A stretch of 52,599 bases of DNA from an uncultured Clostridia bacterium. GTDB lineage: Bacteria > Cyanobacteriota > Vampirovibrionia > Gastranaerophilales > Gastranaerophilaceae. Positions 1-52,599 of the stretch are shown piece by piece. Under the pieces are notes generated by a model, which saw nothing but the letters and a program-made list of their open reading frames with translations, made no database searches and was not told the DNA's origin. Position 1 is the first letter of the stretch. Each line of letters begins with the position of its first letter. The DNA is taken from the NCBI GenBank assembly GCA_945946765.1, contig CAMEWS010000007.1, positions 1-52,599 on the forward strand. Direction: 5' to 3'. The translations under genes and the position numbers were made by a program.

Positions 1-61
1 ACAAATTCAATTGCCTAAAGAGGTTTTTTATGTTTCAATAGACTTGATTGGAGGTTTTTAA

Positions 62-529
62 ATGGAGAGAACATTTGTTGCAATTAAACCTGACGGAGTT
101 AAAAGAGGTTTAATCGGAAACATTATCAGAAGAATTGAGCATAAAGGATACAAAATTGTTGCATTAAAAATGCTTCAACCTACTCTTGAGATAGCCGAAC
201 AACACTATGCGGAACACAAAGGTAAACCTTTTTACCAAAGTTTAATTGACTACATTACTTCAGGCCCGATTGTTGCAATCGTTGTTGAAGGTAAAAATGT
301 TATAGAAGGCATGCGCCACATGATGGGTTCAACAGTCCCTAATGATGCTCAAGTTGGTACTATCAGAGCAGATTTTTCACAAACCAAAGAATTTAACACA
401 ATTCACGGGTCTGATTCACCTGCCAGCGCAGAAAGAGAAATAGCCATCTATTTCAAACCCGAAGAATTTTGCGAAAATTGGAAAACAATGATGGAATACG
501 TTTGGGAAAGCATGCCCTCAGGAAATTAA
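62..529 (+). CDS. ndk: Nucleoside diphosphate kinase
   Basis: Transfers the terminal phosphate of ATP to nucleoside diphosphates through a phosphohistidine, balancing NTP and dNTP pools in the cytosol. The 155-residue protein is close to the usual length. It opens with RTFVAIKPDGVKRGLIG (the KPDGV nucleotide-site motif), has RHMMGSTVPNDA in the middle, and ends its core with the active-site histidine in NTIHGSDSPASAEREI. A GGAGG Shine-Dalgarno at 50-54 sits 7 bases before the ATG, which fixes the start. tgt begins 8 bases after the stop codon, so the two are probably co-transcribed. Identification is secure. Confidence 0.97.
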   Translation: MERTFVAIKPDGVKRGLIGNIIRRIEHKGYKIVALKMLQPTLEIAEQHYAEHKGKPFYQSLIDYITSGPIVAIVVEGKNVIEGMRHMMGSTVPNDAQVGTIRADFSQTKEFNTIHGSDSPASAEREIAIYFKPEEFCENWKTMMEYVWESMPSGN

Positions 530-537
530 AATAAACA

Positions 538-1662
538 ATGAAATCGGACTATTTTTCATACGAATTATTAAATGAAGATAAAAAGACCGGAGCACGTGCC
601 GGTCTTTTGCATACCCCTCATGGCGATATTGAAACTCCTATCTTTATGCCTGTGGGTACAAATTCTGCCGTAAAAATGCTGACGGGACATCATCTTAAAG
701 AAACAGGTGCACAAATTATACTGGGAAATTCTTATCATCTTTCTTTAAGACCCGGAAACAAACTTATTAAAGACTTTGGCGGTCTTCACAAATGGATGAA
801 CTGGGATAAACCGATTCTAACTGACTCAGGCGGTTTTCAGGTGTTCAGCCTTGCGGATATGAGAAATATTACCGAAGACGGCGTTAAATTTAAAGATACG
901 AAAACTGGAACGTCATATTTTATCAACCCTGAAATTTCTATGGAAATTCAACAAGATTTGGGGGCTGATATTGCCATGGCGTTTGATGAATGTGCTCCTT
1001 ATCCTTGTACTTATGAAGAAGCAAAAACCGCTATGGAACGCACTCATCGCTGGTTGGAAAGATGTTTTAAAGCCCATACTCGAGATGACCAAGCACTTTT
1101 CCCTATTGTTCAAGGTGCTTTTTACGATGACTTAAGACAAGAAAGCGCAAGAGTAATTTCATCCTTTGATGCTGTGGGTTATGCCATTGGCGGTGTTAGT
1201 GTAGGAGAACCTACCGACATAAAAAATCATTTTGTGAAGCTTACTGCACCTTTATTACCACGATTAAAACCACGTTATCTTATGGGTGTAGGCACTCCCG
1301 AAGACCTTCTTGACGGAATTTTACGAGGGGTCGACATGTTTGATTGCGTACTGCCTACAAGAAATGCCCGTCATGGTTCATTCTTTACATCGGAAGGCAG
1401 AAAAATTATAAAAAATAAAGAGTTTGAGCGTGATGCATCACCTTTGGATTCGGGTTGCAATTGTTACACCTGCCAAAATCATACAAAAGCTTATGTAAGA
1501 CATCTTTTTAGAGTTGGAGAAGCAACAGCGGCAATACTTTTAAGTATTCACAATATTCAATTTTTAATTAATCTTGTAAAAGAAGCCCGAAAAGCAATTC
1601 TTGAAGACAGGTATGCAGAATTTTATTCGGAAAGAATGGGCAAACTTTTTAAAGATTCATAG
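538..1662 (+). CDS. tgt: tRNA-guanine transglycosylase
   Basis: Exchanges guanine-34 for the queuosine precursor preQ1 in the anticodons of Asp, Asn, His and Tyr tRNAs. The 374-residue length is normal for bacterial Tgt. Visible signatures are DSGGFQVFSL (substrate-base pocket), AFDECAPYP, YAIGGVSVGEP, and the catalytic-aspartate segment MFDCVLPTRNARHG. The C-terminal zinc site is CNCYTCQNH followed by a histidine in SIHN. It follows ndk closely. The next gene converges and ends only 15 bases away, leaving no room for a conventional terminator between them. No other queuosine gene lies in the window. Confidence 0.97.
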   Translation: MKSDYFSYELLNEDKKTGARAGLLHTPHGDIETPIFMPVGTNSAVKMLTGHHLKETGAQIILGNSYHLSLRPGNKLIKDFGGLHKWMNWDKPILTDSGGFQVFSLADMRNITEDGVKFKDTKTGTSYFINPEISMEIQQDLGADIAMAFDECAPYPCTYEEAKTAMERTHRWLERCFKAHTRDDQALFPIVQGAFYDDLRQESARVISSFDAVGYAIGGVSVGEPTDIKNHFVKLTAPLLPRLKPRYLMGVGTPEDLLDGILRGVDMFDCVLPTRNARHGSFFTSEGRKIIKNKEFERDASPLDSGCNCYTCQNHTKAYVRHLFRVGEATAAILLSIHNIQFLINLVKEARKAILEDRYAEFYSERMGKLFKDS

Positions 1663-1677
1663 AATTTGATAAAACTT

Positions 1678-3216
1678 CTAATTCCAATATCTCCAGCCTT
1701 GCAAGTAATAATCCAATATAGCAGGTTTGTCCATTGTGGAATATTTTATATCGTTGCGTTGTATATCTTTTTCTATTACAAAAGCTTTTTTAAATGTATT
1801 TGAGTCAAGATATTTTGTATGAACCATCAAATTGAATTTGTTCAAATCATAATTTATTTTGGTAGCAAGCATAAATCCCCAATCACCAAAGGACGGCACA
1901 TAAACATGATAGGGCGAAATATACTTATATCCTGCAGCCTTCAGGGTTTCTTTTACACACCAATATGCCTCCGAGGAAAAATAAGGGCTTGTTGCTTGAG
2001 TGACAAGTAAACCTTCTTTTGACAATTTTTTACTCGCAAGCTTGTAAAATTCACGACTGTATAATCTTGCAAGAGAAGAATTATTTGGGTCGGGCAAATC
2101 AATAATTATTACATCAAAATATTGGTTTGAGTTTTCTATATATTTAAAAGCATCTTCATTTATTATTTCAACTTTGGGGTCAAAAAAGCTTTTTTGGTTC
2201 AATTCTTTGACAATTCTGTTGTTCTTGGCAAGGTCTGTCATATCTTTGTCCAAATCAACAACAGTAATATTTTTTACATCTTTGTATTTTAAAATTTCTC
2301 TTGCTGCAAGTCCGTCACCGCCGCCCAGTACAAGAATATTTTCTCTGTGTTTTGCAAGCGATAAAGGTACATGCACCAATAGCTCGTGATACCTGTGTTC
2401 ATCAACTGAAGAAAATTGAACGTTTCCGTCTATAAATAAGCGGATATCTTCTTTATTCTTTGTCATGACAAGCTTTTGATACTTTGTTTGTTGAGAAAAA
2501 ATTACTCTGTCATCAAAAATATTGTTTTCCCAATATTTCATAAGACCTTTAGAGCATATAAAAGTACCTGTTAACAACAACAAAACAAGAATTGATGATA
2601 TTTTGAGTTTTGCTTTTCTTTTAAATGTGATTTTGTCTTTAAACCAATAAAAATTTATTATGCCGACAATCAGGTTTAAAAGTCCTGCAAAAACAGAACT
2701 TTCAAATATTCCCATTAGAGGCAGGAGTAAAAAAGGAAATGCAAGAGTTGCGATAAAAGCTCCTAAATAATCCAACGATAGTACATTTGAAATATTATTT
2801 CTTAAATCGTAATATTTTTCCATAATTCTTGTTAAAAGGGGAATTTCAAGTCCGATAAGCCCGCCTATCATCATTATTAAAACAAACATTACGGGATAAT
2901 ACACCGGCTCGCACATATAAGAAAAATATAAAATCGGCACACATAAACCGCCGACAACGGCAAGCACAATTTCGATAAAAATAAACGTGTATATCAGGTT
3001 TTCTTTTATCACTCTGGAAACTAATGTGCCTAACCCCATTGCTGTCATAGTAAGACCTATAACAAGAGAAAACTGTTTTATACTATCTCCGAGAAAATAA
3101 GAAGAAACGCTGCCGATTAATAATTCATAAATTATTGTGCAAAAACCGACAACAAAAACCGACAACAAAAGAATCACAGACTCTTTTGAAGATAGAATTT
3201 TTTTCTTATTTTCCAC
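1678..3216 (-). CDS. Membrane-anchored spermidine-synthase-like protein
   Basis: 512 residues in two parts. Residues about 1-220 are hydrophobic with roughly seven membrane spans. Residues about 225-490 form a polyamine aminopropyltransferase / class I methyltransferase fold. The catalytic part shows FIDGNVQFSSVDEHRYHE (the DGxxQ-to-HExxxH region), the nucleotide loop VLGGGDGLA, VVDLD, NEDAF and IIDLPDPNN, in the place of the catalytic aspartate loop of SpeE. Family knowledge suggests aminopropyl transfer from decarboxylated S-adenosylmethionine, but no speD is present here and the true substrate is unknown. Translation starts at GTG with AGAGGA upstream, overlapping the preceding gene by 11 bases. 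It is the last gene of the pspA-type operon. Confidence 0.88.
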   Translation of the reverse strand: MENKKKILSSKESVILLLSVFVVGFCTIIYELLIGSVSSYFLGDSIKQFSLVIGLTMTAMGLGTLVSRVIKENLIYTFIFIEIVLAVVGGLCVPILYFSYMCEPVYYPVMFVLIMMIGGLIGLEIPLLTRIMEKYYDLRNNISNVLSLDYLGAFIATLAFPFLLLPLMGIFESSVFAGLLNLIVGIINFYWFKDKITFKRKAKLKISSILVLLLLTGTFICSKGLMKYWENNIFDDRVIFSQQTKYQKLVMTKNKEDIRLFIDGNVQFSSVDEHRYHELLVHVPLSLAKHRENILVLGGGDGLAAREILKYKDVKNITVVDLDKDMTDLAKNNRIVKELNQKSFFDPKVEIINEDAFKYIENSNQYFDVIIIDLPDPNNSSLARLYSREFYKLASKKLSKEGLLVTQATSPYFSSEAYWCVKETLKAAGYKYISPYHVYVPSFGDWGFMLATKINYDLNKFNLMVHTKYLDSNTFKKAFVIEKDIQRNDIKYSTMDKPAILDYYLQGWRYWN

Positions 3217-3454
3217 CGCTCAATCCTCTTTGCGACATTCTGTTTCCGCCAACACTGTTTTCTCTTACGGAAGAAGAATAACTTTCATCATAGTTTCTTA
3301 CATACCAATGAGAATGATAATGTGTTCCGTGATAACCTTTGTATCCGGGGTAGCCGTAGCCTTTTTGTGCAAGAGTGTCGCAGTATTGAAAAAGAACAAA
3401 CAATACAAAAACAAGACAAGCATATATTAAAATTTCATAATTTCTGTTAGTCAT
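3206..3454 (-). CDS. Small Tyr/Gly/His-rich single-span membrane protein of the PspA operon
   Basis: 82 residues from the ATG at 3454, which overlaps the upstream stop codon in an ATGACTAA arrangement and has GGAAGAG upstream. A longer frame from 3478 is possible but lacks a ribosome site. One membrane helix (YACLVFVLFVLFQYC) is followed by a low-complexity tail, KGYGYPGYKGYHGTHYHSHW, ending in SVRENSVGGNRMSQRGLSGGK-type Ser/Arg/Gly sequence. Small proteins of this character occur beside membrane spermidine synthases, DUF350 and PspA genes in other bacteria, but I cannot name a family with certainty. It overlaps genes on both sides, so its translation is probably coupled. The role is unknown. 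Confidence 0.75.
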   Translation of the reverse strand: MTNRNYEILIYACLVFVLFVLFQYCDTLAQKGYGYPGYKGYHGTHYHSHWYVRNYDESYSSSVRENSVGGNRMSQRGLSGGK

Positions 3455-4052
3455 CAGACATCTCTTCCAATTTTTCATTAATTATTGCAGCTTTTTCGTT
3501 TACCCATTGAACGTTAAGCATATAAAATATAATCATTACAAGCAACAGTAACAACGAGCCAAACATATAAAAAGGGACGTAGCTTTTTTTTATTTCTTTA
3601 ATACTTATGGATATGTTGTTAATATTTCCCTCATCCGTACTGAATTGTAACTGATAAGTTCCCTTGTCTTTAAAGGTTAAATAAGCGGACAAATCTCTGT
3701 CGGATTCTGACCAATAACCTTCAGAGTCATAACCTTCTTCATGCCAAAAATCTTTACCGAGTTCATAAAGAGTTTCCCCGTCTTCATCCTGTACTTCGGT
3801 AGTGAGGTATGAACTTGACATATTCCCGTAAAAATGAGCCTTAATTTTAAATATTTTGTTTTTTTTATCTACAACAATCGGACCGAAGGTTGTATTCTCG
3901 TTTAAATAGTTTGGTTCGTACGTGTGTATTGCTTTATCACCGCACAAGCTCATTGCATTACCAAAAAAGATAATTGCAGCTATTGCACAAATCAAAAGAA
4001 GGTTGTTATAAAAAATTTTATCTTTATGTTTCTGTTTAGGTCTGATTAACAT
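3447..4052 (-). CDS. Two-helix membrane protein with extracytoplasmic beta-type domain
   Basis: 201 residues from the ATG at 4052. That ATG has AGGGG six bases upstream; a TTG at 4058 would leave no room for it. A short basic N-terminus leads into one membrane helix (LLLICAIAAIIFFGNAM). About 110 polar residues with alternating hydrophobic strands follow (KIFKIKAHFYGNMSSSYLTTE; LSAYLTFKDKGTYQLQFSTDEG), then a second helix (MFGSLLLLLVMIIFYML) and a short cytosolic tail. The topology suggests a beta-sandwich sensor held outside the membrane. I do not recognise the family. It lies between the DUF350 protein and the Tyr/Gly/His-rich protein in the operon. Confidence 0.8.
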   Translation of the reverse strand: MLIRPKQKHKDKIFYNNLLLICAIAAIIFFGNAMSLCGDKAIHTYEPNYLNENTTFGPIVVDKKNKIFKIKAHFYGNMSSSYLTTEVQDEDGETLYELGKDFWHEEGYDSEGYWSESDRDLSAYLTFKDKGTYQLQFSTDEGNINNISISIKEIKKSYVPFYMFGSLLLLLVMIIFYMLNVQWVNEKAAIINEKLEEMSDD

Positions 4053-4061
4053 ACACAACCC

Positions 4062-4934
4062 CTATATTGCTACCGTAAAATCAACCATGAAAAATACCAG
4101 TAAAGCAAAGCATATTATACAGGTAAATTCTATAAGCCCTGCCGCAACGTTGTTTTGTTGGATTTCTTTATTAATATTTATTGCTTTAACAATAAAGTTA
4201 CCCAAAATGTATCTTACAGTCGGCAACATTAAAATGATTGCTGATAAGTCAACAAAATATGTAATCAAACTGTTTTTCCAGCCTTCGACATCTCCCAGTG
4301 TCGCTTTCATAAGAATAATACCAATAGCAATTATGTTGCCCGCAAGTGCAATACCTGCAGCATAATTGTCTTCTTCCAATTCTTTATGTATGGAATAAGG
4401 CGTAATAAAGTCGTAAATTCTTAAAAAGATGAACATAAAACATACGCTTAAAAAATAATAAAATACGGAGGATAATATACCGCCAATTTCCCCGTTAACA
4501 CAAGCCGCTATAATTAAGCCGTGCGCAACATAAAAGCCGAAGTATACAGCCGCAGTTCCAATGTTTTTATCCTGTAAAAGTTCTTTGGAATTATCGAAAC
4601 GATTAAGCATTATTTTACGGGTAATAAATCCCGAAAGTGTCATAAGAACAATACCTGCTAACGCATAGGCAATGTACATAACCAAATCTGCTTTAAAAGA
4701 TTTTGCGGTTGGACCGACAAATGCACCAACCAAAATTGCAACAATCCCAAACATATAACCGCAAAAAGCAAGAGTTGCGGTATGGTTAGATGCTTTTACC
4801 TGTGCTTCGGGTTTAAAAATTGCAAATTTATCAAACATATATTTTGATAAATAAAGCATTATGCAAGATATCATCAGATAAATAATACTTGATACAACAG
4901 GATTATTAACTATGCTTGAAATATTAATATTCAT
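4062..4934 (-). CDS. Duplicated DUF350 integral membrane protein
   Basis: 290 residues, about eight membrane helices. The protein looks like two DUF350 units in tandem: loops such as FKPEAQVKASNHTATLAFCG and HKELEEDNYAAGIALAGN are related, as are KELLQDKNIGTAAVYFGFYV and NKEIQQNNVAAGLIEFTCII. The usual E. coli relative YjfL has one unit of about 130 residues. DUF350 proteins are found with PspA paralogs and with enzymes that make or ligate polyamines; their biochemical function is not established. AAAGG precedes the ATG by nine bases. It follows the DUF4178-like gene by five bases, so the two are surely co-transcribed. Confidence 0.87.
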   Translation of the reverse strand: MNINISSIVNNPVVSSIIYLMISCIMLYLSKYMFDKFAIFKPEAQVKASNHTATLAFCGYMFGIVAILVGAFVGPTAKSFKADLVMYIAYALAGIVLMTLSGFITRKIMLNRFDNSKELLQDKNIGTAAVYFGFYVAHGLIIAACVNGEIGGILSSVFYYFLSVCFMFIFLRIYDFITPYSIHKELEEDNYAAGIALAGNIIAIGIILMKATLGDVEGWKNSLITYFVDLSAIILMLPTVRYILGNFIVKAININKEIQQNNVAAGLIEFTCIICFALLVFFMVDFTVAI

Positions 4935-4939
4935 AAAAT

Positions 4940-5608
4940 TTAACCTTTGTTTCTTAATACTCTGATTTGTGACGGTCTCATTTTTTGAGAAATAAAGACT
5001 TGATAATCGTTATCTCCCCATTTCTCTACGCTTAAAATTTTATTCCCTTTAATAAAATCCCAATAATAAAGTTTTTCTGCTTTTGTGTCATCACAAAAAC
5101 GGTAATATGTCGCATTCCCTGAATCTGAATAAACGTAACCTTTGCCGGCTCTACCTGATTCGTCATAATCAATTTGTTTTAAAAGTTCGGGAGTGAGTCG
5201 TACTGCCTTAAGATTTGTTTTTTCCAAAACAACACTTACAACAGTTTCATCATCATCTTCCACTTCCACCCAAACTTTATTTTCTGTTCCGTCATCACAT
5301 TCCAGTTCAAACCAGGAAAAATCACCATCCATATAGAAATGTTTTGCCAAAACTTTTAAAGTATAATTTTTAAATTCTCTGCCAACACCACTAAGTTCAA
5401 AGACTCCGCCTTTTTCAAGATTTACAACGTGGAGTGTTTCTTCAGGTACGGAATTTATATTTTCCTTTATTGATTTATTTCTCATAATTATTGCCCAAAC
5501 TACCAGACCGCCGATTATAAGAAATAAAAAATTCATCATCATTGCAGAACCTCCAAACATCACTATTGATATTATTATTAAAAATATAATTGTTAAAGCT
5601 AAATACAT
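4940..5608 (-). CDS. DUF4178-type membrane protein
   Basis: 222 residues. Two adjacent N-terminal membrane helices (residues about 1-45) are followed by a cytosolic, strand-rich domain. That domain has the features of DUF4178: the repeated pattern GVGREFKNYTLKVLAKHFYM, then FSWFELECDDGTENKVWVEVE, and near the end KLYYWDFIKGNKILSVEKWG. Family knowledge links DUF4178 proteins to the same PspA, DUF350 and spermidine-synthase neighbourhoods seen here, without a known activity. An AAGGA site precedes the ATG. The gap to pspA is nine bases. Confidence 0.8.
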   Translation of the reverse strand: MYLALTIIFLIIISIVMFGGSAMMMNFLFLIIGGLVVWAIIMRNKSIKENINSVPEETLHVVNLEKGGVFELSGVGREFKNYTLKVLAKHFYMDGDFSWFELECDDGTENKVWVEVEDDDETVVSVVLEKTNLKAVRLTPELLKQIDYDESGRAGKGYVYSDSGNATYYRFCDDTKAEKLYYWDFIKGNKILSVEKWGDNDYQVFISQKMRPSQIRVLRNKG

Positions 5609-5617
5609 AATTTATCC

Positions 5618-6400
5618 TTAGTTGTCCAGTTCATTTTTTTTATCGGCAAGGTTGTCCTCTGTTGGTTCCGTTGATATGGATTCTTGGACAGAAGAATTGT
5701 CGGTAAGCATTTTTGCTTTCAATTCTGCAAGAGCCGCTTGAGTATCCGGTGATGATGTTTCAAGAGCCGCATTAATTTGCTTATCTATATCCGTTTCAAT
5801 AGATTCCATTGAACCGTATGCTTCGGCAAGTGTTTCTTCTTCATTGATTTTATTTTTCATTTCTTCAAGCAATCCTGCTGTGCTGTCAGAACTCATCGAA
5901 ACAAGTTGTTGATTGATTTTTTTAGAAGAAACGGCAACTGTATGACGGGCTTTTAAAGATTTTAATTCGCCTTCCCATTTTTTGATTTCGTTTTTAAGTT
6001 TGGCAATTTTGTTTTCAAATTGACCAATCATCATATTATATTTATCTAACGAGCCTTTTAATTGAGCGGCTGTTGTAAGAGCTTCCTGTTTTTTGTTCAA
6101 AGCTTCACCCGCTAATCTGTCGGCTTCGGCAGAATCCAATGTCCCTGATTGTGCAGCTTTTAAAAGTGCCATTGCTTTATTTTCATAGTCTTGCGCAATT
6201 TGTTTTTGTTCTTCAAGTTCACGTTTTGTAGAAATTGCAATAGCCTTTACTTCGGCAAGTCCTTTTAAGCTGTTATCAAAATCGGTTTTTAAATCTCTTA
6301 TGCCTTGCTCCGCCAATTTAATCGGGTCTTCAAATTTAGATACGATAAAATGCAAAGAAGACTGTATAACTTTAAATAATCTTTCTAACAAGCTTGCCAT
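5618..6400 (-). CDS. pspA: PspA/IM30 (Vipp1) family membrane-stress protein
   Basis: 260 residues, almost entirely coiled coil. The family hallmark is the N-terminal amphipathic helix plus following turn, here MASLLERLFKVIQSSLHF then the SKFEDP segment, which matches the AEDP-type turn of PspA/Vipp1. Long helices follow (KRELEEQKQIAQDYENKAMA; KIAKLKNEIKKWEGELKSLK), and then an acidic disordered tail after about residue 215. Family members are ESCRT-III-like and polymerise on stressed membranes to stop proton leakage. The operon partners (DUF4178, DUF350, spermidine-synthase-like) place it in the polyamine-linked PspA group rather than the classical pspF/BC system. A GGAG site precedes the ATG. 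The J-domain gene lies 17 bases upstream. Confidence 0.92.
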   Translation of the reverse strand: MASLLERLFKVIQSSLHFIVSKFEDPIKLAEQGIRDLKTDFDNSLKGLAEVKAIAISTKRELEEQKQIAQDYENKAMALLKAAQSGTLDSAEADRLAGEALNKKQEALTTAAQLKGSLDKYNMMIGQFENKIAKLKNEIKKWEGELKSLKARHTVAVSSKKINQQLVSMSSDSTAGLLEEMKNKINEEETLAEAYGSMESIETDIDKQINAALETSSPDTQAALAELKAKMLTDNSSVQESISTEPTEDNLADKKNELDN

Positions 6401-6417
6401 AACTTAACTCCATTCTG

Positions 6418-6780
6418 TTATTTATTATATTTTTCTTCAAAATAATTATATGCTATATTTAGCTTTTTAACCACTTCTTGAGCGGTTTGCAACTTTTTTT
6501 CATCACCGTAAAATTTATCAGGGTGATATTTTTTTAAAAGCCTTTTATAAGAAGCCTTTATTTCTTCAAAATCGGCACCGTAAGAAACTTCTAAATTTGC
6601 AAAATATTCTTTTTCTTTTTGCGTAACAGGGTCTTCATTTTGAGATGTGATTTCATCCGGCTCCGAGTATGTATTTTCAAAAGAACAACCATTTTCATAA
6701 ATAAAATCGCTTGAACAATTTTGATTTTTACAATTCAAATTGCTTCTGACAATATTTTTAATTCTTTTAAATAAGCTCAA
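6418..6780 (-). CDS. J-domain co-chaperone with PspA-like N-terminal helix
   Basis: 120 residues. The C-terminal half is a J domain with the diagnostic HPD in LLKKYHPDKFYG, preceded by EEIKASYKRL and followed by a helix ending in LNIAYNYFEEKYNK. J domains stimulate the ATPase of DnaK. The N-terminus MSLFKRIKNIVRSNLN resembles the membrane-binding first helix of PspA/Vipp1 proteins (typically MGLF-R---VVRANLN). That would place the co-chaperone on the same membranes as the PspA encoded next. A short linker with four cysteines (NCKNQNC, NGC) separates the two parts. The start is TTG at 6780 with GGA eight bases upstream; no in-frame ATG fits. It is the first gene of the operon. Confidence 0.85.
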   Translation of the reverse strand: MSLFKRIKNIVRSNLNCKNQNCSSDFIYENGCSFENTYSEPDEITSQNEDPVTQKEKEYFANLEVSYGADFEEIKASYKRLLKKYHPDKFYGDEKKLQTAQEVVKKLNIAYNYFEEKYNK

Positions 6781-7018
6781 AATACAATTCCATCTACAAT
6801 AAATCTGTTTTTAATAATATTAAATATTAAGTATATTTTCAAGTTTTTCTTTTAAAAAAGACCGATATATGATAGTATAATTTTAGATTAGTATAAAGAA
6901 TTAATTATTTTTTAATATGAATTAAAAATTCAATAGCACTAATGAAATTCAACCGAATACGCCAAAAGCATATTTGGTTATATGTATATAGTATAAGAGG
7001 TATAGGACAATCGACACA
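6781..7018. promoter_or_regulatory. Divergent promoter region between the PspA operon and rny
   Basis: 238 non-coding bases, very AT-rich, separating the minus-strand seven-gene operon from rny. A perfect TATAAT occurs at 6876-6881 on the plus strand, with no good -35 box at the right distance. Further TATAAG/TATAGT-like strings lie at about 6985-7005, nearer the rny start. Nothing here looks like an open reading frame or a stable RNA. Assigning a specific promoter would be a guess. Confidence 0.4.
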
Positions 7019-8539
7019 ATGACTTTATTAACTGCACTTTTGACAATTGCCCTGATTATCGCTATTGGCGTGGCTGTTGTGTTGTGGCAAAAGAAAAAAA
7101 CTGTGCAAGCACTTTATGAAACAATTTCCAAAGAAACTAAAGACAAAGAAGCTCTCTTTAAAAAAGAAGCAATGATACAGGCTAAAGAAGCCTTACACGC
7201 TGAAAGAGAAAAATTTGATGACGAAGTAAGAGAACGTCGTCAAGATTTACAAAGAGCTGAAGACAAACTTCTTAAAAAAGAAGATATGCTCGAAGATAAA
7301 ATACAAGAAGCTACTGACAAAGAAGCTGCCGCTCAAAGAAAAATGGACGAACTTCTTGAAAAAGAAGATTACCTTGCTGATATTATTGCAAAACAAATTG
7401 CTGAAACTGAAAGAATATCGGGAATGTCCAGAGAAGAAGCAAGACATATGCTTATGGAACAGCTTAAGCAAGACTTGCAACAAGAACAAATGCAGCTTAT
7501 TAAAGAAAACGAAGCAAAAATAAGAGAATCAGCTAAAGAAATGGCGCAAGATATACTCTCGACAACAATGCAAAGATGTGCCATTGATCAGGTAGTGGAA
7601 TCCACTGTCTCCGTAGTAAATCTTCCTTCCGATGAGATGAAAGGTCGTATTATCGGACGTGAAGGCCGGAACATAAGAACGCTTGAAACACTTACGGGTG
7701 TTGATTTAATTATTGATGACACTCCTGAAGCAGTTGTCCTTTCGAGTTTTGACCCTGTCAGACGGGAAATTGCAAAAGTTGCATTGGAAAAACTCATTTC
7801 CGACGGTCGTATCCACCCGGTAAGAATTGAAGAAATGGTGGAAAAAGCTCAGGAAGAAATTGAAGAAAAAATTAAAAAAGAAGGCGAAAATGCAGCCGTT
7901 GATATGGGTGTATTAAACCTGCATAAAGAGTTAATCAAAACATTAGGACGTTTATATTACAGAACAAGTTATGGTCAAAATGTTTTGAAACACTCATTGG
8001 AAGTTGGACACATTGCTGGAATGCTTGCTGCAGAACTTGGAGCAAATGTTCAGGTGGCAAAACGTGCCGGACTTTTACACGACATAGGTAAAGCTGTAGA
8101 CCAAACTCAAGACGGTACACACATTGAGCTTGGTGTAGAGTTAGCCCGCCGTTACGGCGAAAAAGAAGACATCGTACACGCTATAGAGGCGCACCACGAT
8201 GACGTTACAGCAAATACGATTGAAGCAGTTTTGGTAAAACTTGCGGATGCTATATCAGCCGGACGTCCCGGTTCAAGACGTGACACTCTTGAAATTTACA
8301 TCAAAAGACTTAAAAAGATTGAAGAAATCGCTTCAAGTTATGAAGGAATCAAACAGTCTTTTGCAGTACAAGCCGGACGTGAGGTTAGAATTATTGTTCA
8401 ACCTGACATGTTCGATGATTTAGCAAGCGCAAAGTTAGCCCGCGACATTGCGAAGCGTATTGAAGAAGAACTCGACTATCCCGGTCAAATCAGAGTCACT
8501 GTAGTACGCGAAATCAGGACTACCGAACTGGCAAAATAG
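7019..8539 (+). CDS. rny: Ribonuclease Y
   Basis: Membrane-tethered endoribonuclease that starts mRNA decay and processing. The 506 residues show the full family order. An N-terminal membrane helix ([20 protein letters not shown]) is followed by a long charged coiled coil to about residue 195. A KH RNA-binding domain follows with [15 protein letters not shown] and [19 protein letters not shown]. The HD domain has [10 protein letters not shown], the metal-binding LLHDIGK and AIEAHHDD, and a C-terminal tail ends the protein. Length matches the Bacillus enzyme (about 520). The YmdB family protein that interacts with RNase Y in Bacillus is the next gene. Confidence 0.97.
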
Positions 8540-8686
8540 CGAATTTCCAAATGAAAAACAAACGCAAGTGTGTTAACTCAAAAATTTTGACTGTAACAAA
8601 CCTGCGACAGCATAGTAAGTTAAAGTCAAAACAAGGAAATTCAAAAGCGGATTTCAACTCGATTTGACCTGTATACGCAGGCAAAT

Positions 8687-9496
8687 ATGGAAAATTCAAT
8701 AAAAGTATTATTTATAGGCGACATAGTAGGACGTCCGGGTAGAAAAATCCTCAAGGATTATCTGGACGACTTCGCTGAGTCTTACGACTTTATTATTACT
8801 AATGTGGAAAATGCATCTCATGGTTTTGGTTTGACGGAAAAAAATCATAATGAACTGTGCGAAGCAGGTATTCATTGCTTTACATCGGGCAATCACATCT
8901 GGGATAAAAAAGATATTTATTCATACATTAACAATTCTGACAGACTAATCCGTCCTTGGAACTATCCTAAAGGTACATACGGTGTCGGTCACAGAATTTT
9001 TGATGTTAAAAATACAAAAATTGCCGTTATGAATTTTCTTGGGCGAACATTTATGAGTCCTTTGGATTCCCCGTGGGAAATTGTTGAAAAAGAAATTGAA
9101 GAAATAAAAAAAGAAGCACCGATTGTAATTGTAGATTTTCATGCAGAGGCAACTGCGGAAAAAATTTGTTTCGGCAGATTCTGCTCGGATTGCAAAATTA
9201 GTGCGGTGCTAGGTACGCACACACATGTACAAACTGCTGACGAAAAAATCATTAACAACTACACCGCATACATTACTGATGTCGGTTTTTGCGGTGTATA
9301 TGATTCCGTAATCGGTATGGCTTACGAGCCGTCTTTAAAAAGACTTGTATCAAGTATTCCCGAACGTTTTGACATTGCGGATTCTCCCATATTGGAACTC
9401 AATGCCGTCAGTATGAGCTTTGATGCCGTTTCAGGGCAAGCACAAAGCATAGAAAGAATTAAATTTATAAAAGATTATAGTGAGGAAACAGAATGA
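8687..9496 (+). CDS. ymdB: YmdB/TIGR00282 family metallophosphoesterase
   Basis: 269 residues. Binuclear-metal phosphoesterase motifs are all present: FIGDIVGRPGRK (first aspartate), NVENASHGFGLTEKN, FTSGNHIWD (GNH), VDFHAEATAEK and LGTHTHVQTAD. Family members cleave 2',3'-cyclic nucleotides and, in Bacillus, control RNase Y-dependent processes and biofilm switching. The position directly after rny supports that link. The 147-base gap upstream holds no recognised element. The PHP gene follows after 15 bases. The ribosome site is weak (GCAGG), but the start is fixed by the family's conserved first strand. Confidence 0.94.
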   Translation: MENSIKVLFIGDIVGRPGRKILKDYLDDFAESYDFIITNVENASHGFGLTEKNHNELCEAGIHCFTSGNHIWDKKDIYSYINNSDRLIRPWNYPKGTYGVGHRIFDVKNTKIAVMNFLGRTFMSPLDSPWEIVEKEIEEIKKEAPIVIVDFHAEATAEKICFGRFCSDCKISAVLGTHTHVQTADEKIINNYTAYITDVGFCGVYDSVIGMAYEPSLKRLVSSIPERFDIADSPILELNAVSMSFDAVSGQAQSIERIKFIKDYSEETE

Positions 9497-9511
9497 TGAA
9501 AGGATAGAAAG

Positions 9512-10378
9512 GTGAAAGTCGATTTACACATTCACACAATCTATTCGGACGGTGTATTTTCGCCCGAAAAGATTGTTGATACTGCTATCGATGCAGGCTT
9601 AGACGCTATTGCGATTACCGATCACGATAACGTGCTTGCATACCCGATTGCGGTAAATTATGCAAAAAAGCTTGCAAAAGATACCGGACAAAAAGAATTG
9701 GAAATCCTTCCGGGTGTTGAAATCAATACAATTTATCAAAATGCTGAAATACATATTTTAGGTTATTTCATGGATAGAACAAACAGCGATTTTCTTTCCA
9801 TGTTGAAGTCACAGCAAAAAGCACGTGTTGAGCAAACAGAAGAAATTATACACCTTTTAAATAAAAAAGAAGGCATCCATATAACAATGGAAAAATTGGA
9901 AAGCCTTGTTGCTCCCGGCGGAAGTATCGGTCGTCCACACATAGCAAAAGCTATTACTATGGTGGGTGGAACAAACAGTGTTACAGATGCTTATAACAAG
10001 TATATTCATAATGATTCGGGCGTGTATGTCCAAAGAAAGACAATTACACCGCACGAAGCCATAGAAATAATATATGATGCAGGTGGAATTCCGGTTTTTG
10101 CTCATCCGTTTGATGTTGAAAATGCGGAAACTCTTATTAAAGAGTTTATGCACTACGGCTTACGTGGAGTAGAAGCTTACCACCGCAAACACTCCCCAGC
10201 AATGGTTGAATACTATTCCAGCATTGCGGAAAAAAGCGGTTTAATTATTACGGGCGGTTCTGACTTTCACGCACCAAATCCAAACAACGGTCAAATCATT
10301 ATGGGTAAAAACTTTATACCCGAATGGATTTATGACAAATTGATAAAAGAAAAGAAAGAATTGGATTTGGCAAGATAA
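9512..10378 (+). CDS. PHP-domain phosphoesterase (TrpH/YciV-like)
   Basis: 288 residues starting at GTG, with AAAGG eight bases upstream. Metal ligands of the PHP fold are visible in order: VDLHIHTIYSDG, AITDHDN, LPGVEIN, IHILGYF, a region with GRPHIAKA, then PVFAHPF and GSDFHAPN. The Escherichia relative is a 5'-3' exonuclease and 3',5'-nucleotide phosphatase (RNase AM) acting on short RNA and pAp. With rny and ymdB upstream this makes a plausible RNA-turnover cluster, although the substrate here is inferred from family only. Confidence 0.9.
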   Translation: MKVDLHIHTIYSDGVFSPEKIVDTAIDAGLDAIAITDHDNVLAYPIAVNYAKKLAKDTGQKELEILPGVEINTIYQNAEIHILGYFMDRTNSDFLSMLKSQQKARVEQTEEIIHLLNKKEGIHITMEKLESLVAPGGSIGRPHIAKAITMVGGTNSVTDAYNKYIHNDSGVYVQRKTITPHEAIEIIYDAGGIPVFAHPFDVENAETLIKEFMHYGLRGVEAYHRKHSPAMVEYYSSIAEKSGLIITGGSDFHAPNPNNGQIIMGKNFIPEWIYDKLIKEKKELDLAR

Positions 10379-10417
10379 CGGAGTTCAAGACGGGCGCCGT
10401 ATGAGATTATTTATACA

Positions 10418-11062
10418 ATGATAAACAATAAACTTAAAGCATTTAATATGGTTGAAATTATGATTGTGATATGTCTTTTGGCTGTCACAGTCATACTGTG
10501 CATTCCAACAATCTTTAACAACACAAAAGAGGCAAAAATAATCTCAGGTTGGAAAAAACTTTATGGTGAAATGCAATCAAACTTTGAAGTATTCAATGTC
10601 AGTGATGCTCAAAAAATAGGAATAATATGTTTTGAAAACATCAAAGACAAAGAAACGGAAATCTTTAAAATTATAAACCCTTATTTTAATGTGGATACGA
10701 GTAAGAGTACAAACTCTTTAAAAACATACAATTACAGATTAAAAAACGGTGCACATGTACCAAAGCAATCCAACATTTATACAAGATTGTTTGCCTATCA
10801 GGAAAACGGAAACATAGTTGCGTTTAAGTGGCTGTCTTGCCGTTGTACGGAAACTGAGCCTTGTGCGGTTGCGCTTTTTGATATGAACGGTACTAAAAAA
10901 CCAAACAAAATCGGAGAAGATGTCTTTGGACTATACTTATATAAAGGCAGAATTGAGGCATTTGGCTCAGAGCTTTCAAATGACGAATTGGAACAGACAT
11001 GCAATAATCATTCAAGTGGAATGAATTGCTCTGAGTATTATTTAAGGGGCGGAAAATTTTAG
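10418..11062 (+). CDS. Prepilin-like protein, solitary member
   Basis: 214 residues. The N-terminus LKAFNMVEIMIVICLLAVTV is a type IV pilin/pseudopilin processing site and helix: phenylalanine at +1, glutamate at +5, and alanine instead of glycine at -1. The C-terminal half carries FDMNGTKKPNKIGEDVFG, the same D-x-N-G-x3-P-N-x2-G-x-D pattern found in the four tandem prepilins at 33528-36189, and ends with CSEYYLRGG. It should be inserted in the membrane, trimmed by a prepilin peptidase and assembled by a pilus or type II-like machine, none of which is in the window. It is a minor-pilin candidate rather than a major pilin. Confidence 0.85.
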   Translation: MINNKLKAFNMVEIMIVICLLAVTVILCIPTIFNNTKEAKIISGWKKLYGEMQSNFEVFNVSDAQKIGIICFENIKDKETEIFKIINPYFNVDTSKSTNSLKTYNYRLKNGAHVPKQSNIYTRLFAYQENGNIVAFKWLSCRCTETEPCAVALFDMNGTKKPNKIGEDVFGLYLYKGRIEAFGSELSNDELEQTCNNHSSGMNCSEYYLRGGKF

Positions 11063-11119
11063 CAAACGGACATGTCAAGTTCAGTATGATAAAAAATTAA
11101 AGAAGGAAATAATAAAAAG

Positions 11120-11890
11120 ATGGATAAACAATTTGAAGAACAATTGAATGCAGCAATGGAGCTTTTTAAAAAAAGAGATTACGAAAACGCTCTTGAAGAA
11201 TTTAAAAAACTGTTAGAGCTTGATAACAAAAATGCACACTTGTATAACAATATAGGTTTGTGTTTAGCGCATTTGGGACAAAATTCCCAAGCGGAGGAAT
11301 ATTATAAAAAAGCTATTTTTCTTGATGACAAGCTTGTTGAAACTTATATAAATATTGCTGATATTTATTACAAAGAAAACCGCCTGTGGGATGCGATAGA
11401 AACTTTGCAGGGTGCAATTGCTCTTGTTCCCGATAATGTTGCATTAAGACATTACTTGGGCAGAATTTATATTGAAGACAAACGTTATGATGATGCAATT
11501 GATGCATTAGATTCTGTTTTGGAATTAGCCCCCAAAAACTATGACGCAAACTGGGATTTGGGTATGGTATATTTTGAACTTGGTGATTACGACAGCGCAA
11601 TTGCCAACTTTGAAGAAGTTTTAAATTATATTGAAGATAATGAACTTATATTTTATCAAACAGCCCTTGCTTATGAAGCCAATGACGAGTTGGATAAAGC
11701 TATCTCTAACCTTTTAAAAAGTATTGCGGTTAATGACAAATTTCCGTTAGGCTATAAACGTTTGGGAATGTTATTTATGGCTCGAGGTGACTTGCAAGAT
11801 GCAAAAGAGTATTACGAAGAATATGTTAAATTTGATATCCCTCAAGAAGAAAAAGAAAAAATCGAAAAAATTCTTGAAAGATTGAGTTAG
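11120..11890 (+). CDS. TPR-repeat protein
   Basis: 256 residues made of about seven tetratricopeptide repeats from residue 4 onward. Typical units are YENALEEFKKLLELDNKNAH then LYNNIGLCLAHLGQNSQAEE, YINIADIYYKENRLWDAIET and ANWDLGMVYFELGDYDSAIA. No signal peptide or membrane helix is visible, so it is probably a cytosolic scaffold. AAGGAAATAATAAAAAG precedes the ATG. It ends facing the M16 peptidase gene, with 122 bases between them and no clear hairpin terminator. The partner is unknown. Confidence 0.9.
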   Translation: MDKQFEEQLNAAMELFKKRDYENALEEFKKLLELDNKNAHLYNNIGLCLAHLGQNSQAEEYYKKAIFLDDKLVETYINIADIYYKENRLWDAIETLQGAIALVPDNVALRHYLGRIYIEDKRYDDAIDALDSVLELAPKNYDANWDLGMVYFELGDYDSAIANFEEVLNYIEDNELIFYQTALAYEANDELDKAISNLLKSIAVNDKFPLGYKRLGMLFMARGDLQDAKEYYEEYVKFDIPQEEKEKIEKILERLS

Positions 11891-12012
11891 ACATTTTAAA
11901 ACAATTAAGTATAGTTTTTTTAATGGGGTGCTTCTATACACTTGTTGCATGTGTCAAGCCGATTAATAGAAATGGGCTTGTGGTTTTGCATAGGTTCAAA
12001 AAGCGGGTGGAG

Positions 12013-14949
12013 TCAGTTGATTATATGACAATTATTAAAATAATCGATTGTGTTTTTGCTTGCAAGAATCGAGGTAATTGAATTTCCTGCAAATACGTAA
12101 TTTGCTGCATTTTGAATATCTTGTGGTGTAATAGAATCAATAATTTTCATGTTTTCGTTAACGGAATTTATACCCGTTGGGCTGCTTTTTGCACTTGAAA
12201 GCAGCATTGTTTTACCTTCCGAAGATTCCATAGAATTAAGGAGTTTGGTTTTTATTCTTAGCTTTGCAGCATCCAATTCTTCTTGTGACACCTTTTCCTT
12301 TTTAAACTTGTCAATATGTTTTTTAAATCCGTTAAGTGATTTTTCTACGTTGTCATAAAGCTGAATGTTTTCTGTCGGATTATCGGTGGTTGTTTTGATA
12401 GCAAGAGAAATAACTCCTGTGTCACCGACAAAATCTAAATTTGATTCTACACGATATGCCAATTTTTGAGATTCTCTCAAATCTTCAAAAAGTCTTGAGG
12501 ACGGACCTCCGCCAAGAATAGTATTCAACAATAAAAATGACATCTGGTCTTTGGGGTTGTAACTTGTTTTAAATTTAAAAGCCTGTATAATATCAGCCTG
12601 ATTTCTGGGTTCAGTTTTTGTTATAACTTTATTTTCTTGGATAGGTTCATATACTTTAAAAGGTTGAATATTAAAAGGCTTAAATGTTCTTAAACCAACG
12701 GACATTTTATTTATAACGGCTTGTTCAACAGAAGAATCTTTTTCTATTGGTGCTGTAAATACACCTTTTGCCATAGCATTGTTTTTGATGTAATTATAAA
12801 ACTCTATTATATCTTGAAGCGTAATATTTTCTATAGCTGCAAGCAATTCCTCTTTGGTTGCAAACTCATTTAATGTTGGGAATAATTCTTTGCAAGCAGT
12901 CTCACTTGCGGAATTTTGCATATTTAAAATGGATTCTTTAAGTAGATTTTTAGCATAAGTTAGACTGCTTTCCGTAAATCTGGGTTTTGTAAAAACTTCT
13001 TTTATCAAATCCAGAGAATATTCAAAATCAGATGCCAATGATTCAACTTCTGCACTAATAGAGTTGTAATTTGCATCGAATTTTAGATTCATTCCTGTTT
13101 TGTGGACATCCTTGTAAAAAGCATCATAATTTTTGTCGATAGTACCTTCGTTAAGCATAATAGCCAATAATGAGGGGATACCCGGTTTTACATTTGCGGG
13201 TGTATTTGCTGATAATACAATTGTAGATGCTGATAAATCAGATTGGTTAGGATTTAAAATAACTTCCATATTGTTTGCAAGTTTGTATTGCTTAATTTTG
13301 GAAGTATCAAATTTTTTGTCTTCCGGATTACCTTTAAAAGAAATTTTTGGAGTTGCTGTCGGTTTTGCTGAAACCGTATTATTTGCTTTTTTATAATTTT
13401 GAGAAATATCGGAATCACTTAATGAATCAGGATGAACAACTGCAATTGAGGCTTTGGTTAAATCAAGATATTTTTGAGCAAAAGCGGAAACATCTGCAGA
13501 TGTAACACTGTCTAAAAGCTCTAAATATTTTTCAACATAATCCAAATCATCATCCAAAACGGCATTTCCTAAAATAGCATTTAACTGTTGCGAATCCTCT
13601 GAAATTTTAGAAAATGTCATTTTTAGTATGTTTTTAGCCGTAGAAAGTTCTTCTTGCGACAACGGTTTGCTTTGGATATTACCAATCTCGTTGTAAATCA
13701 TTTTCAAAACTTCTTCGGTTTTTTGAGGAGTAGATTGCGATGCAATCAAAATAGCCTTTGGGTCAAAAGGTCTGTTGCCTACACGCTCAACATTCATAAC
13801 GGCTGAGGATTGGATTTTATTTAATTCTTTTCTTATTCTTGCGCCTTTATAACCCAATAATGCGGTTAACAAAACCTCCATTGTGATATTTTCTTTCGTG
13901 GAGTTATTGGCAGGGCCGCTAAAACCAATAACAGCAGTGCCTGACTGAGCTTTTGGGGATTTTAAATCTACTCTTATGGTTTGTTGAAGGGGTATAAAGT
14001 TTTGATATTTTCTATTTTGTACAGGTACATAAGAACTTTTGTTAAAGTATTTTGCCACAGTATTAACAGCTTCTTGCTCGGGGACTTCACCAGTTACAAC
14101 GGTAACGCTGTTGTCGGGAGTGTACCACAAATTGTAGTATTCTTGCGTGTCGTTTCTTGTTAATTTGTTGATATTAGAGATTGTACCTGCAACAAGGTCC
14201 GGAGAAGTTGTTTCAATATTATAAAGATTTTTTATACATTTGTTTAAGGCTTCATTTTCGGGCAGGTCGCCAACCATACTTATTTCTTGTGTAACAGGTC
14301 CTTTTTCTTTTTCAATCATATCTTCAGCATGCTTCGGATATTGCAGTTGTTGTGATTGAAGATATACAGAAGTGTCAAAAACATTTCCCTTTCCTAAAAG
14401 TTGGGAAGTTATAAAATAATTTGTTTGAGAAAACCCTGTAGATGCATTTGTCATTGCGCCAAGTTTGTTTACGATTTTAAAAAAATCACCTGCGCCAAGT
14501 CCGTGACCGTTAGGGTCTTGCGAGCCGTTAAAAGCCATATGTTCTTCAAAATGACTTATACCTCTTTTGTCGTCAGGTTCATTCATCGAGCCAACATTGT
14601 AATAAGTTTCTAAAACCGTCGGGCCTTTTTTTTCTAAAACCACAACTTTTTGACCGTTTGCAAGAGTATATAGTTTAGCTTTATTGGAAAAAGCAAGATT
14701 GATATCACGTTCAAATTTGTAAGGAATAGGAGCCTGTGCAAGCGTTTGTGCCTTTAGCGAATCCGCAGCTTTGGCATTGATTGGGTCTGAAGCAGCACTT
14801 GAGATAGATTCTTCAACCTTTGAAGGATTAATCTGTGTCGGTGCCGTCAATATATCTTGCTCATTTACTGCATTGGATACGTTACTTAGCACATTAGCCT
14901 GCACAGGTTTTTGAAAATTATTTTTTAGATTAACGACATCTAACTTCAT
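12013..14949 (-). CDS. Large two-half M16 family zinc peptidase
   Basis: 978 residues. The first half contains the inverted zinc motif HFEEH (residues 133-137, within GISHFEEHMAFNG). The distal glutamate is in the expected EKEKGPVTQEIS segment. The second half, from about residue 560, repeats the M16 fold without a HxxEH and is presumably the inactive clamp half. Fused halves like this resemble pitrilysin or PqqL-type enzymes, which degrade unfolded peptides in a closed chamber. The first 75 residues are low-complexity (Gln/Asn/Ser/Ala), with no classical signal peptide. A linker between the halves contains PKISFKGNPEDKKF, a Phe-Lys-Gly motif like that of other proteins here. Localisation is uncertain. 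Confidence 0.93.
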   Translation of the reverse strand: MKLDVVNLKNNFQKPVQANVLSNVSNAVNEQDILTAPTQINPSKVEESISSAASDPINAKAADSLKAQTLAQAPIPYKFERDINLAFSNKAKLYTLANGQKVVVLEKKGPTVLETYYNVGSMNEPDDKRGISHFEEHMAFNGSQDPNGHGLGAGDFFKIVNKLGAMTNASTGFSQTNYFITSQLLGKGNVFDTSVYLQSQQLQYPKHAEDMIEKEKGPVTQEISMVGDLPENEALNKCIKNLYNIETTSPDLVAGTISNINKLTRNDTQEYYNLWYTPDNSVTVVTGEVPEQEAVNTVAKYFNKSSYVPVQNRKYQNFIPLQQTIRVDLKSPKAQSGTAVIGFSGPANNSTKENITMEVLLTALLGYKGARIRKELNKIQSSAVMNVERVGNRPFDPKAILIASQSTPQKTEEVLKMIYNEIGNIQSKPLSQEELSTAKNILKMTFSKISEDSQQLNAILGNAVLDDDLDYVEKYLELLDSVTSADVSAFAQKYLDLTKASIAVVHPDSLSDSDISQNYKKANNTVSAKPTATPKISFKGNPEDKKFDTSKIKQYKLANNMEVILNPNQSDLSASTIVLSANTPANVKPGIPSLLAIMLNEGTIDKNYDAFYKDVHKTGMNLKFDANYNSISAEVESLASDFEYSLDLIKEVFTKPRFTESSLTYAKNLLKESILNMQNSASETACKELFPTLNEFATKEELLAAIENITLQDIIEFYNYIKNNAMAKGVFTAPIEKDSSVEQAVINKMSVGLRTFKPFNIQPFKVYEPIQENKVITKTEPRNQADIIQAFKFKTSYNPKDQMSFLLLNTILGGGPSSRLFEDLRESQKLAYRVESNLDFVGDTGVISLAIKTTTDNPTENIQLYDNVEKSLNGFKKHIDKFKKEKVSQEELDAAKLRIKTKLLNSMESSEGKTMLLSSAKSSPTGINSVNENMKIIDSITPQDIQNAANYVFAGNSITSILASKNTIDYFNNCHIIN

Positions 14950-15298
14950 ACAAATATTTTAAAACTTCCTATGTTTTTACAAAACGGGTAAAGAAAAAAA
15001 ATTAACATTTCATTTTCCAACTTTTATAAATCTTAACAAAATTAGCAAAGAAAGAAAATGAGCGAAAGAAAAACTAATTATACAAGTTGGTACAAATGAG
15101 TTAGCCTTTGCCTTGAATACACAAAATTTGAGGCTATTTGGACGTTTTACTCCTTCTGAATGACAATAATAATCATTAAGGTGCATAAAACGGACCTTAT
15201 CCGCCTTGCAAAACCATAATTTCACAATCAATCAAATGAATGTTTAAAATTATTCCCAATGTGGTATATATATCATGTAGGTTATCAGAGGATAAATT
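14950..15298. other. Intergenic region before the YjfB-like gene
   Basis: 349 bases between divergent genes. A 73-codon minus-strand frame at 15010-15231 has no ribosome site and an unlikely composition, so I treat it as non-coding. The minus strand contains GTCATTCAGAAGGAG, reminiscent of the GTCATTC-type intergenic repeats found in many genomes. A similar GTCATTCGCACTCCG string occurs on the minus strand at the window's right end. The last 60 bases probably hold the promoter of the downstream gene (TATATA at about 15266). Confidence 0.35.
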
Positions 15299-15502
15299 AT
15301 GTCTAATGCAATTAGTTCAATAAACTCTCAAATGGCCGCTCAAACTGCAAGTGTGCAAATGGCTTGTTTAAGCATGACACAACAAAAACAGGAAGGTGCT
15401 ATTGCTTTACAGCTTTTGGCCGGTGCAATTAACACAATGCCTCAAGACCCTTCTACAATAACCGCTGAGCAGTTAAAATCCCCAATTGACATCAGAGTTT
15501 AG
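15299..15502 (+). CDS. YjfB-like small protein
   Basis: 67 residues with AGAGG eight bases before the ATG. It is helical and glutamine/alanine/methionine-rich: SSINSQMAAQTASVQMACLS then MTQQKQEGAIALQLLAGAIN. This matches the general layout of the short YjfB-like 'putative motility protein' family, where an N-terminal helix is followed by a QGAxxLxLL segment. No flagellar genes occur in the window, so a motility role is not supported by context. An intrinsic terminator follows immediately, making this a monocistronic unit. Confidence 0.65.
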   Translation: MSNAISSINSQMAAQTASVQMACLSMTQQKQEGAIALQLLAGAINTMPQDPSTITAEQLKSPIDIRV

Positions 15503-15508
15503 AATAAG

Positions 15509-15540
15509 AGCCTTTCTGTTACAGAGAGGCTTTTATTTTT
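15509..15540 (+). terminator. Intrinsic terminator after the YjfB-like gene
   Basis: Nine-pair stem GCCTTTCTG / CAGAGAGGC (15510-15518 with 15522-15530), three-base loop, then TTTTATTTTT. It closes the small plus-strand gene and overlaps the last codons of the convergent ThiF-like gene. Confidence 0.85.
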
Positions 15541-16205
15541 GCACAAATAGGACAATTTTCATTTTTTGTTAGTGTAATTTGGTTGAATTTTTGGGTGGGA
15601 TGAAAATAGCTTATCATCTTGTCAGGGGAATAATGACCTTTTCCCAAAATAAAATCCGTTGCAATATCGGCAAGGATAGCTGATGCAGCGTTTGAAAGAA
15701 TTGCTGTTTGAGGCGAATAAATATGGTTTGCCAAATCTTCAGGCGAGTACATACAATTTAAACAAGCGGTTGTGTGGGGTATTATCATTGCTATTTGAAC
15801 GTAATTCTCCGTAACATTGCTGTAAATCAATGGTTTGTTATACTTTACGGCAAGCTCGTTAAGCCGAAATTTTAAATCGTAATTTGGCAAGCAGTCTACA
15901 ATCAGGTCGTATTCTTGAATAATTGCATCCGCATTTATTGAATTTAGTGGTTCATTGTGTATTTTAATCAGTGCGTTGTAATTGTATTTTTCTATTTCAG
16001 ACAGGATAAGTTCCGCTTTTTCATTTTCGATAATCCCTATTGTTCCGACACCGGAGTTGGTAAGGTTCACCAAGGTTTTTGCGGCAATTCTGCCGGTGCC
16101 TGCCGTTAACACCTTTGTTGATTTAAGTTTGAAGAATTGTTCTTTTGTCAAATTTTTGGTTTGAAAGTTTCGGGTAATTTTGGGCTGTCTTTTGATTTTT
16201 TTCAT
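15519..16205 (-). CDS. Shortened ThiF/MoeB (E1-like) family protein
   Basis: 228 residues. The Rossmann start KVLTAGTGRIAAKTLVNLTN and SGVGTIGIIE match E1-like adenylating enzymes. Later segments are also typical: YDLIVDCLPNYDLKFRLNELA, YNKPLIYSNV and the cysteine pair CLNC, with a second pair CPIC near the C-terminus that could complete a zinc site. However, the stretch that should follow the second strand (D-x-D-x-V-E-x-S-N-L-x-R-Q) is missing; the sequence passes straight to NEKAELILSEIEKYN. It therefore lacks the arginine and aspartate used for adenylation and may be a non-catalytic paralog. No ubiquitin-like partner gene is nearby. Confidence 0.8.
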   Translation of the reverse strand: MKKIKRQPKITRNFQTKNLTKEQFFKLKSTKVLTAGTGRIAAKTLVNLTNSGVGTIGIIENEKAELILSEIEKYNYNALIKIHNEPLNSINADAIIQEYDLIVDCLPNYDLKFRLNELAVKYNKPLIYSNVTENYVQIAMIIPHTTACLNCMYSPEDLANHIYSPQTAILSNAASAILADIATDFILGKGHYSPDKMISYFHPTQKFNQITLTKNENCPICAKIKASL

Positions 16206-16246
16206 ATTAATCTCTTTTGTATAATAATTTATGAAATTTGTTTAAA

Positions 16247-16275
16247 ATAAAATAAATTATATTACAATAGGTCAA
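16247..16275 (-). promoter_or_regulatory. Candidate promoter of the ThiF-like gene
   Basis: On the minus strand TTGACC (16270-16275) is separated by 17 bases from TTTTAT (16247-16252), about 40 bases upstream of the ATG, which itself has an AAGAG ribosome site. The -35 match is good and the -10 match moderate. The remainder of 16206-16540 holds only this promoter and the terminator described next. Confidence 0.45.
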
Positions 16276-16432
16276 TCGGAGGTAATATTTTGTGTAGGAA
16301 TTGTTAAGCACAAAATAACCCGAGAATTTTTAACAGAAAAAGTAAAATAAGTATTTTTATCATGCCCATGTTTATACAGATTGACTAAAAATTTGACTTG
16401 TTGCATTAGACGGTTGTTTAATAAGTTATGAT

Positions 16433-16464
16433 TAAAGAAAAGCCGCATGAACAATTCATACGGC
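16433..16464 (-). terminator. Intrinsic terminator of the glycosyltransferase operon
   Basis: On the minus strand the stem GCCGTATGAA / TTCATGCGGC (ten pairs including one G-U; 16455-16464 with 16442-16451) has a three-base loop and is followed by TTTTCTTT. It lies about 75 bases after the 51-residue gene at 16541-16696 and closes that operon. It falls inside an 85-codon frame (16272-16529), which argues that frame is not a gene. Confidence 0.85.
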
Positions 16465-16540
16465 GTGTTGTTAAAATATATTATTAAATTGCACATTAGT
16501 GCCTGAGAAGGGTCCATTCCATAAAGCATAAGTTTCTTGA

Positions 16541-16696
16541 TTAATTATGTTTGTTTACACACATATAATCTAACAAATAACCTGTAACTTCAGGATATTC
16601 TTTTACCCATTGTTCCTTTTCAACATTGTACGAATGTGCAAATCCGTTATAGGCACAGGAATATAACCAGTTCTCCGCTTTTTCTGTATTTTTCAT
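16541..16696 (-). CDS. 51-residue protein coupled to the transferase fusion
   Basis: The frame is short but well supported. Its ATG overlaps the stop codon of the upstream transferase in a TAATG junction, and the operon terminator lies 75 bases after its own TAA. The product begins MKNTEKAENWLYSCAYNGFA, continues with EKEQWVKEYPEVTGYLLDYM and ends CVNKHN. It is soluble and rich in aromatic residues, with no membrane helix. I recognise no family. Translational coupling suggests a stoichiometric partner of the three-domain transferase. Confidence 0.72.
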   Translation of the reverse strand: MKNTEKAENWLYSCAYNGFAHSYNVEKEQWVKEYPEVTGYLLDYMCVNKHN

Positions 16697-19506
16697 TATT
16701 CGCCCTTTATTTTTTCAATATCTTTTAGTATTTTGATTGCTCTATGTTGATAAGTATGTTCTTTTAAGAATCTTTCATATGATGCTTTTTGCACTTTTTC
16801 ACGTTCAACATCATTTTCTAAATAGTACTTTATTTTTACAATTAAATCTTCCTCGGAATTATAACAAACTATTTCTTCGCCAATTTTAAGATAATTATTT
16901 AATTCGTCCATGTGTTGAGTGACAACACAAGTATTGCAAGCAAGTGCTTCAAATAACCCTACCTTGACATTGTTATAACCGGCAACAGTTTTGGCAAAGG
17001 AAAGATAAATTTTACCTGAATTAATGGCTTTGGTGTGATTAATACCGTTAACACACCCTTGTCCGTTTTCCCAACCGTTTCCATATAATCCGATTTTGTA
17101 ATTTAATGCAGATAAATTTTTTATGATTTTTTTTCTGTCCTCTCTTGCATGTCCTATAACAACAATATCGTATTTTCTTTCTATTTCGGGCATAAAGTAA
17201 TGATGTTTTGTGCTGGCAGCAAAAGGAAGTAATTTTATATTAACTTTATTTTTATCGTATTGATTCTCTAATGAATATCTTGAATTTGTGTAATATATAT
17301 CAAATTTATCAGCATAAATTGCACCGTTATACGGATATACATCAGGATCTGACAAGGATATTCCTATCAATTTAATATTATTGTTTTTGCAATAGTCAAA
17401 GCCATCTTGTTCTAAAGTTATTCCGCCTGAGTTTAATATAATAAAATCAGGTTTAAAATTTTTTATATCTTTTATTAATTTTTTTGTATCAATATAATTG
17501 ATTTGTCCGTTATCTGTTTTTATTGATTTTTTTATACGTTTATCTTTTTTCTTGCTATATAGCTTTAAGTCAATTTTTATAAGATTGCACAAATCGGACA
17601 TATCGTCTGACATAACATTAACCACATCATTTAGTCCCATCCAATACGCTCCATAATGAATGCCTTTTAAATGTGAAAACGGTTTTATATACTTATTTAC
17701 TTCTTTTTTTGCAAATTTGATATTTTGGGTTATTGTTTCTATTGCATTTTTTCTGTATTCATACTGTTTTTGCCTTATCTTTTCAGTGTTTTCTTTTGCT
17801 TTTTTTATTAAAGAATCCAGTTTATCAGCTTCATCCATTTTTATACAATATTCATTCAGACCGCAATCATTCATTAAAGCACGAATTTTAGGGCAAATAT
17901 CAATAGCTATACAGGGTATTCCCTTGTGTATTGCGGCAATAATCCCATGATATCTGCCTGAAATAACAAATCCGCAATTTTCTATCCTTTTTTCAATATT
18001 ATCGGCATATACTTGAAAATCATCATATATTATTTTGTTAAAATTAGCTGAAATTATTTTTTCAAAATCATTTAAATTATTTTTATAATGTCCGTAATTT
18101 ATAAATTTTTCTAAATTATATTCTTTAAATATTTTTCCATCTCTCCATACAAAAAACAAATTATTTGTATTAAGTTCGTTTTGTTCCATCCATTTGAGCG
18201 GATAAGAAAAAGTGATATCAACAGATGGCTGAACATCATTAATATGCATACAAGAAAGTGAATATTGGTCACGAACATAGAAAAATTTAGCCTTATCTTT
18301 TAATTTATTTGCTTTTTTATCGGGAAATTCAAATTCAGCACCAAGACCTATTACCCCAAAAGGTTTTTTGATTTTTTGTTTAAAGACTTTATGAATATCA
18401 TCATGCCATAAACCACCACCACCGCAAATTATAAAACCGGCTTTGTTTATTCTTTTTTCTGTTGTATATACAAAAACAGCATTTGGGAAAAGTCGCTGCA
18501 TACAGGATTTTATCCATTGATCACCAAGATTTTTCCCTTGCCACCATCCCCATATAATAAGCCTATCTTTAAAGTTGCATTTTGTATTATATGTTATTTT
18601 TAAACCGAATATTCTTAAAACTTTTTTATTGTTTACATTCTTTATAGAAAAAATTTTTTGAGCCAATATAGTTATTATTGTTTTTGATAAATATTTTATT
18701 GTATACAATTTGTTGATTTTTAATGATTGTTTTACAAAACTTGAACAATTTGTATTTTTAAAAAGTTTTATTAAAATTTTTGTACTGTCTTTTTGCGAGT
18801 ATTGCAGTTGCTCTAAAGTTTTTAATGCATATTTTTCTTGAATTTCAATTGTCTTCTTTTTTATTTCATTTTGTCGTGTCGAAGTAAGACTGGTTGGGGT
18901 ATAACGATATATATATAAATTTTCATCAGAATACGAAATTTTTCCAACCAAAGCCAACCTGCACCAATAGTCATAATCTTCTGCACAGAACATATTTTCA
19001 TCATACTGACCTGTTTTTTGTGCAATTTCTTTTCTGTACATAAAACAGGCTCCGACATTACAAGAAAACAGATTATTTAAAACATTTCTTGTTGGTGTGA
19101 TAGCTTTTAATGTAGTTTTTGTATTATCTTCATTTATTAAGTCATAATTACAAGATATTAAATCTGTTTGTGGATTATTGTCCAAAAAATTAGCCATATA
19201 CTTAAGTGCATCAGGTTTATACATATTGTCATCGCTTGTCCATGTATAATATTCTCCTTTTGCTGCTTCAAAACCTATATTGAGTGATGCCGGTAATTTT
19301 TTATTAACATCATTGTTTATAATTTTGATTCGGGAATCTTTTTGTGCATATTCATTAATAATTTTCAAAGTATTATCTTGTGAACAATCATTTACTATAA
19401 TTAACTCCCAATTTTGATATGATTGGGCTAATACGCTGTCTATTGCATCTTTAATGTATTTTTGACCGTTATATGTTGGCAAAACAATACTTACTAATTT
19501 ATCCAT
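16696..19506 (-). CDS. Three-domain glycan transferase: GT2 + pyruvyltransferase-like + GT-B
   Basis: 936 residues with three recognisable parts. Residues 1-215 are a GT2 (GT-A) domain: VSIVLPTYNGQKYIKDAIDS, LIIVNDCSQDNT, and the metal site WTSDDNMY. Residues about 313-600 resemble the polysaccharide pyruvyl transferase family: IIWGWWQGKNLGDQWI, FIICGGGGLWHDD, FFYVRDQYS, VDITFSYPL and FVISGRYHGIIAAIHKGIP. Residues about 610-936 resemble a CgeB/DUF3880-type GT-B: NSGGITLEQDGFDYC, KYDIVVIGHAREDRKKIIKN, KIYLSFAKTVAGYNNVKVGL and FEALACNTCVV. It probably builds and pyruvylates a surface polysaccharide at the cytosolic face. It overlaps the upstream GT2 gene by 8 bases. Domain boundaries are estimates. 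Confidence 0.87.
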   Translation of the reverse strand: MDKLVSIVLPTYNGQKYIKDAIDSVLAQSYQNWELIIVNDCSQDNTLKIINEYAQKDSRIKIINNDVNKKLPASLNIGFEAAKGEYYTWTSDDNMYKPDALKYMANFLDNNPQTDLISCNYDLINEDNTKTTLKAITPTRNVLNNLFSCNVGACFMYRKEIAQKTGQYDENMFCAEDYDYWCRLALVGKISYSDENLYIYRYTPTSLTSTRQNEIKKKTIEIQEKYALKTLEQLQYSQKDSTKILIKLFKNTNCSSFVKQSLKINKLYTIKYLSKTIITILAQKIFSIKNVNNKKVLRIFGLKITYNTKCNFKDRLIIWGWWQGKNLGDQWIKSCMQRLFPNAVFVYTTEKRINKAGFIICGGGGLWHDDIHKVFKQKIKKPFGVIGLGAEFEFPDKKANKLKDKAKFFYVRDQYSLSCMHINDVQPSVDITFSYPLKWMEQNELNTNNLFFVWRDGKIFKEYNLEKFINYGHYKNNLNDFEKIISANFNKIIYDDFQVYADNIEKRIENCGFVISGRYHGIIAAIHKGIPCIAIDICPKIRALMNDCGLNEYCIKMDEADKLDSLIKKAKENTEKIRQKQYEYRKNAIETITQNIKFAKKEVNKYIKPFSHLKGIHYGAYWMGLNDVVNVMSDDMSDLCNLIKIDLKLYSKKKDKRIKKSIKTDNGQINYIDTKKLIKDIKNFKPDFIILNSGGITLEQDGFDYCKNNNIKLIGISLSDPDVYPYNGAIYADKFDIYYTNSRYSLENQYDKNKVNIKLLPFAASTKHHYFMPEIERKYDIVVIGHAREDRKKIIKNLSALNYKIGLYGNGWENGQGCVNGINHTKAINSGKIYLSFAKTVAGYNNVKVGLFEALACNTCVVTQHMDELNNYLKIGEEIVCYNSEEDLIVKIKYYLENDVEREKVQKASYERFLKEHTYQHRAIKILKDIEKIKGE

Positions 19507-20356
19507 TTATCAAACCTCTTGCATAGTTGTTTAAAATAATTACTAAAATAAAAATAAATTCCAAAATTGAAATATATAGTAAAATAAAAAATAACTTCTT
19601 GTATTTTTTTATCTTCCTAAGCGGTGAACGAAAAACTTTATCCACAAAACTTTCACTTTTTGTATAAAGCGAGAGATGATTCTTTAAAATTTCAAGTCTT
19701 AGATTTTTAGCTGTTTCCCAAGTCATGTCTGTTCTGGTATTTGAAGACAGTTGTCTGTAATTAAACAAAAATTCATCTATCTTGTGGACTTTTAACCCTG
19801 CTTCTAAAAAAGATAACCATAAATCCCAGTCTTCAAGTCCATTGTTCATATATTCTTTATATTTGCCGGCTTTTTCAAAATCTGATTTTCTAAAGAGTGA
19901 ACAACAAAAAACGCAGTTTTGATATAAAATCTCTGTTTCCGAAAATTCGGGTAACTTCCATTCACCGTGTTTGCTGTCGAATAATTTAGCTTTACAATAC
20001 ACAATTCCGATTTTGGGATTGTTTTGTAAAATTTTCACGGCTTTTTCTACATAAGTCGGCTCAATTTTGTCATCTCCGTCCAGCGGCAAAATGTATTCAC
20101 CGCATGCTGCATCTATCGCTGTATTTCTGGAATAAACAACACCTTTATTTTCTTCATTGTTCAAAAAAACTATATTTTTATATTTTTGTGCAAAATTTTC
20201 GATTATGCTTTTGCTGTCATCGGTTGAGGCATCGTTTATAATTACGATTTCAATATTTGCGTAGGTTTGGTTTAAAGCAGAGGTAATTGCTTCACCAATA
20301 TATTTACATTGGTTAAAGCATGGAATTATTATTGACACTTTGGGTGTTGAGGACAT
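19499..20356 (-). CDS. GT2 family glycosyltransferase with C-terminal membrane helix
   Basis: 285 residues. The N-terminal GT-A fold shows KVSIIIPCFNQCKYIGEAIT, VIINDASTDDS, the metal motif LPLDGDDKIEP, and a later GLEDWDLWLSFLEAGLKV acceptor-side motif. The C-terminus ends in one long hydrophobic helix (LFFILLYISILEFIFILVII), anchoring it to the inner membrane. It likely adds a sugar to a lipid-linked or surface glycan. It is the first gene of the three-gene operon; its promoter is near-consensus and about 60 bases upstream. Confidence 0.93.
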   Translation of the reverse strand: MSSTPKVSIIIPCFNQCKYIGEAITSALNQTYANIEIVIINDASTDDSKSIIENFAQKYKNIVFLNNEENKGVVYSRNTAIDAACGEYILPLDGDDKIEPTYVEKAVKILQNNPKIGIVYCKAKLFDSKHGEWKLPEFSETEILYQNCVFCCSLFRKSDFEKAGKYKEYMNNGLEDWDLWLSFLEAGLKVHKIDEFLFNYRQLSSNTRTDMTWETAKNLRLEILKNHLSLYTKSESFVDKVFRSPLRKIKKYKKLFFILLYISILEFIFILVIILNNYARGLING

Positions 20357-20421
20357 TTTTTTACTTTCTTAAAACCATTCTTGATATATAACGCTGAAAT
20401 TTGCACTAAAACTCTATGTGT

Positions 20422-20450
20422 ATTGTAGATGTATCTATTTTAAATGTCAA
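20422..20450 (-). promoter_or_regulatory. Near-consensus sigma-70 promoter of the glycosyltransferase operon
   Basis: Minus strand TTGACA (20445-20450), 17-base spacer, TACAAT (20422-20427). The -35 is perfect and the -10 matches five of six. Expected transcription start is near 20415, giving a leader of about 60 bases. Part of the -35 lies inside the inverted repeat at 20447-20469. Confidence 0.75.
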
Positions 20451-20469
20451 TATTATCTTGTAATATTGA
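20447..20469. promoter_or_regulatory. Perfect inverted repeat, likely operator of the XRE regulator
   Basis: Arms TCAATATTA (20447-20455) and TAATATTGA (20461-20469) are exact reverse complements around the 5-base spacer TCTTG. The site overlaps the -35 box of the minus-strand glycosyltransferase promoter and sits 57 bases before the start of the divergent XRE regulator. That placement would suit repression of the operon and autoregulation. Binding is inferred from position only. Confidence 0.6.
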
Positions 20470-20526
20470 TAAATAATACAGTTTTTTATTCCGAATAATG
20501 TTTGGATAATAAAAATAGAGAAAGCT

Positions 20527-20844
20527 ATGTATCAAAAACAATTATTAGGAAAAAGAATCAAAGAATTGCGTAAGTTAAAGGGGTTTACGCAAGAAAGTTT
20601 GTCAGAAAAAGCAGGTATAGATTCCAAACATTTAAGCAGGATAGAGTGTGGCGTGAATTTTCCTTCTTTGGATTTACTTACTAAAATATCAGATATTTTG
20701 GGAGTTGAGCCCTATGTTCTATTTCAAAATCTGCACGCAAAATCTAAAAACGAATTAATAACGGATATAAATCAGGTTTTAACTATTGCAAAAGAGCAAG
20801 ACGTACGAATGTTTTACAAGATTCTTATTGATATTGTTTCTTAG
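20527..20844 (+). CDS. XRE-family transcriptional regulator
   Basis: 105 residues. The N-terminal Cro/C1-type helix-turn-helix spans about residues 7-62: GKRIKELRKLKGFTQESLSE, KAGIDSKHLSRIECGVNFPS, LLTKISDILGV. The C-terminal 40 residues form a helical extension, perhaps for dimerisation; no ligand-binding domain is present. It is divergent from the glycosyltransferase operon, with the perfect inverted repeat between them. It is therefore the obvious candidate to control that operon and itself. Confidence 0.9.
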   Translation: MYQKQLLGKRIKELRKLKGFTQESLSEKAGIDSKHLSRIECGVNFPSLDLLTKISDILGVEPYVLFQNLHAKSKNELITDINQVLTIAKEQDVRMFYKILIDIVS

Positions 20845-20938
20845 TTTGTAAAATTATGTTAATAACGGTGCTTTTTTCGACAAACAATACTATGTTTGTT
20901 TATTGTATAAACGTATTACAAATTTGAGAAAATATATA

Positions 20939-22489
20939 ATGATTGTAAGTCTTAATTTGCATAGCCCTTTACCTCGCAAAAGAAATGTATCACCTTTAAA
21001 GGATAGCCAAACATTAGGAGTTGCTTTAAATACACCCGTTAACAACGATGTTGTTTCGTTTGGCGGTTTGACAAAAAAATTGTCAAAATGTACTTATATT
21101 GACGGTCAAAAAGATATTGAGCCTTTTGTTGACAAACGAAAAAAAGAAGGTAAGAGCCTTGTGTCAGGTCAAATCCCCGAGTTTATTCAGGCAAAATTTC
21201 CTAAAGACAAAAGAGAAGAATGTATAAGAGAATTTTATGAAGTATTTGATAAAATTACCGAAGAACTTCGCAATTTTGATGAAACAAAAGTAAGCTCAAT
21301 TGAGGAAATTACCAAACGAAGGAATAACTCCACTCAAAAGCTTTTAAAGGATTTACTTGTAAAATACAAATTGGCATATCAATGGGATGATGTTGATTTG
21401 GAATATCTTGGCAAAGGCGGTAAAGGTGCAGGATACAAAATTGTAGGTTTACGGAACCCCGATGAGAGTGAAGACGAATACGTAATAAAGGTTTATCATC
21501 TTATAAAAGGCCCTGATTGGCAGCCATACAAAAGTCACGGTTGCTATGCGGAAACGAATAGTGCTGTTTATTGGATGAATCAGGCCGGCTATGAAACACA
21601 AAGAGGAAAATACCTTTTTGGTAGTATGGATACAGGTTATATGGTAATAAAATATGTTGATGATGATGTGAGACTGCCTGCAAAATTTGTTGATCCGTAT
21701 TCTTTGGGGTTAAAATGTACGGATGAGGATTTAAAGAAAAAACATAATACGTGTAAAGGTTACAGTTATGACTGGGGCGGTGTCCGTGTAGTTAACAGAT
21801 TGAAAAACGGCAGCAAAACAGCGAGATATGTTGCAGATAAAATAAAAAATACTCCGGAAAAATACAGAGAACAGGAATGGTGGAGATTATATTACGACAA
21901 GAAGTTAGACAAAAGCCAAAAAAATGCCGGTTTGGCGATGAGCATTAAGCATATGCCAAATAAAAATTATTATATTGAAGAATGCATGAAACTCAATGAC
22001 CCTTTGGTTGATAGGGCTTTGGGATATGTATTGAAGTATTTGCCGTATAATGATGCCATTTTGTATTTTAATGATTTGGTGAGAACAAACGATGTTATTA
22101 CTCAGGTTGTTTTGTTTAACGAAATACCTTTATTGGCAATGAAGCACCGTGATGAAAATGTAAAAGATGATTTACAAACAATGCGTTCGGAAATTTTGCC
22201 GAACCGTATAAAAAGATATTATGATATTTCGGCAAGATTTGCTTTGCCCGAATCAGTAGAGCATCTTGCAAGTTTTGTTCATTTGCTGCCTAAAGATAAA
22301 TTCTGTGATTACTATTTGAAATTGGCTAGAATAAACAACACTGCACTGCATGACAGAATGATTTATAAACTTTCTAATGTTGAAAAAGAGAACAAAGAGT
22401 TTGTGTATAGAACCTTGTCTAACAATATTAAAGATAAAAATTTAAAAAGAAAAATTGCAAAATTAGTCGATACGTATATAAATGAATAA
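20939..22489 (+). CDS. Kinase-like protein with helical C-terminal half and SFGG motif
   Basis: 516 residues from the ATG at 20939; a TTG-initiated extension to 20903 is less likely. After a low-complexity N-terminus ending in NNDVVSFGG (residues 35-43), residues 150-285 resemble a protein-kinase N-lobe. Visible elements are a glycine loop YLGKGGKGAGYKI, a VAIK-like EYVIKVYH (Lys184), a candidate helix-C glutamate in AETNSAVYWM (Glu205), a hinge GYMVIKYVDDD, and a DFG-like YDWGGVRVV (residues 278-281). A canonical HRD loop is not obvious; DEDLKKKHN occupies that region. The rest is predicted helical, possibly HEAT-like. Activity is unproven: it may be an atypical kinase or a pseudokinase. Confidence 0.7.
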   Translation: MIVSLNLHSPLPRKRNVSPLKDSQTLGVALNTPVNNDVVSFGGLTKKLSKCTYIDGQKDIEPFVDKRKKEGKSLVSGQIPEFIQAKFPKDKREECIREFYEVFDKITEELRNFDETKVSSIEEITKRRNNSTQKLLKDLLVKYKLAYQWDDVDLEYLGKGGKGAGYKIVGLRNPDESEDEYVIKVYHLIKGPDWQPYKSHGCYAETNSAVYWMNQAGYETQRGKYLFGSMDTGYMVIKYVDDDVRLPAKFVDPYSLGLKCTDEDLKKKHNTCKGYSYDWGGVRVVNRLKNGSKTARYVADKIKNTPEKYREQEWWRLYYDKKLDKSQKNAGLAMSIKHMPNKNYYIEECMKLNDPLVDRALGYVLKYLPYNDAILYFNDLVRTNDVITQVVLFNEIPLLAMKHRDENVKDDLQTMRSEILPNRIKRYYDISARFALPESVEHLASFVHLLPKDKFCDYYLKLARINNTALHDRMIYKLSNVEKENKEFVYRTLSNNIKDKNLKRKIAKLVDTYINE

Positions 22490-22511
22490 ATATTTAAAAA
22501 ATGATTCAATG

Positions 22512-22520
22512 TGCTATAAT
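22512..22520 (+). promoter_or_regulatory. Extended -10 promoter of the tmRNA gene
   Basis: TGCTATAAT (TGn plus a perfect TATAAT at 22515-22520) lies 33 bases before the mature tmRNA 5' end. That leaves room for a short 5' leader to be removed by RNase P. No strong -35 box is visible, which fits an extended -10 promoter. Confidence 0.65.
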
Positions 22521-22552
22521 GGAAATATAATCGTACATTGAAATATAAGCAT

Positions 22553-22968
22553 GGGGACGTTTTGGATTTGACGGGGTGATAGTTTGTATCAGGCTGCGAG
22601 TCCGAGCGCTGTTCTCGGTTATCAACGAGCAATTTAAATTAAACGCTAACAATAACGTTATCGAAGGCAATTTCGGCAGAAGAGCAGCAGCTTTAGCTGC
22701 CTAGTAACCGATAGTTCGACAGACTGAACTATGCCCACTCTGTATGGCCAGCTTGCCGCTGTGCAGGGTCCACTATGCAAGACGCAGTGCGGGGATGAGA
22801 ATTAACCGCATCAAGCTTCTTCTCAAAAAGCGTATCTTTTAAAACTGCTTTGTTTTAGTTTAGGTTGAGGGAATTTTCCATACTAAAACGAGATAAAAGT
22901 TTCCTACGCTCGTAGATGTTTGCTGCATTCCATTTCGGACAGGGGTTCGATTCCCCTCGTCTCCACCA
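22553..22968 (+). ncRNA. ssrA: Transfer-messenger RNA (tmRNA), one-piece form
   Basis: The 5' end GGGGACG pairs with CGTCTCC before the encoded ACCA, and the third pair is the G-U wobble that identifies alanine acceptors. The T arm is AGGGGTTCGATTCCCCT (22941-22957). The tag reading frame starts at GCT 22645 and ends at TAG 22702-22704. It encodes ANNNVIEGNFGRRAAALAA, whose ALAA end is the typical proteolysis signal. Pseudoknot-rich sequence follows. With SmpB, which is not encoded here, it rescues stalled ribosomes. The gene is contiguous, not the permuted two-piece form known from some cyanobacteria. Confidence 0.97.
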
Positions 22969-23011
22969 ATTTTTTTTATTTCAATAGATACACAGGGGAA
23001 TCGAATCCCTT
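22941..23011. repeat. Inverted copy of the tmRNA T arm just downstream
   Basis: The T arm AGGGGTTCGATTCCCCT (22941-22957) recurs 36 bases later as AGGGGAATCGAATCCCTT (22994-23011). The reverse complement of the second matches the first over about 16 of 17 positions. Because the arm is itself nearly self-complementary, the copy can also be read as a weaker direct repeat. It could be an attachment-site remnant (ssrA 3' ends are common integrase targets) or a hairpin that affects 3' processing. No integrase is nearby. Confidence 0.55.
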
Positions 23012-23172
23012 GTTTTCACCTCGCAACAAACAGTACCGTTCACAATAACAACGAAAACTCAACGTGTTTATTAAACTAAAAAAATTATACCGATATGTCT
23101 GACAGAGAATTTGAATTTAATGTTTTTTTGAGATAATTATATAAATAATAAAAATATACAAGAAAGAACACT

Positions 23173-23655
23173 ATGCCGGATTATAAAAAGCACCTTGATG
23201 AAGGAATATATGATATAAATTGTGGCAAGTTTCAAGCTGCAATTGAAAAAATAAATAAATCAATTGAACTAAGAAATGATTGGGAAATACCATATTTTTA
23301 CAGAGCGGTTGCATATCAGGCAATGGAAAATTTTGACAATGCAATGCTTGATTACACAAAATCATTGCAGCTTAATCCTAAAATGACAGATGCTTATTAC
23401 AACAGAGCCAAAATTACATTAAGCAGAAAAGATGTAGAAAATCCTGATATTATGACTGCGGTTAAAGATTTGGAAAAAGCATTGGAATTGGATGAAAAGT
23501 TTTTGAATGCATTATATGCGATTGCGGCAGCACATAAAAAACTTGGGAATTATAAAATCGCATTGTCATATTTGGATAAATTGTTGGAAATTGAACCTGA
23601 AGCAGTGAATGCACGTGCTTTTAAAAAACTTTTACTTCAAAAATACATCAAATAA
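23173..23655 (+). CDS. Short TPR protein
   Basis: 160 residues of about four tetratricopeptide repeats. Units include HLDEGIYDINCGKFQAAIEK, FYRAVAYQAMENFDNAMLDY, YYNRAKITLSRKDVE and YAIAAAHKKLGNYKIALSYL. No signal peptide is visible. AAGAAAG lies before the ATG. The 204 bases between the tmRNA and this gene hold only the inverted T-arm copy. A second TPR gene follows 49 bases later, and the two may form an operon. Confidence 0.87.
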   Translation: MPDYKKHLDEGIYDINCGKFQAAIEKINKSIELRNDWEIPYFYRAVAYQAMENFDNAMLDYTKSLQLNPKMTDAYYNRAKITLSRKDVENPDIMTAVKDLEKALELDEKFLNALYAIAAAHKKLGNYKIALSYLDKLLEIEPEAVNARAFKKLLLQKYIK

Positions 23656-23704
23656 TTATTGCCTTGTGTTTAAACGGTTATTATAATTGTGAGCAGAGGT
23701 GGTA

Positions 23705-24703
23705 ATGTTTAGCAAAATTTTTAAAATATTAATTTGCTTTTTGGTAAGTATTGTTGTGTTGACGCAGTGCGGTTGTGCTGTACTGAATTTTCATCAGGAA
23801 TATGATAAAGGCATACGTTTATATAACGAAAAAAAATACGATGAAGCTATTGTTAGCTTTAATAATGCATTGGAGTATAAACCTGATTCATATAGTGCAA
23901 TTTGCTATTTGGGTACAAGTTATGCGTATAATAAAGATTTAAAAAAGGCAGAAAAAACTTATCAGGACGCTATACGGTTGTTCCCTGATTCTTGGAATGC
24001 GTATGTGTTGCTTGCTGATGTAAAGAGGAAACAAAAAGACTATCAAACGGCTATCGACTTTTATGAAACAGCTGTGACATTAGAATCTATGGGTGGAAAG
24101 GAAAAATTGTATTATAAAAACTTGTTGAAAGAAGTAAAAGAAGAACAAACATCATATGCTTTAAAAGACCCTATTGCACAAAGAGAAGCAAAAGAAAGAT
24201 TTAAAAATGAAATTTTAAATGCTCATGCAAAGGGAAAAACTTTAACTGAAAAACAACAAACAGGTGAAGTTGTTTTGGCATTGGATTCAAAATTGTGGGA
24301 AAAACAATCTGAGCAAAAAGATGCAAAATCACAAGTTATTCAGTATGGATTAAAAGGTGAAGATGTTAAAAATTATAAGTGGACACAGCTTGTAACGGTT
24401 CAATATTTTGTTCAAACAGACAATTTCAAAACTACATTGGAAGAATATTACAAAACTCATACGGGTGCGATAGAGACTGTTGCAAAAAATTCAGGAAAAA
24501 CTTTTGTTAAAAAGATTATTAATCAAAGTAACTCTGAGATTTTTTATGAATGGAATTTTGATAATGGAAAAGAAACAGAACTTGCCAGAATAGTTTATAC
24601 CCCACAAGGTATTTATCATTTACATGTTGCTAAAAAGGGATTGCTAAATAGTGAAGAAAAAGCAAGATACGCAGAACTTTTAAAAACGGCTTTGTTGCGA
24701 TAA
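23705..24703 (+). CDS. TPR-containing exported protein, probable lipoprotein
   Basis: 332 residues from the ATG at 23705, with AGAGG five bases upstream; a GTG at 23699 overlaps that site and is less likely. A basic N-terminus and hydrophobic core (ILICFLVSIVVLTQCGC) form a signal sequence with two cysteines; the lipobox is imperfect (LTQC or QCGC). Residues about 35-150 hold three TPR units (YDKGIRLYNEKKYDEAIVSF; AICYLGTSYAYNKDLKKAEK; YVLLADVKRKQKDYQTAIDF). The last 130 residues are an unrecognised alpha/beta domain with FVKKIINQSNSEIFYEWNF. Confidence 0.82.
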   Translation: MFSKIFKILICFLVSIVVLTQCGCAVLNFHQEYDKGIRLYNEKKYDEAIVSFNNALEYKPDSYSAICYLGTSYAYNKDLKKAEKTYQDAIRLFPDSWNAYVLLADVKRKQKDYQTAIDFYETAVTLESMGGKEKLYYKNLLKEVKEEQTSYALKDPIAQREAKERFKNEILNAHAKGKTLTEKQQTGEVVLALDSKLWEKQSEQKDAKSQVIQYGLKGEDVKNYKWTQLVTVQYFVQTDNFKTTLEEYYKTHTGAIETVAKNSGKTFVKKIINQSNSEIFYEWNFDNGKETELARIVYTPQGIYHLHVAKKGLLNSEEKARYAELLKTALLR

Positions 24704-24737
24704 TCTTTGATTTTGATTTGTAATTGTATTGAATAAG

Positions 24738-24764
24738 CAAAAAAAAACCTGAGGTAATCTCAGG
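24738..24764 (-). terminator. Minus-strand intrinsic terminator
   Basis: On the minus strand CCTGAG / CTCAGG with loop ATTAC (24759-24764 with 24748-24753) is followed by GTTTTTTTTT-type T-rich sequence. On the plus strand the T run is absent. It therefore terminates a minus-strand transcript, which supports the small gene at 24851-25015. Confidence 0.75.
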
Positions 24765-24850
24765 CAAAACTAGACTAATAGGGAAAACTCCAAAATCTCC
24801 AATATTTAATACCTTAAAATATAGGGGTATAGGTATTAATTAGATTAAAT

Positions 24851-25015
24851 TTATGTTAGATGCATCATTGCTTTATTTGCTACAGCAATCATTTGCATCG
24901 TCTTCCAAAAATCCTCCGGATCAAGTGTTGACCTGTTATCAAGGTTAACCGTCACTTTTTCGGCATACATTTTTGCAAGCTTTTTATCTATAGCGTTGTT
25001 GGGACACAGCGACAT
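24851..25015 (-). CDS. 54-residue hypothetical protein
   Basis: A short frame from the ATG at 25015 encodes a compact soluble helical protein. It opens MSLCPNNAIDKKLAKMYAEK, continues with LDNRSTLDPEDFWKTMQ and ends MIAVANKAMMHLT. A minus-strand terminator lies about 90 bases after its stop. AAGAGG is present upstream but about 14 bases from the ATG, further than usual. Composition and the dedicated terminator favour a real gene. The function is unknown. It is the only gene found in the 447-base gap between the TPR lipoprotein and the TrpD-like gene. Confidence 0.6.
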   Translation of the reverse strand: MSLCPNNAIDKKLAKMYAEKVTVNLDNRSTLDPEDFWKTMQMIAVANKAMMHLT

Positions 25016-25150
25016 ACTTAGTTTTTTAACCTCTTGTTTATTTTACTTACATATATATAAAGTATTTACAATATATATAATTTCAAATCTTATGTTTTTC
25101 GTTACAATCGTTAACATTATTTTGTTTTTGTTTGTTTTAATAATATATAT

Positions 25151-26155
25151 ATGGTTAATAATGTAATTCGTAAGCTATTAAATAAAGAACATTTGAAATC
25201 AGATGATGTTAATCTGTTTGTTAACGGAATTTTTGAGAATAAAATAACTGATTCACAAATAGGTGCGTTAATATTGGGTTTAACAATTAAAGGTGTTGAG
25301 CTTGATGAGTTAAAGTTTTTAGTTGATTCAATCAGAGAAAAGTCTGTTTTATTGCATTTTAACGAGGATGTTTTGAGTTGCAGTGGTACAGGTGCAGATT
25401 TTCAAGAAACTTTTAATATATCAACCGCATCAGCAATTGTTGCAGCGGCGGCAGGTGCAAAAGTTGTAAAAAAAGTAATGCCTGCTATTATTGAAAAAAC
25501 AGGCAATTTGGATTTTTTAAAAGCTTTAGGGGTACCGGCATGTTATACAGAGCAGGAGGCTAAAAAGCAATTTTTAGATTCAGGCATTTGTTTTGTTTCT
25601 GCACAACATTTTAATCCTATTGAAAATAAGCTTTTTGAAATAAGAAAAGAAATTGCCCAAAAGTCTGTATTTAATGTTACAGATGCGCTTATCACTGCAG
25701 GATTGCCCTCTTATCAGTTAGTTGGTACATCTATTCCTGAGATGGCAGAGAATATTGCAGAATTATTAAAGTTTTTGAATGTTAAACGTGCAATGGTCGT
25801 AAATGCACAAAATCCATTGTTGGATGAAATTAGTATTTGTTCAGAAACAACGGTTTTGGAACTTAATGAAGGTGAGATTGAAAAGTTTGAAATTACCCCC
25901 GATAAATTTGGTATAAAAAGGGCAGAAATACTTTCGTTACGAGGGGCAACAGCAGAGTACAATGCAAATCTTGTTATGGATATTTTTAGCGGAAAAATTA
26001 AAGATGCAAAACTGGATGTTGTTGCAATGAATGTGGGCGCCATGCTGTATTTGTGTGGTGAGGCGAGAAATTGCCTTGAGGGTATAATGAAGGCTTATAC
26101 AACTATAAGTAAAGGTCTTGCTTTGCAAAAGGTGATGGATTTGCGTAAATTTTGA
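25151..26155 (+). CDS. Divergent anthranilate phosphoribosyltransferase (TrpD) family protein
   Basis: 334 residues with the TrpD/thymidine-phosphorylase layout: an N-terminal helical domain, then SCSGTGADFQETFNISTAS, matching the GTGGD---TFNIST phosphoribosyl-diphosphate loop with the second glycine changed. The next TrpD signature KHGNR--S is replaced by KKVMPAIIEKTGNLDFLKAL. The arginine that contacts anthranilate is a lysine in KSVFNVTDALITAG. The metal-binding Asp-Glu pair is kept in LLDEIS. No other tryptophan gene is present. It is probably a paralog with a different or lost substrate. No ribosome site is visible; a long AT run (ATATATATATGG) precedes the ATG. Confidence 0.8.
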   Translation: MVNNVIRKLLNKEHLKSDDVNLFVNGIFENKITDSQIGALILGLTIKGVELDELKFLVDSIREKSVLLHFNEDVLSCSGTGADFQETFNISTASAIVAAAAGAKVVKKVMPAIIEKTGNLDFLKALGVPACYTEQEAKKQFLDSGICFVSAQHFNPIENKLFEIRKEIAQKSVFNVTDALITAGLPSYQLVGTSIPEMAENIAELLKFLNVKRAMVVNAQNPLLDEISICSETTVLELNEGEIEKFEITPDKFGIKRAEILSLRGATAEYNANLVMDIFSGKIKDAKLDVVAMNVGAMLYLCGEARNCLEGIMKAYTTISKGLALQKVMDLRKF

Positions 26156-26217
26156 TGCGAATTGATTAATAAATGTAAACCATATAGATGATATTATTAA
26201 AGTTTTTAACTATAAAT

Positions 26218-26300
26218 GCCGACTACTATATTGTCAGACAAACAGTCTGGCAAACCTCCTCCCCAAGTCTAGTAGCCGGCCTCAATGGACGGCTTTTTTT
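26218..26300 (+). ncRNA. Candidate small RNA or attenuator with C-rich loop and intrinsic terminator
   Basis: GCCGACTACTA (26218-26228) can pair with TAGTAGCCGGC (26270-26280) at ten of eleven positions. Inside lies a hairpin GTCAGAC / GTCTGGC (26233-26239, 26245-26251) and an unpaired CCTCCTCCCC (26256-26265), complementary to Shine-Dalgarno sequences. A terminator follows: AGCCGGCC, TCAAT loop, GGACGGCT, then T7. The terminator's left arm (26274-26281) overlaps the right arm of the outer stem, so the two structures compete. It could be a trans-acting sRNA or a switch; TATAAA at 26211-26216 is a possible -10. The element matches no riboswitch I recognise. Confidence 0.55.
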
Positions 26301-26585
26301 TATTGATAATTTTAATTTTTGTCGTGAAAATTTGTGTTTTTGGCAATAACTATGTTCTTAAGGCGAAATCGCATGCAGTCTTGCTTTTGTGGTAGAAACC
26401 CCAACCTACTTTCTAAATTTGAATGACAGTTTTATCTTTATGTATAATCATGTAATATTAAGTTTTGTCACTGTAAAGATGTTATAAAATCTTTTCTCGT
26501 TGCTTGGTTTACTATATACTTTTTATAAAACTAAAGATAAGTAGAAGCCGATTTTCGGTTTGCCATTTGGCAGGAGTTAGTATTT
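26301..26585. other. Non-coding stretch upstream of manC
   Basis: 285 bases without a plausible reading frame. Position 26350-26420 is less AT-rich than its surroundings, with GGCGAAATCGCATGCAG and GTAGAAACCCCAACCTAC (a small hairpin), but I recognise no RNA family. AGGAG at about 26571 is the manC ribosome site. A promoter for manC is expected in the last 120 bases; TATAAAA strings occur but no convincing pair of boxes. Confidence 0.3.
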
Positions 26586-28043
26586 ATGGATGTTAGCAAT
26601 GTTTATGCAGTAATATTGGCAGGTGGTTCGGGTAGCAGATTGTGGCCGTTAAGCAGGGAAATTCACCCAAAACAACTGATGAAGCTTGATGATGATTATA
26701 CTTTGTTTCAATCTGCTTTTATTAGATTAGTAAACTGTGTTGATGATAAAAATATTCTTAGTATTACTAATGTTAAGCTGGAAGGCATGGTTAAAACTCA
26801 ACTTAAAGAAATGCAAGAAAAGTTTTGCCGGAAATCAAGTTATAGAGTTATAACAGAACCTGAAGGAAGAAATACTGCACCTGCAATAGCACTTGCAATT
26901 AAGTACATAGAAAAATTGCAAAAAGATAAAGGTATTAAAGATGATACCATTATTGTTGCTGTTCCTTCAGATAATTTGATTACGGAAAATGAAAAATATT
27001 GTGCTGCAGTCAGTGCTGGTATAAAGCTTGCTAAAGAGAATTATATAGTTACATTTGGTGTAAGACCCGATAGAGCTGATGTTGGAATGGGGTATATTCG
27101 TGCTAAGAATAACAGGAAAATCAGAACAATTGCCTCAGGCGGAATGAAAGTTGAGTCTTTTGTCGAAAAACCTGATTTGGAAACAGCACAAGAGTTTGTG
27201 GATTCCAATAAATATTATTGGAATAGTGGTATGTTTGTATTTAAAGCATCTGTAATGATGTCTGAATTGAAGAAATACAACAAAGAAATTTTTGATATTA
27301 TTAAAAATACCGAAATTTCATCGCAAACACCAACTGCACCTTATCAAAATTATAAAGACATGCCTGATATCTCTATTGATTATGCTGTTATGGAAAACAC
27401 TAAAAAGCTTGCGATGATTCCTTTGGAGTGTGATTGGAAGGATGTCGGTTCTTGGGAAGCTGTTTATGATATTTCCGAAAAAGATAAAAAAGGTAATTAC
27501 GTTAACGGCAATGTTATTGATTTAGACAGTCATGATTCCGTTATTTATTCCACTTCAAAATTAATAACAACTATTGGGTTAAAAGATACTGTTGTTGTTG
27601 AAACGGAAGATGCTGTTCTTGTTTGTGACAGACACAGGGCACAGGACGTAAAAAGGATTGTAAATTATTTAAAAGAAAGAAATGATGCAACTCAGTACAG
27701 TCACAAAACAGTATACAGACCTTGGGGGTATTATACTGTATTGAATGAGGGTAAAGGTTTCCTTACAAAATGCATTTATGTAAATCCAGGAGCAAAATTA
27801 AGCGTACAACTACATCATCATAGAAGCGAGCACTGGGTTGTTGTTGAAGGTAAGGCATTAGTCCTTAAGGGTGAAGAATTCTTTGAACTAAACAATGGTG
27901 ACAGCATTGATTTGGCAGTAGAAGAAAAACATTCTTTGCAAAACCCTTATGATGAGCCGTTAAAAATTCTTGAAATTCAAAAAGGTGATATCCTTGATGA
28001 GGAAGATATTGTTCGCTTTGAAGATATGTATGGCAGGGTATAA
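26586..28043 (+). CDS. manC: Mannose-1-phosphate guanylyltransferase / mannose-6-phosphate isomerase
   Basis: 485 residues, the usual size for the bifunctional ManC/AlgA type. The nucleotidyltransferase part starts VYAVILAGGSGSRLWPLSRE, followed by the HPKQ motif; the FVEKP motif appears about residue 195 and YYWNSGMF about 213. The C-terminal cupin has YRPWGYYTVL, QLHHHRSEHWVVVEGKA and NPYDEPLKILEIQKGD. It makes GDP-mannose from mannose-1-phosphate and GTP, and probably isomerises fructose-6-phosphate, feeding surface glycan synthesis. That suits the transferases at 16696-20356 and 30306-31064. Confidence 0.95.
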   Translation: MDVSNVYAVILAGGSGSRLWPLSREIHPKQLMKLDDDYTLFQSAFIRLVNCVDDKNILSITNVKLEGMVKTQLKEMQEKFCRKSSYRVITEPEGRNTAPAIALAIKYIEKLQKDKGIKDDTIIVAVPSDNLITENEKYCAAVSAGIKLAKENYIVTFGVRPDRADVGMGYIRAKNNRKIRTIASGGMKVESFVEKPDLETAQEFVDSNKYYWNSGMFVFKASVMMSELKKYNKEIFDIIKNTEISSQTPTAPYQNYKDMPDISIDYAVMENTKKLAMIPLECDWKDVGSWEAVYDISEKDKKGNYVNGNVIDLDSHDSVIYSTSKLITTIGLKDTVVVETEDAVLVCDRHRAQDVKRIVNYLKERNDATQYSHKTVYRPWGYYTVLNEGKGFLTKCIYVNPGAKLSVQLHHHRSEHWVVVEGKALVLKGEEFFELNNGDSIDLAVEEKHSLQNPYDEPLKILEIQKGDILDEEDIVRFEDMYGRV

Positions 28044-28057
28044 TTTTTAGGAATCAA

Positions 28058-28540
28058 TTGACAGTAAAAATGAATATAAAAATTATTGCAGTTGGTAAAA
28101 TTAAAGAAAAATTCACAAAAGAAGCCATTGAAGAATACAAAAAACGACTTGGTGCTTATTGCAGTTTGGCATTGTGTGAAATTCCTGCACAAGATATTAA
28201 AGATGAAAATCTTGCTTTAAAATATATGGAGCTTGAAGGTGAAAAGATTTTGCAAGCTGTTAAGTCGGATTCTTATGTAATAACTTTGGAAATTGAAGGC
28301 AAAATGCTTTCTTCAGAAGGCTTTGCGCAAAAAATCAAAGAACTTTCTTATGAAGGACATAATGAAATAGTGTTTATTATAGGCGGTGCAAACGGTTTAA
28401 GTCGGTCAGTCAGGGACAGAGCTGATTTTAAGCTGAGCTTTTCAAAAATGACTTTTACCCACCAATTTATCAGAGTTTTGTTATATGAACAAATTTACAG
28501 AGCCTTCAAAATAATAAATAATGAAAACTATCACAGATAG
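28058..28540 (+). CDS. rlmH: 23S rRNA pseudouridine-1915 N3-methyltransferase
   Basis: SPOUT-fold methyltransferase that modifies pseudouridine 1915 of helix 69 on assembled 70S ribosomes. Family marks are IKIIAVGKIKEKFTKEAIEE, YVITLEIEGKMLSSEGFAQ, the knot FIIGGANGLS, and LSFSKMTFTHQFIRVLLYEQ followed by IYRAFKI and the terminal NENYHR. The 160-residue frame starts at TTG (28058), which has TAGGA five bases upstream. An in-frame ATG at 28070 gives the more typical 156-residue product but leaves the ribosome site 17 bases away. I keep the TTG start, with some doubt. Confidence 0.95.
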   Translation: MTVKMNIKIIAVGKIKEKFTKEAIEEYKKRLGAYCSLALCEIPAQDIKDENLALKYMELEGEKILQAVKSDSYVITLEIEGKMLSSEGFAQKIKELSYEGHNEIVFIIGGANGLSRSVRDRADFKLSFSKMTFTHQFIRVLLYEQIYRAFKIINNENYHR

Positions 28541-28582
28541 TTCTCGTTGCATAATATTCCCCAGATGGGACTGATGTTTATA

Positions 28583-30193
28583 CTATTCTTCAACTCTTGG
28601 GATTAAGGTACAGCCTGTGTTAGGATTGTATTCACAAATACAATTTTTGCCATTGTTTTTTGCATTGTACAGGGCAACATCGGCAAGCTCGATAAGAGTT
28701 TGTTCATCCAATGCACAAGATGGATATTCACTCATACCAATACTAACAGTCGGACAGATATTTATATTGTCTTTAACGTTAATTTTAATTTTGCTGATAT
28801 TTTTTCTGATTCTTTCTGCAATAATTTTTGAATCATTTATGTTGGTTTCGGGAAGAATTACCGTAAATTCTTCACCACCGTATCTGGAAGCAATATCAAT
28901 CTTTCTTATTGTTTGAGAAATACAGCTTGCAATTTCTCTTAAGACTTGGTCTCCAACAGGGTGTCCGTATGTATCGTTAACACTTTTGAAGTTATCAATA
29001 TCCATCATTAACAGAGTCATTTCGTGGTTGTATCTTGAGGAACGTTTGATTTCATTTTCCAAAAGTGTATAGAAATGTCTGTAAATATAGAGTTTTGTAA
29101 GACCGTCTTTTGTTGCAAGTTCATATAATTTTGCATTGTCTATTGCAATTGCAGCTTGATTTGCAAGTGCTTCAATAAACTCCAAATCTTGTTTATTGAA
29201 TAACTTGCCGTTTAATTTGTTCGAAATATTAATAACACCTATTGGTTCACCTTTTGCAATCAAAGGCACACAAAGCAGTGAGTTTACATTCAATTCCTGT
29301 CCGTTATTAATAAAACGAGGGTCATTTTGACCAAGGTTTGAAATAATTGATTTTTTTTCTACAAAAACCGTACCTGCTATACCTTCACCTACTTTGATTT
29401 TTGAACATTCCACAAGCCCGTTATTGATTTCTGTTTCAAGATTTTTGTCTGCAAGTCCGTACACAACTTTGGTTTGCAATATGTTTTCCGCAAAATTGTA
29501 TAGCATCAATGAGCCTTTTTCAGCATCAATTGTTTCCAATGCTTTATTTAAAATAACTCTTAACAATCGTTTTAAGTCATCAATAAAGTTAACCGCTTGA
29601 GAAATATTATAAAGAATTGAAATATTATGAAGCGATTTTTGCAGTTTTTTTAAATCATTTTCTTGATTACGTCTTTTTATGTATTTAATTAAAATCGGAC
29701 CGATATAATTGAATACTTTGTTTAGATATGTAAGTTCAGCATTTGTAAAATCAGAGCCGTCAGTTTTGTTCCCAATTGCTGCAATAAAGTATGGTATTGA
29801 ATCTTTTTGAAAAAGTTTGAAATATGAACAATTCATGTCTTTTAATTGATATTTATCCCAAAAAGATTTGTATATGGGTTGTCCATTATTATCAGAAATT
29901 TTTATAAATTCGTTTTTGCTTAAAACTTCCCAGAATCCTTCATCATCATTTTCAAATTGAAAATATTCGTGATCATTGGGATTTGAACGGGACACCATGT
30001 AATATATTTTTTCATGGTGAATAAAAAATCTCACATTATCTATATTTAGAGATTGTGAAATAAACTCGGATACTTTTTCTATTAAATCTTCAATAGAATC
30101 AGCTTGAGTTGATATTATGCTTAACTCAAATAAACTGTTAAGATCATAAAAGTTTTTTTGCAGAGTTGATATTTTATCAGATAAATTATCCAT
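28583..30193 (-). CDS. GAF-GAF-GGDEF diguanylate cyclase
   Basis: 536 residues from the ATG at 30193; a TTG extension to 30229 has no ribosome site. Two GAF-type sensor domains occupy about residues 10-180 and 205-365; the second shows EKGSLMLYNFAENILQTKVV, IKVGEGIAGTVF and FIEALANQAAIAIDNAKLYE. The catalytic domain begins DGLTKLYIYRHFY and carries RYGGEEFTVILPE. Four residues before that arginine-tyrosine pair is RKID, the RxxD inhibitory site, so product feedback is likely. It makes c-di-GMP from GTP. No membrane helix is present, so it senses a cytosolic signal. It is divergent from the TagA-family gene. Confidence 0.93.
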   Translation of the reverse strand: MDNLSDKISTLQKNFYDLNSLFELSIISTQADSIEDLIEKVSEFISQSLNIDNVRFFIHHEKIYYMVSRSNPNDHEYFQFENDDEGFWEVLSKNEFIKISDNNGQPIYKSFWDKYQLKDMNCSYFKLFQKDSIPYFIAAIGNKTDGSDFTNAELTYLNKVFNYIGPILIKYIKRRNQENDLKKLQKSLHNISILYNISQAVNFIDDLKRLLRVILNKALETIDAEKGSLMLYNFAENILQTKVVYGLADKNLETEINNGLVECSKIKVGEGIAGTVFVEKKSIISNLGQNDPRFINNGQELNVNSLLCVPLIAKGEPIGVINISNKLNGKLFNKQDLEFIEALANQAAIAIDNAKLYELATKDGLTKLYIYRHFYTLLENEIKRSSRYNHEMTLLMMDIDNFKSVNDTYGHPVGDQVLREIASCISQTIRKIDIASRYGGEEFTVILPETNINDSKIIAERIRKNISKIKINVKDNINICPTVSIGMSEYPSCALDEQTLIELADVALYNAKNNGKNCICEYNPNTGCTLIPRVEE

Positions 30194-30305
30194 AATAATT
30201 ATTTTATTAAAATTGTGATAATAATTCAATCAACTAAATAGAGTGCAGTTTTGTAAATCATTATTTCTTGATTATTATAGCAATAGCCTATATAATTATA
30301 ATATT

Positions 30306-31064
30306 ATGGTTAATTTACAAGTAAAAAAAGAACCTGTTTTGGGTTTTGAGGTTGATTTATTTTCTTTTGACGAAGCATTGCAGCATGTACACCAACATTT
30401 GAGAGAAAATAAAGGTTTGCATATAGTTACCATTAATCCTGAAATGATTATGCAAGGTAATAAAAATGATAAATTCGGTCGGGTTTTGAACAATGCAGGT
30501 TTGACTGTACCTGATGGTGTAGGTATCAAAATTGCGTTAAAAATCAAAGGGATAAACCAAGAGACAATTCCGGGTGTCGAGTTTGCAAAGAAAATTGCTT
30601 TAATATGTGCATTGGATGGGTATTCAGTAGGGATGTTCGGTGCAAAAGAAGAAATTATTCAACAGGCTGCTAAAAATTTGCGTCAAGAATGTGAAAATAT
30701 TAATATTACTTATATCAGAAACGGATTTTTTTTAGAATCTGAAGAAAAAACTATTAAAGAAGAACTGAAAGCAATTAGCCCTCGAGTATTGTTTGTTGCT
30801 TTGGGGTCACCAAAACAAGAGATGTTTATATCTGAGCTTAAAGAAGAAATGCCAAACACGATATTTATAGGAGTTGGCGGAAGTTTTGATGTGTGGTCGG
30901 GAGTTGTGCAAAGAGCTCCGAAAATTTATCAAAAACTTGGGCTTGAATGGTTGTATCGTACTATAAAAGAGCCTTCGAGATTTAAGAGGATATTTCCAAC
31001 TTTGCCATTGTTCCTTATTCAGGTTATAATGGAAACTATAAACGAAAAGATTCGGGGAGTATAA
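30306..31064 (+). CDS. WecB/TagA/CpsF family glycosyltransferase
   Basis: 252 residues from the ATG at 30306; a longer frame to 30243 has no ribosome site and an atypical N-terminus. Family signatures are clear: HIVTINPEMIMQG, LTVPDGVGIKIALK, GMFGAKEEI, FVALGSPKQEMFI, and the C-terminal GVGGSFDVWSGVVQRAPKIY plus EWLYRTIKEPSRFKR. These GT26 enzymes transfer N-acetylmannosamine or related sugars to lipid-linked acceptors in wall teichoic acid or enterobacterial common antigen-type synthesis. It heads a co-directional run with ftsEX, 30 bases downstream. Confidence 0.92.
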   Translation: MVNLQVKKEPVLGFEVDLFSFDEALQHVHQHLRENKGLHIVTINPEMIMQGNKNDKFGRVLNNAGLTVPDGVGIKIALKIKGINQETIPGVEFAKKIALICALDGYSVGMFGAKEEIIQQAAKNLRQECENINITYIRNGFFLESEEKTIKEELKAISPRVLFVALGSPKQEMFISELKEEMPNTIFIGVGGSFDVWSGVVQRAPKIYQKLGLEWLYRTIKEPSRFKRIFPTLPLFLIQVIMETINEKIRGV

Positions 31065-31094
31065 TTTCACCCCTAGTGAGCAGAAGGTTAAAAT

Positions 31095-31769
31095 ATGATT
31101 CAACTCAGAGGTGTTACAAAAAAATATAAAAATAATTATGCTTTGCGTAATGTTAATCTCGATATTATGTCAGGTGAATTTGTATTTATTACAGGTTCAT
31201 CGGGTGCGGGCAAATCTACTTTGTTAAAGCTTTTATACCGAGAAGAAATTCCTACGGCAGGGACAATTATGATTGGTAATTCTAATATTGTTGCGTTGCC
31301 GGCAGAAAGAGTTCCAAACCTGAGAAGGTGTATGGGGATTGTGTTTCAGGACTATAAACTGCTTATGAATCAGAGCGTTTTTGATAATTGTGCTTATGTA
31401 ATTAGAACATTGGGCATGAGTTCTAAAGAAATAGCTGCAAGAGTTATGGGTGCTTTAAAAGTAGTAGGTCTTCATGAAAAGATGAATGCAAAAGCATCAG
31501 AACTTTCCGGTGGTGAGCAGCAAAGAGTTTCTATTGCAAGAGCAATTGTTAATGGTCCACCATTGCTTATTGCTGATGAGCCTACGGGAAACCTTGACCC
31601 GAAAAATTCTATGGAAATTATGCAAATTTTGGAGCAAATTAATCTTAAAGGCATAACGGTTATTGTTTCTACACATGACCACGCAATGGTTGATTATTTT
31701 AGAAAAAGAGTGCTTACATTGGAGGATGGTCAAATAGTTCGTGATGTTCAAGCCGGTACGTATGAATAA
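31095..31769 (+). CDS. ftsE: Cell-division ABC transporter ATPase FtsE
   Basis: 224 residues. Walker A is GSSGAGKST, the Q-loop VFQDYKLL, the signature LSGGEQQRVSIARAI, and Walker B LLIADEPTGNLD followed by a VSTHDH switch. RGVTKKYKNNYALRNVNLDI at the start is FtsE-like, and the size is right. FtsE powers FtsX to activate periplasmic or surface peptidoglycan hydrolases at the septum. AGAAGG precedes the ATG. ftsX starts within 20 bases of its stop codon. Confidence 0.96.
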   Translation: MIQLRGVTKKYKNNYALRNVNLDIMSGEFVFITGSSGAGKSTLLKLLYREEIPTAGTIMIGNSNIVALPAERVPNLRRCMGIVFQDYKLLMNQSVFDNCAYVIRTLGMSSKEIAARVMGALKVVGLHEKMNAKASELSGGEQQRVSIARAIVNGPPLLIADEPTGNLDPKNSMEIMQILEQINLKGITVIVSTHDHAMVDYFRKRVLTLEDGQIVRDVQAGTYE

Positions 31770-31786
31770 TATAATGAGTGTTTAAT

Positions 31787-32701
31787 ATGAGTGATGAATC
31801 AACAAAAGCATTAATAAAAAAGAAAGTAAAAGAGCATATTCCGAAAGATTGGCTTAAAGAGTTAAGAATTGTCTATAGAATTGCATTAGAAACTATCTAT
31901 GGTATTAAAAGAACCGGTTGGATTAATCTTGCGATTATTACGACAATGGCTGCGATATTAACTATTTTTGGCTCTTTATTTAGGTTTACTATTTCTCTTA
32001 ATACTTTTGTTCATGAATTGGGAAATGCTTTAGAAATTTCCGTGTATGTTAAATCTAATGCAAATACTTCGGAATTGGCAAAAGATATCAGAAAGTATGA
32101 ACATGTTGAGCGAGTAAAAATAATACCTAAGGAGAAATCTTGGGCTGACTTAAAAAGAGAGTTTGATGTTGCAAACATGGAAAATCCGCTGCCTGATACG
32201 TTGCACGTAAAGGTTGATAAGCCGGAAAACATTACTGCTGTATACGATAAAGTTAAAGGAACTCTTGGGGTACATGATGTTAATTATGCAAAAGATATAG
32301 CAAAAAAAATGCAAATGTTTAACAATGTTGTACATACAATTACTCTTGTTGTAGTAATTCTTACGGCAGCTTTGACAATCACCATAATAAATAATACAAT
32401 ACAATTGGTAATTCAATCACGTAAAGAAGAAATAGAAATTATGCGATTGATGGGCGTAAGTAACTGGTATATCAAAATCCCATTGATATTACAAGGGGCA
32501 ATTTACGGTTTTGTTGGCGCATTAATTTCTTTGCTACCATTGAATGCCGTACATAACGGATTGTTGAAAGTACATGAGTTTTTCATGGTTCCGCCTCCGT
32601 TATTGGCAAATAATGTTGTTATATTGGCATTATTTGTAATTGCAGTCGGTTTTGGAGCCGGCGGAAGTCTAATATCAATTAAGAAACACTTGCAGGTATA
32701 A
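31787..32701 (+). CDS. ftsX: Cell-division ABC transporter permease FtsX
   Basis: 304 residues from ATG 31787; a GTG at 31778 is an alternative. Four membrane helices are visible: after a cytosolic N-terminus one helix (INLAIITTMAAILTIFGSLF), then an extracytoplasmic domain (ISVYVKSNANTSELAKDIRK; VERVKIIPKEKSW; NPLPDTLHVKV), then three helices at the C-terminal end separated by QSRKEEIEIMRLMGVSNWYI, the cytosolic coupling loop. This is the standard FtsX architecture. The HDOD gene begins five bases after its stop codon. Confidence 0.95.
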   Translation: MSDESTKALIKKKVKEHIPKDWLKELRIVYRIALETIYGIKRTGWINLAIITTMAAILTIFGSLFRFTISLNTFVHELGNALEISVYVKSNANTSELAKDIRKYEHVERVKIIPKEKSWADLKREFDVANMENPLPDTLHVKVDKPENITAVYDKVKGTLGVHDVNYAKDIAKKMQMFNNVVHTITLVVVILTAALTITIINNTIQLVIQSRKEEIEIMRLMGVSNWYIKIPLILQGAIYGFVGALISLLPLNAVHNGLLKVHEFFMVPPPLLANNVVILALFVIAVGFGAGGSLISIKKHLQV

Positions 32702-32706
32702 AAATT

Positions 32707-33504
32707 ATGAACGCACAACAAGTATTGGATAAGATAAAAGAAATTCCGGCAATGCCAAATGTAATTGTGAAGGCATTGGGTATTATTAAAGATGATACTT
32801 CGGGAACAAAAGAGTTGTCTGAAATTATGGCATATGATCAGGCTTTGACTTCACAGGTGTTAAAGCTTGTTAATTCTGCATATTACGGATTTGCTCAAGA
32901 AATTTCATCTGTCGGAAAAGCGTTAGCACTTTTGGGTATGACTCAAACAAAAAATATTGTTATCGCAGTAGCAATGAAGCCCATGCTTACTTCTCAGGGC
33001 GGAAAAGATATGTGGAAACATTCTATAAGATGTGCTGTTGCGTGTGAATATCTTGCGGAAAAAACAGGACTTCTTGATGCCGGTGATGCTTTTACTATAG
33101 GTTTTTTGCATGATATTGGCAAAATTTTGTTAAATATTGTTGATACAATGACGTATCAAAAAGTTAAAACAGCAGTTAAGAACGGTCAGGATATTCTTGA
33201 AGTTGAGAATGAATATTTTGAGACAAATCATGCAGATATGGGCTTTTTGCTTGCTAAAAAATGGAAGTTATCGATATTACTGGCAAATTGTATAAAGTAT
33301 CACCATGAACCTTTAGCTTCATCTATGCCTCAAGTTAGCACATTGGTTTATGTTGCTAATAAAATTTCACATGATGAACCCGAAGTGTTTGATGAGGACA
33401 TGGTTAAAGAGCAATTGGGTATTGATGTAAGTACAATAATGCAATATAGAGATGAAATTTTAGATAGGGCAAATGTTTTATTTGCATCTTTAAATGCTGC
33501 TTAG
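32707..33504 (+). CDS. HDOD domain protein
   Basis: 265 residues, essentially one HDOD domain. Marks include LDKIKEIPAMPNVIVKALGI, IMAYDQALTSQVLKLVNSAY, SSVGKALALLGMTQTKNIV, and FTIGFLHDIGKILLN, which keeps an HD pair, followed by a KYHHEP segment. HDOD proteins are regulatory relatives of HD phosphohydrolases and often work with c-di-GMP or chemotaxis-like signalling; most lack activity. It sits between ftsX and the prepilin cluster, so it may coordinate division or pilus-type secretion. It has no receiver or GGDEF partner domain. Confidence 0.92.
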   Translation: MNAQQVLDKIKEIPAMPNVIVKALGIIKDDTSGTKELSEIMAYDQALTSQVLKLVNSAYYGFAQEISSVGKALALLGMTQTKNIVIAVAMKPMLTSQGGKDMWKHSIRCAVACEYLAEKTGLLDAGDAFTIGFLHDIGKILLNIVDTMTYQKVKTAVKNGQDILEVENEYFETNHADMGFLLAKKWKLSILLANCIKYHHEPLASSMPQVSTLVYVANKISHDEPEVFDEDMVKEQLGIDVSTIMQYRDEILDRANVLFASLNAA

Positions 33505-33527
33505 TATTGTTAATTAAAGGATCAATG

Positions 33528-34106
33528 ATGGTTAAGTTATTTAAGTTATCTGCATTTACGTTGGCGGAGACACTTCTTACTTTAGTAATTATAGGGGTTG
33601 TTGCGGCAATGACTATTCCTACTGTAATGCACAATGCTGACGAGCGAAAGTATGTTGCTTTTACTCAAAAAACTTTTGCTGATGTTTCAGATGCAACAGC
33701 AAGGCTAGAAACCAAATATGGCGATGTGCAATTTTGGGATTTGTCTGATATAAATACTATAAAACAATATTATTCTTCAGTTATAGATACCGTTCCATAC
33801 ACCTCAGAATCTTGGAATGCCTCATCAATAAATGGTGAAGACGTTGGTGCTACAACTTATGATTTTAAGACAAATAATGGTTTTACATGGAGTGTTAATA
33901 AGGTTTCTTATGATAGCAAAGATGTAATTGCTGTTACACTTGACGTTAATGGCTCAAATCCTCCGAATGTAGAAGGGGTTGATATACACAGATTTTATAT
34001 GTTAAATGATAAAATAGAACCGGAAAGCAATTGTACAAAATATGTTCTTAAAACCAATAAAATGCCTTGGCTGAAAACATCAATGGATGCTTGTCCGCAA
34101 AGTTAA
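33528..34106 (+). CDS. Prepilin-like protein, cluster member 1
   Basis: 192 residues from ATG 33528, seven bases after AAAGG; ATG 33525 immediately before is equally possible. The leader is MVKLFKLSA, then FTLAETLLTLVIIGVVAAMT, with glutamate at +5 and alanine rather than glycine at -1. The soluble domain contains TLDVNGSNPPNVEGVDIHRF, the D-x-N-G-x3-P-N-x2-G-x-D motif shared with the neighbouring prepilins, and ends with two cysteines flanking NKMPWLKTS. It follows the HDOD gene by about 20 bases. Confidence 0.87.
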   Translation: MVKLFKLSAFTLAETLLTLVIIGVVAAMTIPTVMHNADERKYVAFTQKTFADVSDATARLETKYGDVQFWDLSDINTIKQYYSSVIDTVPYTSESWNASSINGEDVGATTYDFKTNNGFTWSVNKVSYDSKDVIAVTLDVNGSNPPNVEGVDIHRFYMLNDKIEPESNCTKYVLKTNKMPWLKTSMDACPQS

Positions 34107-34141
34107 ATAGGATGTAATCTCTTATGAAAAAGGATATGATA

Positions 34142-34777
34142 ATGAAAGCATTTACCCTTGCAGAAGTTCTGTTAACATTAATTATTGTCGGTGTTGTTTC
34201 TGCATTAACGGTTCCTACACTAAAAAACCATTCTGATGAAGCAAGATATGTTGCTTCTACACAAAAAGCCATGTCAGAGGTTGTTGCGGCAATTTCGAAT
34301 TTGGAATCAGTTCATGGTGATGCATCAACTTGGAATTTTTCTTCTCCAACAACGCTAAATTGGTTTAAACAATCTATGAATATTATGCAAAATCCTAATG
34401 GAAGCGACAGTTGGGAACGTTTGGATTTAAACGGAACAAAAAATACTTTTAAACCCACTATTTTTACAGCTGATGGAATGGCATGGGAAATTCATGATGG
34501 TGGATATTCTTGTGGTGGTGGTTGTGCACTTATTGATGTTAACGGTTCTGCGCCGCCTAACACCATAGGCATTGATATTCAAGGATTTCGCATAGGTCAT
34601 TTATGCAGTGGGGACGATAACAAAACCAAAGCGGGTGATTTTGGCATTTATGCAATGGGTGATGGTGTTAATGACAAAAATTCTTCATGGGCTTGCACCT
34701 CTTATATCATAAAACATAAAAAAATGCCTTGGTTGTACGAATATCAAAAAGATTGTTCAGTATATATGGGAAAATAA
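34142..34777 (+). CDS. Prepilin-like protein, cluster member 2
   Basis: 211 residues from ATG 34142, eight bases after AAAAAGG; an in-frame ATG at 34124 is the alternative and would give six more residues. With this start the leader is only M-K-A before FTLAEVLLTLIIVGVVSALT. The soluble part has CALIDVNGSAPPNTIGIDIQ and a CTSYIIKHKKMPWL segment closely resembling member 1, so the two arose by duplication. A cysteine pair (SCGGGC) lies just before the D-x-N-G motif. Confidence 0.87.
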   Translation: MKAFTLAEVLLTLIIVGVVSALTVPTLKNHSDEARYVASTQKAMSEVVAAISNLESVHGDASTWNFSSPTTLNWFKQSMNIMQNPNGSDSWERLDLNGTKNTFKPTIFTADGMAWEIHDGGYSCGGGCALIDVNGSAPPNTIGIDIQGFRIGHLCSGDDNKTKAGDFGIYAMGDGVNDKNSSWACTSYIIKHKKMPWLYEYQKDCSVYMGK

Positions 34778-34797
34778 TTAAATTTAAAGGAGAATAT

Positions 34798-35508
34798 ATG
34801 TTTTCAAAAAAAACAAATGCATTTACGCTTGCAGAAGTTCTTTTAACTTTGATGATTATAGGAGTAATTGCTACACTAACAATCCCTTCATTAAAAGAAA
34901 CGGCAGATAAGTCAGCCAATTTGTCTTTATTACAAAAGGCTTATTCGTCCATAGCGAACGTTTTTGCTCAAATACAAGCGGAAAACGGACCGGCGTTATA
35001 CTGGAAAACGAAGGATGGAAGCAGGGTTTTTGTTGACAGTTCTTCTGAGAATATTTCAACGATTTTTAAACAAAAAATGAATGTAGCAGCGGAGACTGGT
35101 TTTTTGTCTGATGATTACCAAATTAAAACATTAAAAGGGAGTGGTTCTGATTCTTTTAAAATTGATGAAACAACTGTTGCAATCAAAGATAATACAAGTT
35201 CTTTTCAAACTACTGACGGAATGATGTGGTTCCCTTCTAATACTTATTCCGGATGTAAATATACGAAAAAAAGCGAAGATGTTCAAAAAGAAACTATTTA
35301 TTTGTGCGGATTGTTGATTGTTGACACAAACGGTACAAAAAAGCCAAATAGAATGGGTATTGATGTATTTGTGTTTGATATTACAACAGAAGGTATTAAG
35401 CCTCATTCCGGCGAAGATGACTGTTCTGATATGAATGGAGACGGCTATACTTGTGCAGCAAAAGCGTTGAGCGGTGATGATAAAGCTTTAGATTTTATTT
35501 ATGAATAA
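34798..35508 (+). CDS. Prepilin-like protein, cluster member 3
   Basis: 236 residues from ATG 34798, with AAAGGAG at 34786-34792. A longer in-frame extension overlaps the previous gene and is unlikely. The leader MFSKKTNA precedes FTLAEVLLTLMIIGVIATLT. The C-terminal region carries IVDTNGTKKPNRMGIDVFVF, nearly the same as the solitary prepilin at 10418-11062, and ends with a DDCSDMNGDGYTC segment. Of the four it is the closest in motif to that distant copy. Confidence 0.88.
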   Translation: MFSKKTNAFTLAEVLLTLMIIGVIATLTIPSLKETADKSANLSLLQKAYSSIANVFAQIQAENGPALYWKTKDGSRVFVDSSSENISTIFKQKMNVAAETGFLSDDYQIKTLKGSGSDSFKIDETTVAIKDNTSSFQTTDGMMWFPSNTYSGCKYTKKSEDVQKETIYLCGLLIVDTNGTKKPNRMGIDVFVFDITTEGIKPHSGEDDCSDMNGDGYTCAAKALSGDDKALDFIYE

Positions 35509-35565
35509 TATTCTTACAGTCTGATTTTAAATATAACTGTATATTTTAGGTGACAGGAGTAAAAA

Positions 35566-36189
35566 ATGAGAACAATAAAAGCGTTTACTTTGGCAGAAGT
35601 CCTGATAACTTTAATGATTATTGGCGTTATTTCTGCTATAACAATTCCTACATTAAAAAAAGTTTCTGATGAACATACTTATGTAACAGCGGCTAAAAAA
35701 GCATATGAAACAGTTTCATTGGCAACAAAAAATATTAAAAGCAAGGAAGGTCCGGTAAAGCTTTGGGTGGATCGTTTCGACACAATGGGTGGTTTGTTTG
35801 AAAAAGAAATGAATGCTAAATCAAATGGTTCGCTTGACTATGAAGAACATGAGGTTGTTCAATTAAACGGTGAATCTGCTGGAGATTTTTTCATTGATAT
35901 GGAAATTTTAGATGGTTCAATGTGGTATTTTGAGCGTTATTCTAATACTTGTGGTTTAAGTAAAGAAGATTTGTATTCTAATGCATGCGCTGTTATAAAG
36001 GTTGATACTAATGGTAAAAATGACCCTAATATGGTAGGTTTGGATGTATTAGGTTTTTATATTAAATCGGATGGAACAGTATTGCCTTTTGGTTCAGGAG
36101 ATTCAGCAACCACATCTTCTTGTAACAAAAACGGTAGCGGCTGGGGGTGTACATCAAAAATGATTACAGATGGTAAAATTAGTTGGTAG
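35566..36189 (+). CDS. Prepilin-like protein, cluster member 4
   Basis: 207 residues with GGAG before the ATG. Leader MRTIKA, then FTLAEVLITLMIIGVISAIT. The soluble domain has CAVIKVDTNGKNDPNMVGLD and ends WGCTSKMITDGKISW. It is the last gene before the strong terminator at 36211-36242, so the cluster ends here. As with the others, the assembly ATPase, prepilin peptidase and secretin genes must lie elsewhere in the genome. Confidence 0.88.
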   Translation: MRTIKAFTLAEVLITLMIIGVISAITIPTLKKVSDEHTYVTAAKKAYETVSLATKNIKSKEGPVKLWVDRFDTMGGLFEKEMNAKSNGSLDYEEHEVVQLNGESAGDFFIDMEILDGSMWYFERYSNTCGLSKEDLYSNACAVIKVDTNGKNDPNMVGLDVLGFYIKSDGTVLPFGSGDSATTSSCNKNGSGWGCTSKMITDGKISW

Positions 36190-36210
36190 TTTTATCAGTT
36201 TTTTTCAATA

Positions 36211-36242
36211 AAAAAGGCTCTGTTTTAAACAGAGCCTTTTTT
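36211..36242 (+). terminator. Strong bidirectional terminator after the prepilin cluster
   Basis: AAAAAGGCTCTGTTT and its exact complement form a long stem centred on 36226, with A-rich and T-rich flanks on both sides. It can end the plus-strand prepilin transcript and the convergent minus-strand gene that starts at 36978. Confidence 0.92.
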
Positions 36243-36255
36243 ATATTTTGTTTAA

Positions 36256-36978
36256 TTAGTGTCTGTCTGTCATCACAAATAAGCTAATGAGGTCATTAAG
36301 TGCAACAGCTTGTTTTTTATAATCTTGAACTTGTTTTTCAAGGCTTTTGATGTTGTTTTTGTATTCAGCAATTTGTGTCAAACAAGCTTTAGCATTAGAA
36401 GTTAGATTATCCTGACCTTGTTGAGCTTCTTGTAATACACTGTTCATTGAAATTCCAAGTGCTTCCATAGTTTGACGAATGATTTGAGCACCTGTTTGTT
36501 TTGTAACGCCTTGCGGAAGTTGCATAATTAATCTTTTTAATACTGCAACATTTGCGGGTACTGAGTAATTTTTTTGTTGGTTCATATTGTTTATTATAGG
36601 TGCTTGAGTGTGTGCAAACATTTCTTTTTCGTCAAACATAGGTGTTACTTCTTCTTCAAAATTTAAGTTTTGGGATATGTCAGAAAATGTTTCTGAAAAA
36701 TCATTATTTTCTTGTATATTTTCTTCTATATTAAAATTTTTTTCATCAAAATTTGAAACAGAAGGTGTAGTTTCTTCTTCTATTGCAAATTCTGAAAAAT
36801 TGTTTTCAAGACTAATATTGTCAGTGATAATATTTTCTTCTTGTACAGGTTGAATAGGTTCGTGTATCAACGTGCTTTGAGTATTATCAGGAATTGGTTG
36901 AATTTCAATTTCTGCTTGTTTTTTTAAAGCTTCTACAATTTTCTTGCCGACTCCTGAGGGAAGTTTATTTTCTACCAT
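36256..36978 (-). CDS. Acidic low-complexity protein with conserved-looking C-terminal coiled coil
   Basis: 240 residues. After LPSGVGKKIVEALKKQAEIE, residues about 25-130 are a disordered Glu/Asn/Gln-rich stretch. The C-terminal 100 residues look folded: NVAVLKRLIMQLPQGVTKQT, GAQIIRQTMEALGISMNSVL, and a coiled coil CLTQIAEYKNNIKSLEKQVQ ending in NDLISLFVMTD. No signal peptide or membrane helix. I do not recognise the family; the layout would suit a cytoskeletal or polar scaffold. It is a single-gene unit between two terminators. Confidence 0.8.
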   Translation of the reverse strand: MVENKLPSGVGKKIVEALKKQAEIEIQPIPDNTQSTLIHEPIQPVQEENIITDNISLENNFSEFAIEEETTPSVSNFDEKNFNIEENIQENNDFSETFSDISQNLNFEEEVTPMFDEKEMFAHTQAPIINNMNQQKNYSVPANVAVLKRLIMQLPQGVTKQTGAQIIRQTMEALGISMNSVLQEAQQGQDNLTSNAKACLTQIAEYKNNIKSLEKQVQDYKKQAVALNDLISLFVMTDRH

Positions 36979-37035
36979 GTTACTAACCTTTATTTATACT
37001 TTCAATTAAATTATAAATAAAATATAGTTATTTTT

Positions 37036-37075
37036 CAAAAAAGAAGTTACAATTTATTAATATTGTAACTTCTTG
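37036..37075 (-). terminator. Terminator of the two-paralog operon
   Basis: Thirteen-base perfect arms AAGAAGTTACAAT (37042-37054) and ATTGTAACTTCTT (37063-37075) around an 8-base loop. On the minus strand the stem runs directly into TTTTTTG. It lies about 10 bases after the stop codon of the 582-residue gene. Confidence 0.88.
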
Positions 37076-37085
37076 AAATATTATT

Positions 37086-38834
37086 CTACATTGCACCATA
37101 GAAGGCATTGAACGTTTTAGTTTCGTTTTGGATTTTGTTTTGTATAAATTCTCCTGAAACTTTCATTCTGTCTTTATTTTCTTCTGGAGTTTGTGTTTTT
37201 GCTTTTCTTCGTTTTTCAATATTATTTGTAATAGCAATGTTGAGTTTCGGTATGCCCCAACCCAGTACAACACCTGAATAAAAGTAACCAAGCAATTGAG
37301 CATAGTTTTTCTGTTTTATTTGTTTTAATGCTTTTTGAGCAATTTGGGCATTATTCCCTTCTGTTTTTGCAACTTCAGTAACCGCAGCAAGTAATTTTCT
37401 AAACGGTAGTGCCTTTCCATTTTGTGTTGTTGGGATGTTGAGTTTTTTCAACACAGGGTAAAGGATTTCTTCGTGTGTTTTTTCTATGGAATGTTTAATA
37501 AAATTAAATGTACCTTTACCGTATTTTTCTTCATCATAATTTACAATATTTTTGTTAAAGGCTCTTGCTGCCAATTTAGAAACGAACCCTCCAAGTATTA
37601 ACCAGTTTGCAAAGCCAAGAGAGTCTTTAATTATTGATTCTCTCATTTCGTCTTTATCACGTGCAGCCAAGATACGGCTCATAATTGTAACACCATAAAT
37701 AAATTTGAATTGGTCAAGAGTTGGTACAATACCTTTGTATTGTAGGTTTTTTAAGATTTCTTTTGCTGATTCAACAGGTTTTATGTACAAGTTTTTAGGA
37801 TTTTTTAAAATGCAGGCAATCATTGCAGAACTTATAGCTAAACCTGTGATGGCTTTGAGTATTTTAAATCCTAAGGTTTTGTCGGGTTGTCTTCCTTCTA
37901 CACCTACAAATCCGTCAGAACCAGTACGTTTTTTAGTTAAGTACCTGTTAAACGGTTGTGCAGACATACCGATAGCTGCTGGAACGGAAAGACCGGCAAT
38001 AACTGTCGCAACCTTTTTGTTTTTAACCCCTTTTAAAAATTTGTTTAAATCTTTAACTGTACCTGTGCCGTCATGCAATGCTTTGTCTTTAACAGCTCTA
38101 AGCATAGAATTTGCGTTACCGATTAAATCTTTCAAAGATGCTGTAACACCTGTATCTATATCCCCTTTTACAATTTTAAATGTTGAACCTGCTTCAGTTT
38201 CTCCTGTGATAAGTTCAACAAGCTCGTTCATTGTTTGTTTTGGTACTTTATATTTATCGGATTCGGCTTCAACCATTAAATTTACGGCTTTTTTAACGGT
38301 ATTGTCGGAAAGGGAATGCCAAACTTCCGTGCTGCCTTCTTTAGTTGTATTAAAACCTTTTATGCTTTTAAAGAAGTTTTCCCAGTATGTACGTGAGTCG
38401 TATTTGTTTTCTTTTATACTTAAATTTACAAAATCTTTGAAAGTGTCAATAGAGTGCCCGTCCATGAACATAAGGTGAGCTTTGACACCATTAGCCTTGT
38501 TGAAAGAGTGTGTTACAAGATAACCTGCTCCTAAACCTACTGCACCTGCAATGGCATGGTTTGTTGTACCCATTGATTCTCTGAATCCTGTTTCCATACC
38601 GGCATTTGCCGAACGTTTGAAGTCAACAACAGTTCTTGGTGTAACCATAAAACCAAAGTCGACAAAACAAGCACCAATGGCAGGGCTAACATTTAAGAAG
38701 TTTAAAAATTGTGAGCCGACTTGAAATCCAAGATCTATAGGACCTTTAAAGTTTGGATTTGATTTTCTTTGTTTGTTATTATTGTTTCTTTGTAAATTAT
38801 ATGAGCTTTGTGTTTTTGTAATTCGGGATAGCAT
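37086..38834 (-). CDS. Hypothetical membrane-associated protein, paralog B (NPNFKG family)
   Basis: 582 residues. The N-terminus is Ser/Asn/Gln/Lys-rich and ends in KSNPNFKGPIDLGF. Next comes a segment shared with the upstream paralog: LNVSPAIGACFVDFGFMVTP then RTVVDFKRSANAGMETGFRE. Several hydrophobic stretches could cross or lie on a membrane (AGLSVPAAIGMSAQPFNRYL; AITGLAISSAMIACIL; LGYFYSGVVLGWGIPKLNIA). Shared motifs with the paralog include MS-QPFNR, DQFKFIYGV--MSRILAARD and a SKLAARAFN helix. I know no function. It probably forms an operon with the upstream gene, 14 bases away. Confidence 0.82.
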   Translation of the reverse strand: MLSRITKTQSSYNLQRNNNNKQRKSNPNFKGPIDLGFQVGSQFLNFLNVSPAIGACFVDFGFMVTPRTVVDFKRSANAGMETGFRESMGTTNHAIAGAVGLGAGYLVTHSFNKANGVKAHLMFMDGHSIDTFKDFVNLSIKENKYDSRTYWENFFKSIKGFNTTKEGSTEVWHSLSDNTVKKAVNLMVEAESDKYKVPKQTMNELVELITGETEAGSTFKIVKGDIDTGVTASLKDLIGNANSMLRAVKDKALHDGTGTVKDLNKFLKGVKNKKVATVIAGLSVPAAIGMSAQPFNRYLTKKRTGSDGFVGVEGRQPDKTLGFKILKAITGLAISSAMIACILKNPKNLYIKPVESAKEILKNLQYKGIVPTLDQFKFIYGVTIMSRILAARDKDEMRESIIKDSLGFANWLILGGFVSKLAARAFNKNIVNYDEEKYGKGTFNFIKHSIEKTHEEILYPVLKKLNIPTTQNGKALPFRKLLAAVTEVAKTEGNNAQIAQKALKQIKQKNYAQLLGYFYSGVVLGWGIPKLNIAITNNIEKRRKAKTQTPEENKDRMKVSGEFIQNKIQNETKTFNAFYGAM

Positions 38835-38848
38835 ATTTTTTCCTGTTT

Positions 38849-40459
38849 TTATTTAAATTTTTGTTGTCTCTCTAACATCATGCCAAACGCCTGAAAAGTT
38901 TTTTTGTTGCTAGTCAAATTTAATGAAGGGTATGTTGTTAAATCTTTTAATTTTTGTTTGATTTTCATTTGTTCTTTACGTTCTGTTTCTTTTCTGACGT
39001 ACCAAGGAACCAATATTCCAAGTATAAGCATAGAAAATCCAAGTGAACTTATTTCGCATAATGCTCTGCGGTTTCTTGCTTTAGCGCCACTAATTACACT
39101 TTCAGAAGCTTTGATGGCATTTGCTTCGTCAAAACTCTTGAGTTTTGTATCCTTAACCCAATAAACGAATTTTTGAAGTAAATTCATATTGTCAGGTTTT
39201 TCTTTCATGTAATTTAAAAGAGGTACTCCTTTTACTTTTTGTATTATAGTACCAACACCTTTAGAAACATAGTCTCCTAAGAAATATAAACTTGAGAATG
39301 TTGCAATATCTCTCCAAGTTACTTCTTTTAACTCATTTTCATCTTCAGAAGCAAGCATTCTGCTGGCAAATGTAGCTGTGGCAATCCATCTGCATTGGTC
39401 CATAGAAGGCATGTTCTTTGTGAATTGAAGCATTTTAACACTAGGCTTTTTCATCATTGAAAGTAAAGCCGTACCAACCATTAAACCGGCCGCTGCTATT
39501 TTCTTTGTCCAAAAAGCTGATTTTTGCGCTGATGTCATGCCATCATTTTGTTTGCCTTTGCCAAAATCTTTATATATCGGAGCACCTTCCTGACCCGATG
39601 TTTTGCGTGTAATCCACCTGTTTATGGATTGCATTGAGGCTGCTAACGGTATTACTATTGCAAGACCGATAAGGCTCTTTTTGTTAACAAATTTTGTTGC
39701 TTTTTTCACAAAAGTTTCAATTTTAGCAGTGTCTTTACCAAAGTCATGTATGAATTTTTGACCAACATCAACAGCATCTCTTAACAGTGTTGAAATATTA
39801 TCGTGGTATATTTTTCCATGAATTTTGATGTGTTCGGCACCGCCTGTTTCTTTAAGAATTTTGTTGTAAAGGTTTTTACGTGCTTCAGCAACAACTTTTT
39901 TGTCTTTAACGTTATTTTCTATTACTTTTTCAAATTCTGTTATTTCTGTTTCAAGTTTTTCTGGAATAAGATCTTTCCATTGATTGCCATTAAGAACTTT
40001 TGAGTCTTCAAAAAGCCTTGATACAAAACCTTTTGCGGATTTATCCGATTGGTTAAAATGTTCTTTTAAGGTTTCTAAGGCATCTTGATTTGCCCACATG
40101 CCTGCAAGCCCTTTGTTGTTTTTGTTAAACAATTCAAGCAGTTTTGCTACACCCAAAACGATAAACCCGGGTATTAAGCAGTTGACAATCAGCCCTGAAG
40201 ATTCACGGCGAAATGTTTCCGCTGCAGCAAAACCGTTTGTTTTTGCATCAACATATGTTCTCGGTGCAATTGCAGTAACCATGTCAATTAAAGAAACACC
40301 TGCCATAGGGTTGGTATTGCAAAATTGCAGTGTTGAAGTTGCCGCACCCAGCATAGCATCCGGCAAGCCTGAAAAATTGGGATTATTTTTTTTATTTATA
40401 GGAGCATTTTTAAAGTTTTGGTATGCATCCTGATTGTTTATGCTAATTTCATTAATCAT
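38849..40459 (-). CDS. Hypothetical membrane-associated protein, paralog A (NPNFSG family)
   Basis: 536 residues, a diverged copy of the 582-residue protein downstream. After KKNNPNFSGLPDAMLG it has CNTNPMAGVSLIDMVTAIAP then RTYVDAKTNGFAAAETFRRE, aligning with the paralog. Later shared positions are PLAASMQSINRWITRKTSGQ, MPSMDQCRWIATATFASRML and LGDYVSKGVGTI. Hydrophobic segments (LIVNCLIPGFIVLGVAKLLE; AAAGLMVGTALLSMMK; LGFSMLILGILVPWYV) suggest membrane association. Function unknown. It is the first gene of the pair; its ribosome site is weak and its promoter must lie in 40460-40700. Confidence 0.82.
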   Translation of the reverse strand: MINEISINNQDAYQNFKNAPINKKNNPNFSGLPDAMLGAATSTLQFCNTNPMAGVSLIDMVTAIAPRTYVDAKTNGFAAAETFRRESSGLIVNCLIPGFIVLGVAKLLELFNKNNKGLAGMWANQDALETLKEHFNQSDKSAKGFVSRLFEDSKVLNGNQWKDLIPEKLETEITEFEKVIENNVKDKKVVAEARKNLYNKILKETGGAEHIKIHGKIYHDNISTLLRDAVDVGQKFIHDFGKDTAKIETFVKKATKFVNKKSLIGLAIVIPLAASMQSINRWITRKTSGQEGAPIYKDFGKGKQNDGMTSAQKSAFWTKKIAAAGLMVGTALLSMMKKPSVKMLQFTKNMPSMDQCRWIATATFASRMLASEDENELKEVTWRDIATFSSLYFLGDYVSKGVGTIIQKVKGVPLLNYMKEKPDNMNLLQKFVYWVKDTKLKSFDEANAIKASESVISGAKARNRRALCEISSLGFSMLILGILVPWYVRKETERKEQMKIKQKLKDLTTYPSLNLTSNKKTFQAFGMMLERQQKFK

Positions 40460-40886
40460 AACTTTTTTAATTTGTTTCAGCTTTCATTTGAAAGATATTG
40501 CATTTGGCACTAACTTATAATATGAAAGACCTGCTATAATTACAAATCTGCTAAAAATTTTTTTTGTTATTTGATTTTGTTAAATTTTTTAAACCAGTTA
40601 ATCGTAATGTGATTTTTTATTTAACAATAAAGATAAATTAATTTTGGATGGAATATTTTAGCTAAATTGCATTTTTATTGCATAAATTTATTTTTAAAAT
40701 CCAACTTTACAAAACTTTACACAAATTGTTGTAAACATTTGTTTACAAATGCTAATAAATTATTAAAGTTTAGGTATGAATAGGTCGATATAAAGGTTAG
40801 AAAGATTCCAAAAATTTGAAAAAAGAAAAATACTGATGAATTTTTGGAAATATTATGTATTAAATTGCAGTCAGGGGTGCGTACAA
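40460..40886. promoter_or_regulatory. Divergent AT-rich control region with a 20-base palindrome
   Basis: 427 bases between the NPNFSG-family operon and a small plus-strand gene. At 40729-40748 is TTGTAAACATTTGTTTACAA: eight-base arms TTGTAAAC and GTTTACAA that are exact complements around ATTT. The TTGT-to-ACAA outline is reminiscent of Rex-type operators, but the site is not a textbook match and no rex gene is in the window. Nearby ACTTTACACAAATTGTTG adds to the repeat density. No DnaA-box cluster and no reading frame are convincing. AGGGG at 40873-40877 is the ribosome site of the next gene. Confidence 0.5.
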
Positions 40887-41144
40887 ATGGCAAATGATTA
40901 TATTAAACAACCTTTTGGTATGAACATAAAAATGCCTGTTAAAACTATCAGGCAAATAGAACAAACTGCTGAATCCAGAGTTAACGGTATTTTTGAACCA
41001 TTATTTAACTTCATTGAAGATAATCAAAATGTCTTTACAGGGGATGTATCAAGACAGATTGATCAATATAACGCATTACAATACAATATTGGGGCTGAAT
41101 TAAGAGCATTAAGCACAAATGGCGGTTTTGACGTAAAAGGATAA
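40887..41144 (+). CDS. 85-residue hypothetical protein
   Basis: Chosen start is the ATG at 40887, about nine bases after AGGGG; a longer frame to 40836 has no ribosome site. The product is small and soluble: MANDYIKQPFGMNIKMPVKT, then two helices with RQIEQTAESRVNGIFEPLFN and VSRQIDQYNALQYNIGAELR. No family recognised. The helical, Gln/Asn-rich style recalls small structural or coiled-coil adaptors. It ends nine bases before the convergent gene at 41154-41435. Confidence 0.72.
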   Translation: MANDYIKQPFGMNIKMPVKTIRQIEQTAESRVNGIFEPLFNFIEDNQNVFTGDVSRQIDQYNALQYNIGAELRALSTNGGFDVKG

Positions 41145-41153
41145 TGTCTGTTT

Positions 41154-41435
41154 TTAATTTTCACATGTCATGTATCCTAATATACTAAAAGCGATAATTT
41201 TATCTTCGTTAATGTTTAGCCATTCATATTTTGGGCTTTCCTCGTTACAATTACATTCATCAAAATGATGACAAATTGTTGCTGATTTTAGGGTAAGTAT
41301 GTTTTTAAGGTTGTCTTTATCATCTTTTACAATCGAACCAAATGCTTTAAAACTTTCTGTAAACACAACAATATCTTTTACTCCGCCTGTCATTTCCACT
41401 GCTTTGTAAATTCTGTTTATAATATCTGAACTCAT
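41154..41435 (-). CDS. 93-residue hypothetical protein with Cys/His cluster
   Basis: A strong AAAGGAG ribosome site supports the ATG at 41435. The sequence is soluble: MSSDIINRIYKAVEMTGGVK, DIVVFTESFKAFGSIVKDD, then CHHFDECNCNEESPKYEW and a C-terminal FSILGYMTCEN. The closely spaced CHH and CNC residues could bind a metal, but no known zinc motif fits. The function is unknown. It is divergent from the oxidoreductase operon. Confidence 0.75.
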   Translation of the reverse strand: MSSDIINRIYKAVEMTGGVKDIVVFTESFKAFGSIVKDDKDNLKNILTLKSATICHHFDECNCNEESPKYEWLNINEDKIIAFSILGYMTCEN

Positions 41436-41518
41436 AATGTAACTCCTTTTTTAATTTCACTTTATTATTTATTAAGTAAAGAGTTATTACATTACCTTGT
41501 CGGGTAACTTATACAAAC

Positions 41519-41546
41519 TTGTATTTTACCTCTTAAGTGATACAAT
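41519..41546 (+). promoter_or_regulatory. Candidate promoter of the 2-oxoacid oxidoreductase operon
   Basis: TTGTAT (41519-41524), 16-base spacer, TACAAT (41541-41546), about 50 bases before the first ATG. The -10 is good and the -35 partial. Confidence 0.45.
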
Positions 41547-41596
41547 TTAGGAATGAATATAGTTGACTGTATAGAATTTTAAAAGAGTCGTTTATT

Positions 41597-41806
41597 ATGG
41601 GCAGGATTGTTTTAGACAGAGATGTATGTAAGGGTTGTTATTTATGCATAAAAGCATGTCCTAAAGCTTTGTTAAAAAAAAGTTCAAAGCCCAATAACCA
41701 CGGTTTTTTCCCTGCAGAATTTACTGATGACAAAAATGAATGTATAGGATGTGCGCAATGTGCAATGAATTGTCCTGATGCGGCAATAAGAGAGGTTTAC
41801 AGATAG
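41597..41806 (+). CDS. 2-oxoacid:ferredoxin oxidoreductase, ferredoxin (delta) subunit
   Basis: 69 residues with two 4Fe-4S cluster motifs: CKGCYLCIKACPKALL and CIGCAQCAMNCPDAAI. Between them is the usual NNHGFFPAEF stretch. It passes electrons from the pyrophosphate-dependent catalytic subunit to free ferredoxin. Its stop codon TAG overlaps the GTG start of the alpha subunit by one base, so translation is coupled. This porD/vorD-type gene heads the four-subunit operon. Confidence 0.94.
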   Translation: MGRIVLDRDVCKGCYLCIKACPKALLKKSSKPNNHGFFPAEFTDDKNECIGCAQCAMNCPDAAIREVYR

Positions 41807-42888
41807 TGGCAAAAGAATTGGTGAAAGGGAATATCGCAATAGCAAGAGCTGCAATCAATGCTGGTTGTCAGTGCTATTTTGGTTATCCTATTACGCCCCA
41901 GAGTGAAATCGGTGAATATATGGGGGCGCATTTACCACAAATGGGCAGGGTTTTTGTTACTGCAGAAAGCGAACTTGCCTCTATAAATATGGTAATAGGT
42001 GCGGGTACGACCGGTGCAAAAGCAATGACTTCATCTTCGTCTTGTGGTATTGCGCTGATGCAAGAAGCTCTTTCCGCAATGTGTATCGCAGAAGTCCCCG
42101 GAGTAATTGTCAGTGTAATGCGAGGCGGTCCTGGGCTGGGTAATATTGCACCTTCTCAGGGGGATTATTTCCAAGCATTAAAAGGGGGCGGTAACGGAGA
42201 TTACAAACTTATTGTTCTTTCTCCGTCTACGGTGCAAGAGGCTATAGATTTGACATATAGAGCTTTCTATCTTGCTTTAAAATACAGAAACCCTGTAATG
42301 CTACTTGCTGAAGGTATGTTGGGACAAATGATGGAACCTGCAGAATTCGGTGAATATCCGTATAAAGACCCTGACGTAACTCAATGGGCATTGGGATGCT
42401 CACATAATCGAGAAGCAAGAAATCTTGTATCTCTTTATATGCCTGAAGGTGCCTTGGAGGCTAAAATCAATAAAATATTTGAAAAATACGAGCTTATTAC
42501 AAAAAATGAAACAACTTACGAAGAATATATGCTCGATGATGCAAAACTTGTTTTAACAGCCTTCGGTACGGTCGGAAGAATTGCAAAAGCAGCTGTAAAT
42601 AAGGCAAGAGAAGTGGGTATGAAGGTTGGTCTGTTTAGACCTGTTACTTTGTTCCCCTTCCCTGATAAAGAGTTGCATGAGGTTGCTAAAAATACTGATT
42701 TAATTCTTGATTTGGAATTAAACAAAGGACAAATGCTTTCGGATGTGCGTTCTGCAGTGTTTGGTGCTTGTCCTGTCGAGTTTTACGGACGCAGTGGCGG
42801 CGGATTGTTATCTCCTGATGATATTTTTGCAAAAATCCAAGAATTATATGAAAAGATAGATAATAAAAAAGCAGCAGGGGTCGTGTAA
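41806..42888 (+). CDS. 2-oxoacid:ferredoxin oxidoreductase alpha subunit (VorB/KorA type)
   Basis: 360 residues. ELVKGNIAIARAAINAGCQC then YFGYPITPQSEIGEYM is the classic alpha-subunit start. The catalytic region follows with VFVTAESELASINMVIGAGT, AMTSSSSCGIALMQEALS and RGGPGLGNIAPSQGDYFQ. The GGGNGDYK segment is typical of the branched-chain (3-methyl-2-oxobutanoate) and 2-oxoglutarate enzymes, so the substrate is one of these; I cannot choose between them. It oxidatively decarboxylates the acid to an acyl-CoA with ferredoxin reduction, an oxygen-sensitive reaction that fits an anaerobe. Confidence 0.94.
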   Translation: MAKELVKGNIAIARAAINAGCQCYFGYPITPQSEIGEYMGAHLPQMGRVFVTAESELASINMVIGAGTTGAKAMTSSSSCGIALMQEALSAMCIAEVPGVIVSVMRGGPGLGNIAPSQGDYFQALKGGGNGDYKLIVLSPSTVQEAIDLTYRAFYLALKYRNPVMLLAEGMLGQMMEPAEFGEYPYKDPDVTQWALGCSHNREARNLVSLYMPEGALEAKINKIFEKYELITKNETTYEEYMLDDAKLVLTAFGTVGRIAKAAVNKAREVGMKVGLFRPVTLFPFPDKELHEVAKNTDLILDLELNKGQMLSDVRSAVFGACPVEFYGRSGGGLLSPDDIFAKIQELYEKIDNKKAAGVV

Positions 42889-42889
42889 T

Positions 42890-43657
42890 ATGGAAACATT
42901 GGTATATAAAAGACCCGAATCATTATTGAAAGCAGAAAAAGGCGGCGGTTTTACATTTTGTCCGGGTTGCGGTCATGGAGTAATTTTGAGGACAATTGCT
43001 GAGCTTCTTGATGAATTTAATATTCAAAAAGATACAATAGCTATTGCCTCTGTAGGATGTTCAGTGTTTATGGAACGTTTTTTGGATTTGGATGTAGCAG
43101 GTGCTTCGCATGGACGTTCTACGTGTGTTGCAACAGGTATAAAGCGTTGTAAGCCGAACAACTTTGTTTTGACCTATCAAGGTGATGGCGATGCCGCAAC
43201 AATCGGTTTTAACGAAACGATTCATACTGCTTGTCGAGGTGAACACATTACTACCATAATGATTAACAATACCAATTTTGGTATGACCGGAGGACAAGCA
43301 AGTGCAACCACTATGTTAGGACAAGTTACAACAACTACCCCTTACGGAAGAAAAGCGGAAGAAACAGGATATCCGTTACATGCGGCAGAAATCGTTGCTC
43401 AATGCGAAGGTACGGCATACAGTGCGAGAGTTGCTGTTTCCGATACTAAAAATATAAGAGCATTAAAAAAAACGATTAAAAAAGCATTTGAAGTTCAGCT
43501 AAAAGGCTTAGGTTATGGGTTTGTGGAAGTTCTTGCAGGTTGCCCCACAAATTGGCATATGACGCCGACAGAAGCTGTTGAACAAATTGAAAATGTCATA
43601 AAAACCGTGCATCCTCTCGGGGTGTTTAAAGACATAACCGAAAAGGAGAGTGTGTAA
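42890..43657 (+). CDS. 2-oxoacid:ferredoxin oxidoreductase beta subunit (thiamine diphosphate)
   Basis: 255 residues. FTFCPGCGHGVILRTIAELL contains the cluster-binding CPGCGHG. The thiamine diphosphate motif is LTYQGDGDAATIGFNETIHT (GDG, with the downstream asparagine supplied by MINNTNFGMTGGQ), and CPTNWHMTP is the usual C-terminal mark. One base separates it from the alpha gene and it overlaps the gamma gene by one base (TAATG). These details show tightly coupled synthesis of equal subunits. Confidence 0.95.
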   Translation: METLVYKRPESLLKAEKGGGFTFCPGCGHGVILRTIAELLDEFNIQKDTIAIASVGCSVFMERFLDLDVAGASHGRSTCVATGIKRCKPNNFVLTYQGDGDAATIGFNETIHTACRGEHITTIMINNTNFGMTGGQASATTMLGQVTTTTPYGRKAEETGYPLHAAEIVAQCEGTAYSARVAVSDTKNIRALKKTIKKAFEVQLKGLGYGFVEVLAGCPTNWHMTPTEAVEQIENVIKTVHPLGVFKDITEKESV

Positions 43658-44223
43658 TGGCTGATATGAGTGTGATTATTTCGGGGTTTGGTGGTCAAGG
43701 CGCACTGTTTGCAGGAATTTTATTGTGCCATGCTGCTGTTGAAGAAGGTAAACATACTACTTGGTTTCCGGCTTATGGAGCAGAAATGCGAGGCGGGGCT
43801 GTTAATTGTTCGGTAAATATATCAGACTGTGAAGTACCGTCCCCGATTATTGATTCAGCAGATGTTGTTATTGCTTTGAATGAAGAATCTCAAGTTAAGT
43901 TTGAAAAAAAAGTAAAAAAAGGCGGAATTTTGATTGTAAATTCTTCTTTGTCACAAGCGGCTTTTACAAGAGATGATATAAATTATTTAAAAATACCTTT
44001 TAACGAGTTGGCTCAACAACTTTCACAACCTGCATTTATAAATGTTATGGCAATAGGTGTTTTGCTGGAAAAAACAGGCATATTAAAATCTGATTCCGTT
44101 ATAAAAGCAATGCGGGAAATGTCCAAAAATGTATCTGCCAAAAAGGCGGCTCTTTTGCCAAACAACATAGAATCATTTGAGTTTGGAACACGTATTATAA
44201 AAAAACAATTGGTGACTGCATAG
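43657..44223 (+). CDS. 2-oxoacid:ferredoxin oxidoreductase gamma subunit
   Basis: 188 residues. VIISGFGGQGALFAGILLCH is the invariant gamma-subunit start, followed by the motif TTWFPAYGAEMRGGAVNC and the later SADVVIALNEESQVKF. It forms the CoA-side interface of the complex. Its ATG overlaps the beta stop codon, and its own TAG is directly followed by the ATG of the purine phosphorylase gene. Confidence 0.94.
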   Translation: MADMSVIISGFGGQGALFAGILLCHAAVEEGKHTTWFPAYGAEMRGGAVNCSVNISDCEVPSPIIDSADVVIALNEESQVKFEKKVKKGGILIVNSSLSQAAFTRDDINYLKIPFNELAQQLSQPAFINVMAIGVLLEKTGILKSDSVIKAMREMSKNVSAKKAALLPNNIESFEFGTRIIKKQLVTA

Positions 44224-45030
44224 ATGATACAAGAAACTATAGAATTCATTACAAAAAAGATAAAGGATTTTCGTCCCGAAATTGGGATTATACTGGGTTC
44301 AGGGCTAGGAGATTTTGCAGATAATCTCGAAGGTATAAGAATCAGTTATTCCGTAATTCCGGGTTTTGAAACTTCTACCGTTGCAGGACACAAAGGACAG
44401 TTGGTATTTGCAACGGTAAACGGTAAGCGTGCCGTAATTATGCAGGGGCGTTATCATTTTTACGAAGGTTATCACATTAACAGGGTAGTATTTCCCGTTA
44501 AAGTGATGAAAAAACTTGGGGTTAAAACTCTTATTATTACAAACGCTGCAGGAAGTATAAACAAATCGTATAAAGCAGGCGATTTAATGATTATAACCGA
44601 TCATATTAATTTGATGGGGGTAAATCCGCTGATAGGTGAAAATGATTCTACGCTTGGTGACAGATTCCCTGATATGAGTGAAATTTACAACCACTCTTTG
44701 AGTGAATTGGCTCAATCTATGGGTAAAAAACTTGGATTAACAATGAGAAAAGGAGTCTATGCGGCAATGAGCGGGCCGAGTTATGAAACTCCCGCAGAGA
44801 TTAATATGCTGAGGATAATGGGGGCTGATGCGGTTGGTATGTCTACAGTTCCCGAAGCACTTGTTGCAAATTATTGCGGAATGTCAGTGTTGGGGATAAG
44901 TTGTATTACTAATTCTGCAGCAGGTGTACATCCTTCAAGATTGTCACATGAAGAAGTTGTTGAAACCGCAGCAAGGGTAAAAGAAGATTTTAAAAAGTTG
45001 CTCAATTCCGTAATTGAAGCAATTCAGTAA
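44224..45030 (+). CDS. punA: Purine nucleoside phosphorylase (trimeric type I)
   Basis: 268 residues. The phosphate-binding IGIILGSGLGDFAD, the segments VIPGFETSTVAGHKGQLVFA and MQGRYHFYEGY, ITNAAGSINKSYKAGDLMII, the signature YAAMSGPSYETPAEI, and the purine-binding GISCITNSAAGVHP identify the human-type trimer specific for guanosine and inosine. It cleaves these nucleosides with phosphate to release the base and ribose-1-phosphate. No metabolic link with the oxidoreductase is obvious, yet the genes abut and share a terminator. Confidence 0.95.
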   Translation: MIQETIEFITKKIKDFRPEIGIILGSGLGDFADNLEGIRISYSVIPGFETSTVAGHKGQLVFATVNGKRAVIMQGRYHFYEGYHINRVVFPVKVMKKLGVKTLIITNAAGSINKSYKAGDLMIITDHINLMGVNPLIGENDSTLGDRFPDMSEIYNHSLSELAQSMGKKLGLTMRKGVYAAMSGPSYETPAEINMLRIMGADAVGMSTVPEALVANYCGMSVLGISCITNSAAGVHPSRLSHEEVVETAARVKEDFKKLLNSVIEAIQ

Positions 45031-45140
45031 TTTGTATACATTGTTGGTAGAGCTTTTGGAAAGCAAAATCTGGAATATTTCTTATTTCAATTTGGATTTC
45101 TAAGTCTTCGCTCGCAATTGACAAAAAATTATTCCTACTA

Positions 45141-45176
45141 AAAAGCCCTTGTTTGAAACTCAAACAAGGACTTTTT
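45141..45176 (+). terminator. Bidirectional terminator between punA and the GH57 gene
   Basis: CCTTGTTTGA (45147-45156) pairs with TCAAACAAGG (45160-45169) around AAC, extended by an outer AAAAG/CTTTT pair. It has T-rich ends on both strands and serves both convergent genes. The preceding 110 bases hold nothing recognisable. Confidence 0.88.
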
Positions 45177-45190
45177 GTTATTTGTTTTTC

Positions 45191-46912
45191 TTATTCATAC
45201 AGCGGTTTTAATTTTTCTTCCTGCTGTGGAATTTTACCTTCTTCAATCGGCAAATATGCTCTGTAATCAATTACAGGGAAACAGTTGTCAATAGATTCGA
45301 TTTTTGCTAATGCCGCATCATCAATATTTCCTGATTCAATCATGTCAGCAATAGTTTCAAATCTTTCAACGTGTTCTCTGAATCTGTCGGTTGCATAATC
45401 TTTAGCCTGCCAAGTTGTGATTAAGAACGGCCAATCAGAACTTTGCAAGAGTAAGTTTTCTCTGGCTAATTGATTTAATGCTCTTAACAACAATTTGTCT
45501 TCAGGGATTTTTTCGTATTTTGAAACAATATCAATAATACGTTTTTCGCATCCGTGAATAATCGGCCACATCCATTCCGTAAGGTGGTTTTGCCATACAT
45601 AGAAGTGTCCGCCTTGTCCCCAAGAAGATTCAGGGATTTGAATAGCCTCTGTCGGCGGATGAGCCTTTAAGTATTCGCCTGCTGTCATTCTTTCTACTTG
45701 AGGGAGATAATTGTTGAATTTTCTGATAACTTGTTTGATGAATTCAACACCTTCAAACCACCAGTGTCCGAACAATTCCGTATCAAATGATACCATTACA
45801 AGACCTTCTTTGTTTTTGGAAAGTTTGTAATCATTCAACAAGTGATAAATCAATGTTGTATAGTGATCAGAGTTTAGATTTACTTGTGACATAGCCAATA
45901 CAGGGTCATAAAGCATTTTGTCACCTAAATCTGTTGTGGAAGAAGTAATTCTCCAATAGTGACCGCCTGATTTGTCGTCTTTTTTGTGGAATTCTCTGTA
46001 ACAGCCGTCACCGGGGTAGCCGTCTGCGGCAGACCATACCTGAAAACCTGCTCTGTCGTTTCTTCCCATAACAGCAACTTGTGCATCAGGCAACCAATAT
46101 GCAGAATATGTGTCATAACCAGTTGGCTCTCTGTCTGGAAGCGGAATGTATTCAATGTTTCCGTAAACACCAATTACACGTCTGTTTCCGATAGAATTAC
46201 CGCCTTCAATTACGTGTGATTCCGTAAAGAAGTATTCAATATCATTGTTTTGAAGGGTTACTTCAATAGCAGGTCTCCATTTTTTCTGACCGTCTTTGCC
46301 CGTATATTCATAACCTTGTCTGTATGCACATTCAGGCAGCCAACAGCCTTTTGCTTTTTTACCGAATAATCTTTTGGTTGTGTCAGAACCGACTTTGAAT
46401 TGAGCATTCAAGTTGGAGTCTGTAGCAAGTAACGGAGAAAATCCGTGAGTTGCTCCCGAAGTTGTGATTTCTATACAACCCAAATCTTGATATTTTTTGA
46501 ATGCGCCAATCAAATCTTTTCCGTATTTGTTAACGAAAGAATCTTTGATATGGTTAAACCAATCGGTGTAATATTTTGCAAGATATTTTAAGTGTTGAGA
46601 ATGAGCCACTTCGGGGTCGGGATATCTTTCCAAATCTTTTGAAATTGCTTTGATTCTTGTATCAAGGTACTCGATAAAACCGTTTTTGAGGTGTTCATCA
46701 TTAAGCTGTTCTGCAAGGATGGGCGTAATACCAACCGTTAATTTTGCTTTTATGCCTTCATCATCATATAATTCCGAAATAGCGTTAAGCAACGGAACAT
46801 ATGTTTCTGCCATACATTCATAGAGGTTTTCTTCCCCGAAAGGCCACATGCCGGCTTTTCTGTAATATGGAAGGTGGGAGTGCAACATAAATACGAATTG
46901 ACCTACTGTCAT
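45191..46912 (-). CDS. GH57 family 1,4-alpha-glucan branching enzyme
   Basis: 573 residues from ATG 46912, preceded by GGAG; a 15-residue extension to 46957 has no ribosome site. Opening FVFMLHSHLPYYRKAGMWPF is the GH57 region 1. The nucleophile glutamate is in KGCWLPECAYRQGYE, and the acid/base aspartate in VMVSFDTELFGHWWFEG. SSWGQGGHFYVWQN is the region-5 equivalent, in a C-terminal domain that runs to about residue 540. It makes alpha-1,6 branches in glycogen-like storage glucan in the cytosol. No glycogen synthase is adjacent. The 177-base upstream region is full of TTATAT/ATATAA repeats and may contain its promoter. Confidence 0.93.
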   Translation of the reverse strand: MTVGQFVFMLHSHLPYYRKAGMWPFGEENLYECMAETYVPLLNAISELYDDEGIKAKLTVGITPILAEQLNDEHLKNGFIEYLDTRIKAISKDLERYPDPEVAHSQHLKYLAKYYTDWFNHIKDSFVNKYGKDLIGAFKKYQDLGCIEITTSGATHGFSPLLATDSNLNAQFKVGSDTTKRLFGKKAKGCWLPECAYRQGYEYTGKDGQKKWRPAIEVTLQNNDIEYFFTESHVIEGGNSIGNRRVIGVYGNIEYIPLPDREPTGYDTYSAYWLPDAQVAVMGRNDRAGFQVWSAADGYPGDGCYREFHKKDDKSGGHYWRITSSTTDLGDKMLYDPVLAMSQVNLNSDHYTTLIYHLLNDYKLSKNKEGLVMVSFDTELFGHWWFEGVEFIKQVIRKFNNYLPQVERMTAGEYLKAHPPTEAIQIPESSWGQGGHFYVWQNHLTEWMWPIIHGCEKRIIDIVSKYEKIPEDKLLLRALNQLARENLLLQSSDWPFLITTWQAKDYATDRFREHVERFETIADMIESGNIDDAALAKIESIDNCFPVIDYRAYLPIEEGKIPQQEEKLKPLYE

Positions 46913-47089
46913 AAATTCTCCTTTTCTCTTAATTCGCGTTTTGACGCTGTTTGTCAAAAATATATAACATCGGTTCAGACTATTTGTCTTTCCCTGTTAC
47001 ATACAGTTATATCACAATTATTTATAAAATATAACCCCATATAACTAATTCTATAGAGTTATATTTACAAAACTTATTCGATGTTTGTT

Positions 47090-47815
47090 CTAATGGCTTA
47101 TTATTACGCCTTGTACTTCTTTTTGTACATTTAGAGAATTTTGCAGACTGTTAAGTAATTCTGCAGAAGTATCTACGGAATAAAATTTTCCGCTTGTAAC
47201 CAAAGCCGTACATTTCAATTGGTTATTTGCCTCTTGGTCGTAAATGTTAAACGCAATTACGTCTATATAAATATCCTGACGCATTTTTGTTAATTCCATA
47301 ACATAATCGCAAGGACTTTCGTCACAGTTTTCGCCACCATCTGTTAAAAGTATTATTCTCTTTTTACCTTTTACACCTGCAAAATCTGAATTTATAGCTT
47401 GTTTTAGAGAATAGGTAATAGGGGTCCAGCCCATAGGTTTAAGAGCAAAAAGTGCACTTTGAATTTGCGGAGCACTGCCTTTGGTCATCGGAACAATAAG
47501 ACTACTTGCTTTACAAGCGAGAGTTGGCATTGCAAAACCGCCTTTGTGTCCGTAAACTCTGAGTCCTACTCTTTGATTCTCGGGGAGTTTGGGTAAAATC
47601 TCCTGCATTGTATCTAACACCATATTGATTTTTTGTGTTCCGTGAAGTTTTTCCGTCATACTGTTTGAAAAATCAACAATAAAAAGTATAAATTCCTCGT
47701 CAGTGTTTTTGACAGCACAACCCTTTTGTGTATTGCTGTTTACGGCAAGGGTATTTACAAAAAGTGTAAAAAATACTATAAATATATATATAGTTTTTCT
47801 GTGTAAATAATTCAT
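47090..47815 (-). CDS. Exported von Willebrand factor A domain protein
   Basis: 241 residues. A signal peptide (TIYIFIVFFTLFVNTLAVNS) is followed by a single VWA domain. The metal-ion adhesion site is visible: D-F-S-N-S in FILFIVDFSNSMTEK, the threonine in MGWTPITYSLKQAI and the aspartate in IILLTDGGENCDES. It should bind a protein ligand in the periplasm or on the surface. Its start lies only 20 bases from the divergent nitroreductase start, so each promoter must lie within the other gene or be very compact. Confidence 0.92.
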   Translation of the reverse strand: MNYLHRKTIYIFIVFFTLFVNTLAVNSNTQKGCAVKNTDEEFILFIVDFSNSMTEKLHGTQKINMVLDTMQEILPKLPENQRVGLRVYGHKGGFAMPTLACKASSLIVPMTKGSAPQIQSALFALKPMGWTPITYSLKQAINSDFAGVKGKKRIILLTDGGENCDESPCDYVMELTKMRQDIYIDVIAFNIYDQEANNQLKCTALVTSGKFYSVDTSAELLNSLQNSLNVQKEVQGVIISH

Positions 47816-47835
47816 TATAGTTTAGGATTCCATAT

Positions 47836-48495
47836 ATGTGTAATAATGTAACTGAAGCGCCGATATGTGATTTTTTTAATGTACTTAATACTCGTAAAAC
47901 TATCAGAAAGTACACGAAAGAAATACCCCCCATTGAGGCAATAAAGATTATTGCCGATGCGGGTAGGCAAGCACCTTGTGCAACTAACACTCAAAACTGG
48001 GAATTTATTGCGATTTTTGATGACAAAATGAAAGAAAAGATGGCTCATTGTGTTGAAAAAAAATATGATGAATTGGCTCAAAAAGTTAGCAATGATATAG
48101 ATAAATCAAAATTAAACGGATACAAATATTATTCAATGTTTTTTACAAAAGCCCCCGTTGTTTTTGCTATTGTTGAAAAAAAACGTGTGTCTACATTGCT
48201 CACTATCCTTGAAAACAATGGAATGACTAAAGAAGAACTTAATGAATATGACAATCGTTCTTCTATATTGAGTATGGGGGCAGCAATAGAAAATATGTCG
48301 CTTGCGGCAACTGCACTCGGGCTTGCCACTTGTTGGATGTGCGCACCTTTGGTCGCATATAGAGAATTTAGTGAACTTTTAAATATTGGGAAAGAAAACA
48401 AGGTTGTTTCTTTGTTAACCGTTGGTTATCCTGACGGTGACAGTTTTTCTCGCCCTCAAAAAAAAACATTGGAAGAAGTGTATAGGGAAGTATAA
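47836..48495 (+). CDS. Nitroreductase family FMN protein
   Basis: 219 residues. FFNVLNTRKTIRKYTKEIPP is the FMN phosphate-binding start. ADAGRQAPCATNTQNWEFIA follows, with the C-terminal elements SILSMGAAIENMSLAATALG, LATCWMC and a final VGYPDGDSFSRPQKK. It uses NAD(P)H to reduce flavin-accessible substrates; the real substrate is not deducible. An AGGA sits about nine bases before the ATG. A terminator follows 12 bases after the stop. Confidence 0.9.
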   Translation: MCNNVTEAPICDFFNVLNTRKTIRKYTKEIPPIEAIKIIADAGRQAPCATNTQNWEFIAIFDDKMKEKMAHCVEKKYDELAQKVSNDIDKSKLNGYKYYSMFFTKAPVVFAIVEKKRVSTLLTILENNGMTKEELNEYDNRSSILSMGAAIENMSLAATALGLATCWMCAPLVAYREFSELLNIGKENKVVSLLTVGYPDGDSFSRPQKKTLEEVYREV

Positions 48496-48507
48496 AATTT
48501 AAATAAA

Positions 48508-48542
48508 AACGAAAAAGAGGGCTTTGTACCCTCTTTTTCGTT
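48508..48542 (+). terminator. Bidirectional terminator after the nitroreductase gene
   Basis: Arms AACGAAAAAGAGGG (48508-48521) and CCCTCTTTTTCGTT (48529-48542), fourteen perfect pairs around CTTTGTA. It serves the nitroreductase gene and the convergent small gene at 48569-48727. Confidence 0.9.
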
Positions 48543-48568
48543 GAAAATTAATTTATAAATATCTTGAA

Positions 48569-48727
48569 TTATACAAGACCTAACATTTTTTTGTACCAAC
48601 TGAAAGTTTCTAGCTCTAATCCATTGAATGTTGTTTTTAAACATTGTTTTTTCAAGTATGTTTCAAACTCATCGTTAAATTTAGATTTAACTTCTTGTTT
48701 TTCAGTTGATGCAGTTTTAGTAGACAT
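48569..48727 (-). CDS. 52-residue hypothetical protein
   Basis: The ATG at 48727 is preceded by AAAGGAGG at five bases, one of the strongest ribosome sites in the window; a longer frame to 48811 adds only hydrophobic non-genic sequence. The protein opens MSTKTASTEKQEVKSKFNDE and then has YLKKQCLKTTFNGLELETFS and WYKKMLGLV. It is soluble, lysine-rich and helical. No family recognised. The shared terminator lies 26 bases after its stop codon. The 171 bases upstream hold no other gene. Confidence 0.72.
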   Translation of the reverse strand: MSTKTASTEKQEVKSKFNDEFETYLKKQCLKTTFNGLELETFSWYKKMLGLV

Positions 48728-48898
48728 ATGAGCCTCCTTTAATAAAAAATAGTAAATTATTATTATATAAAATATCAAACCTGACCCATTAAAAAGTATT
48801 ATATCATACATTTAAAATGTTTGCCACAATATTTTTATAATTTCAAAACACGAAAATCAAAACTTTTGCTACGTATTAATCGCATTGTTTTTTATGTG

Positions 48899-49651
48899 TT
48901 ACAAAGCGTTACAATTGCCGGTTGATATGTTAGTTTGTTTTTTGATTTTTCGTGCAAGTTCTCCCGGAGGGTGAACATTATCACCGGAGGGAAGATCTCC
49001 GTACTTTTCGGAAATTCTGTTAACTAATGCCATTTTATTAGGGTCGGGGTCGAAAAACAGTTTTGCGTATAATCTTACCCCGTCTTTGATTATTGGTTCT
49101 TTGGCATCGGAAAATAAATCTCCGTATTTTTTAAGAAAAGCACGATGTGCTATTGCGTTCATCCCCAAAAAGTCTAACTCCTCCTGTATAGAGCTGTATG
49201 CATCATTGTCTTTTGCGTGTCCGGTTTCGTGTAAAATTGCCTCTGCAATGGCTAATATAACAGGGAAATCATCTGTATTTTTGTATTTTTGGTTAATAAT
49301 TATCAGATTTTTATAAAAATCGTATTGTGCATGAACTCCGATTTCGCTTGTTGGTTCATATAGAATTCTTATATTTTGTTTGGCTATATAATCTACTGCT
49401 TCTTTCCCTGATTTAAAAGGTAAATTAACGCCCATGTTTTTTAAATACGAAATGTCTTTGGGGTTAAATTCCAGACTTTTAAGTTCATTCAGTGCCATAT
49501 AAATGGATTTTTCTTTAATCCAAGGCAACGCTTCTGGAAAATTAAGCGGTTGAGAATCATTGTTGTTCTGAGGATAAGCAAATGCAGTTTTCCATTTGTA
49601 TTTGTCTATTCCTGAGGAAATATTTGCAAATATAGGTGATATAAAAGCCAT
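48899..49651 (-). CDS. Putative HExxH metallopeptidase
   Basis: 250 residues. The zinc motif HETGH is in AIAEAILHETGHAKDNDAYS; a third ligand may be the glutamate in SSIQEELDFLGMNAIAHRAF or the histidine after it. Before it, HAQYDFYKNLIIINQKYKNT resembles the strand preceding the active-site helix in zincins. The N-terminus is not a clear signal peptide. The gene lies 14 bases after the four-domain GntR-type regulator and lacks its own ribosome site, so translation probably depends on the upstream gene. Confidence 0.78.
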   Translation of the reverse strand: MAFISPIFANISSGIDKYKWKTAFAYPQNNNDSQPLNFPEALPWIKEKSIYMALNELKSLEFNPKDISYLKNMGVNLPFKSGKEAVDYIAKQNIRILYEPTSEIGVHAQYDFYKNLIIINQKYKNTDDFPVILAIAEAILHETGHAKDNDAYSSIQEELDFLGMNAIAHRAFLKKYGDLFSDAKEPIIKDGVRLYAKLFFDPDPNKMALVNRISEKYGDLPSGDNVHPPGELARKIKKQTNISTGNCNAL

Positions 49652-49665
49652 GATTTTGTAAGAAA

Positions 49666-50877
49666 TTAATTATCGTATGTTATTGTGTAATTAGGGTTGA
49701 CAGCCAACCAACGGAAAGTTTCCTGTTCTTGGCTTTCCGGAATATCCGTAACGAAAGTTCCACCGTATCTGCCTCTGGCAAAGCTTACATAACCTTGTTC
49801 GGAAAGGTTTTGAAGTGCTTTTCTTATTGTGTTTGAGGATACATCAAACTGTTTTGACAATGTTTCCATTGAGGGTAATTTATCGCCTTGTTCGTAATTA
49901 TCTCTTATAAAAGATTTTATAGAAGTTTCAATTTTTTGATAACTGTAATATGCTGCTTCTTCTGCTTTTGCAAAGATTGAACCTGTCATTAAAGAGGTTT
50001 CATTTGTTGGTTGCAAAACTTTTGAATCAGGTATTTTTATGATTGTTGTTCCATATCTGCCTCTACGTGCAAGTAAGCAACCTTCATCAATCAGTGTTTT
50101 CATTGCATCGTGTACGGTTTTTATGCTCACTTTTAGTATGTTTGATAATTCTTGATGTGCAGGGAGTTTGTCGCCTATTTTAAAATTAGATTTTATATAA
50201 TCTTTTAAATCTTTTTCTACCTGTGTTACAAGTGTTTTTGCGCTAAGTTCTTCTGTTTTGATTAATTTTTGTTCATCACTTGTAATTGAAGGTATTTCTT
50301 TTAATACCCAGTTTGTTTCATTAGAACGAAAAATTTTTGGTTCAATAATTCCTTGTGAACACAAGTAGTCAATAGCAAGTCTTGTTGTGTTTGTGGAATT
50401 GCCGATTAATGTTGACAAACTGCGTGATGAAGGCAATGTGTCTCCAATCTTTAGGTTGTTTTCTATAATATATTTTTTAATTAACAGAATAACTTTTTCC
50501 CTTTTGGAGGCTGCTTTTCTTATTATCGGGTTAGATGAGTGTTCCCCTCTGATAATAGTGCCTATTCTTTGTTTGGATTCAATTATTCCTGTATCTTCAA
50601 CAAAACGTATTGCATTTTGAACAGTACCAATGCTTACCCCAAGATGATATGCAAGGTCTGCTTTTTTTGGTAAAAGAGAGTTTTCTTTTAGCCTTCCGCT
50701 GTTTAAACCTTTAGAAATCCAATCAGAAAGCCATTTTTTTATAACGGTATCTTTTGATTCAAAAGAGTTTTTGAAATTTGGCAATTCTTTTGGAAGTTGG
50801 GATATTTCAATTCGTTTTAATTCGGATTTTTGGATTTTTTCAAAAGAGTTTGTTGTTGAAGACTTGGCTTCAGGCAT
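49666..50877 (-). CDS. Regulator with four tandem GntR-type winged-helix domains
   Basis: 403 residues. Four winged helix-turn-helix units occur at about residues 43-111, 125-193, 216-282 and 313-378. Each has the GntR elements: a GD-LP entry (NSLLPKK, GDTLPSS, GDKLPAH, GDKLPSM), a recognition helix (SIGTVQNAIRFV, STNTTRLAIDYL, SIKTVHDAMKTL, SSNTIRKALQNL) and, in three of the four, a basic R-x-G-T wing (QRIGTII, GRYGTTI, GRYGGTF). There is no ligand-binding domain of the usual FadR, UTRA or aminotransferase type. GGAGG precedes the ATG. The metallopeptidase gene follows 14 bases later. Confidence 0.88.
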   Translation of the reverse strand: MPEAKSSTTNSFEKIQKSELKRIEISQLPKELPNFKNSFESKDTVIKKWLSDWISKGLNSGRLKENSLLPKKADLAYHLGVSIGTVQNAIRFVEDTGIIESKQRIGTIIRGEHSSNPIIRKAASKREKVILLIKKYIIENNLKIGDTLPSSRSLSTLIGNSTNTTRLAIDYLCSQGIIEPKIFRSNETNWVLKEIPSITSDEQKLIKTEELSAKTLVTQVEKDLKDYIKSNFKIGDKLPAHQELSNILKVSIKTVHDAMKTLIDEGCLLARRGRYGTTIIKIPDSKVLQPTNETSLMTGSIFAKAEEAAYYSYQKIETSIKSFIRDNYEQGDKLPSMETLSKQFDVSSNTIRKALQNLSEQGYVSFARGRYGGTFVTDIPESQEQETFRWLAVNPNYTITYDN

Positions 50878-51047
50878 AATATAGATACCTCCGATGTGTT
50901 ATTGGTTATTATATCATAATTATAAATAAACAACATAAAAATTTTTGCTATTGAAATGTAGTTTGTTTAACTTTTGTAAATGATAGTTGCTTTAATATGT
51001 GTTGTTGAATACTTCCTCTTTTTTCTGAATTGTAGTAATATATAGCT

Positions 51048-52127
51048 ATGAAAAATAATAAAGAAAACGATTTAAAACAAGAACTCATTGATAAAATTGC
51101 TCAAAACCCGATGGAAGAAGACAACTACATTGAACTTGGCAGGTTGTATTTGGTGGAGCAAAATTTTGAAGAGGCTCTCGGTCTGTATGAGGCTTTGTTA
51201 AAAATTAATCCGTTTAATTCTCAAGCATTAATTAATGCGGGAAGTTTATATTTTTATTTTAAAAATATAAACAAATCAATAGATTACTATACAAGAGCGA
51301 CAGAAATTGAATCAGATAGTTTTTCCGTATATTTGAATTTGGGGAATGCTTATGCGGAGTTAAATAATTTTGAATCGGCTATGAAAAATTATACAAAAGC
51401 TCTTGAATTGGAACGTAACAATTCAGCTTTGTATAATGCAATAGGGCTTTTGTATCAGGACAACAAAGATTATTTGAGCGCAATTATCAACTATGATAAG
51501 GCAATAGCTGTTGATAGTGAGTGTGCTGAAAATTATATCAACAAAGCAAGTGCGCAAATGTCTATGCACATGTACAAAGAGGCTGTTAAAACCTTAAAAA
51601 AAGCTCTCGTTGTTGATGCAAACAATATGAAAGCTCTTATTTGCACAGCAAATTGTTATGCAGCAATCAGAGATTTTGATAATTCAGAAAAGTATTTTGA
51701 AAAATGTTACAAAATTGATGACAGCATGTATCAGTTGTATGTTTGTCATGCAATATCATATTCGGATGCCGGCAGAATTGATATGGCTATCAGCAAATAT
51801 AAAGAAGCGATTCAGCTTAATCCTGATATGCCTAATGCTTATATTTTACTCGGTAACATATATAACGACAGAGGTAAGTATACAGAGGCTCTTGAGTGTT
51901 ATAAAAAAGCCGGAGAAATTAATCCGAACGATGCTAAAACATATACATTTATCGGTAACACATATTTTATGTTAGATGATTTAGAAAATGCTATTTATAC
52001 ATACAGAACTGCATTGTCGCACAATTCCTTGTCAATGGAAAATAAATTGGTTTATCTTGAAATTTTGCAAGAATATATAAAAAGAAAAGAAGCCTCCGCT
52101 TCGGGAGAAAAAAGTGCCATATCCTAA
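51048..52127 (+). CDS. Nine-repeat TPR protein
   Basis: 359 residues, almost entirely tetratricopeptide repeats from residue about 20 to 345. Typical units are YIELGRLYLVEQNFEEALGL, VYLNLGNAYAELNNFESAMK, YNAIGLLYQDNKDYLSAIIN, AYILLGNIYNDRGKYTEALE and TYTFIGNTYFMLDDLENAIY. No signal peptide, so a cytosolic scaffold. The 170-base upstream gap separates it from the divergent GntR-type regulator. It overlaps the next gene by 14 bases. Confidence 0.9.
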   Translation: MKNNKENDLKQELIDKIAQNPMEEDNYIELGRLYLVEQNFEEALGLYEALLKINPFNSQALINAGSLYFYFKNINKSIDYYTRATEIESDSFSVYLNLGNAYAELNNFESAMKNYTKALELERNNSALYNAIGLLYQDNKDYLSAIINYDKAIAVDSECAENYINKASAQMSMHMYKEAVKTLKKALVVDANNMKALICTANCYAAIRDFDNSEKYFEKCYKIDDSMYQLYVCHAISYSDAGRIDMAISKYKEAIQLNPDMPNAYILLGNIYNDRGKYTEALECYKKAGEINPNDAKTYTFIGNTYFMLDDLENAIYTYRTALSHNSLSMENKLVYLEILQEYIKRKEASASGEKSAIS

Positions 52128-52536
52128 AAATTATTGTGAACCCTCAGTATCGGAAAAAATAATTGCTGCCGCAACGTATGTTTTTCCTCTAATCGGGTTT
52201 GTTTGTATAGTAATTGCCGCATTAATGAAAAGAAACATAAAGTCATTTTTAAAATTCCATATTTTTCAATCAATATTTCTTGCTTTTACAATATGGATAG
52301 TGGTTGCAGGCATTACTTTTGCAATGAATCTTATCAGTTATATTCCGCTTGTTAAAAACATTGTGGGAATGGTGACTTTCTTGTTGAATACTCCGATAAT
52401 ATTCGGGTTTTCAGTGGTTACCTTTGTATATTTACTGTTTATAATTTATCTTATTTTTGGTGTTATCAAAGGCTCTTACAGCTATATCCCTTGGGTTTCG
52501 GATATTATTAAAGCTAATTTAAAAGGGCAACTATAA
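52114..52536 (+). CDS. Small multi-pass membrane protein (DUF4870/Tic20-like)
   Basis: 140 residues starting at GTG inside the upstream TPR gene. About four membrane helices: IAAATYVFPLIGFVCIVIAA, HIFQSIFLAFTIWIVVAGIT, VGMVTFLLNTPIIFGF and FVYLLFIIYLIFGVIKG. SEKIIAAATYVFPL followed by KSFLKFHIFQS is the pattern of DUF4870 and of the Tic20-like proteins of cyanobacteria. The family call is by resemblance only. The overlap indicates coupling with the TPR protein, so the pair may form a membrane scaffold. Confidence 0.72.
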   Translation: MPYPKNYCEPSVSEKIIAAATYVFPLIGFVCIVIAALMKRNIKSFLKFHIFQSIFLAFTIWIVVAGITFAMNLISYIPLVKNIVGMVTFLLNTPIIFGFSVVTFVYLLFIIYLIFGVIKGSYSYIPWVSDIIKANLKGQL

Positions 52537-52599
52537 TAAAAAATTGTCTGAGGCGGCTTCGCTTGTAGAAGTGTAACGGAGTGCGAATGACGCCAAGTC
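52537..52599. other. Right-end intergenic sequence
   Basis: 63 bases with GGCGGCTTCGC and GCGAATGACGCC, which can form an interrupted stem, and GAATGACGCC reminiscent of the GTCATTC intergenic repeat noted at about 15150. The window stops before the next gene. Confidence 0.3.

What the first reader, a model, noticed from the sequence alone, without database searches (positions are those of the whole stretch)
1678..6780. Seven-gene J-domain / PspA / DUF350 / spermidine-synthase operon
Seen: seven minus-strand genes with gaps or overlaps of at most 17 bases encode a J-domain protein, PspA/Vipp1 homolog, DUF4178-like protein, doubled DUF350 protein, a two-helix membrane protein, a Tyr/Gly/His-rich single-span protein and a membrane spermidine-synthase-like enzyme. 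Known: PspA paralogs recur with DUF350, DUF4178 and polyamine enzymes in several phyla. Inference: this is a self-contained membrane-repair module in which a polyamine or polyamine-like product made at the membrane works with a PspA polymer and Hsp70. The J-domain gene and the two unrecognised membrane proteins are parts I have not seen described in the set.
Basis: partly seen in the sequence, partly recalled or inferred. Interest (0 to 1): 0.78.

Follow-up and report, generated by a model that had tools for sequence, protein, structure and literature searches.

The report
Membrane-repair operon with lysine-tailed protein
A gut bacterium carries a seven-gene membrane-stress kit in which a membrane-coating protein travels with its own chaperone helper, and a membrane enzyme that should transfer aminopropyl groups travels with a small protein that ended in lysine in every copy examined, hinting that the enzyme may modify that protein rather than make ordinary polyamines.

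Summary
The seven genes are real and occur as a block beside rny in 7 of 23 genomes examined of the genus. Ravi et al. 2024 already describe the core: CesT/Tir, PspA, DUF350, DUF4178, fused 7TM-spermidine synthase, lipoprotein.

New here:
1. The J protein is a recurrent PspA partner with an N-terminal helix like Vipp1/PspA helix 0, above all 891 control N-termini. An HPD-bearing J precedes pspA in 21 of 37 PspA loci of the order. In 395 Bacteroidota genomes the ten best matches are all J-CesT-PspA.
2. The "two-helix" protein is a stand-alone form of the C-terminal domain of other DUF4178 proteins.
3. The small protein is one of a class of tail proteins ending exactly in lysine: 43 of 43, one more found later. 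Beside the alternative peptide-spermidine ligase 0 of 12 chosen partners do; 8 end in Gly-Gly.

The enzyme keeps dcAdoMet-site residues but lacks SpeE's QSE-motif acid in 44 of 44. I read it as an aminopropyltransferase whose acceptor may be the tail's C-terminal lysine. Untested.

The parts
6418..6780 (-). J-domain protein (120 aa, TTG start): PspA/Vipp1-like N-terminal amphipathic helix, linker, C-terminal J domain
   Evidence: Pfam DnaJ 9.3e-10; alignment with conserved start; helix test
6733..6777 (-). helix-0-like segment of the J protein (SLFKRIKNIVRSNLN)
   Evidence: score 23.7 with a matrix built only from Vipp1/PspA helices of other families of the phylum; best of 891 controls 7.7
6517..6525 (-). 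HPD motif of the J domain
   Evidence: sequence; invariant in alignments A1 and A7
5618..6400 (-). PspA/IM30 family protein (260 aa), the only PspA found in this MAG
4940..5608 (-). DUF4178 protein with an N-terminal hydrophobic stretch
   Evidence: Pfam 8.8e-13; hydrophobic stretch read from the sequence
4062..4934 (-). doubled DUF350 membrane protein
   Evidence: Pfam 1.2e-48, two stretches
3447..4058 (-). TM2: domain between two hydrophobic helices; stand-alone form of the C-terminal domain of other DUF4178 proteins
   Evidence: hhalign probability 99%, E 6e-17; four control alignments at most 4.4%
3206..3478 (-). tail protein (YGH): one hydrophobic helix and a Tyr/Gly/His-rich tail; likely start at base 3454
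   Evidence: alignment with relatives
3209..3211 (-). codon of the C-terminal lysine of the tail protein (...RGLSGGK-stop)
   Evidence: 43 of 43 tails end in K, 20 of 20 divergent representatives
1678..3216 (-). membrane aminopropyltransferase (7TM + spermidine-synthase domain)
   Evidence: NF002956 624.9 bits, cut-off 472; residues; topology
2521..3189 (-). seven-helix membrane part of the aminopropyltransferase (residues 10-232)
   Evidence: K/R-rich loops alternate in 44 homologues; seven long helices in a low-confidence AlphaFold model
6781..7018 (.). divergent intergenic region to rny, where the operon promoter is expected (one of the best consensus matches, 10 of 12, at 6842-6814; not singled out by the scan)

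Best explanation
This is a PspA-type envelope-stress operon working on both faces of the inner membrane. On the cytoplasmic side PspA forms an ESCRT-III-like coat. The J protein docks beside it on the membrane through its PspA-like helix and recruits DnaK, the ATPase that takes the coat apart or remodels it. This is the job that HSP70B-CDJ2 does for VIPP1 in chloroplasts. In and across the membrane, DUF4178, TM2 and DUF350 form the sensor or channel part. The membrane aminopropyltransferase acts on a dedicated acceptor, most likely the C-terminal lysine of the small tail protein, instead of making bulk spermidine. Shown here: the parts, their co-conservation, the helix, the HPD, the lysine rule and the change in the QSE motif. 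Inferred: Hsp70-driven PspA disassembly (about 0.55), an acceptor other than putrescine (about 0.55), the tail lysine being that acceptor (about 0.3), and catalysis on the outer face (about 0.35).
For: J-PspA: an HPD-bearing J gene lies directly 5' of pspA, or of CesT-pspA, on the same strand in 21 of 37 PspA loci of the order; gaps run from -83 (ORF ends as called) to 67 bases. The ten best J-profile matches from 395 Bacteroidota genomes are all J-CesT-PspA. The 21 HPD J proteins of the order, plus 4 others, beat all 891 control N-termini with a Vipp1/PspA helix matrix. [quoted passage not shown] Ravi et al. [quoted passage not shown] Tail: 43 of 43 end in Lys; 20 of 20 representatives under 60% alike over the last 25 residues, the next-best column reaching 10 of 20; background 35/374, 24/163 and 4/53. 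Beside the ATP-grasp peptide-spermidine ligase none of 12 chosen partners ends in Lys (8 Gly-Gly, 3 Gly-Ser, 1 His-Ala). Enzyme: D301, D373, D376, Y246 and Q247 kept in 42 to 44 of 44; the SpeE Glu of QSESP is T/G/S/C in 44 of 44. SpeE in 21 of 23 genomes of the genus. AdoMetDC and an amine-oxidase-family or FAD-dependent oxidoreductase beside the enzyme in two operons checked (L092, L074).
Against: No experiment. J is not obligatory: of 37 PspA loci 4 have a J-like gene with NPD/NPE and no such helix, 3 have only CesT, 9 have neither. Two of ten Bacteroidota triad J helices do not beat the best control (7.7 and 5.9 against 7.7). The tail proteins may be distantly homologous, so 43 is not 43 independent cases. 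One tail (L081) was found by looking for K-ending ORFs; without it 42 of 42 and 19 of 19. In three synthase loci (L083, L084, L093) no tail was found, on either strand, by a search that could only see K-ending ORFs. Lysine ends are common in some other operon proteins too: CesT 6 of 10, J 7 of 25, DUF4178 5 of 30. In the Vibrio campbellii ligase operon a further small gene next to the ligase, not counted among the 12, ends in Lys. Four of the 12 do not end in Gly-Gly, and that ligase is presumably cytoplasmic while its partners look like lipoproteins. An outward catalytic domain would need exported dcAdoMet, which I do not know to exist. DnaK and AdoMetDC were not found in this 80%-complete MAG, though most congeners searched have them. 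The AlphaFold model is weak (pLDDT 64, pTM 0.50).
Confidence: 0.45

Rival explanations
1. Local polyamine factory (first reader, and close to Ravi et al.): the membrane enzyme makes free spermidine or a related polyamine that binds lipids next to the PspA coat; the tail lysine has another role.
For: The enzyme passes NF002956 'polyamine aminopropyltransferase' and keeps dcAdoMet-site residues. Ravi et al. [quoted passage not shown] AdoMetDC is found in 20 of 22 congeners.
Against: SpeE already found in 21 of 23 genomes of the genus; the QSE-motif acid is absent in 44 of 44; predicted outward catalytic domain; does not explain an invariant last residue in the adjacent protein.
Confidence: 0.3
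2. Sensor reading: the tail's C-terminal lysine sits in the acceptor pocket as a pseudo-substrate, so the enzyme domain is a receptor (for dcAdoMet or extracytoplasmic polyamine) that signals through the 7TM part to PspA; little or no catalysis.
For: Same lysine rule and motif change; PspA systems respond to envelope stress and the 7TM part is called transporter-like by Ravi et al..
Against: Catalytic aspartates kept in 44 of 44 at D373 and D376. Two related operons checked add AdoMetDC and an oxidoreductase, which fits turnover.
Confidence: 0.15
3. The J gene is a general chaperone helper that happens to sit in the operon, with no PspA-specific role.
For: J domains are common; 9 of 37 PspA loci have neither J nor CesT; 14 of 25 Bacteroidota J loci fetched show no PspA or CesT within 1.5 kb.
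Against: Ten of ten best Bacteroidota matches lie at CesT-PspA; J-PspA pairs recur in three genomic contexts; PspA-like helix.
Confidence: 0.1
4. Anti-phage or other defence system.
For: Partial PADLOC hit of the synthase domain to mad2 (4.6e-20, residues 289-487; probably the shared methyltransferase-like fold, inference) and of PspA to LmuB (0.0012).
Against: No other hit at E 0.01 for the seven proteins in that library. The further neighbourhood was not scanned for defence genes.
Confidence: 0.03

Closest known systems
CesT/Tir-PspA operon with 7TM-spermidine synthase, DUF350 (8TM), DUF4178 and Ctha_1186 lipoprotein (Ravi et al. 2024, PMC11237479; passages read)
   Same: PspA, doubled DUF350, DUF4178, fused 7TM-synthase, a small membrane or lipoprotein gene, compact operon
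   Different: CesT/Tir absent in this genus's operon and a J-domain protein next to pspA; J-domain and DnaJ do not occur in that main text; TM2 a separate gene; lysine end not mentioned in the passages seen
VIPP1-CDJ2-HSP70B chaperone cycle of Chlamydomonas chloroplasts (review PMC13051332, passages read)
   Same: an ESCRT-III-like coat served by a J protein and Hsp70
   Different: here the J gene sits in the pspA operon and its product carries a PspA-like helix; a bacterium
E. coli yjfIJKLMC and ygiBC (annotation of NC_000913.3)
   Same: PspA (YjfJ), DUF350 (YjfL), a polyamine enzyme and an adjacent protein with a Gly-rich C-terminus
   Different: enzyme annotated as peptide--spermidine ligase; YjfM and YgiB end in Gly-Gly, not Lys
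SPFH/DUF4178/DUF350/aminopropyltransferase/oxidoreductase/speD operon of a Novosphingobium plasmid
   Same: DUF4178 proteins, tail ending in Lys, DUF350, membrane aminopropyltransferase
   Different: no PspA annotated; SPFH (band 7) protein, speD and an FAD-dependent oxidoreductase instead
Deoxyhypusine/hypusine modification of eIF5A (recalled)
   Same: polyamine-derived group put on a lysine side chain, if the novel reading is right
   Different: different enzyme family, aminobutyl not aminopropyl, internal not C-terminal lysine

Membership tests
PspA-CesT/Tir-spermidine synthase operon (Ravi group 2) | PspA homologue | tested here: met
   Pfam PF04012 6.6e-39
PspA-CesT/Tir-spermidine synthase operon (Ravi group 2) | spermidine-synthase domain fused to 7TM region | tested here: met
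   NF002956 624.9 bits; seven hydrophobic or helical segments
PspA-CesT/Tir-spermidine synthase operon (Ravi group 2) | DUF350 8TM protein and DUF4178 protein | tested here: met
   (two DUF350 stretches; the number of helices was not tested)
PspA-CesT/Tir-spermidine synthase operon (Ravi group 2) | CesT/Tir chaperone gene next to pspA | tested here: not met
   no CesT hit in the window or the six congeners' operons; J protein there instead. Present in 6 other loci of the order, 3 of them with J
PspA-CesT/Tir-spermidine synthase operon (Ravi group 2) | Ctha_1186 lipoprotein | tested here: inconclusive
   YGH occupies a like position and shares the -GK end with Bacteroidota lipoproteins, but has no Pfam hit and, by eye, no good lipobox in the window copy; no Ctha_1186 model was at hand
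J-domain protein (DnaJ family) | J domain with HPD | tested here: met
   PF00226 38.9 bits, cut-off 27.8; HPD
Spermidine synthase proper (putrescine aminopropyltransferase) | dcAdoMet-site and catalytic aspartates | tested here: met
   D301, D373, D376
Spermidine synthase proper (putrescine aminopropyltransferase) | acidic residue of the QSE motif (role in binding putrescine recalled) | tested here: not met
   T in the window, T/G/S/C in 44 of 44 membrane enzymes; E in 2 of 2 SpeE of the genus. The solved synthase 1iy9 has D there, while 6bq2 and 7xif have G (alignments)
Spermidine synthase proper (putrescine aminopropyltransferase) | makes spermidine | not testable with these tools
   needs an enzyme assay
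Anti-phage defence system | match to a PADLOC system | tested here: not met
   two partial hits among seven proteins

The most novel reading that the evidence does not exclude
The membrane enzyme is a protein aminopropyltransferase. It adds an aminopropyl group from decarboxylated AdoMet to the C-terminal lysine of the tail protein, a bacterial, C-terminal counterpart of hypusine. The E. coli-type operons reach the same end by ligating spermidine to a C-terminal Gly-Gly. Both give a membrane-anchored, polyamine-tipped tail tied to a PspA coat, here run by a J protein and Hsp70.
Probability: 0.28. Interest if true: 0.92.

Novelty: new variant of a known kind. Interest (0 to 1): 0.72.

Why it matters
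Two open questions become testable. First, how PspA coats without an AAA ATPase are taken apart: a partner J protein with a PspA-like helix points to DnaK, as in chloroplasts. Second, what the polyamine enzymes repeatedly found with PspA, DUF350 and DUF4178 act on: in the loci examined, the last residue of the adjacent small protein tracks the enzyme type (Lys with the aminopropyltransferase, mostly Gly-Gly with the peptide-spermidine ligase), which suggests that the protein itself is the substrate.

Tried and rejected
Defence-system reading: only partial PADLOC hits. TM2 against solved structures: best E 0.77. Promoter and terminator scan not usable. Idea that J simply replaces CesT: rejected as too simple, since both occur together in 3 loci of the order and in ten Bacteroidota loci. 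Idea that the window's synthase is the MAG's only spermidine-synthase-family protein: rejected. Loci first noted as lacking a tail: L081, L083, L084, L093, L094. A search for K-ending ORFs with a hydrophobic start found one in L081 and none in the other four on the synthase strand; the same filter on the other strand of L083, L084, L093 and L094 found none. L083 and L084 have no DUF350 hit. The second AlphaFold job (TM2) and a fold search were never accepted because the queue was full, so TM2's fold is untested. The direction of gain or loss of the operon was not resolved by a tree. Six of 13 plasmid records with a synthase match were not fetched. Li et al. 2019 (AdoMet decarboxylase linkages) is not in the library; Pederick et al. 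2023 was seen only in citations.
Full report
What is there. The window is contig 7 of an 80%-complete, 1.65-Mb MAG; its closest named PspA relatives are Candidatus Gastranaerophilales MAGs, 78 to 84% identical. The one inexact detail is the TM2/YGH overlap, 32 bases as listed, 8 with the start used by relatives. The operon lies on the minus strand between tgt and rny.

Conservation. PspA passes its cut-off in 12 of 59 relatives searched and is found in 34 of 383 genomes of the order, 36 copies. I read the neighbourhood of all 36 plus one more genus member (G004): 37 loci. The seven-gene order is present in 7 of 23 genomes of the genus, always next to rny. tgt follows on the other side in 3 of the 7 (window, L023, L024); in L002, L003 and L004 it is not within 4 kb, and L005 ends too soon. 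DUF4178 follows pspA in 23 of the 37, two of these cut further on by a contig end. In 5 of the other 14 the contig ends within 250 bases of pspA, so the set cannot be judged there. Of 37, 21 have an HPD-bearing J gene directly 5' of pspA or of CesT-pspA (3 of them with CesT), 4 have a J-like gene with NPD or NPE, 3 have CesT alone and 9 have neither. Of the 16 genus members without PspA, tgt was found in 15. In 3 of these tgt and rny are adjacent, about 225 to 230 bases apart; in 12 rny is not in the fetched stretch of at most 1.5 kb. None of the 15 shows a remnant of the operon in that stretch. So the genes are present or absent as a block.

What is already known. Ravi et al. 2024 (PMC11237479, passages read) describe CesT/Tir-PspA with a 7TM-spermidine synthase, a DUF350 8TM protein, a DUF4178 protein and a lipoprotein. 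[quoted passage not shown] J-domain and DnaJ do not occur in that main text. [quoted passage not shown]

The J protein. Its first 16 residues look like helix 0 of Vipp1/PspA. I built a scoring matrix from 25 distinct 15-mers of Vipp1/PspA from other families of the phylum, and scored 891 other N-termini as control. Control mean was -1.4, SD 2.8, best 7.7. The window J scored 23.7, more than its own PspA (12.6). The 21 HPD J proteins of the order, three J proteins of family f14 (L062 to L064, no PspA in the fetched stretch; their genomes have one elsewhere) and one of Bacteroidota (L085) exceeded every control. The four NPD/NPE proteins did not (3.4 to 4.4). In 395 genomes of the Bacteroidota phylum the J profile matched 48 at E 1e-12. 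The ten best matches, 81 to 132 bits, were all J-CesT-PspA. Of the 25 loci fetched, 10 have this triad, one has PspA nearby, and 14 show neither within 1.5 kb. Eight of the ten triad J helices beat the best control, one equals it and one scores 5.9; their start codons I chose by eye. DnaK is found in 5 of 6 operon-bearing genomes searched, not in the incomplete MAG itself. [quoted passage not shown] The inference is that the operon carries its own adaptor to DnaK.

TM2. An alignment of 21 TM2 proteins matches the C-terminal part of 11 DUF4178-type proteins from other operons with 99% probability and E 6e-17. Four control alignments gave at most 4.4%. It is therefore a domain that is fused to DUF4178 elsewhere, which supports joint action.

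The tail protein. Beside the membrane synthase there is a small membrane protein or lipoprotein. All 18 Bacteroidota-phylum genomes with the synthase (of 247), 7 of 13 plasmid records and the order's loci were examined. Three kinds were compared: YGH type (23; the order and an Ensifer plasmid), Bacteroidota lipoproteins (6), and short proteins of operons of the DUF4178-TM2 fusion type (14; ten Bacteroidota-phylum genomes and plasmids of Tritonibacter, two Novosphingobium and Gemmatirosa). DUF350 is recognised in all these loci but L088. All 43 end in lysine. Twenty representatives less than 60% alike over the last 25 positions all end in lysine; the next-best column (-2) is shared by 10. Background for ORFs of at least 150 residues in the same loci is 35/374, 24/163 and 4/53; other operon proteins end in lysine in 6 of 10 (CesT), 7 of 25 (J), 5 of 30 (DUF4178), 2 of 38 (PspA), 1 of 44 (SpdSyn), 0 of 41 (DUF350) and 0 of 21 (TM2). 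One tail (L081) was found by searching for K-ending ORFs and should be discounted: 42 of 42 and 19 of 19. In L083, L084 and L093 I found no tail, by a search that sees only K-ending ORFs.

The other enzyme. Next to the ATP-grasp peptide-spermidine ligase I took as partner the DUF1190-annotated neighbour or, failing that, the neighbour with an RGGFG-like tail (one of these is annotated as a tRNA-dihydrouridine synthase in its record). The 12 proteins come from E. coli (YjfM, YgiB) and ten plasmid loci chosen from a spread list of 40 of 139 records. They end in Gly-Gly (8), Gly-Ser (3) or His-Ala (1), never Lys. Four other neighbours were printed and not counted; one of them, a 119-residue gene between the DUF1190 gene and the ligase in Vibrio campbellii, ends in Lys. 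The activity of YjfC/YgiC is known to me from RefSeq names and citations only.

The enzyme. Across 44 membrane enzymes the residues of the dcAdoMet site and the two aspartates of D-L/F-P-D-P are kept, while the acid in the SpeE motif QSESP is T, G, S or C in all 44; two SpeE of the genus have E. That this acid binds the far amine of putrescine is recalled, not tested; two solved aminopropyltransferases, one a thermospermine synthase, have Gly there. SpeE is found in 21 of 23 genomes of the genus and AdoMetDC in 20 of 22 congeners. Loop charges (mean K+R per homologue, summed over 10-residue bins: N-terminus 2.7, then 0.7, 2.4, 0.2, 2.5, 0.4, 5.0) alternate as expected for N-in and seven helices, which puts the catalytic domain outside. 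The AlphaFold model shows seven long helices before the enzyme domain, but its confidence is low (pLDDT 64, pTM 0.50, parts of the helices under 50). The Novosphingobium operon with an SPFH gene carries speD and an FAD-dependent oxidoreductase. In a Bacteroidota-phylum operon (L074) Pfam finds AdoMet_dc and an Amino_oxidase-family protein whose N-terminus looks like a Tat/lipoprotein signal by eye.

Reading. The most economical account is a PspA coat with a J/Hsp70 adaptor on one face and, on the other, a membrane aminopropyltransferase whose acceptor is the lysine end of its neighbour. The J part rests on comparative evidence from two phyla; the acceptor part is a hypothesis that explains the lysine rule, the altered motif and the extra SpeE together. 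No paper describing either was found in searches of the open-access library, which lacks most subscription journals.

Noticed in passing
L036, L042, L043, L045, L050 (same order): A J-PspA pair without the spermidine set (L050 is cut by the contig end) lies directly 3' of a gene for a roughly 820-850 aa helicase (Pfam ResIII/DEAD in the one scanned, L036); genomes G100 and G204 have this pair as well as a second pspA with the set.
   Followed up: partly
L038, L049, L051, L057: J-like proteins with HPD changed to NPD or NPE and no PspA-like helix are still kept 5' of pspA.
   Followed up: partly
L076 (5195-6589): The tail appears fused to the C-terminus of the DUF4178-type protein (464 aa) and still ends in lysine (SGSHK).
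   Followed up: no
L026 (10631-10927 and 11525-11743): Two tail genes flank TM2 in one operon; the first could be a lipoprotein. Both end in GK.
   Followed up: no
L028, L029: J-PspA (L028) or PspA alone (L029) stands back to back with genes for a flotillin-like protein and a membrane protein with a weak NfeD match; TonB-C-like proteins are near.
   Followed up: no
L062, L063, L064: Members of another family of the phylum (f14) have J proteins with the same kind of N-terminal helix, not next to pspA in the stretch fetched.
   Followed up: partly
L093 (Alteromonas plasmid): Membrane aminopropyltransferase, speD, toxic anion resistance protein, DUF4178 and DUF350 in one row; no lysine-ended tail found.
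   Followed up: partly
L097 (3141-3500): Vibrio campbellii: a 119-residue protein with a signal-like start, between the DUF1190 gene and the ligase gene, ends in AGK.
   Followed up: no
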